DNA of 41,739 nucleotides from Cytophagales bacterium (GTDB taxonomy: Bacteria > Bacteroidota > Bacteroidia > Cytophagales > Thermoflexibacteraceae), in NCBI GenBank assembly GCA_013297565.1, contig JAAFHK010000002.1, forward strand, positions 1-41,739, in the 5' to 3' direction. A program made the position numbers and the translations under genes. Of the stretch, positions 1 through 41,739 are shown piece by piece; the first letter of the stretch is position 1, and each line of letters begins with the position of its first letter. The notes beneath the pieces were generated by a model. It worked only from the letters and a program-made list of their open reading frames with translations, had not been told where the DNA came from and did not search any database.

Positions 1-1760
1 TAACTTTTCAGTTTGCAGCACCTTTTTTTGATAATCCACAAGAAACCGAATACAGTTATCTGCTCGAAGGTTTTGATGAACATTGGTCAGAATGGACAAA
101 AGAAACCAAAAAAGAATATACCAATCTACCTGCGGAAAGATTTATTTTTCGGGTAGAGGCTTTGAGTATTTATAAAAAAGAAAGTTTTGAAGCTACTTAT
201 GAGTTTTTTATCAACCCGCCTTGGTATCAAACCTCTTGGGCTTACGGTTTTTATGTATTGGTGGCTGGTTTTTTGGTTTGGGTGGCTATCAAACTGAATA
301 CTTCACGTTTGGAACGAGAAAAAGAAAATTTGGAAAAGCTCATTCTTGCTCGAACGGCGGAGGTTGTGCAGAAAAGTGAGGAAGTTTTACAAAAAAATGC
401 CGAAGTTGTCCAAAAAAATGAAGAATTGGAAGAACAAAAGCAGGCATTAGAAGTGCAAAAACAGGAAATTCAAAGTGCTTACAAAGATATTGAAACCATT
501 AGCGAAATTGGTCAGAAAATTACAGCTACTTTGGATTTTGGGCAACTTGTTGAAAAACTATATCTACATATCAACAGTTTGATCGAAGCGCCTGTTTTTG
601 GGGTGGGTACTATCAACAAGGATTTGAATCGCATTGAGTTTCGTGATTTTATGGACAGTGGCGAAAAACACGCCTTTGTGTATGAGTCATTAGATGATTC
701 CAATAAATTTTCGGTGTGGTGTATCAAGAATAAGGAAGCAGTCGTAATTAATGATATAGCAAGTGATTATCGAAAATATTTGAATGTAGAAAACTACACC
801 GTTGGCGAGGGTTATCCGCAATCTTTGATTTATTTGCCTTTGTTGATCGAAAACGAAGCCATTGGAGCAATTACGGTACAAAGTGTTACAAAAAATGCCT
901 ACGAAGCCTTTGATTTGACGATTCTACAAACTTTAGCGTCCTATGTAGCCATTGCTTTGGAAAATGCTAATTCTTATGAACTCATCAAAGAATCGAACCG
1001 TCAAATTACGGACAGCATTCGGTACGCCCGAACGATCCAAAAAGCCATTCTGCCAAGTAGTAGCGAGTTGAAAAATGCTTTTGGGGAATTTTTTGTGATT
1101 TTCCGTCCAAAAGACATTGTTTCAGGAGATTTTTATTGGTTTGCGCACCCCGCACCCAACAAAATATTGATTTCGGTTATTGATTGTACAGGGCATGGCG
1201 TTCCTGGGGCGTTTATGTCCGTAATTGGTTCGGATATTTTGACCGAATTGGTCAGTGTCGAAAAAATACATTCTCCAAATTTGCTTTTAGAAGCCCTAAA
1301 CCAAAAAGTTCGCGAAGTTTTGCGACAAGCCGAACGCAGCAACGATGACGGTATGGACGCTTCTATGTGCCTTGTGGAAGATATGAACCGTGAAGTAAAG
1401 GTTTCGTTTTCAGGAGCAAAAAGACCGCTTTATTATTATTCGCGCAAGGATCGCAGATTGCAGGAAATTAAAGGTGACAATAAATCTATAGGCGGAAATC
1501 AGCGCAAAGAACGCAATTTTACCTTGAAAACACTCTATTTGAGAGAAGACGACCGTTTGTATTTGTTTAGTGATGGTTTGGTAGATCAAGCGGGGCGTGA
1601 TAAAATCACTTTTGGAAGTCCGCAACTGAAGCAAATTTTGGAAGAAACAGCCTCAATTTCGATGGAAAACCAAAAAGAAGCCCTTAAACAAAGGCTTAAT
1701 CACTACCTCGAAAATACTCTCCAACGCGATGATATTACGATTTTGGGAGTGAAATTATAA
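1..1760 (+). CDS. Sensor protein with Y_Y_Y, GAF and SpoIIE-type PP2C phosphatase domains (5' truncated by window)
   Basis: The reading frame is open from base 3, so an apparent TTG start at 162 is internal and the gene begins outside the window. About 585 residues are visible. In order: the end of a Y_Y_Y domain (EYSYLLEGFDEHWSEW, then YTNLPA), one membrane helix at about residues 79-98 (WAYGFYVLVAGFLVWVAIKL), a charged coiled coil, a GAF domain from about 175 to 320, and a SpoIIE/PP2C phosphatase from about 350. The phosphatase has SGDFYWF, DCTGHGVPGAFMS, NDDGMD, SDGLVDQ and QRDDITILG, which carry the metal-binding aspartates, so it should be active. By analogy with the full-length paralogue at 9869-13825, the missing part is probably a secreted beta-propeller. 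Likely role: an inner-membrane sensor that dephosphorylates a cytoplasmic protein. The substrate is unknown. Confidence 0.9.
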   Translation, partial: TFQFAAPFFDNPQETEYSYLLEGFDEHWSEWTKETKKEYTNLPAERFIFRVEALSIYKKESFEATYEFFINPPWYQTSWAYGFYVLVAGFLVWVAIKLNTSRLEREKENLEKLILARTAEVVQKSEEVLQKNAEVVQKNEELEEQKQALEVQKQEIQSAYKDIETISEIGQKITATLDFGQLVEKLYLHINSLIEAPVFGVGTINKDLNRIEFRDFMDSGEKHAFVYESLDDSNKFSVWCIKNKEAVVINDIASDYRKYLNVENYTVGEGYPQSLIYLPLLIENEAIGAITVQSVTKNAYEAFDLTILQTLASYVAIALENANSYELIKESNRQITDSIRYARTIQKAILPSSSELKNAFGEFFVIFRPKDIVSGDFYWFAHPAPNKILISVIDCTGHGVPGAFMSVIGSDILTELVSVEKIHSPNLLLEALNQKVREVLRQAERSNDDGMDASMCLVEDMNREVKVSFSGAKRPLYYYSRKDRRLQEIKGDNKSIGGNQRKERNFTLKTLYLREDDRLYLFSDGLVDQAGRDKITFGSPQLKQILEETASISMENQKEALKQRLNHYLENTLQRDDITILGVKL

Positions 1761-1805
1761 AAAAATTTGTAAGCTAATGATTGGTTTTTACAAATTTGCA
1801 ATATC

Positions 1806-1842
1806 AAAACCCTGCAAGGTTTTTAAAACCTTACAGGGTTTT
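1806..1842. terminator. Bidirectional hairpin terminator between convergent genes
   Basis: Two 18-base arms (1806-1823 and 1825-1842) pair with a single mismatch around a one-base centre. The arms end in A/T runs on both sides. It sits between the end of the SpoIIE gene (1760) and the end of the minus-strand GCS2-CBS gene (1858), so it can serve both. The core AACCCTGCAAGGTTTT type is also seen as a scattered intergenic palindrome in Bacteroidota. Confidence 0.75.
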
Positions 1843-1857
1843 AGGTTAAAAAAAAAT

Positions 1858-3795
1858 TTACTTTCGTTTTTTACTTTCTTTGCGTTTTTGCAAATGTTTC
1901 AAAAGGCTTGAGGTAATATTCAAGAAATTGGCTTCAGTAATAATCCCAACCAAATGCCCTTTATTGACTACGGGCAGACAACCGATTTTATTATCGATCA
2001 TGATTTTCATGGCTTCATTTACACTTGCCTGCGGCGAGATCGTAAAAGGATTATGAATCATCAACTCCTCTATGTTTTGGTCTTTTCGGTGCGTATTTCG
2101 GTATTTTTGAACAAAATAACGCAAAAGGGTTCGAGAGGAAATCAAGCCTATGAGTTCGCTTTTGTCGTTTTCGACAGGAATATAACGGATTTTGTGCCAA
2201 TCCATAATGTCGGCACTTAGTTCTGGAATGTCAGATTTTTTGACCGTAAAAAGGTCGGTAGTCATAAATTCCTCCACCAACAGCGAATCCAAACCGTAAT
2301 CGGCAATGTCATGGATCGATGCCAAATCCCATTCATTGACAGGAATATTTTTTTCTTGATTGTTCATAATAGCTGAAGTTATGGCGATATTTACCTCATC
2401 GCGCGTGGTTTGTTTGATCAGGCTTGAGTGAGAATTTAAAATCCAGCGAGAACCCGTATTGCCGCTTTCGTTGCGTTCTTCTATGATTCGTATGTATTTA
2501 TCAATATCCGCCTTATCAATATTGGCACGCTTCAAACCCTCAATAGCCAGTGGGATCAGCTCCTTGCGAATCAATTCAGTATCGTTGATTTTCTTGCCGT
2601 TTGTCCAAACATATTTCGCCCCAAGACCTGCGCGCGCCGCAATAAAGAAGTTCGATTTGGCATCATCAAAATCCATTACTTTCGTAATATCTTTATATTC
2701 GGTTTCCAAACCGTTCATCAAACCAAACCAAAAAGCGGAATTAGCCACTTCATCAACCACGCTGGGTCCTGCTGGCAAAACCCTGTTTTCAATGCGTAAA
2801 TGCGGTTTTCCATTCGGACTGATTCCATAACAAGGTCTGTTCCAACGATACACCGTAGAATTATGAATATTCAAAGCACGCAAACGCGGAGTAATACCTT
2901 TGGCAATATTATCAAAAACATCTTCGTCAATATCTGCCATAAACATGACGCTAAAGCGAACAATATCTTCTTTGTAAAGGTCTGTAATTGAACCACTTAG
3001 CCATTTGCTCCCAAAAGTTACCCGCGGACTGCGTTCCCGCAAATGCTCTGAAGCAAAGCGCGTATCAATCGACTGGCGGAAAAGTGCAATTCGGGTTTCA
3101 TTCCAAAGGCGTTTCCCAAAAAGCAAAGGCGAATTAGTCCCAAGCGCCATCACAGGGGCGGCAATAGCTTGAGCAATATTATATTTTGAAACAAATTCTT
3201 CGGGTTTGATCTGCAAATGTACCTGAAAACTCGTATTACAAGCCTCTATCAAAGCCGAATCGACCTTTACGTTCAGTTCGTCTTGTCCTTCCAAACGTAC
3301 TTCATAATATTCACCGCGCAAAGTATTAATGGCTTCGATCAGCGAAAAATAGCGTGGTACGGGTGTAAGATTCTCGATGGTAATATCGGATTTGCGGATT
3401 GTAGGCAAAATGCCCGTTAGAATTGGATAAACATCGATTTCTTTGGCTGTTCGGCGCAAATCATCAACCATTCGACAGATATTTTCTTCCATTTGGGACA
3501 AACAATTTCCCTTGAAAGGCAAAGGATCGAGATTGGCTTCGATATTGAACCTTGCCAATTCGGTGGTAAAACTCGGATTATTGAGTTTTTCCAAAATCTG
3601 CAAATTCGTAGGTGAAGGTTTGCCGTGTGCATCTACCAAACACATTTCCTGCTCCGCCCCAATGTGAATTTCATCGGTTTCGAACCAACCGTCTATAAGC
3701 ATACGATTGAGCGCCTGAACATCGGTGAGCAGGTGTTTGGTAAAAGTATTTAGATCGGTTTCTGTTTTGGCTAAGCGAACTCTTAAATCTCCCAT
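1858..3795 (-). CDS. GCS2-family (glutamate-cysteine ligase-like) protein fused to a CBS domain pair
   Basis: A 645-residue cytoplasmic protein. Residues about 1-450 match the carboxylate-amine ligase (GCS2) fold, with the IGAEQEMCLVD strand near the N-terminus, NIEANLDPLPF, and an active-site-like stretch FQVHLQ. Residues about 507-630 form two CBS motifs (VEEFMTTDLFTV..., then IEELMIHNPFTI...), followed by a basic tail. CBS pairs usually bind adenine nucleotides, so the ligase-like part may be energy regulated. The product is uncertain: the family makes gamma-glutamyl-cysteine and related amides, and no glutathione synthetase gene is next to it. I place the start at ATG 3795, because the longer frame begins with a TTG at 3870 that lies inside the predicted -7 promoter box. 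Confidence 0.82.
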   Translation of the reverse strand: MGDLRVRLAKTETDLNTFTKHLLTDVQALNRMLIDGWFETDEIHIGAEQEMCLVDAHGKPSPTNLQILEKLNNPSFTTELARFNIEANLDPLPFKGNCLSQMEENICRMVDDLRRTAKEIDVYPILTGILPTIRKSDITIENLTPVPRYFSLIEAINTLRGEYYEVRLEGQDELNVKVDSALIEACNTSFQVHLQIKPEEFVSKYNIAQAIAAPVMALGTNSPLLFGKRLWNETRIALFRQSIDTRFASEHLRERSPRVTFGSKWLSGSITDLYKEDIVRFSVMFMADIDEDVFDNIAKGITPRLRALNIHNSTVYRWNRPCYGISPNGKPHLRIENRVLPAGPSVVDEVANSAFWFGLMNGLETEYKDITKVMDFDDAKSNFFIAARAGLGAKYVWTNGKKINDTELIRKELIPLAIEGLKRANIDKADIDKYIRIIEERNESGNTGSRWILNSHSSLIKQTTRDEVNIAITSAIMNNQEKNIPVNEWDLASIHDIADYGLDSLLVEEFMTTDLFTVKKSDIPELSADIMDWHKIRYIPVENDKSELIGLISSRTLLRYFVQKYRNTHRKDQNIEELMIHNPFTISPQASVNEAMKIMIDNKIGCLPVVNKGHLVGIITEANFLNITSSLLKHLQKRKESKKRK

Positions 3796-3867
3796 AGTGA
3801 AGTTATTTTTTGTAAAAAAAAGAAAAATCTGCCCAAAAAGCATACGCATTACACGGTCTTTCAACCT

Positions 3868-3900
3868 CAAAGTTATTTAAAAATATGAGAATATGTCAAA
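3868..3900 (-). promoter_or_regulatory. Bacteroidota-type promoter for the GCS2-CBS gene
   Basis: On the minus strand TTTG is followed by 21 bases and then TAACTTTG (plus-strand 3868-3875), an exact fit to TAnnTTTG. It lies 73 bases upstream of ATG 3795. This sets the start of the gene, since the next upstream candidate start codon overlaps the -7 box. Confidence 0.6.
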
Positions 3901-3959
3901 AAAAATGAAACATTTGCGGAGGTTTTTCTTTATTATAGCGCCCACTATTTGAGAACAAT

Positions 3960-5204
3960 ATGCCTAATAAAACCTTGATCGGACCCTTTAACCAAATCCT
4001 GACTTTGGCAAATTTGCCTCTAAAAGGCGCTTTGCGCGACCAACAACTCGAAGTTGTCAATACGGGCGGTGTGATTGTGGGAAACGGAAAAATCCTCAAA
4101 GTGGGCTATTATGCCCTACTCGAAACCGAAGCCCTGCGGAACGGCTACGAATTTCAACGCCTCAATCACCCTGCGGTGCTTTTGCCTGCATTTGTTGATG
4201 CACACACGCATCTTTGTTTTGGTGGAAACCGATCAAGGGATTATGCTCTGCGGATTGCGGGGGCAAGTTATGAGGAAATATTGCAAGCAGGCGGAGGAAT
4301 CCATGATTCGGTCTTGAAAACACGCCAAGCAAGCCAAAAAGAACTGGTCGAATCGCTTAGCTTGCGTGCTCACCAAGTTTTGAGCAGGGGAGTTACGACC
4401 TGCGAAGTAAAAACAGGCTACGGACTCGACTTGCCCAACGAACTAAAAATGCTCAAGGCGATTCGGGAAGTTGCCCAGCACGATGCCCTCGAACTTGTAC
4501 CTACTTGTCTTTCGGCACATATTTGTCCCAAAGAATTTACTGATTCTTCGGAGTATTTAACTTTCATTATTCATGAAATCTTACCTGTCCTCAAAGCCGA
4601 ACATTGGACAAATCGCGTGGATATTTTTGTAGATAAAAATGCTTTTTCGGTCGAATTGGCTCGCCCTTTTTTGCAAAATGCCCAAGAAATGGGTTTTGAC
4701 CTGACAATTCATGCTGATCAGTTTAGTACAGGAGGAAGCCGTTTGGCGGTCGAGCTGGGTGCGCGCAGCGCCGACCATTTGGAAGCAAGCACAGAAACAG
4801 AAATCAAACTTTTGGCAAAAAGTAATACCGTTGCGATGGTTCTTCCAGGGGCATCTTTGGGCTTGGGAATTGACTTTGCCCCTGCGCGCCAGCTTCTCGA
4901 TGTGGGTGCAAATCTTGCCATTGCCAGTGATTGGAATCCGGGTTCTGCCCCTATGGGCGATCTGCTCACCCAAGCCGCTTTATTGGGTGTCTATCAAAAA
5001 CTTACCAACGCTGAAACTTTAGCCGCTATCACTTTCCGCGCCGCCCATGCTTTGGGAATGAACGACAGGGGCGTGATCGGCGAGGACAAATATGCCGATT
5101 TGGTGGCTTTTCCACTTACCGATTATAGAGAAATATTGTATTATCAAGGCAGTATCCGCCCCTCGAAAGTTTGGAAAAAAGGGAAAGAGGTGTTTAGTGT
5201 ATAA
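3960..5204 (+). CDS. hutI: Imidazolonepropionase
   Basis: A 414-residue amidohydrolase, the normal length for HutI. It hydrolyses 4-imidazolone-5-propanoate to N-formimino-L-glutamate, the third step of histidine breakdown, in the cytoplasm. Visible hallmarks are the metal-binding HxH in FVDAHTHLCFGG (H82, H84), the family signature RDYALRIAGASYEEI, the substrate-loop region VKTGYGLD, H187, IHADQF (H251), SADHLE (H273) and ASDWNPGSAP (D324). The neighbours are not hut genes, so hutH and hutU must be elsewhere or absent. It diverges from the GCS2-CBS gene with a 164-base gap. I see no good TAnnTTTG promoter in that gap on the plus strand. Confidence 0.95.
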   Translation: MPNKTLIGPFNQILTLANLPLKGALRDQQLEVVNTGGVIVGNGKILKVGYYALLETEALRNGYEFQRLNHPAVLLPAFVDAHTHLCFGGNRSRDYALRIAGASYEEILQAGGGIHDSVLKTRQASQKELVESLSLRAHQVLSRGVTTCEVKTGYGLDLPNELKMLKAIREVAQHDALELVPTCLSAHICPKEFTDSSEYLTFIIHEILPVLKAEHWTNRVDIFVDKNAFSVELARPFLQNAQEMGFDLTIHADQFSTGGSRLAVELGARSADHLEASTETEIKLLAKSNTVAMVLPGASLGLGIDFAPARQLLDVGANLAIASDWNPGSAPMGDLLTQAALLGVYQKLTNAETLAAITFRAAHALGMNDRGVIGEDKYADLVAFPLTDYREILYYQGSIRPSKVWKKGKEVFSV

Positions 5205-5321
5205 AAGAATTTGCTTGTTACGAATTGAGACCGTTTTTCTATTTTTACTGCTTGTGTAAAAAATTATTCCTACAAAATAACATGAAATTCAGGTTTCAAA
5301 CTAATTTTGATCTCTTTCCGT

Positions 5322-5360
5322 TGCTTTTTGCACTCTTTTTGTATTAACTTTCGTGCTACA
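5322..5360 (+). promoter_or_regulatory. Possible promoter for the SpoIIE phosphatase gene at 5420
   Basis: TTG at 5322 is followed about 21 bases later by TAACTTTC, one base off TAnnTTTG. An exact TAATTTTG also occurs at 5302-5309 but without a TTTG at the right distance. The 215-base gap between hutI and 5420 holds nothing else that I can recognise. Confidence 0.25.
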
Positions 5361-5419
5361 GCGTTCAAAGCCTGTAAGTGTTTTTGTTTGAATCGAAATG
5401 AGTCCAAAAATTTCCATAG

Positions 5420-7600
5420 ATGAAGAAGCTCTTTTTGCTCTTTTTTTCTCTCTTATGTTGCCTTTCTCTTTTTGCTCAAAAAAATACAAAAGGAACAGGA
5501 ATCGTCATTGATGACGAAGGGCGAGGCATAGACAATGTAAAAGTAACGATTGACGATTTTTCGGTAGTTACTGATATTCATGGGCGTTTTACGCACCCAC
5601 AGGGCGGTTTTGCGAACAAACCTACCAATGTGGCGGCTATCAAGCAAGGCTATAAATTCCGTTTTTGGCTTTTTGACCAAGGCGAAGTCCAAATAGTCAT
5701 GCAACCCCCGATCTTGCTTTTGGAAGGGCAGGTTACGGACGAGCGCCTGCGCCCAATCCAAGAGGTGCGTGTGGAAGTGGTAGGTTCAGGGGTTTCTGCG
5801 GTTTATACCAACAAAGAAGGCAATTTTATTATCAAACTCCCTTATACGGTCAGAATTACGCCAAACACCAAATTTGCTGTAGATGGTTACGAAATTACGG
5901 CTGAAGATTTTTCGTACAGCGCTTCAGGAAATAAAAATTATGTAGCCGTCAGGCGTTTGACAGGTCAAAAATTATACGTTTATAAACCTACCAAAATCGA
6001 AAACCGCCGCCCAATCAAAGGTGTCAAAGTATTTTATGATGGAAAAACGACCACTCTCGAAAAAGAATTGAAACTCGAAATCAAAGCCCCAAACAATCCC
6101 AACGATCCTTTGCTCATAACCGATCCGCAAGTGCTTTCGGCAGAAAAAGCGGCTGAAAACTATATCGAAATATTTATAGAACGCCAAAATGACGGAAAAA
6201 ATGCCAGTGATTCGGCTGGAGTATCCAAAAATATTATCAAAGGAAGTTTGGAAGATTACCAAAGCCAATTCGACAATTTGATTGTTGATATTAAATTCAA
6301 CAACATGAGGGCTGTTAGCAACAAGGTCGAACAGTTAGCGAAGCAAATCAAAACGGAAAATATGGATTCGATCAAGCGGGAAGGTCTGCAAAAATACCTC
6401 GAACATCTCGAATTGATCTTTATCAATATGGCAACCGAAAACGAAGAAGCCTTAGAAAAAACCAAAGCAACCATTCAGAACATCAAATACAGCGTTTATC
6501 AGAAAGATTCCCTATTGGTTTTGGAGCAAGAAAAACTCAAACAAGCCGAAAAGGAAAAAGCCGCCATTGAAGCTGAATTTCAAAGAGATTTATTGATCGG
6601 GGGCGTAATTGTGTTACTTTTGGCACTCCTGGCGTTTGGTGCGATCCAAGTAGCCAAACGAATCCGCAAACAACGCAACGATCTCCAAAATATGAACGAA
6701 CAACTCGAACACACCTCTGCGGAACTCCTCGAAAAAGTAGTGCAGGTTCGAGAGCAAAATATCAAGATGCAGGCACAATCTCAAGAGTTGCAACAGTTGA
6801 ACGGAGAAATTTCGCAGCAAAACCAAAAAATCACCGACAGCATTCGCTACGCCTTGACGATCCAAACGGCGATCTTACCTGCGGGTGAAATGATGAAAAC
6901 GCATTTGAACGACTTTTTTGTTACCTATCGTTCCAAAGACATTGTTTCGGGTGATTTTTATTGGTTTTCAAATATTCATGAAACAGGCGAAAAGATGATT
7001 GTTTCGGTCTTGGACTGCACAGGACATGGCGTTTCAGGGGCATTTATGAGCATGATCGGCAATACTTTATTGAATGAAATTGTCAATCAAAAAGATATTA
7101 TCCAACCTGACGAAATTCTTCGCCAGCTTGATGTGGGCGTTCGAACCGCCCTCAAACAAGAGCAACGAATCAATGATGACGGCATGGACGTTTGTCTTTG
7201 TTTGTTAGAAAAAATAGACGATCACCAAAAAACAAAAATTACTTTTGCAGGAGCAAAAAGACCACTTTATTATGCGGAAATGCCTGAAAAAAGAGTCGAT
7301 ATCTTAAAAGGTGCGCCCAAATCCGTAGGGGGAGGCAAGATCAACAAACGCCAAACTTTCAGTTCGCAGGAACTCATTTTGGATAAAGGAGATGCCATTT
7401 ATTTGTGTTCGGACGGTTTTATTGACCAAAATAGCGAATCACAAGAACGTTTGGGGACTGAACGGTTTAAAGCCTTGGTGTCGGATATTGCTCACAAAAG
7501 TATGCTCGAACAAAAAGAAATTTTTGAGAAAACGCTTGACAAACATCAAGGCAAGGCAGAACAGCGTGATGATATCCTCTTGATCGGGATTCGGTTGTAA
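5420..7600 (+). CDS. Membrane SpoIIE-type PP2C phosphatase with carboxypeptidase-like regulatory domains
   Basis: 726 residues. A signal peptide (1-19, ending LSLFAQ) leads into repeated carboxypeptidase-regulatory-like beta-sandwich units at about 25-95 and 98-180 (GIVIDDEGRGIDNVKVTI; GQVTDERLRPIQEVRVEV) and a partial third near 200. A helical region, one membrane helix (391-412) and a long coiled coil follow. The C-terminal phosphatase has SGDFYW (510-515), DCTGHG (532-537), NDDGMD, SDGFIDQ and EQRDDILLIG. All acidic metal ligands are present. Unlike the three other SpoIIE proteins here it has no GAF domain. The periplasmic part may sense an extracytoplasmic ligand or envelope stress; that is inference. 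No kinase or STAS-domain partner lies nearby. Confidence 0.88.
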   Translation: MKKLFLLFFSLLCCLSLFAQKNTKGTGIVIDDEGRGIDNVKVTIDDFSVVTDIHGRFTHPQGGFANKPTNVAAIKQGYKFRFWLFDQGEVQIVMQPPILLLEGQVTDERLRPIQEVRVEVVGSGVSAVYTNKEGNFIIKLPYTVRITPNTKFAVDGYEITAEDFSYSASGNKNYVAVRRLTGQKLYVYKPTKIENRRPIKGVKVFYDGKTTTLEKELKLEIKAPNNPNDPLLITDPQVLSAEKAAENYIEIFIERQNDGKNASDSAGVSKNIIKGSLEDYQSQFDNLIVDIKFNNMRAVSNKVEQLAKQIKTENMDSIKREGLQKYLEHLELIFINMATENEEALEKTKATIQNIKYSVYQKDSLLVLEQEKLKQAEKEKAAIEAEFQRDLLIGGVIVLLLALLAFGAIQVAKRIRKQRNDLQNMNEQLEHTSAELLEKVVQVREQNIKMQAQSQELQQLNGEISQQNQKITDSIRYALTIQTAILPAGEMMKTHLNDFFVTYRSKDIVSGDFYWFSNIHETGEKMIVSVLDCTGHGVSGAFMSMIGNTLLNEIVNQKDIIQPDEILRQLDVGVRTALKQEQRINDDGMDVCLCLLEKIDDHQKTKITFAGAKRPLYYAEMPEKRVDILKGAPKSVGGGKINKRQTFSSQELILDKGDAIYLCSDGFIDQNSESQERLGTERFKALVSDIAHKSMLEQKEIFEKTLDKHQGKAEQRDDILLIGIRL

Positions 7601-7633
7601 GTAGATTTTACCAAAAATTTTATTTTTTAAAAC

Positions 7634-7675
7634 AAAAAATGCTAAATTGGGGCAATTCCCAAATTAGCATTTTTT
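7634..7675. terminator. Strong hairpin terminator after the SpoIIE phosphatase gene
   Basis: Arms 7634-7651 and 7658-7675 are 18 bases each, with a six-base loop and one mismatch. They begin with an A run and end with a T run. The hairpin lies between the stop at 7600 and the DUF58 start at 7681, so the downstream gene starts just 5 bases after the stem. Confidence 0.8.
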
Positions 7676-7680
7676 ATTTT

Positions 7681-8541
7681 ATGTCTTTTCTTGAACCCCA
7701 TTTTTTGGCTTCGGTGGTCGATCTGAACTTGTTGGCTCGCAAAATTGTCCGTAACGTTTGGACAGGGGTACAAAGGAGTAAGCGCAACGGATCGGAAATC
7801 GAATTTAGCCAATACAGAACTTACCAATCGGGTGATGACCTACGGCACTTGGATTGGAAACTTTTTGCTCGCACCGACCGACTGCACATTCGCCAGTCTG
7901 AAACCCAAACCGCTACGGCAATCCAAATTTGGCTCGATGCTACGGCTTCCATGCGACACCAAGATGGCGTTTGGCAAAAATTCGATTATGCCCGCAAATT
8001 AGCCGCTTGTTTGGCATATTTGGCGCTGGTTCAGAAGGACATTTTTTCTGTTCAAATCCTTCATAATGAGCAAGTTATTAGTTTTCCTTTTGGCAAAAAA
8101 CTTTCCGATTTTAACCGTTTGATCGAAGTTTTAGAAAAAATAGAACCACAAGGAAAAATGCCTTTTTTGCTCGAAAACCAAATACAAAGATCGCAATACG
8201 GCACACATGAAATTAATATTTTGCTTACGGACGGCTATGCTCAAAATCAAGAACTCGAAAATTTATTAAATTTGCTTTCCCACCCGCGAAAAGAATTGCA
8301 TTTTTGGCAAATTTTAGGAAAAAATGAAATTGAATGTGATTTTGGAAACGGAGTAGTGCTGGAAGACTGGGAAACAGGTGAAAAAGTGCGTTTGGACAGC
8401 CAAATGGCGAAAGAAAATTACCTTTTGGAACAAAAGAAATGGCAAACCGAATTGGAAAATCGATGGGACATGGATTTTCGGGTTTTAAGCCTCCAAACGC
8501 CTTTTGAGGAATGTTTGAAGCGATATTTGATACCAAAATAA
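7681..8541 (+). CDS. DUF58 domain protein
   Basis: 286 residues. It carries the DUF58 core FSQYRTYQSGDDLRHLDWK, then ARTDRLHIRQ, followed by a VWA-like Rossmann region starting with IWLDATASM. The serine pattern DxTxS there is a degenerate MIDAS motif. DUF58 proteins are usually encoded with MoxR ATPases and VWA proteins, but no moxR is adjacent, so this is an orphan copy. The start is ATG 7681; an in-frame ATG at 7639 lies inside the terminator hairpin and is unlikely to be used. The function is unknown beyond a probable chaperone or assembly role known for MoxR-linked members. Confidence 0.85.
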   Translation: MSFLEPHFLASVVDLNLLARKIVRNVWTGVQRSKRNGSEIEFSQYRTYQSGDDLRHLDWKLFARTDRLHIRQSETQTATAIQIWLDATASMRHQDGVWQKFDYARKLAACLAYLALVQKDIFSVQILHNEQVISFPFGKKLSDFNRLIEVLEKIEPQGKMPFLLENQIQRSQYGTHEINILLTDGYAQNQELENLLNLLSHPRKELHFWQILGKNEIECDFGNGVVLEDWETGEKVRLDSQMAKENYLLEQKKWQTELENRWDMDFRVLSLQTPFEECLKRYLIPK

Positions 8542-8549
8542 TACAATTT

Positions 8550-9839
8550 ATGATACAAAAATTACTAAAACCTTATTGGCTTTTGCTTTTAGCAATCAGT
8601 TGCGAGCGCGGTTGCACCTGTTCTCACGACCGAACTTTGGAAACAGAAAGTGAAACAAGAACTGTAGATGAGGTACAGTTCGAGATGACCGCCAAACACA
8701 TTCGCACAAAAACGGCTACAGTAAATTGGAACTTGCGCTGTACCGAAGGGAATCATTATTGGGTTGGGTTCGATCTTAAGTTCCCCAAACGTCCTCCTGC
8801 GATCAATATTTTGACCTTGCCTACAGGCGAAAGTATAGATTTGAAAACCTATTTACCTATGTGTGAAGTGCGTTTTTCACCTGAAAAAAGGCATTTTGTG
8901 GTGCTTTATAAACAAAAAATGAATAAATTGTATCACCTTTTGCCCGCAGGAACGCCTTTTTCTTATACTCCCTTTCCACCCGATTCGCTGAAACTCGAAA
9001 CGAATTTTTGGACAAGAATTCCTCCCGCCGATTCGGTAGCAGTCCAGATGATCAGAGGTAATATAGTGTTTGATTCGGAAGACGCGAAACTGTTGCAACA
9101 AAGCCTTAGCGAACAGCCGATTGGCAATTTTTACGATTTGTATTTGGTTTCTTTTTTTCCTCAAAATTCCTTTGCCGTTCAACTTTTTGGGAGAGAACGA
9201 ACCGAAAAATTGGCTAAAAATGCGGAATGGAAAGAAGGCATTATCAAACGCACGATTCGAAGCATTGAGAGCAAGGAATACAACTTGGAAGCCTCTCAAA
9301 TGGTTTTGTATCTGTCTGATAATGAAGTTTTTACACAGATTGATCCGATTATGCTCGAACGCTGGACTGCCGAAACTTATGCTCATTCCTATTTGATCGA
9401 ACGCTTAAAGGACAAAAATAAGCCTTTGCCCAAAGATTTAGAAAAAAGACTTCAGGAACAGGCAAATCGAGGTTTGGAAAAACAAGAAATTTCGTATTTG
9501 GATAGAAGTTATGAAATTTTACGGTTTTTGAAAGACGAAAGCCGAATGGAAAAAAGCCTTTTGAGAATGTTAGAAAATGATTTTTACACGCAAAATCCGT
9601 TTTTGGTAAAAGATATTTTGGAAAGTAATTATGCTTTTTTTTCCACAAAATTAAAAAATACGGTTGTGGCAAAATCAAAAAGTTTGATGGAAGTTGTCCC
9701 TGAACTTTTGCACAAACAATTTTTATTGGAATTTTTGAAAGATAAAATCACTTGTTCGGAATTTTGGTCTTACCAAGATCGTTTTTTTGGACAGGAAGAA
9801 GCCCTGAGAGTTCTGCCACCCGAGGCTTGCGAAAAATAA
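8550..9839 (+). CDS. Probable lipoprotein of unknown function
   Basis: 429 residues from ATG 8550, starting 8 bases after the DUF58 stop, so probably co-transcribed. The N-terminus is a hydrophobic signal (YWLLLLAIS) followed by Cys18, a weak lipobox because the -3 position is Ala rather than Leu. The mature part starts with four further cysteines or polar residues (ERGCTCSHD), then a beta-rich region to about residue 150 and a charged, helical C-terminal half. I do not recognise a family. Two longer upstream starts exist but would overlap the DUF58 gene and bury the signal peptide. It ends 29 bases from the convergent gene at 9869, with only an A+T-rich 6-bp hairpin between them. Confidence 0.65.
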   Translation: MIQKLLKPYWLLLLAISCERGCTCSHDRTLETESETRTVDEVQFEMTAKHIRTKTATVNWNLRCTEGNHYWVGFDLKFPKRPPAINILTLPTGESIDLKTYLPMCEVRFSPEKRHFVVLYKQKMNKLYHLLPAGTPFSYTPFPPDSLKLETNFWTRIPPADSVAVQMIRGNIVFDSEDAKLLQQSLSEQPIGNFYDLYLVSFFPQNSFAVQLFGRERTEKLAKNAEWKEGIIKRTIRSIESKEYNLEASQMVLYLSDNEVFTQIDPIMLERWTAETYAHSYLIERLKDKNKPLPKDLEKRLQEQANRGLEKQEISYLDRSYEILRFLKDESRMEKSLLRMLENDFYTQNPFLVKDILESNYAFFSTKLKNTVVAKSKSLMEVVPELLHKQFLLEFLKDKITCSEFWSYQDRFFGQEEALRVLPPEACEK

Positions 9840-9868
9840 GATTTAAGACAGTTTGCTTAAAATTATTT

Positions 9869-12800
9869 TTAGATTTTAAAACCAATCAACAAAATATCGT
9901 CTGTTTGTTTGTAAGGGTGATTGGTATATGGATCAACATTGTTCATCCATACGTTTAGTTCGTTTTCAAGAATGCTTTTTTGTTCGGCAAAAGGGAGGCG
10001 ATAAATCTCCATCAGAAGGGTTTTTAAGCGTTTTTTCATAAGTTTTCGCCCTTCTTTTCCACCAAACTGATCGGGAAAACCATCGGAAAAAATATAACAG
10101 TAAGTTTCGGAGTCGTAGCTAATCGTGCTTGTCGCAAAATTACGAACGGTATTTTCGGCTCTCATCAAACCTATCGGGAATCGGTCGGCTTTTATTTCCT
10201 GCATTTCGCCTTTTTGGATATAAATAAGCGGATTATTTGCCCCCGCAAACTCAAGGGTTTGGCTCTCATTATCAATCACGCAAAGCGCCAAATCCATACC
10301 ATCACGGTTATACGTTTCGTCTTGTTTGAGGGCTTTGACCACGCCTCGGTGCAACTCATTGAGAATCAGATTCGATTGACTGATCGAACGTTGAATGATA
10401 ATTTCATTGATCAAATCATTGCCAATCAGGGACATAAAAGCCCCAGGTACTCCATGTCCTGTGCAGTCAATCGCAGAAATAATTTTTTTCGTTTTGCCTT
10501 CAGGCGTAATCACTTCGGCAAACCAATAAAAATCACCACTGACGACATCACGCGGGCGGAAAAGTACAAAAAGTTCTTGAAAAGCCGCTTTCATGCGTTC
10601 GACCTGCGGGAGCATGGCATTTTGGATACGGCTTGCATAGGTAATACTGTCCAAAATGTTTTGGGTAGTTTCACTGATTTTTTTATTTTTCTCCTCAATA
10701 ATGAGGTTTTTGCGGGTTATTTCTTCATAAGTTTCCGCATTTTCAAGAGCAATGGCTATATAAACCGCCATGTTTCGCAAAAGATCAACTTCGTAATCTG
10801 TATAAGCGTATTTGTTAAGGCTTTGTACCGTCAAAACGCCCATGACTTTTACCTGTGTGAAAAGCGGAAGAAAAATCAAAGATTGTAAAAAGCCTTCTCG
10901 TAAATTGGGCAAAGGAGCAAGTGGAACGTATTTTTTATACTCGTTCAAAAAATCACCAATGACCAAATCACTTCGATTATACAAGCACCAAGCCGCCATT
11001 TGCGTTTCATCTGCTATCGAAATTCCCAGATCATTGTGCGTTTTGCCTCGATCAACGAACTGCTCGAAATTAATGACCATGTTTTTTTCGTCATAAATAC
11101 CAATTCCAAAAGCGTCCGTATCCATTAAAGCATTAATATTTTCATAAACTGCCTTTCGAATATTATCCAAAGAAAGCGTAGCCGTAACCTGTTGTCCTAT
11201 TTCGCTAAGCAATTTAATGTTTTTGTACGATTGAGCAATTTTCTCTTGTTGTTCTGCCAAAACCTTATTTTTATCTTCCAAAAGGTCTTTTTGAACAGAA
11301 ATCTCCTCTTTTTGTTTTTCTAACTCCTTACTTTTTTTACTAATTTCCGAAGTCCGATCTTTTACAATTTGTTCCAAGATTTCATTTTGTTTGCGTAGGC
11401 GTTTGGTATTGAGCCAAATCATCAGCCATATAAAACTTACTGCCAAAACAAAATATAAAATGTACGCCCAAACAGTCCGATACCAAGGTGGCAAAACCGA
11501 AAAAGTAAAACTCGCTTCTTCACTTATGTGATCATGAATATTTTTGGCACGCACCTTAAAGGTATAAGTACCATGTGGGAGGTTCGTATATTCTTTTTTA
11601 TTCACTTTAGACCAGCCCGACCATGAAGTTTCATAATTTTCTAAATAATAACTGTATTGGTTTCCCGCTTCATTGTCATAACTTGCGGAGGCATAATAAA
11701 AAGTAAGTGAATTGTTTTCGTAAGGCAGTACAATCTTAAAGTTAGCAGGTTGTTGGTTCGTAACCCAATGGGCAATTCCTAAACGGCTCGAATCGGATTT
11801 TTGTAAAAAAGCCCCATTAAAAATCGTAGAATCCGAAGCCGTAGCCACTCGCCGCACAAAAGCTTGGTAATTACGATTGACATTTGTTCGCATTTTGTCG
11901 TCATATCGATACAATCCATCAATCGCCCCGATCCACGTAATACGTTGTGTATCAGGATATAAGGAATAAACTGTAGAAAGTGCAAGGCGTTTCATGAGTA
12001 CCGAATCGCGAACGTATTGGTTTTTTTCTTTTCGTGCCAACTCGATCCAACCTTTCTTATCATCATAAAAATTTATCCAAATATTGCCACTTTCATCTTC
12101 TACAAACTTAGAAACACGGGGAATATTTTTGCCAAAAATTTGGCTAATAATGGGATCGGGAACAAAATTATTTTGCTTGCTATCAAAAAATGAAAGTCCT
12201 TTCTTGACCGTAAAAAGCGAACGATTTTGAAAAGCGTAAGCCTGAATATTGGTAGATTCTACACTAATATTGGTAATTTCATCTGTTAGTAACAAATTAT
12301 TGGGTTTAAAACGGATTTGATAAATATACATTTCCGAACACGCCCAAATCCGACCTTCCGAATCCTCAATAATGCTATAAATTGGCAATTCAATGCCGTT
12401 TTTTTCGTTCAATTGTCCAATGCGTGTCCATCTTTCGTTTTCATGATGCAAAATTCCCATACCGCCATCTTGCAAACCCACAAAAAGAACTTCGGGATTG
12501 CGGAGAGATTGGTAAAGACAATAAGTAGGGAAAGTGCTTATTTGATGAACATTTGGGCTATTGCCAGTTTCGTGTAATATTTCAAAAATACCTTGCTTTG
12601 TCCCCACCAGCAGAACCGAATCTTTACCATTTTGGGCATGCAGTTTTAGGCTTCGGGCTTCTTTTAGGTTTGGAATTTGTTCAAATTTTTGATTTTTCAT
12701 ATAAAAAACCCCCAAACTGGTAGCGGCATAAAGCGTTCCTTTGTAGCGCAAAACGGCTTGCACTGTACCGCGTATGCCCAAATCTTGATCCCATTTTCGC

Positions 12801-13825
12801 AAAGGAGAAAAAAGCTCTACCCTTGAGATCGAACCTTGCAAAGCCAACCAAACGGATTGCTGATCATCTTGAAAAGCAGAATACACCTGATCGTCAAAAA
12901 GTGAAGTGTTTTTATTGAAAGACTGTAAAATTTTACCATTTTTATCAATTACGAAGGCACCATTTCCCAAAGTAGCCAATAAATAATAGGTAGAATCTTG
13001 ATTCTTGATAGTCGTAGCAAAATACAAAGAACCAAGCGACCATAAAGGGTCTATTTCGGTAGCAAAATCCTGAAGTTCGCCTGTGGATAGCGTGTAAAGA
13101 AAAAAGCCTTTATTTTCAGTTCCTATCAAAACCTGATCAGAACTGTAGGGTAAAATCGTATAGATTTTGACATGAGCAAAAAGTTCGCCTTGAGGGATTA
13201 GTTTTAGCGAGTCTTTCTGTAATTGCAATAAACCAACTTGATCTTGCCGAACAAACAAGCGATCATTTACCCAAAAACTAAAATGAAAATCGCTTTCAAG
13301 GGAAGAATCAGCGATTCGATTGGGAAGCCAATAAGAAAAATTTTTTCCGTCCCAGCGAACAATTAATTTATTACTTTGAAAATAAACACCTTGAGGAGTT
13401 ACGTAGGTTTTCCAAACTTCTGAAGAAATTTGGTATTGAGGATTAATGCGTTCGGAAAGTGAAATATACTTGAGATTGCCCAGCGTATCAGGACGCAAAT
13501 AGCCGAACTCGCCCTGTTCAGCCCCAACAAATATAGTACCTTCGGGACTAAGGGCTAATGAACGAACGGTTTTGTATTTCACACTAATCAAACGCCATTG
13601 GCTACCGTCATACTCCAGAACGCCATCATTATTACCAATATACATAATGCCGCGTTTGTCCTGCACAACTGCCCAATTTTGAGTAGAGGCGGAGTAATCA
13701 GCAACGGTATAGTTATGAATAAAAGGCTTACCATTCTCCTGAGCATTTGTTTGTGCTGTTATTAAAGTATGTAAACAAAGACAAACAAACAGTTCATAGA
13801 ATCGCAAGCCCTTTATTGTATTCAT
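9869..13825 (-). CDS. Beta-propeller/Y_Y_Y/GAF sensor with SpoIIE-type PP2C phosphatase
   Basis: 1318 residues from ATG 13825. Signal peptide (MNTIKGLRFYELFVCLCL...ITAQ), then a two-component-regulator-type propeller (repeats such as VVQDKRGIMYIGNNDGVLEYDG and IIEDSEGRIWACSE), a Y_Y_Y domain (YSYYLENYETSWSGW), a membrane helix near 785-806, a coiled coil, a GAF domain at about 870-1035, and a C-terminal SpoIIE phosphatase with SGDFYWF, DCTGHGVPGAFMS, RDGMD, SDGFPDQFGG and TDDILLIG. The architecture is that of hybrid two-component sensors with the histidine kinase replaced by a phosphatase. A TTG at 13870 would extend the frame but removes the signal peptide from the N-terminus. It lies 48 bases downstream of the TPR gene and is probably in the same transcript. 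Confidence 0.9.
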   Translation of the reverse strand: MNTIKGLRFYELFVCLCLHTLITAQTNAQENGKPFIHNYTVADYSASTQNWAVVQDKRGIMYIGNNDGVLEYDGSQWRLISVKYKTVRSLALSPEGTIFVGAEQGEFGYLRPDTLGNLKYISLSERINPQYQISSEVWKTYVTPQGVYFQSNKLIVRWDGKNFSYWLPNRIADSSLESDFHFSFWVNDRLFVRQDQVGLLQLQKDSLKLIPQGELFAHVKIYTILPYSSDQVLIGTENKGFFLYTLSTGELQDFATEIDPLWSLGSLYFATTIKNQDSTYYLLATLGNGAFVIDKNGKILQSFNKNTSLFDDQVYSAFQDDQQSVWLALQGSISRVELFSPLRKWDQDLGIRGTVQAVLRYKGTLYAATSLGVFYMKNQKFEQIPNLKEARSLKLHAQNGKDSVLLVGTKQGIFEILHETGNSPNVHQISTFPTYCLYQSLRNPEVLFVGLQDGGMGILHHENERWTRIGQLNEKNGIELPIYSIIEDSEGRIWACSEMYIYQIRFKPNNLLLTDEITNISVESTNIQAYAFQNRSLFTVKKGLSFFDSKQNNFVPDPIISQIFGKNIPRVSKFVEDESGNIWINFYDDKKGWIELARKEKNQYVRDSVLMKRLALSTVYSLYPDTQRITWIGAIDGLYRYDDKMRTNVNRNYQAFVRRVATASDSTIFNGAFLQKSDSSRLGIAHWVTNQQPANFKIVLPYENNSLTFYYASASYDNEAGNQYSYYLENYETSWSGWSKVNKKEYTNLPHGTYTFKVRAKNIHDHISEEASFTFSVLPPWYRTVWAYILYFVLAVSFIWLMIWLNTKRLRKQNEILEQIVKDRTSEISKKSKELEKQKEEISVQKDLLEDKNKVLAEQQEKIAQSYKNIKLLSEIGQQVTATLSLDNIRKAVYENINALMDTDAFGIGIYDEKNMVINFEQFVDRGKTHNDLGISIADETQMAAWCLYNRSDLVIGDFLNEYKKYVPLAPLPNLREGFLQSLIFLPLFTQVKVMGVLTVQSLNKYAYTDYEVDLLRNMAVYIAIALENAETYEEITRKNLIIEEKNKKISETTQNILDSITYASRIQNAMLPQVERMKAAFQELFVLFRPRDVVSGDFYWFAEVITPEGKTKKIISAIDCTGHGVPGAFMSLIGNDLINEIIIQRSISQSNLILNELHRGVVKALKQDETYNRDGMDLALCVIDNESQTLEFAGANNPLIYIQKGEMQEIKADRFPIGLMRAENTVRNFATSTISYDSETYCYIFSDGFPDQFGGKEGRKLMKKRLKTLLMEIYRLPFAEQKSILENELNVWMNNVDPYTNHPYKQTDDILLIGFKI

Positions 13826-13873
13826 AACCAACTGTAGAAAACGTCCAGATTTTTTTATTACGAAATCCAAAAT

Positions 13874-15211
13874 TTATTTCTTTTTTTCTTGACCAACCGT
13901 TCTTTCCACTTCAGTCATCTCTATTTCAGAAGCGCTACGGTGAGAACTTTGCAAAGCTCTATAAAAACCAGCTTTGGCTCTATCCCATTTGCTAATTTTT
14001 TTGGAAGCCATGCCCGCCAGAAATTGCAAATCGGCTTGAGTTTCTTTTTTAGCAGTACGTTTGAGCAAATCTTCCACGATTTTGATACATTCCTCGTTGT
14101 TGCCTTGTTTGTAAAGAGCTAAAGTTTTAAGCCACCAAGCATCAGGATCGTCATTTTTGATTTTTAAAGACTCATTTACTGTATTCAAACAAGCCTGATA
14201 ATCACCCGATTGTAATTGCAAAGCAGATATTTTATCAAATAAAACCACTTTTTTAGGAAAATCTGTTTCGTGGCTTACTGCGTTTTGCAAATGTTGAATT
14301 TCGTCCGAAGGTTTGCCTCTTTTGGCTAACTGTCCTGCCATTACGTGTGCTTGAGCAAAACTTTCTTGGATTTGCAAAGCCCGATTCACGTATTCCATCG
14401 CCGTTTCGTTTTCATGAATTTTCATATAACTCATGGCTATCGAACAGAAATAGTCGGGACGATATTTTTTAATCTGCGTAATAAAAGGCGGGTGATTTGC
14501 TTTTTCAAAGGATTTGTTCGCCTCTTTGTACTCTTTGAGTTCGAACTGCGATACTCCAAGTTGAAAATAATACTTTGCCGCATCTTTGGGTTCCAACTTA
14601 CTAAACTCGCCTTCTATTGAGTTTAAGGCTTGCTTAGCTTCCTGAAATTTGCCTAATTGGTTTGCCAATCTGGCGAAAAAATAATTTACGTTAGGATTCT
14701 GCGGCTCTACAGCTTTGGCTTCTTGAATTTTTTGGAAAGCCACATCAAGACGACCTGCTTTGGCTTGGTGTTGCATAACCCTAATTTTGTAGTCGATCTT
14801 TTTGGTTGGATCGGTTTCATACTTAAAAGCCAAATCGTAGTCCTCATCAACCTTATCAGTGAGTTTTTGGATTTTGTGAACACGCGCTTTGAGAAGATAC
14901 GCGGGGACAAATTTTTCATTGTTTTTGATCACATTGTCCAAAGCCGCCAAGCACTCATCTACTTTTTTGAGACCATAATAGCAATTGGCCAAACCAAAAT
15001 AATATTGATATTGTATGTTATTATTAGGGTCTGCTTTTTTTAGGGCATTGTTATATGCCTCTATAGCGGGCAGCCATTGGCGTTTTTTGCGCAAATTCTC
15101 CGCTTCTACATAGTTTTGCAGGGCATCCCCTTTATCTGGTGTTTGAGCAAAAGCCCCATTGGAAAGGTATATACTACCTAAAAATATGAAAAAAAGAATA
15201 ATTCTTTTCAT
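13874..15211 (-). CDS. Secreted tetratricopeptide repeat protein
   Basis: 445 residues. Signal peptide MKRIILFFIFLGSIYLSNGAFA, then TPR units through most of the length (for example ENLRKKRQWLPAIEAYNNALKK, QYQYYFGLANCYYGLKKVDE, AKYYFQLGVSQFELKEYKEA, PDAWWLKTLALYKQGNNEE). The C-terminal tail is charged. It should be periplasmic and act as a protein-binding scaffold. It precedes the propeller-SpoIIE sensor by 48 bases on the same strand, so it may present or sense a partner for that sensor; this is inference from position only. Confidence 0.85.
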   Translation of the reverse strand: MKRIILFFIFLGSIYLSNGAFAQTPDKGDALQNYVEAENLRKKRQWLPAIEAYNNALKKADPNNNIQYQYYFGLANCYYGLKKVDECLAALDNVIKNNEKFVPAYLLKARVHKIQKLTDKVDEDYDLAFKYETDPTKKIDYKIRVMQHQAKAGRLDVAFQKIQEAKAVEPQNPNVNYFFARLANQLGKFQEAKQALNSIEGEFSKLEPKDAAKYYFQLGVSQFELKEYKEANKSFEKANHPPFITQIKKYRPDYFCSIAMSYMKIHENETAMEYVNRALQIQESFAQAHVMAGQLAKRGKPSDEIQHLQNAVSHETDFPKKVVLFDKISALQLQSGDYQACLNTVNESLKIKNDDPDAWWLKTLALYKQGNNEECIKIVEDLLKRTAKKETQADLQFLAGMASKKISKWDRAKAGFYRALQSSHRSASEIEMTEVERTVGQEKKK

Positions 15212-15638
15212 TTGATTTTGTGTTTAGAAGATCGAAAAATCAAAAGTTGTTTTGTGTAAAAGTGCGAAATAATTTTCTGAAAAATTATGTAATATTTAGA
15301 AATTCTTTAGGAAAATTAGGTAGAGCCAAAAACTGATAGCAAGAAAATGAATACGTACATGAATACAAAAGGTTTAGCTACAATTTTTATACTAATTTTT
15401 CTCATTTTTAGTTTAAATACCTGTTATTTTTTTTAGTTTTTAACTTTTTAACGTATTTCACTCCCAAAACACGCTATTTTTCGAATGTAATATAATACAA
15501 AGATTATAATTTTTTTTAGTAAAACAAAATGATTTGAATGGATTGTTTTATTTTTTCGACCAATGAACGTTTTTGTAGTTTCAAATTTACACAAATATGT
15601 TACTTTCAGAAAATATTATTTCGTATTTTTTCGAAGGC
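15212..15638. other. A+T-rich intergenic region, no gene recognised
   Basis: The gap between the TPR gene and typA is 526 bases and very A+T rich. A 29-codon hydrophobic frame (15347-15436) is present but has no supporting signal. No clear hairpin, RNA gene or repeat is visible. The typA promoter lies at its right end. Confidence 0.5.
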
Positions 15639-15673
15639 TTGCACATAAAATTAGAAGCATATTAGTACCTTTG
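15639..15673 (+). promoter_or_regulatory. Predicted typA promoter
   Basis: TTG (15639-15641) is followed by 24 bases and then TACCTTTG (15666-15673), an exact TAnnTTTG -7 box. The spacing is slightly long. The start codon is 64 bases downstream. Confidence 0.5.
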
Positions 15674-15737
15674 CCTTTCAAAAAACCAATATGGTTTGTA
15701 ATACATTGTTAATCAATATTTTATAAAAAAGAAATTC

Positions 15738-17558
15738 ATGAATGGTATCCGAAATATAGCCATCATTGCTCACGTCGATCACGGCAAAACTACTCTCGTT
15801 GATAAAATCATTTATGCGTGTAATACGATCAAAGAACATCAACAATCGCAAACAGTCGACCTAATCCTCGACAATAACGATCTCGAACGCGAACGAGGTA
15901 TAACGATTGTTGCCAAAAATGTTTCGGTCAATTATAAAGGTATCAAAATCAACATTATAGACACTCCAGGTCACGCTGATTTTGGTGGCGAAGTGGAGAG
16001 GGTTTTGAAAATGGCTGATGGCGTACTTCTTCTGGTCGATGCTTTTGAGGGTCCAATGCCCCAAACTCGATTCGTACTGGGTAAGGCTTTGGGCTTGGGT
16101 TTGAAACCTATAGTAGTTATCAATAAAGTTGATAAACCAAACTGCCGACCTGACGAAGTGCATGAATCTGTTTTTGATCTCATGTTCAACCTAAACGCTA
16201 CTGAAGATCAATTAGACTTTGTAACGGTGTATGGTTCGAGCAAACAGGGCTGGATGGGACACGATTGGAAAACCCCTACAGATAGCATTATTCCTTTGCT
16301 TGACACGATTCTTGAGGTCATTCCACCTGCTCCACAACCCGAAGGTTTGCCCCAAATGCAAATTTCGTCTTTGGATTATTCCAATTTTGTGGGTAGAATC
16401 GCCATCGGTCGTGTGTATCGTGGAAAGCTCGAAGAAGGCAAAATGATTGGGCTTTGCAAAAAGGACGGTACAGTTAAAAAAGTCAAAATCAAGGAGTTAT
16501 ACCTGTTCGAAGGCTTGGGAAAACTCAAAGTAAGTACGGTCATGGCAGGTGATATTTGTGCCTTGATGGGTTTGGAGGATTTTGATATTGGGGATACCAT
16601 TGGCGATCCTGAAAATCCAGAACCGCTACCTCGTATTGCCGTTGATGAACCTACCATCAATATGCTTTTTACTATCAATACCTCACCATTTTTTGGAAAA
16701 GAAGGCAAATTTGTAACCTCACGCCACCTGCGAGATCGGCTTACGAAAGAATTGGAAAAAAACTTGGCTTTGCGCATTGTCGAAACCGATTCGGAAGACA
16801 AATTTCTGGTCTATGGACGTGGAATCCTGCACTTGTCGGTTTTGATCGAAACTATGCGTAGAGAAGGTTATGAATTGCAAGTTGGGCAACCACAAGTTGT
16901 TTTCAAGGAAATTGACGGACAACGTTATGAACCTATCGAAACTATGGTGGTTGATGTGCCTGAAACCGTAGCAGGTAAAGTAATCGAATTGGCTACCCAA
17001 CGCAAAGGCGAATTGCTCATTATGGAGCCAAAAGGCGATTTGCAACATTTGGAATTTGCCATTCCTGCGCGTGGTTTGATCGGTTTGAGAAACCTGATCC
17101 TAACGGCTACGGGCGGCGAAGCGGTTATGAATCACCGTTATAAAGGTTATGAACCGTACAAAGGCACAATTTCAGGACGCATCAATGGTTCTTTGATCTC
17201 TAAGGATTTGGGACCAGGGACAGCCTACTCGATTGATAAATTGCAGGACCGAGGCACATTCTTTGTCGATCCGGGCGAAGAACTGTACATGGGACAGGTA
17301 ATTGGCGAACATAACCGTTCGAACGACCTGATCGTAAATGTGCAACAAGGTAAAAAACTGACCAATATTCGGGCTTCGGGTACGGACGATGCCGTAAAAA
17401 TTGCTCCTAAAAAGCAGTTTTCATTGGAAGAAGCTATGGAATATATCCAAAAAGACGAATATTTGGAGGTAACACCCAAAAGTATTCGTATGAGGAAAAT
17501 ATACCTTGACGAAAACGAACGCAAACGTTACGACAAGAGAGAGGAAGACTCGAATTAA
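15738..17558 (+). CDS. typA: Translational GTPase TypA/BipA
   Basis: 606 residues, the usual length. It is a ribosome-binding GTPase of the EF-G family involved in 50S assembly and stress or cold adaptation. The GTPase domain shows the P-loop AHVDHGKTT, switch I RERGITI, DTPGHADFGGEV and NKVD. Domain II, the EF-G-like domains (GRGILHLSVLIETMRREGYE; PARGLIGLRNLILTATGGEA) and the TypA-specific C-terminal domain (YSIDKLQDRGTFFVDPGEE, DLIVNVQQGKKLTNIRASG) follow in order. It appears to be a single-gene transcript with its own promoter and terminator. It is intact with no unusual features. Confidence 0.97.
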   Translation: MNGIRNIAIIAHVDHGKTTLVDKIIYACNTIKEHQQSQTVDLILDNNDLERERGITIVAKNVSVNYKGIKINIIDTPGHADFGGEVERVLKMADGVLLLVDAFEGPMPQTRFVLGKALGLGLKPIVVINKVDKPNCRPDEVHESVFDLMFNLNATEDQLDFVTVYGSSKQGWMGHDWKTPTDSIIPLLDTILEVIPPAPQPEGLPQMQISSLDYSNFVGRIAIGRVYRGKLEEGKMIGLCKKDGTVKKVKIKELYLFEGLGKLKVSTVMAGDICALMGLEDFDIGDTIGDPENPEPLPRIAVDEPTINMLFTINTSPFFGKEGKFVTSRHLRDRLTKELEKNLALRIVETDSEDKFLVYGRGILHLSVLIETMRREGYELQVGQPQVVFKEIDGQRYEPIETMVVDVPETVAGKVIELATQRKGELLIMEPKGDLQHLEFAIPARGLIGLRNLILTATGGEAVMNHRYKGYEPYKGTISGRINGSLISKDLGPGTAYSIDKLQDRGTFFVDPGEELYMGQVIGEHNRSNDLIVNVQQGKKLTNIRASGTDDAVKIAPKKQFSLEEAMEYIQKDEYLEVTPKSIRMRKIYLDENERKRYDKREEDSN

Positions 17559-17601
17559 TAAAAAAGGGTTTCGCAAATAATTTGCGAAACCCTTTTTTAT
17601 T
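17557..17601. terminator. Perfect bidirectional terminator after typA
   Basis: A 21-base-pair perfect stem (17557-17577 with 17581-17601) with a three-base loop, A run before and T run after. It overlaps the last bases of the typA stop codon and also lies just past the end of the convergent XRE regulator gene at 17618. Confidence 0.9.
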
Positions 17602-17617
17602 GTTATCTGCCAAAAAA

Positions 17618-18025
17618 CTACTCTTTTTCTTTTTTCTGTTTCTTTTCGAGGGCATCGATGCGTAACAAAGCCCGATTCAAGGCGGAATCTAAGGTAGCGG
17701 TATGATTTTTAAGCAAACTAATTTCTTCTAAAATATTGGGAACAGTGGCAAAAGAACCTTGATAAAATGTACTTTGATTGGTATTATTAAAAGCAAAATC
17801 CGATTTTTTCTCCATATTAATCATTTCTAAGGCTTTCAATCCGTAAAACTCTGCTATTTGTTCTATTCTCGATAAAGTAATATCTGTTTCTCCTCTTTCC
17901 AATTTGGCATACGCCGATACCGACAAACTCAATTTTTCCGCCATATCTTCTTGTCTTAGTCCTTTTTCGGTACGCAACAGGCGCAGTTTATTGCCAATTT
18001 TTTGCGTCAAATTCATTTCTTCCAT
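17618..18025 (-). CDS. XRE-family helix-turn-helix regulator
   Basis: 135 residues. The N-terminal HTH at about 8-65 (IGNKLRLLRTEKGLRQEDMA, then LSLSVSAYAKLERGETDITL) is typical of Cro/CI-type repressors. The C-terminal part is a leucine-rich coil (SLLKNHTATLDSALNRALLRIDALEKK) likely used to dimerise. A second ATG at 18016 is also possible. It diverges from the membrane-protein cluster that starts at 18148, with 122 bases between them, so it may control that cluster and itself. Similar small XRE genes are common as stand-alone regulators in Bacteroidota, so the link is not proven. Confidence 0.88.
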   Translation of the reverse strand: MEEMNLTQKIGNKLRLLRTEKGLRQEDMAEKLSLSVSAYAKLERGETDITLSRIEQIAEFYGLKALEMINMEKKSDFAFNNTNQSTFYQGSFATVPNILEEISLLKNHTATLDSALNRALLRIDALEKKQKKEKE

Positions 18026-18043
18026 GTTTAATTGTCTTTAAAA

Positions 18044-18060
18044 GATTGATTAGTGATTAA
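18044..18060. promoter_or_regulatory. Possible operator, repeated GATTA motif
   Basis: GATTGATTAGTGATTAA contains three GATT units, two of them GATTA spaced by two bases. It lies between the predicted transcription start and start codon of the XRE gene, where an autoregulatory operator would fit. Suggestive only. Confidence 0.2.
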
Positions 18061-18065
18061 TAAGA

Positions 18066-18097
18066 CAAAAATAGTTTTTTAAGAATAAATATGCAAA
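18066..18097 (-). promoter_or_regulatory. Bacteroidota-type promoter for the XRE regulator
   Basis: On the minus strand TTTG (18094-18097), 20 bases, then TATTTTTG (18066-18073), an exact fit to the consensus. The XRE start codon is about 40 bases downstream. Confidence 0.65.
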
Positions 18098-18109
18098 GGA
18101 AAAAGGAAT

Positions 18110-18117
18110 TATTTTTG
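18110..18117 (+). promoter_or_regulatory. Possible -7 box for the envelope-protein cluster
   Basis: TATTTTTG on the plus strand, 30 bases before ATG 18148. No TTTG is found at the expected distance upstream, so this is weak. Confidence 0.3.
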
Positions 18118-18147
18118 GGAAGTTTAAAAATTTAACAATTGCCGATC

Positions 18148-18804
18148 ATGATTTCCAAATTTATTGAGTTTATACCTGTTATTTCGGGTGGAGCAACTGT
18201 AATAGGTGCTGTGCTTTTTCTTGTTACTCTTGCTACTTGGCTTATGGTTAGAAAAGAAACTCCACCAATCAGCAGCAAAGTTATTGATTTTCTTAAAGAA
18301 AAAGAAAAAAAGAAAGACCTCAAGCCTGAAGATTTTGAGGTTTCTAAAGAAGCTCTTGACGCTTTTCAAAAATATGGCGAATCTTGGAAAGAGCATATTA
18401 CTGAAATATTAGAACAGGAACACGAAAGAAAAGAAAATGACGCATTTAGACGCATGGTTATGTCGGGTGTTTTTTGTGGTATTGCCCTTATTGTATTTTT
18501 CTTTACTCGCCCGATTATTGGGGATTGCGATTTTACGCAATATAATTCTTTAGCGGAAACTCACCAACAAAACAATGACAACCTAAAAAATAAATTAGGA
18601 ACTGTTGATAAAAACTCAGCTACTTACATTAAAGCGGAGGCGGCTTATACTATGCACCTACATTGGGTACAGAGGCTAAATTTAGCGCTTAAAAACAAAG
18701 ATAACATCAGTATAAGTGAATGTGATTCTTTGAAAAAAGAAGTGAGTAATTGTGAGGGTAACTTGAAAAACTACTATCAAGAATTTCAACAACAAATACC
18801 CTAA
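18148..18804 (+). CDS. Membrane protein of unknown function, first gene of an envelope cluster
   Basis: 218 residues from ATG 18148; a TTG three codons earlier is less likely. Two membrane helices at about residues 11-33 (VISGGATVIGAVLFLVTLATWL) and 104-124 (MVMSGVFCGIALIVFFFT) flank a highly charged cytoplasmic or periplasmic helical segment (KEKEKKKDLKPEDFEV). The C-terminal third is helical with three cysteines (GDCDF, SECDS, SNCEG). I do not recognise a family. The next gene starts 2 bases after its stop, so they are translationally linked. Confidence 0.7.
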   Translation: MISKFIEFIPVISGGATVIGAVLFLVTLATWLMVRKETPPISSKVIDFLKEKEKKKDLKPEDFEVSKEALDAFQKYGESWKEHITEILEQEHERKENDAFRRMVMSGVFCGIALIVFFFTRPIIGDCDFTQYNSLAETHQQNNDNLKNKLGTVDKNSATYIKAEAAYTMHLHWVQRLNLALKNKDNISISECDSLKKEVSNCEGNLKNYYQEFQQQIP

Positions 18805-18806
18805 AT

Positions 18807-19301
18807 ATGACTAAACCACAGGTTTTTATATTTGGTGCTATAGCAGGTATACTGATTTTTATATGTGTAATCCTGCTATACACAAATTCTCCCGCACCTG
18901 AATCCAATGAAAATTCTACCCTATTTTTGGATACAGGTAGAAAAAAGTTACCTAGCCCTAAAGAGTATGTCAAAATTAGGATTAGTGATAGTATGTCTTT
19001 GCCTTTTCAATCTGTTGATTCAAAACTCGAAAAACAGACTGAAAAAGTGAATGTAATAGCTAAACAAATCGAAAAATCAGATACTAATTTTGTTCATCAA
19101 ATAGATACTTTGGGCAAAACATACTCTGAATTACTTGCTTGTTACGATAGTTTGAAAAAATTTGATGAACAGATTAAAAATTTGGAAAAGCAAAAAAAGC
19201 CAAATGAACCTCTTTTTAATCGCCATCTAAATTCTCAAATTATGGCAATTCAAAAAAATAAGGGATTTTATTACGAAAAAATTTTGCGGATTAAACCGTA
19301 A
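18807..19301 (+). CDS. Membrane-anchored coiled-coil protein of unknown function
   Basis: 164 residues. One N-terminal helix (VFIFGAIAGILIFICVILLY) anchors a Ser/Pro-rich linker and then a long coiled coil (SKLEKQTEKVNVIAKQIEKS onward). It has no lipobox. The topology is like the periplasm-spanning adaptors of envelope complexes, but I find no family signature. Second gene of the cluster, 40 bases before the next start. Confidence 0.65.
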   Translation: MTKPQVFIFGAIAGILIFICVILLYTNSPAPESNENSTLFLDTGRKKLPSPKEYVKIRISDSMSLPFQSVDSKLEKQTEKVNVIAKQIEKSDTNFVHQIDTLGKTYSELLACYDSLKKFDEQIKNLEKQKKPNEPLFNRHLNSQIMAIQKNKGFYYEKILRIKP

Positions 19302-19341
19302 AATTTTATGTTTTTTACCACTTTTAAACAACAATAATTTT

Positions 19342-20187
19342 ATGAATCTTTTTAACAAAATCATCATTTTGTCTTTTTTATCTTTTGCATTAAACTTAAA
19401 TGTTTATGCACAAATTGATGAAATAAGTAAAACTATGGCTAAAGTAACTAAAGAACTCGCTGATGCCAAAGAAGCACTCATTGTAATGCAGAATAAAAAT
19501 AGCGAACTTGAAAAAAAACTTGTTGCTAAAGATAAGTATATAAATTGGTTAACAAATCAATTAGCCAAAAATAGTGAATTAAACAGACTTTTAGAACAAA
19601 ACATCAAAGCAGAGAAAGATTTAGTCAAGCAATTAGAGATGCAGAAAAAATACTTCGCACACAAAAATTCACAGGATAGTTTGATTTATACAAGCATTAT
19701 TTTTGCCCAAAAACAGGACTTAGAAAATTTGCAAAAAAACTCTTTATCCATACAAAATCAGCTCATAGAAACACTATTAGATTTAAGAGAACAACTTATC
19801 AAAGAAACTTTCAAAGTAAGTGCTACAATTGAACCACGTTGGATTCTGCATACCACAAGAGATTGGCTAACTTTGAATGAGGATAACTCATATTTGGTTA
19901 ATCCACGAAGAATAATCAAAACAAAAGTAACCTATAATATTGGAGTTGTTCCTGTAGAAACACCTATTTATCGACTTCGATTAGAGGCTATATCAGATGA
20001 AAATCAGGAGGAAACCTTAATTAGCGATGATGCGTCAATGAAAGTAAATAATGAAGGGCGTATAGAGCATATATTGGATTTTGATTATTCTAAATTAAGA
20101 CGCAATTGGAAGTATCGTTGTTATTTGTCCTATGAAGTAAATTTGAAACGAATCGAACGAATTTATTATTTCGGATTTCCAAGATAG
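19342..20187 (+). CDS. Secreted coiled-coil protein of unknown function
   Basis: 281 residues. A signal peptide (IIILSFLSFALNLNVYAQ) is followed by a heptad-rich coiled coil to about residue 155. A C-terminal beta-rich domain then begins near EPRWILHTTRDWLTLNEDNS. Toward the end are many aromatic and charged strands (WKYRCYLSYEVNLKRIERIYY). The C-terminal domain is not one I recognise. Expected in the periplasm or on the outer membrane. Eight bases separate it from the next gene. Confidence 0.65.
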   Translation: MNLFNKIIILSFLSFALNLNVYAQIDEISKTMAKVTKELADAKEALIVMQNKNSELEKKLVAKDKYINWLTNQLAKNSELNRLLEQNIKAEKDLVKQLEMQKKYFAHKNSQDSLIYTSIIFAQKQDLENLQKNSLSIQNQLIETLLDLREQLIKETFKVSATIEPRWILHTTRDWLTLNEDNSYLVNPRRIIKTKVTYNIGVVPVETPIYRLRLEAISDENQEETLISDDASMKVNNEGRIEHILDFDYSKLRRNWKYRCYLSYEVNLKRIERIYYFGFPR

Positions 20188-20194
20188 TATATGT

Positions 20195-21760
20195 ATGTTT
20201 AAATTTTTATTTTTATTTTTATTTTTATTTTCCTCAACATCTGCTTTCTCACAAGTAAGACGACTTTTGATAGCGCCCCTCGACACAGGAACAAAAGTCA
20301 AGAGTATGATATTGGTCAAAGGAACGCTATACTTTACTATTATACCAAATCGTGTAATTCATGATTTGGTTTCGTTTTGTGCTTATGATTTGAAAAGTAA
20401 TAGTTTAAACGTAATTAACCCACCCGAAAAAATTCAAAATTATCCATTCGAAAAATTAACAAAAAACCAAGAAGATCAATTATGGGCATATACTGCTCAA
20501 GGTCACATAATGGAGGTAAGTTCTAAGAAAATAACCAGTATTAGAGGTGATCAGAAACAGTATAATGTGTCTGATGTTCATTTTGATCAAAAATATATGT
20601 GGGTTGCTACCACAAATACTGGAATCAAAATTTTGAAAAAAGACGGCTCGTTTTTTACAAAAGAAGATACTTTAATTAAAGAATCGTATCCTTTTTCAAA
20701 TAATTATTCAACAGATTTAAAAAGGGATAAAAAAAGAAGGGCTACTAAAAAAATATTCCATGATTTACCCACCAAAATCGTTTATGGCATAGTAGGTAAT
20801 GGACAAAATAAACTCATTGCTACCGAAGAAGGACTTTTTACGTTTGTTTTTACTACAAAAGAAAAACCGTATTTCGAATTAGTTTTGGATTCGAATACTT
20901 TTGTTTTAAAAGAATTTGAGGAAAAAGTATGGGTAGGAGGGTATAATAAAGTATGGTTTGGGAACGGTACAAAATGGACATCATTAAAGGTTAATAAAGG
21001 TTTTGAAAATGTACGAGATTTGGAATTTGACAAAGATGGCAATCTTTGGATTTTGTCCAATATTTTGTTGAAGTACGATTTTAAAACCAAAAAAACTGTT
21101 TTTTTTGACGAAAAAACTGATCCTGAATTTAAAAGCAAATTCGCCTATTCTTTGGAAATAGACAAAGAAACTAATGAAGTTTGGATAGGAACGGAAGGCT
21201 CAGGCGTTTTGCGTTTGAAAGAAAAAAATAATTCAGATAGTTCGCTTTTGGCAAAAAAAGAAATCGCAACGCCTTTTACAAGTGTAACGATTCCTAAAGT
21301 GAGTGATATTGTAATTAAAGAATCTAAAAACTTTAAAGCAGAGTTTAGGAAAGATACGGTTGTGTTTTTCTCAAAACAAGATGTTAAAAAACGAGATTCT
21401 ATTATTTTTAGCCAAAATTATGAAGTAAAAAATTTGCTTTTCGAGACTGATAAGTGGAATCTTACCAAAGATTCAGAAGATACACTTGATCAGCTTGCCG
21501 AAAAAGTTAAATTAATTCAAACTGTGTATAGTAATTTTAAAATAGAAATAGAAGGGCATACCGCTAAAGCCCTCAATAGTGATCCTAAAGTTAATCAACT
21601 TCTTTCCGAAAGTAGGGCTAAATCCGTTTTGCGATATTTGCGAGATCGTAAAGGTATTCCAAAAGAGAAAATGAGTACCAAAGGTTACGGTTTTGAAAAA
21701 CTGAAACACAAAGAAATGGACAAAAATCAAAGAGTAGAATTGAAGTTTTCTATAAAATAA
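20195..21760 (+). CDS. Secreted beta-propeller protein with C-terminal OmpA peptidoglycan-binding domain
   Basis: 521 residues. The signal peptide is encoded by a repeated TTTTTA tract giving FKFLFLFLFLF. Residues about 25-345 show propeller-like blades (DQLWAYTAQGHIMEV, YMWVATTNTGIKILKKDG, NKLIATEEGLFTF, DLEFDKDGNLWILSN, NEVWIGTEGSGVLRL). Residues 414-521 are an OmpA-like domain with LLFETDKWNL, IEIEGHT (454-456), NQLLSESRAKSVLRYL, MSTKGYG and NQRVEL, expected to bind peptidoglycan. The combination places a sensing or binding propeller at the cell wall, and it ends the four-gene set. Confidence 0.8.
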   Translation: MFKFLFLFLFLFSSTSAFSQVRRLLIAPLDTGTKVKSMILVKGTLYFTIIPNRVIHDLVSFCAYDLKSNSLNVINPPEKIQNYPFEKLTKNQEDQLWAYTAQGHIMEVSSKKITSIRGDQKQYNVSDVHFDQKYMWVATTNTGIKILKKDGSFFTKEDTLIKESYPFSNNYSTDLKRDKKRRATKKIFHDLPTKIVYGIVGNGQNKLIATEEGLFTFVFTTKEKPYFELVLDSNTFVLKEFEEKVWVGGYNKVWFGNGTKWTSLKVNKGFENVRDLEFDKDGNLWILSNILLKYDFKTKKTVFFDEKTDPEFKSKFAYSLEIDKETNEVWIGTEGSGVLRLKEKNNSDSSLLAKKEIATPFTSVTIPKVSDIVIKESKNFKAEFRKDTVVFFSKQDVKKRDSIIFSQNYEVKNLLFETDKWNLTKDSEDTLDQLAEKVKLIQTVYSNFKIEIEGHTAKALNSDPKVNQLLSESRAKSVLRYLRDRKGIPKEKMSTKGYGFEKLKHKEMDKNQRVELKFSIK

Positions 21761-21869
21761 AAACCTTTACCCCACTTCCTGATACCTTTTCGCCATTGCC
21801 TCTCGATTTTCGGCACCGATTATTTTTTGCAAAAACCTGAAAAAAAGTCTAAAATTCGGTGCTGTTTAG

Positions 21870-21877
21870 TATCTTTG
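21870..21877 (+). promoter_or_regulatory. -7 promoter box before the 21900 gene
   Basis: TATCTTTG, an exact TAnnTTTG, 22 bases before the start codon. No TTG element at 17-23 bases upstream. The surrounding TTAGTATCTTTGTG resembles the typA promoter (TTAGTACCTTTGCC). Confidence 0.45.
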
Positions 21878-21899
21878 TGAAACCAAAAAAATAAGCTTT

Positions 21900-22259
21900 A
21901 TGGCAAATTCGAATGGCAAAAAAGGAAGCGAAGAACACGCCAATATGGTCAAGGAATTGATGGAACAAATCCATGAAACTGTAGATCAGGAAACAGGAAA
22001 AACCATTATTGCGAAAACGGAATACCCGATTGCTACGCCTAAAGGCACGAAAAAAGAACGGTTTTTAGATGTAGCAGGTGTGATAGATAGTGCGGAAAAT
22101 CCTTTTTCCGAGGATTTGGTCTATTTGGCGCAGGTAGTACGAACTGATAAAAACGGAGAGCCTGTAGCAAGAGAAAAAGAAGCCATCGAAGACATCGAAA
22201 ATGTAACCCAAAAACACGTTAATTTTTATGATTATAAAACCAAAACCAAAATCCGTTAA
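21900..22259 (+). CDS. Small protein resembling a polymorphic-toxin nuclease tail
   Basis: 119 residues, no signal peptide. The layout (KKGSEEHANMVKELMEQIH at the start, ERFLDVAGVID in the middle, LVYLAQVVRTDKNGEPVARE, then AIEDIENVT and VNFYDY at the end) recalls C-terminal restriction-endonuclease-like toxin modules of RHS and contact-dependent systems. This is my recollection of family layout and is unverified. There is no delivery domain in front of it. It is followed 3 bases later by the next gene, the usual order for toxin and immunity. Alternatively it is just an uncharacterised cytoplasmic protein. Confidence 0.6.
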   Translation: MANSNGKKGSEEHANMVKELMEQIHETVDQETGKTIIAKTEYPIATPKGTKKERFLDVAGVIDSAENPFSEDLVYLAQVVRTDKNGEPVAREKEAIEDIENVTQKHVNFYDYKTKTKIR

Positions 22260-22262
22260 ACC

Positions 22263-22718
22263 ATGAAAGCTCGACAACTCAATTTTTATTTGGATAATCA
22301 AGATTTGGAAAAGATAGAGAAATATTTGCAAAAGACTGATTTTCAAATATTTACTTTTCCTATTCGCCAAGCCGAAAATGTGCAACTCAAAGCCGATACG
22401 CGCCTTTCGAATACTCGTTATTTGGTTCGGAAAGTCGATACTGATTTTGTATTGGCAAATCGTAAGCAATTACCTATCCACTTGCCCCTGATCGAATATA
22501 CGGTTACACATTGCGAAAAAGATGGTTTTTGGGTAAAAGGAAGACTTTTTTATTATGCTTATCGTCAAGAAAACGGCGTTTGGATTTCTCAAGATGCGGA
22601 TTTTGTACGTGCCGCCGAACGCTTTTTTCGTTGGTTTCGTTCCCACTTTTCTCGCCAAACCCAAGCCCCCTTTTTGGGAACGTATGCAAGTAGCAGGTTG
22701 GTAGGCGGAGTAGCGTAA
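22263..22718 (+). CDS. Small protein of unknown function, possible immunity partner
   Basis: 151 residues, no signal or membrane helix. It starts with alternating strand and helix pattern (QLNFYLDNQDLEKIEKYLQKT) and has an aromatic C-terminal half (FFRWFRSHF). No family recognised. Its start lies 3 bases after the 21900 gene, so the two are almost certainly co-translated, and its stop is 4 bases from the stop of the convergent gene at 22723. Confidence 0.6.
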   Translation: MKARQLNFYLDNQDLEKIEKYLQKTDFQIFTFPIRQAENVQLKADTRLSNTRYLVRKVDTDFVLANRKQLPIHLPLIEYTVTHCEKDGFWVKGRLFYYAYRQENGVWISQDADFVRAAERFFRWFRSHFSRQTQAPFLGTYASSRLVGGVA

Positions 22719-22722
22719 AATC

Positions 22723-23139
22723 TTACTCCTCCTTCTTCCACTTATATTCCATCGCCTCTCGGCTCAAGCCCCCGATTACCTCCAAATCTGCAAAGCCAAT
22801 CAGCATTTTGCCAACGGTAAATTCTACGCCGTCAGCTATGCGTTCCATATCAATCAATACTTCCAATTCATAGTAGTTTTCTTGGGCAAGCAACAATTTT
22901 ACTCTATAAATGGCTTTCATTTCATAAAAAAAGCGATCTACAGGGTATTCAAAAGTGTATTTTGTAATCTTTTTGAATATCAAACGCAATTCGACATCCT
23001 CACCCTCCCGATCACAATCATTAATAACCAAAATAATTGATTGGCTTTGAAAATCGAATTGCAAACCGTTCATGGAAATGTCGTATAAAACATACCACTC
23101 AAAAAACTCTACAATATGATCTGTTACAGTTTCTTTCAT
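22723..23139 (-). CDS. Small acidic protein of unknown function, possible immunity protein
   Basis: 138 residues, acidic and beta-rich (FDFQSQSIILVINDCDREGEDVELRLIF), no signal peptide. The start codon overlaps the stop of the preceding toxin-like gene in an ATGA, which suggests coupled translation. Size and acidity fit an immunity protein, but no family is recognised. It meets the plus-strand gene tail to tail with only 4 bases between them and no terminator. Confidence 0.6.
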   Translation of the reverse strand: MKETVTDHIVEFFEWYVLYDISMNGLQFDFQSQSIILVINDCDREGEDVELRLIFKKITKYTFEYPVDRFFYEMKAIYRVKLLLAQENYYELEVLIDMERIADGVEFTVGKMLIGFADLEVIGGLSREAMEYKWKKEE

Positions 23140-23474
23140 TTTTTGATTCTTATGTAAATATGTGAATCGGGCAAACCTCGCTTGATCGGATTACAGTCTT
23201 TGTCCAAATATTGCCGTTTTTTATCCTTTTCATTCGAATTTTCTCTATGCCAATGCGGTTTATCGTTTCCGTTTTTATCTTTAGCATCAAAGTCAATTCG
23301 AATATTTCTATAAACTTTGTGCCGAAAAAAACGCCTATTTCCTTGATTATTCGATTTAAAAAACTCCTCCCACCCTTCAGGCAACTTTTCAGGATTTCTT
23401 GGCGGATTGTCCCAATTTATCTCATCTAAAGCGCAAACGCATGGCGGCGAAATCGAATCCCGCAAAACCGCCAT
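23136..23474 (-). CDS. Small protein resembling a polymorphic-toxin C-terminal module
   Basis: 112 residues, basic and histidine-rich. The order LPEGWEEFF, FRHKVYRNIRIDFDAKD, DKPHWHREN, RQYLDKDCNPIKRGLPDSHI is the layout I associate with orphan toxin tails of RHS-type proteins (GW start, IRxD strand, PHxH, then a YLDxxGN...SHI end). Unverified without a search. An in-frame stop lies seven codons upstream, so it is not the tail of a longer protein here. It overlaps the next gene by 4 bases. Confidence 0.55.
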   Translation of the reverse strand: MAVLRDSISPPCVCALDEINWDNPPRNPEKLPEGWEEFFKSNNQGNRRFFRHKVYRNIRIDFDAKDKNGNDKPHWHRENSNEKDKKRQYLDKDCNPIKRGLPDSHIYIRIKK

Positions 23475-23492
23475 CAGATCGCAATAATCTTT

Positions 23493-23639
23493 CTATTCGC
23501 CACTTGGCAATTCTTCACCGTTTTCGATTCGATTGATCAATTCCAATAAATAATCCTCGTCTGTTTTCGGTTCAGGGAAAAGGGCGTAGATTCCAAAACG
23601 TATTCCCAAAATTAGAAAAAAAACGATCAAAATGCTCAT
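23493..23639 (-). CDS. 48-residue single-pass membrane peptide
   Basis: ATG at 23639 to TAG at 23493. The N-terminus MSILIVFFLILGIRFGIYAL is a membrane helix; the rest is acidic (PEPKTDEDYLLELINRIENGEE). It lies 18 bases upstream of the toxin-like gene on the same strand. Its reading frame and TM-then-acidic pattern look like a real gene, but so short a frame cannot be proven by eye. Confidence 0.4.
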   Translation of the reverse strand: MSILIVFFLILGIRFGIYALFPEPKTDEDYLLELINRIENGEELPSGE

Positions 23640-23696
23640 TTTGGGAAAAATAAAAGGCTTTTTGGGAAAAATAACCCATAATTTTCTAATAAAAAA

Positions 23697-23788
23697 AGCC
23701 CTGTAGGGGCGAAATATTTATAGAAAAGGTATTTCCTTAAAATTAGAAGCCATTTTCTATAAATATTTCAGGCTTTTCCTAAAAAGCC
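23697..23788. repeat. Intergenic palindromic repeat and probable terminator of the ferredoxin-NADP reductase gene
   Basis: Three hairpins: GCCCTGTAGGGGC (23698-23710), a perfect 17-base inverted repeat with arms 23711-23727 and 23753-23769 around a 25-base spacer, and GGCTTTT/AAAAGCC (23771-23788), which overlaps the stop codon of the minus-strand reductase gene. A Bacteroidota intergenic repeat family is the likely origin. Confidence 0.6.
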
Positions 23789-24783
23789 TCAATGCCATTA
23801 ACCGTTGTGTATTTCAGGGAGAATTTTTTATTGGGATAGACAAAACGGAAAGCACTCTGTGCCATGAGTGCCGCTTCGTGGAAACCGCATAAAATGAGTT
23901 TCAATTTATTGGGGTACGTATTAATATCACCAATGGCATACACGCCCTCGATATTGGTCGAATAATCCAAAGTATTGACCACAATCGCATTGCGTTCGAT
24001 CTGAAAACCCCAATTCGCCAAAGCCCCCAATTTTGGAGTCATGCCAAACAAAGGAATAAAATAATCGGTCTGAACAACTGTCTGATTATTCTCAACATCT
24101 GTAACCGTTAGGCTTTCGATCCTCTCATTTCCTGTAAGTTGCGTAATGTTTGATTTGAGCAAAAGCCTGATTTTGTTTTCTTTAGCCAACTCGACCACTT
24201 TCCCGCCCGATTCGGGAGCGCCTCTGAAATCATCTCCCCGATGCACTAAAGTAAGTTCTTCGGCAATATCTGCCAAAAAAATAGTCCAATCCAAAGCCGA
24301 GTCGCCTCCGCCCGCCAACACTACTTTTTTGCCCCTATAAACTTCAGGATCAATAATTTTATACGCTACGCCTTTTCCTTCAAATTTTTCCAAATCGGGA
24401 ATATTCGGTTTGCGAGGCTCGAACGAACCCAAACCCGCCGCAATCGCTACGGCTTTACAACTTACTTCTGTGCCTTCGGCTGTTCGAACCATAAAAGAGC
24501 CATCAGCCTGTTTTTCAAGCCTTTCTGCGCCTTCGCCAAGCGTAAAAGTAGGGTTAAAAGGTTCGATTTGTTTCATCAAACTGTCCACAAGGTCTTGCGC
24601 CAAAACCATAGGATAGCCAGGAATGTCGTAGATGGGTTTGCGAGGATAAATTTCGGTAAGCTGACCGCCTATGCGCGGCAAGGCATCAATCAAATGGCAA
24701 CGCATTTTGAGCAAACCCGCCTCGAAAACGGCAAAAAGCCCAACAGGTCCTGCACCTATAATACAAATATCAGTCGTGATCAT
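23779..24783 (-). CDS. Ferredoxin-NADP reductase, thioredoxin-reductase-like type
   Basis: 334 residues from ATG 24783; the longer frame starting at 24822 would run into a hairpin. It is a two-domain FAD/NADPH flavoprotein: FAD-binding GAGPVG (10-15), the IGGQLTEIYPRKPIYDIPGYP region, NADPH-binding GGGDSA (158-163) and a C-terminal FAD segment with YAIGDINTYPNKLKL. The redox CxxC of true thioredoxin reductases is absent (GVAY occupies that region), and the C-terminal extension after the FAD motif is typical of YumC-like ferredoxin/flavodoxin reductases. It should reduce ferredoxin or flavodoxin from NADPH. Confidence 0.92.
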   Translation of the reverse strand: MITTDICIIGAGPVGLFAVFEAGLLKMRCHLIDALPRIGGQLTEIYPRKPIYDIPGYPMVLAQDLVDSLMKQIEPFNPTFTLGEGAERLEKQADGSFMVRTAEGTEVSCKAVAIAAGLGSFEPRKPNIPDLEKFEGKGVAYKIIDPEVYRGKKVVLAGGGDSALDWTIFLADIAEELTLVHRGDDFRGAPESGGKVVELAKENKIRLLLKSNITQLTGNERIESLTVTDVENNQTVVQTDYFIPLFGMTPKLGALANWGFQIERNAIVVNTLDYSTNIEGVYAIGDINTYPNKLKLILCGFHEAALMAQSAFRFVYPNKKFSLKYTTVNGIEAF

Positions 24784-24813
24784 GGTTTTGGTTTGTGTAT
24801 TGAATCGATTATT

Positions 24814-24865
24814 CTGTAGCATAGGCTTTAGCCTGTGTCTGCACAGGCTAAAGCCTATGCTACAG
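24814..24865. terminator. Perfect 24-bp hairpin, probable terminator and repeat
   Basis: Arms 24814-24837 and 24842-24865 are perfectly complementary with a four-base loop. It begins one base after the stop codon of the minus-strand membrane protein (24867), and ends 31 bases before the reductase start. The TAGCATAGGCTTTAGCCT type of arm has the look of a dispersed palindromic repeat, so it may be both. Confidence 0.65.
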
Positions 24866-24866
24866 T

Positions 24867-25457
24867 TTATTTAGCTTTAGGGAATTCGCCCTCTACAGGC
24901 AAATTTTCTATTTTATAATAACTGTTCAATTTATTTTCCAAATATTGGGCTTCTTCAAGGGTTACAAAAGGCAATAATTGTTGAGAAATATTTTTTATAT
25001 TTATTACTGTTAAAAAATAAGTATAATAATAATCACTTTTTGTAGATACTTTTTCCACAAGTACGTAGAATTTTTTAATATCTTTCTTGTCGAGTTGAGT
25101 TGCCCCAAAAAAATATGGAATCGGTTGAATATCAATCGTTAAACCGTATCGGTTAGCTGTAATAGTCGTTTTATTTAGGAAACTTGCTATCGTATAATAG
25201 ATTGAGCCAATACCAATCAAAAAAAGCAATATTGGTAAAAGGATAAAAATAATCCTAAACGGATTAGTGTCTGAAAGGTTCAAAATGGTTAGTCCTAACG
25301 AATACCATACGGGCGAAAGACAATTCCAGAAAACACAAACGAGGACATGAATAATTATATCGTTTTTAAGCCACCGATACGAAATAGTTATTTCTTGCGA
25401 ATTTTCGCTGACCACAAAGCCTTCAGAAATGCGAGTTTTACTATGACTATTCATCAT
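24867..25457 (-). CDS. Two-helix membrane protein of unknown function
   Basis: 196 residues. A charged N-terminus is followed by two membrane helices at about 35-58 and 68-93, then a beta-rich domain (KTTITANRYGLTIDIQPIPYFFG, then KDIKKFYVLVEKV). This is the layout of small PH-like membrane proteins, but I do not see a firm signature. It is 34 bases downstream of the lipoprotein gene at 25492 on the same strand and may be cotranscribed. Confidence 0.65.
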   Translation of the reverse strand: MMNSHSKTRISEGFVVSENSQEITISYRWLKNDIIIHVLVCVFWNCLSPVWYSLGLTILNLSDTNPFRIIFILLPILLFLIGIGSIYYTIASFLNKTTITANRYGLTIDIQPIPYFFGATQLDKKDIKKFYVLVEKVSTKSDYYYTYFLTVINIKNISQQLLPFVTLEEAQYLENKLNSYYKIENLPVEGEFPKAK

Positions 25458-25491
25458 GGCACAAATAAGCGTAAAATTAATAAAAAAAATT

Positions 25492-26676
25492 TTAAAAAAC
25501 CACTTTTAATAAATCCTGCCAAAATTCCTCTAAGGCTTCGTTTGTCCATTCCGAAGTGCGTGTGCCGATGTTGGTCGTAAAAATAATCGTTGTTTTCGAA
25601 TCAGGAAAATAATACCAATAGGTAGTTGCCCCAAAACCCTTGCCCCGATGCCCAAAAGCCTGTCCCTGAACGGTCTGACGGCGTTCGAGTCCTGCACCGT
25701 AGGCTGTAGAGTCGCTTGTCCCAATCCAATCCTGCATGATTTTGGCAGGAAGCGGACTTTGAAAAAGCGTATTTTTTTGCAGGGCATTGCTAAAAAGAAA
25801 AAGATCGTACAGAGTCGTCAAAGCTCCGTCATGCCCTTGTAAATAGGACATTTGCTTTAGATTCACTTGGGTTATATTTTCCAGAACTTTGTTATTGCGT
25901 TTGTCCCAGTAAAAATTTACCACTCCTTTCACATTTGGATAATTTTCACCACTTTTATAGTAACTTCGGGACATTCCTGCTTTCTTGAAAATCTGGTTTT
26001 CAACCAAAGCCGCATGACCCTTTTCAACGTTCTGATCGAGAATCAGCGAAAGCAAAAGGTAATTCGTAGCAGAATATTGGAAACCTTCGGAAGGAGCAAA
26101 ACTTGGCTTGGCGTGTCGCAAATAATCCAATATTTTTTCAGGATTGTATTCTCTTTCATAATCGTTTGCCGTATCGAGAAGCCAATTTTTGATTTCCAAA
26201 AAATTAGGAATCCCTGAAGTGTGCGAAAGCAAATGGTTTATGGTAATACTTTCAGAATTTTTAATATTTTTCAAATATTTTCCATCAAGATACAGCGTAA
26301 TTGGATCAGAAATTTTCATTTTTCCCTGTTCGATCATTTGTAAAACCAAAACCGCCGTTAGCGTACTGGTAATATCAGAAGGCATAAACAAATGATTTGT
26401 TTTGAGGGGCGTTCTGTCCTCGATGCGGGCATTTCCACGTGCATCGAGCCAGAGTCCGTGCTTGTCATGAATCAAAAGCCCAAGCGCAGGAAGCTGTTTT
26501 TCACGGACATAGCGCGAAAGCAAAAGCCGATATTTCAAATCTTTTGGGTGCGAATAGGTACTATCTTTAAATCCCAAAGTGGCAGGATTCACGATGTCCA
26601 AGCCTTGATCGGTTTTGCAAGACGATAAATAAAAAGTCAAAAACAAGGAAAAAATAGCAAAAAAATAATTTTTCAT
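25492..26676 (-). CDS. Beta-lactamase/PBP4-fold lipoprotein, catalytic residues lost
   Basis: 394 residues. A signal peptide with lipobox LSSC (Cys20) makes it a lipoprotein. The fold is the class C beta-lactamase-related serine hydrolase family: LLSHTSGIP (149-157), the HRG near the C-terminus (343-345, the family's third motif), and surrounding helices are in order. The nucleophile motif is S100-D-I-T103, so the lysine of SxxK is threonine. The second motif is Y201-S-A203, with Asn replaced by Ala. I read both from the nucleotides. It is probably a non-catalytic binding or regulatory protein, not a resistance enzyme. Confidence 0.88.
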   Translation of the reverse strand: MKNYFFAIFSLFLTFYLSSCKTDQGLDIVNPATLGFKDSTYSHPKDLKYRLLLSRYVREKQLPALGLLIHDKHGLWLDARGNARIEDRTPLKTNHLFMPSDITSTLTAVLVLQMIEQGKMKISDPITLYLDGKYLKNIKNSESITINHLLSHTSGIPNFLEIKNWLLDTANDYEREYNPEKILDYLRHAKPSFAPSEGFQYSATNYLLLSLILDQNVEKGHAALVENQIFKKAGMSRSYYKSGENYPNVKGVVNFYWDKRNNKVLENITQVNLKQMSYLQGHDGALTTLYDLFLFSNALQKNTLFQSPLPAKIMQDWIGTSDSTAYGAGLERRQTVQGQAFGHRGKGFGATTYWYYFPDSKTTIIFTTNIGTRTSEWTNEALEEFWQDLLKVVF

Positions 26677-26723
26677 TTGGTTTTATTCGATTCTCTAAGG
26701 CTTTAACGCTACAAAGTTACGGC

Positions 26724-26807
26724 AATTATATTGAAACTAAATTGCTTCGTGTCGTAAACCGAAGTTCTTGTATGTTTTACGGCGAACAAGAATGTTCGCC
26801 GTACAAA
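26724..26807 (+). repeat. Dispersed two-hairpin repeat, copy A
   Basis: An 84-base unit about 80% identical to 41124-41206. The second hairpin is ACGGCGAAC-AAGAAT-GTTCGCCGT. It lies in the 186-base gap before hisH and ends 55 bases from its start codon. Copy B ends 57 bases from the start of the DUF2805 gene. Confidence 0.7.
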
Positions 26808-26862
26808 TCCATTAAAAAATTAGAAACTTTTTGCTAATATTGCCCAAAAATACGAAAACCCC

Positions 26863-27471
26863 ATGAAAGTAGCCATTATTCGATACAATGCAGGCAATAC
26901 GCAATCTGTCATTTATGCCCTCGAACGTTTGGGCATTGAGCCGATTATTACAGACGATCCCGAAATATTACAATCCGCCGACCGCATCATTTTCCCTGGT
27001 GTTGGTGAGGCAAGTACGGCTATGAACTACCTGAAAGACAAAGGTTTAGACCAATTAATTCCAAAATTGAAACAACCTGTTTTAGGCATTTGTTTGGGTT
27101 TGCAGTTACTTTGTGGGCATTCGGAGGAAAACGATACGGATTGTTTGGGCATTTTTGATACTCAAGTACGAAAATTTCCCGCCTCAACTCTGAAAGTTCC
27201 GCAAATGGGCTGGAATACGATTACAGATTTGAAAAATACTATTTTTGAAGGTTTGGAAAAAGAGGAATACGTCTATTTTGTGCATAGTTATTATGCCGAA
27301 ATTTCGGAAAAAACAACCGCAACGGCTCACTACGGAGTACCTTTCAGTGCGGCATTGCACATAGATAATTTTTATGCGGTGCAGTTTCACCCCGAAAAAA
27401 GCAGTACGGTCGGTTCGAAAATTATTGAAAATTTTATACAAATGAATAATCTTTTAGTAGATTTGTCGTAG
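26863..27471 (+). CDS. hisH: Imidazole glycerol phosphate synthase subunit HisH
   Basis: 202 residues, full length. A class I glutamine amidotransferase that supplies ammonia to HisF in histidine synthesis. Features are YNAGNTQSV at the start, GVGE (46-49), the nucleophile C77 in LGICLGLQLL, the oxyanion strand PQMGWN (113-118), and H176/E178 in QFHPEKS. No hisF, hisA or other his gene is adjacent, although HisH normally works with HisF. HisH paralogues also occur in glycan loci, where they feed amidotransferases such as WbpG, but no such partner is here. The simplest reading is a displaced histidine gene. Confidence 0.9.
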   Translation: MKVAIIRYNAGNTQSVIYALERLGIEPIITDDPEILQSADRIIFPGVGEASTAMNYLKDKGLDQLIPKLKQPVLGICLGLQLLCGHSEENDTDCLGIFDTQVRKFPASTLKVPQMGWNTITDLKNTIFEGLEKEEYVYFVHSYYAEISEKTTATAHYGVPFSAALHIDNFYAVQFHPEKSSTVGSKIIENFIQMNNLLVDLS

Positions 27472-27526
27472 TGCTATTTTGTGGCACGGAAAAACAATTT
27501 TCATTTCCTCTAAAAACATTTAATTT

Positions 27527-28063
27527 ATGAAAAAGCAATTTTTTTGGCAAAAATGGTTCATTATTGCCTTTTTGATTTTTGGGACAGTAGCCTGCGGTGG
27601 TAGCAAAAAAACGGAAGAAAAAACCGAAACTCCCAATAGCAACACTACAAACGGCACCAAAACTGATGAAGTAGAACAGCCCAAACCTGCTGATAAGGAA
27701 CAAGTGGTGGAAGGTGGCGCTTTGAATACGTATTTTCCAAAACCACAAGGCGATTTTGATATTGTTTTTACACAAGAAAAAGATGGTTTTGTGCAAGCTG
27801 TTTTGAAAGAAAAAAACGAACAAGTGGCTACTTTTAGCGTGGCAGACATGGCAAACAATCCTGACGGGGCTAAAAAATATGCAACTGCTAAAGAAAAGCT
27901 CGATATGTATCCAATGAGTAGTCGTGGTAAAGCCGATATGATTTTAGTAGGTGAAAAATATCAGGTTAGTGTACAATCCGACAGTGAGGCTTTCACGAAG
28001 GAAATGCGCCAAACATGGCTCAAACGCTTCAATTTGAGTGGATTAGCTACTTTGAAAAAATAA
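27527..28063 (+). CDS. Small lipoprotein of unknown function
   Basis: 178 residues. Signal peptide with lipobox TVAC (Cys23), a Lys/Glu/Thr/Asn-rich linker to about residue 60, then a compact mixed domain of about 115 residues (ALNTYFPKPQGDFDIVFTQEKDG...LKRFNLSGLATLKK). I do not recognise it. It stands alone, 55 bases after hisH. Confidence 0.7.
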   Translation: MKKQFFWQKWFIIAFLIFGTVACGGSKKTEEKTETPNSNTTNGTKTDEVEQPKPADKEQVVEGGALNTYFPKPQGDFDIVFTQEKDGFVQAVLKEKNEQVATFSVADMANNPDGAKKYATAKEKLDMYPMSSRGKADMILVGEKYQVSVQSDSEAFTKEMRQTWLKRFNLSGLATLKK

Positions 28064-28086
28064 ATTTTTCATTTTGAATTTTACTG

Positions 28087-28120
28087 AATCCCCCCTGCCC
28101 CCCTTTAAAAAGGGGGATTT
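28087..28120. terminator. C/G-rich hairpin terminator
   Basis: AATCCCCC and a second C6 run both can pair with GGGGGATT, around a CTTTAAAAAG centre, followed by TTTTCTTT. It lies 24 bases after the lipoprotein stop. Similar C-rich palindromes are scattered in Bacteroidota genomes. Confidence 0.7.
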
Positions 28121-28174
28121 TCTTTCAAATGTTATTTCTTTTGTCAAAACATTTTCCAATTTATTAGTTAGAAT

Positions 28175-28918
28175 ATGCCTACAACTTCTTATACACTCGG
28201 TTCTTGGGTTACGCTGAATCACCCTTCCATAGTCGAAATTATGGCTGATGCGGGTTTTGATTGGCTTTGTGTGGATATGGAACATTCGGTAACGGATTAT
28301 TTCGAGGCTCAACAAATGATCGCCATGATTCAGGCAAAAGGTTTGAAAGCCTTTGTGCGGGTAGGCGAAAATAACACAAGAATCATTAAACGGGTGCTTG
28401 ATGCGGGAGCAGACGGAATCATAGTCCCGATGGTCAATTCACAAGCTGAAGCCCAAAAAGCCGTAGAAGCGGTTTATTATCCACCTTTTGGCAAGCGCGG
28501 GGTAGGGCTGGCAAGGGCGCAAAGTTACGGTTTCGGCTTCGAGGATTACAAAAACGGAAAAGCAAAGGAAATTACCTTAATTGTTCAAATCGAACACATT
28601 AACGCCATCAAAGAATTGGACAAAATAATCCAAACCGAAGGCGTGCATGGGACGTTTATTGGACCCTACGACCTGTCGGGTTCGATGGGCAAACCAGGGC
28701 GTTATGATGACGATGACGTAAAAGTGGCTTTGGCGGAATATGAAAAAATTGCGAAAAAATACGATAAATTGATTGGGTTTCACGTCATTCAACCCAATTT
28801 TGAATTGGTTTTGGAAAAAGTACAAAAAGGTTATAATTTTGTGGCTTTCAGTTTGGATACCTTGTTTTTGGGAACGGTTGCTCGCAATCAGGTCAAAGCA
28901 TTAAAAGAAAACGCCTAA
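28175..28918 (+). CDS. HpcH/HpaI-family class II aldolase
   Basis: 247 residues. Metal-dependent pyruvate aldolase family, making or splitting 2-keto-3-deoxy acids. The barrel has GSWVTLNHPSIVEIMADAGFDW, the general base in VDMEHS (H37), VRV (R62, pyruvate binding), the metal ligands E140 (VQIEH) and D166 (IGPYDLSGSMG), and YYPPFGKRGVG. All catalytic positions are filled. Known substrates are 4-hydroxy-2-oxo acids such as those from homoprotocatechuate degradation or 2-keto-3-deoxy-glucarate; no degradation genes are adjacent. It starts a run of genes that leads to a cytidylyltransferase, so a role in assembling a keto-deoxy sugar acid is plausible (inference). Confidence 0.9.
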   Translation: MPTTSYTLGSWVTLNHPSIVEIMADAGFDWLCVDMEHSVTDYFEAQQMIAMIQAKGLKAFVRVGENNTRIIKRVLDAGADGIIVPMVNSQAEAQKAVEAVYYPPFGKRGVGLARAQSYGFGFEDYKNGKAKEITLIVQIEHINAIKELDKIIQTEGVHGTFIGPYDLSGSMGKPGRYDDDDVKVALAEYEKIAKKYDKLIGFHVIQPNFELVLEKVQKGYNFVAFSLDTLFLGTVARNQVKALKENA

Positions 28919-28932
28919 TTTTTTGTTGGATC

Positions 28933-29595
28933 ATGAGTCTTTATTCCCCTTTTACGCTTGTCCATTTCGAGGAAGTTTGTAGCAAATTGGAAGAAAAATA
29001 TTTTTTCGAGTTTGATAATGGGCGCTTTTTGTGGCGACAAAACCAAAGTATCACAATTCCTACTTTGCTGATTGTCAATATATTGCGTTCGGAACGTTCG
29101 GAAGCATGGGATTTGTTTTGCCAATTTATTGAAGAAATGCAATACGATATGACTACTAAAGAACATCAATTATTATCATCTGTCCTTATCGGTGATAGTC
29201 ATCAACAACTGGATTTTGACAAATATAATGTGTATGCGGAAAATGCCGCTGTTAGCACAAAAGGAAAGAAAAAATATCGTATTCCCGATCTGATGATCGT
29301 TCAAGAACCTGAAAAACGCGATGAAAACGGGTGTTTAGTCAATCCGATTATCATTGCCGAAATTTTGTCGACTGGCACAAGTAAAGCCGACAAAACTGAA
29401 AAATTGGAGGAGTACAAGGAGATCGAAAGTTTGCAGGAATATGTAATTTTTGAGCAAAACCAAATTGGCGTAAAACAATTTAGCCGCAGTACGGATTGGC
29501 AAGAAAAAGAATTTTCAAAAGCGGAAGAAACGGTCGAATTGACTTCGGTAGGTATAAAATGGAGTTTGGAAAAAATTTATAGGAAAATAAAGTAG
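28933..29595 (+). CDS. Uma2-family (DUF820) restriction-endonuclease-like protein
   Basis: 220 residues. The C-terminal half has the PD-(D/E)xK-like pattern of the family: RIPDLMIV (Asp), then PIIIAEILS (Glu) and KADKTEKLEEYKEIESLQEYVIF. The N-terminal part is longer than usual. Family members are common in Cyanobacteria and Cytophagales, usually with unknown targets. It starts 14 bases after the aldolase stop and is embedded in the sugar locus without clear reason; it could be mobile. Function unknown. Confidence 0.85.
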   Translation: MSLYSPFTLVHFEEVCSKLEEKYFFEFDNGRFLWRQNQSITIPTLLIVNILRSERSEAWDLFCQFIEEMQYDMTTKEHQLLSSVLIGDSHQQLDFDKYNVYAENAAVSTKGKKKYRIPDLMIVQEPEKRDENGCLVNPIIIAEILSTGTSKADKTEKLEEYKEIESLQEYVIFEQNQIGVKQFSRSTDWQEKEFSKAEETVELTSVGIKWSLEKIYRKIK

Positions 29596-29614
29596 GGAAT
29601 TGCAAAAAAGAATA

Positions 29615-29622
29615 TAATTTTG
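29615..29622 (+). promoter_or_regulatory. Possible -7 box before the cytidylyltransferase gene
   Basis: TAATTTTG, an exact TAnnTTTG, 22 bases before ATG 29644. No TTTG lies at the expected distance, so the promoter is only tentative. Confidence 0.3.
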
Positions 29623-29643
29623 CAGCGTTTTATTTGAAAAAAT

Positions 29644-30414
29644 ATGAATATTATAGGTATTATTCCTGCGCGTTTGGCGGCTACTCGCTTTCCAAATAAG
29701 CCTTTGGCGAATATTTTGGGCATGCCGATGGTTGGGCATTGTTACATTCGTTCGAAAATGTGCAAAAGCCTTTCGGAGGTGTATGTGGCAACTTGCGACC
29801 AAGAAGTAGTCGATTATATTGAAAGTATTGGCGGAAAAGCTATTATGACTGCCGATACACACGAACGCGCCTCCGACCGTTGTGCCGAAGCCTTGCTTAC
29901 TATCGAAAAACAAACAGGCAAACGAGTCGATATGATGGTCATGATCCAAGGTGACGAACCCATGATTACGCCTGAAATGATTGATCTGGCGGTCGAACCT
30001 TTGATAAAAGACGAAACGATCTTGATTTCGAACCTCATGGAAGATTTGGAAACGGTAGAGGAATGGGAAGACCCAAATGAAATCAAAGTGGTGGTCGATA
30101 AACAAAGTTTCGCTTTGTATTTTTCCCGCAATCCGATCCCTTCGAAAGCCAAATGGAAAGGCGAAATACCCATGTACAAACAAGTTTGTATTATTCCCTT
30201 TCGCAGAGATTTTTTGTTGGAATATAACCAAATGCCCCAAACGCCTTTGGAACAGATCGAGTCGGTCGATATGATGCGGCTATTGGAAAATGGGTTGAAA
30301 GTAAAAATGGTTTATACGCCACAAATTACCTTTTCGGTCGATACTTTGGAAGATTTGGAAGTGGTAAATGCAGAAATGCAAAAGGATTTATTAGTAAAAA
30401 CATATTTGAAATGA
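29644..30414 (+). CDS. KdsB-like CMP-ulosonic acid cytidylyltransferase
   Basis: 256 residues, normal for KdsB. It should transfer CMP from CTP to a 3-deoxy-ulosonic acid. Conserved parts are IPARLAATRFPNKPL (8-21), QGDEP (102-106), DPNEIKVVVD (143-152), ALYFSRNPIP (157-166), PLEQIES (201-207), RLLENG (212-217) and VDTLEDLE. In the stretch usually HxSGTDR the sequence is HERASDR (73-79), and the usual HIGIYAYR is YKQVCIIPFR. These are sugar-contact regions, so the substrate may not be Kdo. Its stop overlaps the next gene in an ATGA. Confidence is high for the family, moderate for the substrate change. Confidence 0.88.
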   Translation: MNIIGIIPARLAATRFPNKPLANILGMPMVGHCYIRSKMCKSLSEVYVATCDQEVVDYIESIGGKAIMTADTHERASDRCAEALLTIEKQTGKRVDMMVMIQGDEPMITPEMIDLAVEPLIKDETILISNLMEDLETVEEWEDPNEIKVVVDKQSFALYFSRNPIPSKAKWKGEIPMYKQVCIIPFRRDFLLEYNQMPQTPLEQIESVDMMRLLENGLKVKMVYTPQITFSVDTLEDLEVVNAEMQKDLLVKTYLK

Positions 30415-31394
30415 AAGAGGAAGAAATCCGAAAACGTGATGTTTTTAATAAATATTTAGAACTTTCAGCCCAAGATGTGGCTGTTTTTTTCAAAGATAGT
30501 TCTCAATATGAAACCATAAATTGCCCTGCTTGCGAGTCCGATAATTTGGAAGTGAGTTTTCAAAAAAACAATTTCCAATATTGCACTTGTCAGGCTTGCG
30601 ATACGCTTTTTGTGAATCCTCGCCCAAGTCTGGAGCAAATGAATCATTTTTATTCCAATTCACCTTCTACCAATTTTTGGGTAAATGAGTTTTTTAAACC
30701 CGTAGCCGAAGCTCGCAGGGAAAAAATGTTCCTCCCAAGAGCCGAATATATTGCGGATTTTTTGAAAGATAAAAAAGGAATGAAAGTGGGAGATATAGGA
30801 GCAGGTTTTGGAATATTTTTGGAAGAACTTAAAAAAATTCGACCTGATTTTGAACTCATAGCCATTGAACCTTCGGTCGAGATGATCAAAATTTGCCAAG
30901 AAAAAGGTTTAAAAGTTATTCCGAATTTGATCGAAGAAGTAAAAGGTTTTGATAACCAATTTGATGTATTAGTTTCTTTCGAACTCTTTGAACATTTGCA
31001 CACTCCGAAGTTTTTTGTAGAAAAAATACATAAGTTGCTTAAACCCGAAGGCTATTTTATTTTCACCACGCTAAACGGTTTGGGTTTCGATATTCAGGTG
31101 CTTTGGGAACGTTCCAAATCGGTTTCGCCTCCACACCACCTCAATTTTTTCAACCCTTGGTCGGTTTCCAAACTTTTTGAAAGTCAAGGTTTTAGGGTTG
31201 TTGAAGCTGCTACGCCTGGTAAGTTGGATTGGGATATTATTGAAAGCGGTTTTTTGAAAGAGAATGTTCAGCCTGATCGTTTTTGGCAAACCTTGAGCAA
31301 ATACGGTTCTGAAGATTCGAAAAAAACTTTTCAGAGTTGGATTAGTGAGCAAAATTTCAGTTCACACATGAGGATTATTGTGCAAAAAATGTAA
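30411..31394 (+). CDS. Class I SAM methyltransferase with N-terminal zinc ribbon
   Basis: 327 residues. An N-terminal zinc ribbon (CPAC, then CTCQACDTLFVNPRP) precedes a Rossmann methyltransferase with motif I VGDIGAGFGIFLEEL and post-motif FELFEHLHTPKFF. The PPHHLNFFNPWS segment is shared with the paralogue at 33546. This pair of features marks sugar methyltransferases of polysaccharide loci (C- or O-methylation). It overlaps the cytidylyltransferase stop by 4 bases and is 19 bases before the SGNH gene. Substrate unknown. Confidence 0.88.
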   Translation: MKEEEIRKRDVFNKYLELSAQDVAVFFKDSSQYETINCPACESDNLEVSFQKNNFQYCTCQACDTLFVNPRPSLEQMNHFYSNSPSTNFWVNEFFKPVAEARREKMFLPRAEYIADFLKDKKGMKVGDIGAGFGIFLEELKKIRPDFELIAIEPSVEMIKICQEKGLKVIPNLIEEVKGFDNQFDVLVSFELFEHLHTPKFFVEKIHKLLKPEGYFIFTTLNGLGFDIQVLWERSKSVSPPHHLNFFNPWSVSKLFESQGFRVVEAATPGKLDWDIIESGFLKENVQPDRFWQTLSKYGSEDSKKTFQSWISEQNFSSHMRIIVQKM

Positions 31395-31413
31395 ATTAAT
31401 TATTTAGCTTTTT

Positions 31414-32499
31414 ATGAGCATGGCAGATATAAGATACCAGTTAGCCCCACAAATGCGTATATATGATCAATTACAGCAAGTTTGGCTGCCTTACCTCATG
31501 TTTTCTCAAATGCCTAATTTTCAATCTGAAGTAGTTTCGACTGATGTAAGAGGACTGCGCATTAGCCCTCAATATGATAATGTTAATCATATTTCACCAA
31601 ACACACCAATTAATTTCTTAACTGGTGGTTCGACAGCGTTCGGCGTAGGAGCAAGTTCTGACAAAAATACTATATCTGCCATTTTAAGTAATAATTTACA
31701 GAATTATTGGCTAAATTATGGCGGACGAGCCTATAGTTCTACACAGGAATTAATGAGTTTCCTTTTTTATAGTAATTATTGGAAAAATATAAAAAATGTG
31801 GTCATATTCAGTGGGGTAAATAATATGGTTCTTTACTATATATCTCGATATTACCCTGAACTCTTAGGTTCTTTTTATTTTTCGAATTTTTATTATGAAA
31901 AAATGAATGACTTAAAAAGAAAAAATAGCTTTGTGAAATTTTTAAGAACCGCTGCTAAAACTCTATTAAAACCGTTTTATCCTGAACTGGATTATGAAAA
32001 TATATCTATACAGACCCTATTTGAGATTTTAATGGGTAATGTAGAATTGGGCAAACAAAACCAAATACAAAAAAATCATGGTATTATTCATAGAAAAGAT
32101 ATTAATATGTTTTATGAAGTCACCGAACGTGATTTGTTACTTTGGAGGTCTTTTGGAAAAGCCCACAATTTTAAAGTACATTTTGTATTACAGCCTTTTT
32201 TTAATTGGACTACAAAAGAACCTTCAATAGAAGAAAAAAAACTTTTTGAGGCATTAGATAAATCGCAACAACAACATTGGCAAACGATAAAAAACTATAT
32301 AGACAATCCAATGGCTTATAAAGAATATAAAGACAGATTACAAACAATTTGTCAGTCTTTTGATATTTCTTTTTTGGATACAAATACTTTTTTCGATGCA
32401 TCACTAAACAACTCTTTTTTGTTTGTAGATCGAGTTCATTTGAATGATGCAGGTAATGAGCTAATTGCAGATATTATTACAAAAAATTTAAACTTATGA
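31414..32499 (+). CDS. SGNH/GDSL hydrolase-fold protein
   Basis: 361 residues. Catalytic blocks are visible: GGSTAFGVGA with S73, block II GGRAYSS (G104), SGVNN with N137, and DRVHLNDAGNE with D339 and H342. The fold covers esterases and O-acetyl transferases. There is no signal peptide or membrane helix, so it is probably cytoplasmic. In this locus it may add or remove an acyl group on the sugar; that is inference. Its A+T-rich codon use is a little more extreme than that of the neighbours. Confidence 0.82.
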   Translation: MSMADIRYQLAPQMRIYDQLQQVWLPYLMFSQMPNFQSEVVSTDVRGLRISPQYDNVNHISPNTPINFLTGGSTAFGVGASSDKNTISAILSNNLQNYWLNYGGRAYSSTQELMSFLFYSNYWKNIKNVVIFSGVNNMVLYYISRYYPELLGSFYFSNFYYEKMNDLKRKNSFVKFLRTAAKTLLKPFYPELDYENISIQTLFEILMGNVELGKQNQIQKNHGIIHRKDINMFYEVTERDLLLWRSFGKAHNFKVHFVLQPFFNWTTKEPSIEEKKLFEALDKSQQQHWQTIKNYIDNPMAYKEYKDRLQTICQSFDISFLDTNTFFDASLNNSFLFVDRVHLNDAGNELIADIITKNLNL

Positions 32500-32621
32500 G
32501 TGATAATTGGATAATTACTATAATTATAGTCGTAGTTGTGGTAGTCTTTTTAGGAGTAGGAAACTATTTTGTCAAAAAACAAAAAAACAAGCCACCTGAT
32601 GATATTTACCCCATGTGGTAA
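32496..32621 (+). CDS. 41-residue single-pass membrane peptide
   Basis: ATG 32496 overlaps the SGNH stop codon as ATGA. The peptide starts MSDNW, has one strongly hydrophobic helix (IITIIIVVVVVVFLGVG), a short basic patch (KKQKNK) and the tail PPDDIYPMW. Overlap with the SGNH stop suggests coupled translation. No family known to me. Confidence 0.5.
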   Translation: MSDNWIITIIIVVVVVVFLGVGNYFVKKQKNKPPDDIYPMW

Positions 32622-32656
32622 ATGTTTATTTATAATATTTTTGATTTTTAAAAACT

Positions 32657-33532
32657 ATGAAAGCAGTTGTTTTTGGCGGTTCTGGTTTTATTGGAAGTCA
32701 TGTGGCGGATTATTTGGTCAAGCAAGACATGGAGGTTCGCATTTTTGATTTGCGCCCTTCCAAGTATCTTTCTGCGAATCAGGAAATGATATTAGGGGAT
32801 ATGCAAGATCAGGAGCAAGTCGAAAAAGCCATCGAAGGGGTAGATTATGTTTATCATTTTGCGGGTATTGCCGACATCAAAGAAGCCCAAGAACGCCCAA
32901 TAGAAACCGTAAAAGCCAATATTTTGAGTACGATTTATATTTTGGAGGCTTGCGTCAAATACAAAATAAAACGTTTTGTGTATGCCAGCACGATTTACGT
33001 TTATAGCGATTCGGGTTCGTTTTATCGGAGTTCCAAACAGTCTTGCGAACTTTTTATCGAGAACTATCATCAAGTTTATGGTTTAAATTATACTGTTTTA
33101 CGTTACGGTTCTTTGTTTGGCGAACGAGCAAATCAGTTTAATTTTATTCATAATGCCATCAGGCAGGCTCTTACAGAGAAAAAAATTACGCGTCAAGGGG
33201 ACGGTTCAGAAATTCGGGATTATATCAACGTCCATGATGCCGCCAAAGCCAGCGTAGAAATCTTATTCAAAGCGGAATTTGAAAATTCATACGTGATGCT
33301 CACAGGTTCGCAAACGATTCGTATGAAAGACCTGCTTTTGATGATTAGGGAAATGCTGAAAAACGAGGTCGAGATCGAATATACGCACCAAAAAATGGAT
33401 GCGCACTACGAAATTACTCCGTATGCCTTCCGTCCAAGAGTTGCCAAAAAATACATTCCTGAATACTACCACGATTTGGGGCAGGGAATTTTGGAAACGA
33501 TTTATGAAGTGTATGAGGAATTAAAGGATTAA
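32657..33532 (+). CDS. NAD-dependent epimerase/dehydratase (extended SDR)
   Basis: 291 residues. Rossmann motif GGSGFIGSH (7-15), FAGIAD, an STIYVYS strand, the catalytic YRSSK (YxxxK), and GSLFGERANQ before the substrate domain. The C-terminal part is typical of nucleotide-sugar epimerases, though the precise reaction cannot be told. Its stop precedes the methyltransferase by 13 bases. Confidence 0.88.
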   Translation: MKAVVFGGSGFIGSHVADYLVKQDMEVRIFDLRPSKYLSANQEMILGDMQDQEQVEKAIEGVDYVYHFAGIADIKEAQERPIETVKANILSTIYILEACVKYKIKRFVYASTIYVYSDSGSFYRSSKQSCELFIENYHQVYGLNYTVLRYGSLFGERANQFNFIHNAIRQALTEKKITRQGDGSEIRDYINVHDAAKASVEILFKAEFENSYVMLTGSQTIRMKDLLLMIREMLKNEVEIEYTHQKMDAHYEITPYAFRPRVAKKYIPEYYHDLGQGILETIYEVYEELKD

Positions 33533-33545
33533 ATAACATTAAACC

Positions 33546-34544
33546 ATGACCCAAAATCTAATTGATCAGATGCGTCCTCAAGACGAGCATCAGTATATTC
33601 TTGATTTAAGAAAAAAATCAGGAGAATCTTTTTATCAAAAATATCATACAGAATTTATTGATATAGTTTGTCCTGCCTGTGGTGAAGAAAGTGAGTCTGT
33701 ATTTCAGAGGTATTTTTTCAATCATAAAAAATGCAAGAAATGTAATACTTTATTTTGCTCTCCTCGTCCGCCTGAAAACTTACTTTTTGAATATTATGAA
33801 AAGTATGAAGCCCCAAATGCATGGACGACCATGTTGTTAAAAACAGATGCTGTTCGCAAAGCCATGCAATATCAGCCGAGAGTAGAACTTCTTATTAATG
33901 TCATAAAACAAAATTATATAAACCCTCTTTCTTCCGCTTTTGATATTGGGGCGGGATCGGGTGCTTTTACTTTGGCTCTCCAAAACGCCAATTATTTTTC
34001 AGAGGTACTTGCCGTAGATATTACGGATAGTTGTATCGAGGCTTGCCAAAAAATCGGTTTAAAAACAATCAAAAGCAGTATTCAAGATTTGCCAGACACT
34101 TCTACAGATTATATTGGTCTTAATGATTTGTTCGAGCATCTTTACAACCCAAAAGAATTTTTACAGGAATGTCTACGTGTTTTAAGACCAAATGGCGTAA
34201 TTTCGATTGCCTCGCCTAATGGCGAGGGTTTTGATTTTAAATTATTTAAAGAAAACACAGTCAATATTACACCACCTGAACACCTTAATTATTTTAATCC
34301 ACATTCTATCGAACTATTACTTCGAAATAACGGCTTCGAAATCCTATACTTGGAAACACCAGGACGACTCGATGTGCAGATTGTATGTCGTGAAACGCTA
34401 AAAGGATATGATCTAAAAAAAGAAAACGAATATTTGTATCATCTCTTTTTTGAAAAAGATGAGCAAATGCAAGATAAATTTCAAGACTTTTTGGCTCAAA
34501 ACTGCTTATCGTCTCATTTATTAGTGATCGCCAAAAAAATATGA
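33546..34544 (+). CDS. Class I SAM methyltransferase with N-terminal zinc ribbon (second copy)
   Basis: 332 residues. Zinc ribbon CPACGEE...CKKCNTLFCSPRP, motif I AFDIGAGSGAF, and EHLYNPKEF, PPEHLNYFNPHS in the same order as in the paralogue at 30411. Both end with similar SSHL/SSHM tails, which supports duplication followed by divergence. It probably methylates a sugar of the same glycan at another position. Its stop overlaps the next start by 4 bases (ATGA). Confidence 0.87.
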   Translation: MTQNLIDQMRPQDEHQYILDLRKKSGESFYQKYHTEFIDIVCPACGEESESVFQRYFFNHKKCKKCNTLFCSPRPPENLLFEYYEKYEAPNAWTTMLLKTDAVRKAMQYQPRVELLINVIKQNYINPLSSAFDIGAGSGAFTLALQNANYFSEVLAVDITDSCIEACQKIGLKTIKSSIQDLPDTSTDYIGLNDLFEHLYNPKEFLQECLRVLRPNGVISIASPNGEGFDFKLFKENTVNITPPEHLNYFNPHSIELLLRNNGFEILYLETPGRLDVQIVCRETLKGYDLKKENEYLYHLFFEKDEQMQDKFQDFLAQNCLSSHLLVIAKKI

Positions 34545-36241
34545 TAGTGCTTAATTTGCTAAATATTAGCCCAAGTCACCTCGAACTACTCAACCAAACC
34601 GCCCTTGAGATTCGGGCAGAATATAACGGATTGATCAGTAAAATAGCCGATCAAAGTTTCCAAAACACTGATTTTTGGGCAAATGACCTCATGAGCCGAA
34701 ATACACTTTCACCTGCCAACTCTCAACTTTTTTTGGATTTGAGTTATTTAGCTTTTATTCAAAAAATATTGGAAAAGGGCGAAAAGATCGAAAAAATAAT
34801 CCTTAGTTCGGTTTCTTTAGCCCAAGTTTTGCGGAATACGCCACAAACTAAAAACATTAAAATAGAATTACACAAAAGTTTGAAAGATAAACTCATTGCT
34901 TTTTTCTTTCCTTTTGCTTATTATTTGGCAAGCTGCTGGCGTTTGTGGAAACAATGGCGAGATGCCCAAAATTCCAAAAAAGATTTCAGTTTTCCCGAAA
35001 ATTTGACTTTGGTAGATTGTTTTATCTTTCGTCAAAGCATTCAAAATGAGCAATATACTGACCGTTATTATGATAATTTTGGCGGACTATGTAAGGAAGA
35101 AAGGCAAAAATTCTATTATTCTCCCGCTTTCATCGATATTGATGATTATAAGACTTTATTCCAACAAATTCGAAAGTCAAAAACTAATTTCTTGATCAGG
35201 GAAGATTTTTTAGGTTTTGGAGATTTGATTTATATTTTTTTGCACCCTTTTCGTTTGCCCGCTTTTCCAAAAACAAGTCTTAAATTTTACGGTTTTGAAG
35301 TAAATAATTTGTTTAAAAATGTTTATTTCAGTTCATGGGGTAATTTTAGTTCATTAATTGGAGTTTTAAATTATCGCTTTGCTAAAAAATTGAAAGAAAA
35401 AAATATCAAAATACGTCTTTTGATCGATTGGTTCGAAAACCAAACCCTTGATAAGATGCTCAATTTAGGTTTTGAAACTTATCTGCCTGAAGTAAAACGC
35501 ATAGCGTATCAACCAGCCGCTGAACACCCTTTTTATTTGTGTTACTACCCAACGGAAATCGAATTTGAAAATAAACTTTTGCCGCAAGAAATTTATGTAA
35601 CGGGAAAGGGATTCGTAAAAGCCTCAAAACAGTTTTCCCAAAAACATACGGTAAAAGTAGCACCTGCTTTCAGACACAAGGAGGTTTGGCAAAAACGAAA
35701 ATATACTCCTGATAATCAATACTTTACGATACTTTTGGCTTTATCAATTTCCGAAACCGATACGTACAATATTTTACGGCTTACTCATGATTTTCTGGAT
35801 AAACAAAACATTTCAAAACTGCGAGTTTGGGTAAAGCAGCACCCTTCGCACACTCAAGAATTTATCCGAAACTTGGCAGGAAACTATTTTTCGAACGAAA
35901 TGCAGTTTGTAACAGGCGGTTTTAACGATATTGTCGAGCAAGCCAATTTAGTGATTGGGGCAACTTCTACTACGGTTTTAGAAACTTTGGCTAAAGGGAT
36001 TCCTTTTATTGTGATTGGCAATGACAGAGGACTTACGCACAATTTGATCCCTCCTACTTTGTCTCCAAAAATCTGGGACATTGCCTATACCTCCGAACAA
36101 CTTGCCGAAGCTATCCATCGTTTTTTAAATTATTCAGACCAAGAAAAAGCCGAATTGGAGCAGATTGCCCAAGAGGTTCGTGAAAACTATTTCGAGCCTG
36201 TAACCGAAGAAGGCACAAAGGCATTTTTGCAAATTCCATAA
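34541..36241 (+). CDS. GT-B-like surface-carbohydrate biosynthesis protein
   Basis: 566 residues. The C-terminal third has a UDP/CMP-sugar-binding pattern: VWVKQHPSH, GGFNDIVEQANLVIGATSTTVLETLAKGIPFIVIGNDRGLTHNLIPP. This matches the nucleotide-binding half of GT-B glycosyltransferases and of surface-carbohydrate proteins related to Kdo transferases. The N-terminal half is poorly conserved and helical, with a hydrophobic stretch (FPFAYYLASCW) that may be membrane-associated. It is the last gene of the locus and a plausible transferase for the activated sugar acid. The family assignment is from pattern only. Confidence 0.7.
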   Translation: MIVLNLLNISPSHLELLNQTALEIRAEYNGLISKIADQSFQNTDFWANDLMSRNTLSPANSQLFLDLSYLAFIQKILEKGEKIEKIILSSVSLAQVLRNTPQTKNIKIELHKSLKDKLIAFFFPFAYYLASCWRLWKQWRDAQNSKKDFSFPENLTLVDCFIFRQSIQNEQYTDRYYDNFGGLCKEERQKFYYSPAFIDIDDYKTLFQQIRKSKTNFLIREDFLGFGDLIYIFLHPFRLPAFPKTSLKFYGFEVNNLFKNVYFSSWGNFSSLIGVLNYRFAKKLKEKNIKIRLLIDWFENQTLDKMLNLGFETYLPEVKRIAYQPAAEHPFYLCYYPTEIEFENKLLPQEIYVTGKGFVKASKQFSQKHTVKVAPAFRHKEVWQKRKYTPDNQYFTILLALSISETDTYNILRLTHDFLDKQNISKLRVWVKQHPSHTQEFIRNLAGNYFSNEMQFVTGGFNDIVEQANLVIGATSTTVLETLAKGIPFIVIGNDRGLTHNLIPPTLSPKIWDIAYTSEQLAEAIHRFLNYSDQEKAELEQIAQEVRENYFEPVTEEGTKAFLQIP

Positions 36242-36270
36242 AATCCGCAAAATTTCAAACCTATTTTTGA

Positions 36271-36278
36271 TATATTTG
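36271..36278 (+). promoter_or_regulatory. -7 box before the first paralogous lipoprotein
   Basis: TATATTTG (exact TAnnTTTG), 40 bases before ATG 36319. No TTTG at the usual distance. Confidence 0.4.
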
Positions 36279-36318
36279 CCTCAAAAAAATCCTTCGAAAA
36301 CAAGCTATCTTAATTTTT

Positions 36319-37026
36319 ATGAAAAAAATTTTATTGGCTGTTTGTTTGGGCTTTTTGGCTTGTGGCAAATTAGAGGAAAATATTATTTTGGAAATTTTTG
36401 CCTATAACGAACAAACCCAAATCCAAACACAAGCCACCATAAGCCTTTACACTTCGGAGGCTGATTGGATTGAGGAAGAAAATGCCTTAATTAGCCAAAA
36501 AACAGACGATTTAGGGAAAGTAGTTTTTGATAATTTGCTGATTGGTTCGTATTGGATTGATGCCCAAAAGGATTCGCGCAATAATTGGGAACTTACTAAT
36601 CGCCTTGATCTACAAGCCAAAGGAGAAGTTTCGTTAAAAACCCAATTCCTGATCTTAAGCCCTAATCCAAGCGGTTTATTGAGTTCTGCCACAGGAAAAC
36701 GCTGGAAAATGACCGAAATAATTACCGAACCTACCATTAATATTCCTATTTGCAGATTTGATGATGAATGGGTGATTTATAAGGGCAAAAAAACAGGCAA
36801 AATTAGTCGAATCACAAACCAAGTATGCGGATCGGAAATGGCTGATAATGAACTTGTTTGGGAGTGCAAATTTGGCAATTTGTTCGAAGTTCGCAAAAAA
36901 GACGGCACATTGATCGATAGCTGGGGACTTGCTGATTTATCGGAAAATTCGTTTAGGCGGATCGAAACTTTTTCTTTGGGCGGACAAACCATTAATATTT
37001 CCGTAAAATATGAAAAGCAAAATTAA
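36319..37026 (+). CDS. Lipoprotein of unknown function, paralogue of the next gene
   Basis: 235 residues. Signal peptide MKKILLAVCLGFLAC with Cys15 of a good lipobox. The mature protein starts with a beta-sandwich-like segment (ATISLYTSEADWIEEEN...KVVFDNLLIGSYWIDAQK) and has a second domain beginning LILSPNPSGLLSSATGKRWKMTE, a stretch resembling lipocalin-like domains, with a cysteine pair further on (ICRFDD, QVCGSE). It shares this whole layout with the next gene. Function unknown. Confidence 0.75.
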   Translation: MKKILLAVCLGFLACGKLEENIILEIFAYNEQTQIQTQATISLYTSEADWIEEENALISQKTDDLGKVVFDNLLIGSYWIDAQKDSRNNWELTNRLDLQAKGEVSLKTQFLILSPNPSGLLSSATGKRWKMTEIITEPTINIPICRFDDEWVIYKGKKTGKISRITNQVCGSEMADNELVWECKFGNLFEVRKKDGTLIDSWGLADLSENSFRRIETFSLGGQTINISVKYEKQN

Positions 37027-37726
37027 TTTTCTACGAAAAATACCATTCCTTCTTGTCCTCCTCTTTTTTAACCATTGCGATCAGGAGAAAGATAATGGGG
37101 CTTTAGAACTCTACGTGATCACTGTTCTGTCGGAATTACAGGAGAATGGAACGGTTACACTTTACAAGAACGAGATGGACTGGATTAGGGAGGAAAACGC
37201 AACGAAAGAGGGTTCTAAAAATAGCAATTCGCAAGGGCGGGTTCGCTTTTTGGGCTTGTCGAATCAAACCTATTACATTGATATTCAGAAAGGTAGCCTC
37301 AATAATTGGGAAGCAAAGAACAGCGTTACACTTCAGACCAAAACGGCTTTCGAATTGGTCAAGGAATTAATCATTGTGGGTGAAAGTCAAAGCGGTTTGT
37401 TGGCAAGGGCTAAGGGCAAAAAATGGAAATTAACGAGTCCCTTACCTGCCAATTTGCGCTGTCGAACGGACGATTTTATGGTTTTTTATAAAGGCAATAG
37501 GCAAGGGCAATATGAATTATTGGAAAATCAACTCAGTTGTTCTGCCAATTCGAATCCTGTCTTGAAAGGAACTTGGGAACTCAAAGATGGGGTTTTGAGT
37601 ACAAAAATCAATGGAAATCTCGATTTCGTGGGACTGATTATATTTTTGAGTCAAGATACTATGGAAATTGAAACCGAACTTTTGGGAAGGAGTTTTTCGC
37701 TGGTTTATGAAGCCCTTAAGGATTGA
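37010..37726 (+). CDS. Lipoprotein of unknown function, paralogue of the previous gene
   Basis: 238 residues. Signal peptide with a weak lipobox (FFNHC). Aligns along its length with the 36319 product: TVTLYKNEMDWIREEN, YYIDIQKGSLNNWEAKNSVTLQ, ESQSGLLARAKGKKWKLT, LRCRTDD, QLSC. It overlaps the previous gene by 17 bases, so the pair is a tandem duplication translated from one transcript. Confidence 0.73.
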   Translation: MKSKINFLRKIPFLLVLLFFNHCDQEKDNGALELYVITVLSELQENGTVTLYKNEMDWIREENATKEGSKNSNSQGRVRFLGLSNQTYYIDIQKGSLNNWEAKNSVTLQTKTAFELVKELIIVGESQSGLLARAKGKKWKLTSPLPANLRCRTDDFMVFYKGNRQGQYELLENQLSCSANSNPVLKGTWELKDGVLSTKINGNLDFVGLIIFLSQDTMEIETELLGRSFSLVYEALKD

Positions 37727-37804
37727 TTTTAGTAGCAAAAATATACGTTTTGCAGGTTATTATACAGAAAGAATATCGTTTATAGTGTTTTTGGTATTGA
37801 TTTT

Positions 37805-38060
37805 CAGGTTAATCGCACTTAAAAATGAGGTTTTTACTAATAATTCATAGTCCTTTAGGACTTATATATTGGTAGAAATCTTGATCCCCTTGTTTCGATG
37901 TTCCGTAGGAACTGAAAATTTAGTTCCTACGGAACATCGAAATGATATTTGATCAATTTCTACCCATATTTAGCACCGATGGTGCATAAATTCAGTAAAT
38001 AATCAAAATCATTTTCTTAAAAAAGAATACAAAACGCCCAAATTTGGTGCGATTAACCTG
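37805..38060. mobile_element. MITE-like non-autonomous element, 256 bp
   Basis: Perfect 14-base terminal inverted repeats CAGGTTAATCGCAC (37805-37818) and its complement (38047-38060), flanked on both sides by the same 9 bases, ATTGATTTT (37796-37804 and 38061-38069). No coding frame of note is inside. The interior has several nested palindromes. This is the structure expected of a miniature inverted-repeat transposable element mobilised by a transposase making 9-bp target duplications. Confidence 0.85.
37849..37985. repeat. Nested palindromes inside the MITE
   Basis: AGTCCTTTAGGACT (37849-37862); an inverted pair GGTAGAAAT (37871-37879) and ATTTCTACC (37956-37964); within it a perfect 21-base-pair hairpin (arms 37893-37913 and 37922-37942, 8-base loop); and GCACCGATGGTGC (37973-37985). 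Confidence 0.8.
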
Positions 38061-38258
38061 ATTGATTTTAGTGATCGTTTTTGGAAAACACACTATTTTA
38101 TTTGGCAAAATAACAAACATTGTTGCAAAAATAAACTTGGGACTCGTCATGGGCTTTTTTGTCTTGAATGGCTTTTATTGGATTAATTTAGTATTTGTAA
38201 TCATCGGTTCTAATAGAGAATTTAGCCAAGAATTAGGTGATGGGAAATACAGAATCGA

Positions 38259-38342
38259 TGTGATAAGAGGGACTCGAACCCCCAAGCCCGTGAATGCACT
38301 ACCACCTGAAGATAGCGTGTCTACCAATTCCACCATTAAGGC
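38259..38342 (-). tRNA. tRNA-Leu (anticodon CAG), possibly degenerate
   Basis: 84 bases on the minus strand, no encoded CCA. The D-arm/loop GTGGAATTGGTAGACAC, the anticodon arm CTATC-TTCAGGT-GGTAG (5 pairs, anticodon CAG), a long variable arm typical of Leu, and the T-arm GGGGG-TTCGAGT-CCCTC are clear. The acceptor stem is poor: GCCTTAA against TTATCAC gives only the outer pair and three inner pairs, with three mismatches in the middle. The variable-arm stem is also weak. It may be a decayed copy. Confidence 0.65.
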
Positions 38343-38400
38343 TTTGTACTGCAAATTTCTTTCTTTTTTAGGAATTTCCTGTTTTTTTAAAAAACTTCGA

Positions 38401-40989
38401 TCATAGCATCAAACCCACCACCAAAATATCGTCTGTTTGCGGGTGTCCGCCACGCCAAGTTTCGATTTCCTGATCCAAAGCGGTTTTTTGTGCTTCAAAA
38501 GTTTTTATGTGAATTTCAGAAAGGAATTGGCGAAAGCGTTTGCTCAAATATTTGGTATTGCTTTTTCCACCAAATTGATCTTGATAACCATCTGTAAATA
38601 GGTAGATTATATCACCATACTCGAAATGAATATCGTGTTTGGTAAAAATTTTTTCTTTCCGAATCTGCGAACTACCAATAGGGAAAGGACTGCCTTTGAT
38701 TTCTTCAAACCGATCCTTGTTGCGATGCACGTAACAGATCGACTGTTTTGCGCCTGCAAAAGAAAGTGTTTTGTGCTGGTCATCAATGACGCAAATCGAA
38801 ATATCCATGCCGTCATTGCGCTGGGTATCGCTTCCCGCTTGGTTTAGGGTTCGGCGGACGCGCTTATCGAGGCGAGTCAAAATGGCTTCAGGACTTGTAA
38901 CATTATTTTCGATCACAATCTGATTGAGCAAATCATTACCCATCATGGTCATAAATGCCCCAGGAACCCCATGCCCAGTACAATCGACTACGGCAATCAC
39001 CCGACATTCCTCTTTTTTGGCAAACCAATAAAAATCACCTGAAACAATATCTCTTGGTTTGTAAAGAATAAAACTTTCCTCAAAATTGGTTTTTATTTCT
39101 CGATCCGCAGGCAAAATCGCCTCTTGGATTCGGCGTGCGTACTGGATACTTTGCACAATGTGTTTGTTCGAATTGGTAATGGTACTATACGCCGCCGCAT
39201 GATCTACCGCAATGGCGGTGTATGCCGCCAAACTTTTCATCATTTCGAGATGGCTTTGGTTGTAGGCATTGGTTCGGAGGCTTTGCACCGTAATTATTCC
39301 CAAAACCCGTTCGCCAATCTGCAAAGGAATATAAATGACCGAAGCCGCCTCCTGTCCTATCAAAGTTTCGACCCGATCTACGTATTTATGGATTTCATTT
39401 GCCAAATCATTCATGAAAATAGCCCTTTTGTTTTTGATTGTCCAAGCAGAAAGGTTGTTTTCGGCATGAATAGAAACCGTAATTACAGGTAGTTTCTCGC
39501 CATTTTCGATATTAAAACGGTACTCGATTTGTTCTTTTTCGGGATAATAAATATCAATAGCAAAAATGGAAGCGTCCAAAAGTTCCTTTACATAATCATA
39601 GAGTTTAGTAAAAACCTCCTCCATGTCCAGTGTGGAGGTAATATCACGCCCAATTCTGGACAGAATGGACAAATTCCGATACGCCCCTTCCAACTCCCCC
39701 GCTTTTTGGTTAATTTCTGTTGTCCGTTCCAATACTTTTTGTTCAAGGCGTTCATTGACTTCCTGTTGCAACTTTAAGGCTTCTTTTTGTGCTTTTCCGC
39801 GCTCTTTTTGTAAATATTTCAGTTTGATACCCAAAGCGAACGAAATAAGGGTTACTTGGATTGCCGCCCCAATCTGTACGCTGTATTCGGTAAAAAAATT
39901 GAGCGGCACGAAATTGAAGGATTTAAGCACATAAACTACCAAACCGACCAGATAAAAGCTAATGGCGGCTAAAAACAGTTGGGAAGCCTGCACCCTTCGG
40001 CTGATCGCCCAGACTCCCGCCGTAAGCAAAAGCAAAAACGAAACGGTACTAATAGCAGTGCTTAAAATAACCGCAAAATTGTAAGAAATAAAGAAAAAAC
40101 AAACAATCGAAATGCCCTGCAAAAACAGCATTCTATACAAAAATAGATCAATAGTGGGCAAGAAATTTTTGGTGGCTAAAAATTTGCGACAAAAAACAGA
40201 CATCCAAAAACTAACCGAAGAAATAAGAATGGGGAAAATATTGTTTTGTAACCAAATACTCTCCGACCAGATATACTCAAAAGCGTGTCCGTTGAACATG
40301 GCAAGCAGAATCAGCGAACTGGTCATAGCAAAAATATAATGCAAATAACTCTGATCCCGCGTGGTGAAAAACAGGAAAGCATTGCTAATAATGATGAGCA
40401 AAATACTGCCGTAGATCAAACCAAAAAAGAATTGTAAATTGTGGTTTTTTTCATCAAAAGTTATAGGTTTCCAAAGCGTTGCAGGGAGTTGGATACTACC
40501 GTTTAAGGACTCGACTCGGATATAAAACGTTTCGGTTTGCCAAGGCTGAACGTAAAGCGAAAAAAGAAAAAGGCGGTTTTTGATTTCCCGATGGTCAAAA
40601 GGAAAGGTATCTCCGCTGTATTCGGCTAACCACTGATCGTCCTCATTAAAATATACGTCTATTCTATCCAAAAAAGGGTATTCGATTTCCAAAAGAAAAT
40701 TATTGTGGCGGGCGGCTTGGTTCGAAACCGTAAAACGAGCCCAATACGCCGAACTTGTCATACCAAAATTGGGATTGACAAACTGGGATTTGACAAAAAG
40801 GCTGTCCAATTTGCCCGAAGTAATTGCCTCGATGCTGTAGCTTTTGTTTTTATCTTCCAAAAACTCCAGCACCAAACCCAAAGGATAACGTCCTTCTGTA
40901 GCATCGATGCTAAGCGTGTCGGCAAAGGCACAGCGCCCAAGCAAGCACAAACTTATGACCAAAACTATTTTGAAACAAAAGAAACGCAT
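38401..40989 (-). CDS. 7TM receptor (7TMR-DISM type) with GAF and SpoIIE-type PP2C phosphatase
   Basis: 862 residues from ATG 40989. Signal peptide (FKIVLVISLCLLGRCAFA), an extracellular 7TMR-DISM-type beta-sandwich domain (SSAYWARFTVSN, LLEIEYPFLDRIDVYF), seven membrane helices at about 180-400, a coiled coil, a GAF domain around 455-600, and a C-terminal phosphatase with SGDFYWF, DCTGHGVPGAFM, RNDGMD, TDGYQDQFGG and QTDDILVVG. A TTG at 41019 is in frame but lies inside the -7 box, so I use the ATG. It likely turns an extracellular carbohydrate-type signal into dephosphorylation of a cytoplasmic partner; ligand and substrate are unknown. Confidence 0.92.
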   Translation of the reverse strand: MRFFCFKIVLVISLCLLGRCAFADTLSIDATEGRYPLGLVLEFLEDKNKSYSIEAITSGKLDSLFVKSQFVNPNFGMTSSAYWARFTVSNQAARHNNFLLEIEYPFLDRIDVYFNEDDQWLAEYSGDTFPFDHREIKNRLFLFSLYVQPWQTETFYIRVESLNGSIQLPATLWKPITFDEKNHNLQFFFGLIYGSILLIIISNAFLFFTTRDQSYLHYIFAMTSSLILLAMFNGHAFEYIWSESIWLQNNIFPILISSVSFWMSVFCRKFLATKNFLPTIDLFLYRMLFLQGISIVCFFFISYNFAVILSTAISTVSFLLLLTAGVWAISRRVQASQLFLAAISFYLVGLVVYVLKSFNFVPLNFFTEYSVQIGAAIQVTLISFALGIKLKYLQKERGKAQKEALKLQQEVNERLEQKVLERTTEINQKAGELEGAYRNLSILSRIGRDITSTLDMEEVFTKLYDYVKELLDASIFAIDIYYPEKEQIEYRFNIENGEKLPVITVSIHAENNLSAWTIKNKRAIFMNDLANEIHKYVDRVETLIGQEAASVIYIPLQIGERVLGIITVQSLRTNAYNQSHLEMMKSLAAYTAIAVDHAAAYSTITNSNKHIVQSIQYARRIQEAILPADREIKTNFEESFILYKPRDIVSGDFYWFAKKEECRVIAVVDCTGHGVPGAFMTMMGNDLLNQIVIENNVTSPEAILTRLDKRVRRTLNQAGSDTQRNDGMDISICVIDDQHKTLSFAGAKQSICYVHRNKDRFEEIKGSPFPIGSSQIRKEKIFTKHDIHFEYGDIIYLFTDGYQDQFGGKSNTKYLSKRFRQFLSEIHIKTFEAQKTALDQEIETWRGGHPQTDDILVVGLML

Positions 40990-41016
40990 ATGGCAGATTG
41001 GTTTGAGAAATTTAAC

Positions 41017-41049
41017 CAAATATAAACAAAATCAAAGCCATTCGGCAAA
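41017..41049 (-). promoter_or_regulatory. Bacteroidota-type promoter for the 7TM-SpoIIE gene
   Basis: On the minus strand TTTG (41046-41049), 21 bases, then TATATTTG (41017-41024): an exact match to both boxes and to the spacing seen at the GCS2-CBS gene. It lies 28 bases upstream of ATG 40989. Confidence 0.7.
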
Positions 41050-41123
41050 TTCATTTTTTAATTTTACAAAAAAAAGTTTTGTTTAACAAAAAAACAAGCA
41101 TAAAGACGTATATTTGGATTTTG

Positions 41124-41206
41124 AATTATACTGAAACTAAATTGCTTGTTGTAAAACGAACATTCTTGTTCGTTTTAGTGGCGAACAAGAATATTTGCTG
41201 TACAAA
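41124..41206 (+). repeat. Dispersed two-hairpin repeat, copy B
   Basis: About 80% identical to 26724-26807. Its first hairpin is perfect (AACGAAC-ATTCTT-GTTCGTT); the second is degraded compared with copy A. It lies 57 bases before the DUF2805 start codon. Confidence 0.7.
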
Positions 41207-41263
41207 ATTATTCGTTGATTGAGTATAAATTCGAAATTTTACTATTGAAAAATTATAAATCTA

Positions 41264-41533
41264 ATGAACCCTACCGAAATAGATAGAGTTTTGCAAATGG
41301 CTTGGGAAGATCGAACACCCTTTGAGGCTATAAAAGTGCAATTCGGCTTGACAGAAAGCGAAGTGATCAAACTCATGCGCCACCAGCTCAAAAGATCGAG
41401 CTTTGACCTCTGGCGCAAGCGAGTAAATAGCGGAATAAGTCAAAAACATTTGCACAAACGCTGTGAAGAAATTGAGCGCTTCAAATGCCGTTTGCAACGA
41501 AGCATTAGCCACAATAAAATTAGCAAACGCTAA
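41264..41533 (+). CDS. TIGR03643/DUF2805 family protein
   Basis: 89 residues. The whole sequence fits this small family: MNPTEIDRVLQMAWEDRTPF, FGLTESEVIKLMRHQLK, SFDLWRKRVNSG, KHLHKR. It looks like a small DNA-binding helix bundle. Members commonly sit beside photolyase/cryptochrome-like genes, and here the next gene is one, overlapping by one base (TAATG). A role in the same repair or light-response unit is likely, but its action is unknown. Confidence 0.88.
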   Translation: MNPTEIDRVLQMAWEDRTPFEAIKVQFGLTESEVIKLMRHQLKRSSFDLWRKRVNSGISQKHLHKRCEEIERFKCRLQRSISHNKISKR

Positions 41534-41739
41534 TGAAAAGGCATTTTAGTACAAAATATGGGGATATTTTGGCACAAATACAAGCACTTGATCCTATCGA
41601 ATACGGCAAAACACGCAACTATATTGGTGGAAAAGTTAGCTATTTGTCGCCATATATTTCGCGCGGGGTGATCAGCACGAAGCAAGTTTTTCAAAGCCTA
41701 ATCAAAAGAGGATACGAACCCAAAAGCATCGAGGCATTT
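41533..41739 (+). CDS. Photolyase/cryptochrome-like FAD-binding protein (3' truncated by window)
   Basis: The first 69 residues are visible: an N-terminus MKRHFSTKYGDIL, then LDPIEYGKTRNYIGG, VSYLSPYISRGVISTKQVFQ. The YGKTRN...YLSPYISRGVIS segment marks the FAD-binding domain of deoxyribodipyrimidine photolyase-related proteins that lack the N-terminal antenna domain. It is coupled to the DUF2805 gene by a one-base overlap. It runs off the window. Confidence 0.85.
   Translation, partial: MKRHFSTKYGDILAQIQALDPIEYGKTRNYIGGKVSYLSPYISRGVISTKQVFQSLIKRGYEPKSIEAF

Follow-up and report, generated by a model that had tools for sequence, protein, structure and literature searches.

The window analysed here, the whole stretch of 41,739 nt, carries a 256-bp ISAs1-type MITE without a transposase gene (37805–38060, forward strand) in the interval between an ORF on the forward strand (37010–37726) and a convergent tRNA-Leu gene on the reverse strand (38259–38342). 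The element lies ~70 bp downstream of the preceding gene and faces the tRNA-Leu gene. It begins with the 14-bp terminal inverted repeat CAGGTTAATCGCAC (37805–37818, forward strand), ends with its exact complement (38047–38060, reverse strand) and is framed by a 9-bp target site duplication (TSD), ATTGATTTT, whose left and right copies (37796–37804 and 38061–38069) were identified by direct reading of the sequence, a repeat search and a randomised-window test. Perfect 14-bp ends and a 9-bp duplication around a 256-bp unit had been reported in an earlier note on this DNA, and direct reading reproduces that description exactly; a 15th matching base returned by the repeat search is part of the duplication and lies outside the MITE.

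In the window, CAGGTTAATCGCAC is found at only two sites, even with three mismatches permitted. A perfect 14-bp inverted pair alone is not rare in a window of such composition (a mean of 1.32 overlapping matches per randomised window for pairs at most 1.5 kb apart). None of 100 randomised windows combined an inverted pair with an exact 8–10 bp direct repeat immediately outside it; the real window did so once, at the MITE. The pre-insertion site would read TTGGTATTGATTTTAGTGATC, with a single ATTGATTTT. A third copy of ATTGATTTT at 37722, 74 bp upstream, adjoins neither end of the element. In addition, the 13-mer GATTGATTTTAGT at the right end (38060–38072) recurs 339 bp upstream (37721–37733), spanning the stop codon of the preceding gene; this recurrence is probably due to chance in AT-rich DNA.

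The interior consists of an inverted doublet of a REP-like unit around a 50-bp palindrome. Unit A (37849–37875, forward strand) comprises the hairpin AGTCC-TTTA-GGACT, followed by TAT and ATATTGGTAG; unit B (37960–37985, reverse strand) comprises GCACC-ATC-GGTGC, followed by TAA and ATATGGGTAG. Between them lies the central palindrome TTTCGATGTTCCGTAGGAACT...AGTTCCTACGGAACATCGAAA (37893–37942), with arms of 24 bp. The predicted fold of the whole element reaches −98.3 kcal/mol, compared with a shuffle mean of −41.6 (z = −14), and none of the listed ORFs of at least 80 aa falls within the 256 bp. Judging by their form, the hairpins could serve as the 3′ end of a transcript at the insertion site. 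As candidates for a known RNA they were rejected, since searches of RNA families returned only a plant-type microRNA and other chance matches, all far below gathering scores. Searches of plasmid, phage and viral collections returned nothing. PMC9208149 reports ISAs1 elements as over-represented between convergent genes, which fits the site occupied here.

Copies of the element and a resident ISAs1-family insertion sequence

Sequence searches of the source genome (4.36 Mb in 573 contigs), on which all copy counts rest, revealed a second full copy on another contig (C159:5359–5614) that differs at two of 256 positions (99% identity) and is flanked on each side by TATTTTTTA, its own 9-bp TSD, distinct from ATTGATTTT at the window site. 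As a near-identical 256-bp copy thus sits within a different duplication, the 256-bp form itself must have moved. A truncated copy (C437:1604–1760) is identical to the MITE over 157 bp, a further copy is cut by a contig end (C535), and a divergent relative shares 81% identity over 74 bp (C415). Together with the window element, the copies number four, of which two are complete, a low figure for an active MITE. The truncated copy (L033) stops at C437:1760, corresponding to window position 37961, which falls within the CTAC tag of the REP-like unit B; being a single case, this may be chance.

None of 97 other genomes of the order contained a match to the 256 bp. The earlier note had proposed looking for further copies, and had held that their absence, combined with a fixed presence in distant relatives, would speak against mobility. 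What we found is the reverse on both counts: copies exist at sites with differing flanks, the one on C159 with its own 9-bp duplication, and the 97 other genomes lack the sequence. The element is short, lacks a transposase gene and has terminal inverted repeats, a TSD and copies at differing sites, as is characteristic of MITEs, and it is a real and probably recently moved one.

The MITE ends also occur at four further contig ends (C77, C301, C71 and C42). Two of these, C77 and C301, start with CAGGTTAATCGCACTTAAAAA and, read inward, encode a transposase C-terminus ending in LLQVQDKQSIKSRRKIAGWNDQYLMNILKNMRF, the stop codon of which touches the inverted repeat. They have a 126-bp stretch in common that ends where the contigs end, the mark of a collapsed multi-copy repeat. 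The third, C71, starts with TAGGTTAATCGCACCAAATTTGGGC and encodes the N-terminal start of a transposase, MIWQNFFSEVPDFRIERGKLHLL; C42 ends in a comparable short stretch. On C301 the flank reads TCAAGAATA, the complement of that on C71, TATTCTTGA, so the two contigs appear to border one and the same insertion, which has a 9-bp duplication. Between them, the two sides of one insertion sequence (IS) copy accordingly specify both termini, N and C, of an ISAs1-family transposase in frame. The first 21 bp of the MITE (left) are identical to the transposase-3′ end of this resident IS, and the outer 25 bp (right) match its transposase-5′ end except for the outermost base (C against T); the 14-bp ends are thus identical save for that base at one end. 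As the middle of the resident IS is absent from the assembly, its transposase gene is known from its two ends alone.

Further ISAs1 transposase matches in this genome lie on three contigs (C124, C53 and C551), none of them in the window. The fragments on C53 and C551 score above the curated cut-off of NF033564, the ISAs1 family transposase model, and represent decayed copies; the C551 fragment shares 89% identity with the C-terminus encoded by the resident IS. The gene on C124 was rejected as a parent because it lacks matching ends. An origin from IS4-, IS5- or IS1-type elements, raised by the 9-bp duplication, was dropped since the C-terminus of the IS and its relatives match NF033564. These data bear out the earlier proposal that the MITE, lying in a window without a transposase, is mobilised from elsewhere: the predicted transposase-coding element with the same ends is resident in the genome (C77, C301, C71), the copies likewise support mobilisation, and the ends, left unassigned at the time, belong to the ISAs1 family according to the NF033564 matches and the ends of relatives.

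ISAs1 relatives and miniature elements across the order

Complete relatives of the resident IS were found in two other genomes. One, in another genus of the family (G011), is 1,181 bp long with the near-identical ends TAGGTTAATCGCAT.../TAGGTTAAACGCAC..., its locus being contained in REAZ01000027.1, a Cytophagales MAG; the other (G114) measures 1,167 bp and has the TSD TTCAAAATT. Their transposases score 335 and 354 bits, respectively, against NF033564 (curated cut-off, 70 bits). The former (L121, 6028–7208) shows an apparent frameshift at an A/T run near the transposase start. Duplications are 9 bp long in the resident IS (TATTCTTGA), in G114 and at two further loci (L068, L073), and 10 bp at another (L080). 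More distant ISAs1 elements of the order are bounded by sequences such as TAGGGTTATCGCACCAAA and CAGGGCTTACGCATCAAA, with duplications of 9 or 10 bp.

Of 390 genomes of the order, 21 contained the 18-bp end motif YAGGTTAAWCGCAYYWAA, and the reversed control pattern had no matches; in a wider genome collection, the end-pattern search matched only the sister-genus IS (G011). Short, transposase-less elements with these ends occur in several genomes of the order, and in four of them an exact 9-bp duplication flanks each such element, namely of 219 bp in G001 (ATTTGCCAA), 123 and 124 bp in G088 (ATCAATAAT and ACTGTTAGT), 142 bp in G192 (ATATATCCC) and 105 bp in G360 (ATTAAACTA). Paired ends without a clear duplication were seen in G094 (270 bp) and G112 (215 bp). 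As the interiors of these short elements differ, sequence comparison suggests that ISAs1-ended miniatures arose repeatedly and independently.

REP-like units in the interior

Beyond the outer 21 and 25 bp, the MITE shows no match to the known ends of the resident IS. The doublet that fills its interior, which was absent from the earlier note's account, is built from a unit with a stem of 5–6 bp, a loop of 2–3 nt and a 3-nt gap, followed by ATMTTGGTAG. This unit is dispersed in the genome, with 88 matches to a looser pattern (6 in the control) and 31 to a stricter one (0 in the control); of the 42 matches that a script for hairpin plus tag returned in the loci examined, nearly all took a single form. 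Stem sequences vary (ACGCC, GCACC, GTCCC, GCCCC, AGCCC, AGTCC, GTGCC) yet remain complementary, and the tail is constant. The unit also occurs inside ISAs1-type MITEs of a genome from another family of the order (G360; L192, L193, L194, L265, L266), where units of the form AGCCTCAGCGAGGCT-AAATCTTAGTAG are arranged as in the MITE (L193, L194, L266), and a looser form of the doublet lies within ISAs1-type ends in G112 (L206).

Related hairpins are also found outside such ends. In G101, GTCCCGTAGGGACGAAATATGGGTAGAA units are numerous and stand in both direct and inverted arrangement, with no ISAs1-type ends accompanying them (L257–L261). In the genome of the MITE itself, another family of repeats, ~300 bp long, is bounded by ends resembling TAATKCGAATCAGGGCTT and encloses four hairpins; it contains the same REP-like doublet within other ends and outnumbers the MITE (C7, C18, C51, C157, C165, C254 and C390; L273, L136, L254, L245, L246, L239 and L249, respectively). 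The possibility that the ~300-bp elements ending in TAATKCGAATCAGG are further MITE copies was considered and dismissed on account of these different ends.

Three Y1 transposase genes of the RAYT-like kind are present in the genome; against the model for REP-associated tyrosine transposases, one scores above the cut-off, one just below and one well below. The gene on C129 (L124, 1441–2091) encodes the motif YIHQNP, like subclass 2.6 of the Bacteroidetes in PMC6006769, and lies between hairpins of the type GTCGGAC-TAC-GTCCGAC, after which comes TGTAG or TGTAA, a design resembling the REP-like unit of the MITE. For the TnpAREP of this subclass, 'atypical secondary structures' have been described (PMC6006769), and GTAG repeats have been reported from Proteobacteria, Cyanobacteria, Chloroflexi and the PVC group, not from Bacteroidetes (PMC3733652).

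The interior thus shares with REP/REPIN (BIME) systems an inverted pair of short hairpins, a GTAG tag, dispersal through the genome and the presence of RAYT-like genes, and its unit is, as expected of a REP, a dispersed short palindrome with a constant tag. In contrast to these systems, GTAG is absent from the stem foot in the loci examined, the tag of the MITE lying 9 nt off the stem, and the unit resides inside a DDE-type MITE. A search for a cognate RAYT flanked by the unit of the MITE found none, all three RAYT-like genes lying beside other hairpins. Owing to the displaced tag and the location of the RAYT genes, we refer to the unit as REP-like and do not class it as a REP.

Origin of the element and its relation to known repeats

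Could the element have been moved or multiplied by a RAYT, the single-strand transposase of the REP type, through its doublet of hairpins and GTAG tags, with the ISAs1-like ends being incidental? The three Y1 transposase genes, the two inverted hairpin+GGTAG units of a genome-dispersed kind and the break of the truncated C437 copy inside the CTAC tag of unit B would all suit this explanation. Against it stand the limits of the element: both full copies are bounded exactly by ISAs1-type ends and 9-bp duplications, and MITEs of other genomes have the same ends and the same 9-bp duplications without such units. Neither RAYT- nor IS200-type movement is expected to produce duplications of this sort. 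As the 9-bp duplications are end-exact, we reject RAYT-driven movement as very unlikely.

Still less likely is a decayed ISAs1 element, that is, an IS which lost its middle and made no later movement of its own. Agreement with the ends of the resident IS over 21 and 25 bp and the decayed ISAs1 copies on C53 and C551 are compatible with such decay. As the whole account it is contradicted by the near-identical 256-bp copy on C159, whose different 9-bp duplication indicates movement of the short form; the interior, too, fails to match the known IS ends past these 21 and 25 bp. Finally, inverted ends and direct repeats might have come together by chance around an intergenic terminator hairpin, an idea prompted by the strong fold and by the location, with a gene on one side and a convergent tRNA gene on the other; as randomisation gave no such arrangement in 100 windows and a copy elsewhere (C159) has the same limits, the probability of this is close to nil.

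The element is instead very probably a non-autonomous miniature transposon that has both ends of the resident ISAs1-family IS and is moved in trans. This reading is carried by the common ends, the second full copy with its own TSD, the in-frame IS termini and the equal duplication length, from which we infer catalysis in trans, an intact transposase gene and present-day activity. The transposase made by the IS would recognise the two inverted 14-bp ends and would move the 256 bp by a cut-and-paste or copy-paste route; a staggered 9-bp cut at the target, once filled in, would leave the direct repeat. The REP-like doublet and palindrome would represent acquired cargo rather than IS sequence, now travelling with the MITE.

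With ISAs1-family IS (NF033564) the MITE shares the end motif YAGG...CGCAYYAAA and the 9-bp duplication; it differs in lacking the transposase gene, which the resident IS and the complete relatives possess, and in measuring 256 bp instead of ~1,170 bp. MITEs whose parent resides in the same genome are well documented, also among the Cytophagales. MITECca01 of Cardinium, as described in the available text of PMC9769881, is ~240 bp long, lacks a transposase and has 169 copies and an IS982-family parent. Size, the missing transposase and ends in common with a resident parental IS are alike in both, as is some extra IS sequence beside an inverted repeat. The two differ in parent (ISAs1 here, IS982 there) and in copy number (four, two of them complete, against 169), and the window MITE holds a REP-like doublet, of which that text makes no mention for MITECca01. 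MITEPye1 of Paracoccus yeei resembles the window MITE in its low copy number, intergenic location, strong predicted fold and IS-family ends, the latter being of the IS1182 family in its case (PMC11578231). The parts of the open literature covered contained no description of an ISAs1-type MITE; within that scope, which extends to neither ISfinder nor most subscription journals, the ISAs1 family seems not to have been tied to MITEs previously, and we make no claim to priority.

BrickBuilt of Porphyromonas gingivalis is reportedly a MITE with a minisatellite inside. The likeness is that of a Bacteroidota MITE containing another repeat, which is a minisatellite there and an inverted doublet of hairpin units in the window MITE. 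The BrickBuilt MITEs are cited in PMC5771137.

The element itself is ordinary in kind; its nested interior is unusual. Through it, a MITE is linked to the ISAs1 family by a parent residing in the same genome and a duplication whose length was measured, and such miniatures, with differing interiors, exist in several genomes of the order. It is possible, albeit rather unlikely, that ISAs1-type MITEs of the Cytophagales repeatedly carry the REP-like doublet and that a DDE-type transposase thereby spreads units otherwise dependent on a RAYT; if true, this would constitute a nested mobile repeat of two systems, one DDE-type and one single-strand (RAYT). As parent IS, MITE and hairpin units can all be named by sequence, the locus offers a concrete case for two questions: by what route the interior of a MITE is acquired, and whether a transposase can spread REP-like hairpins without recognising them.
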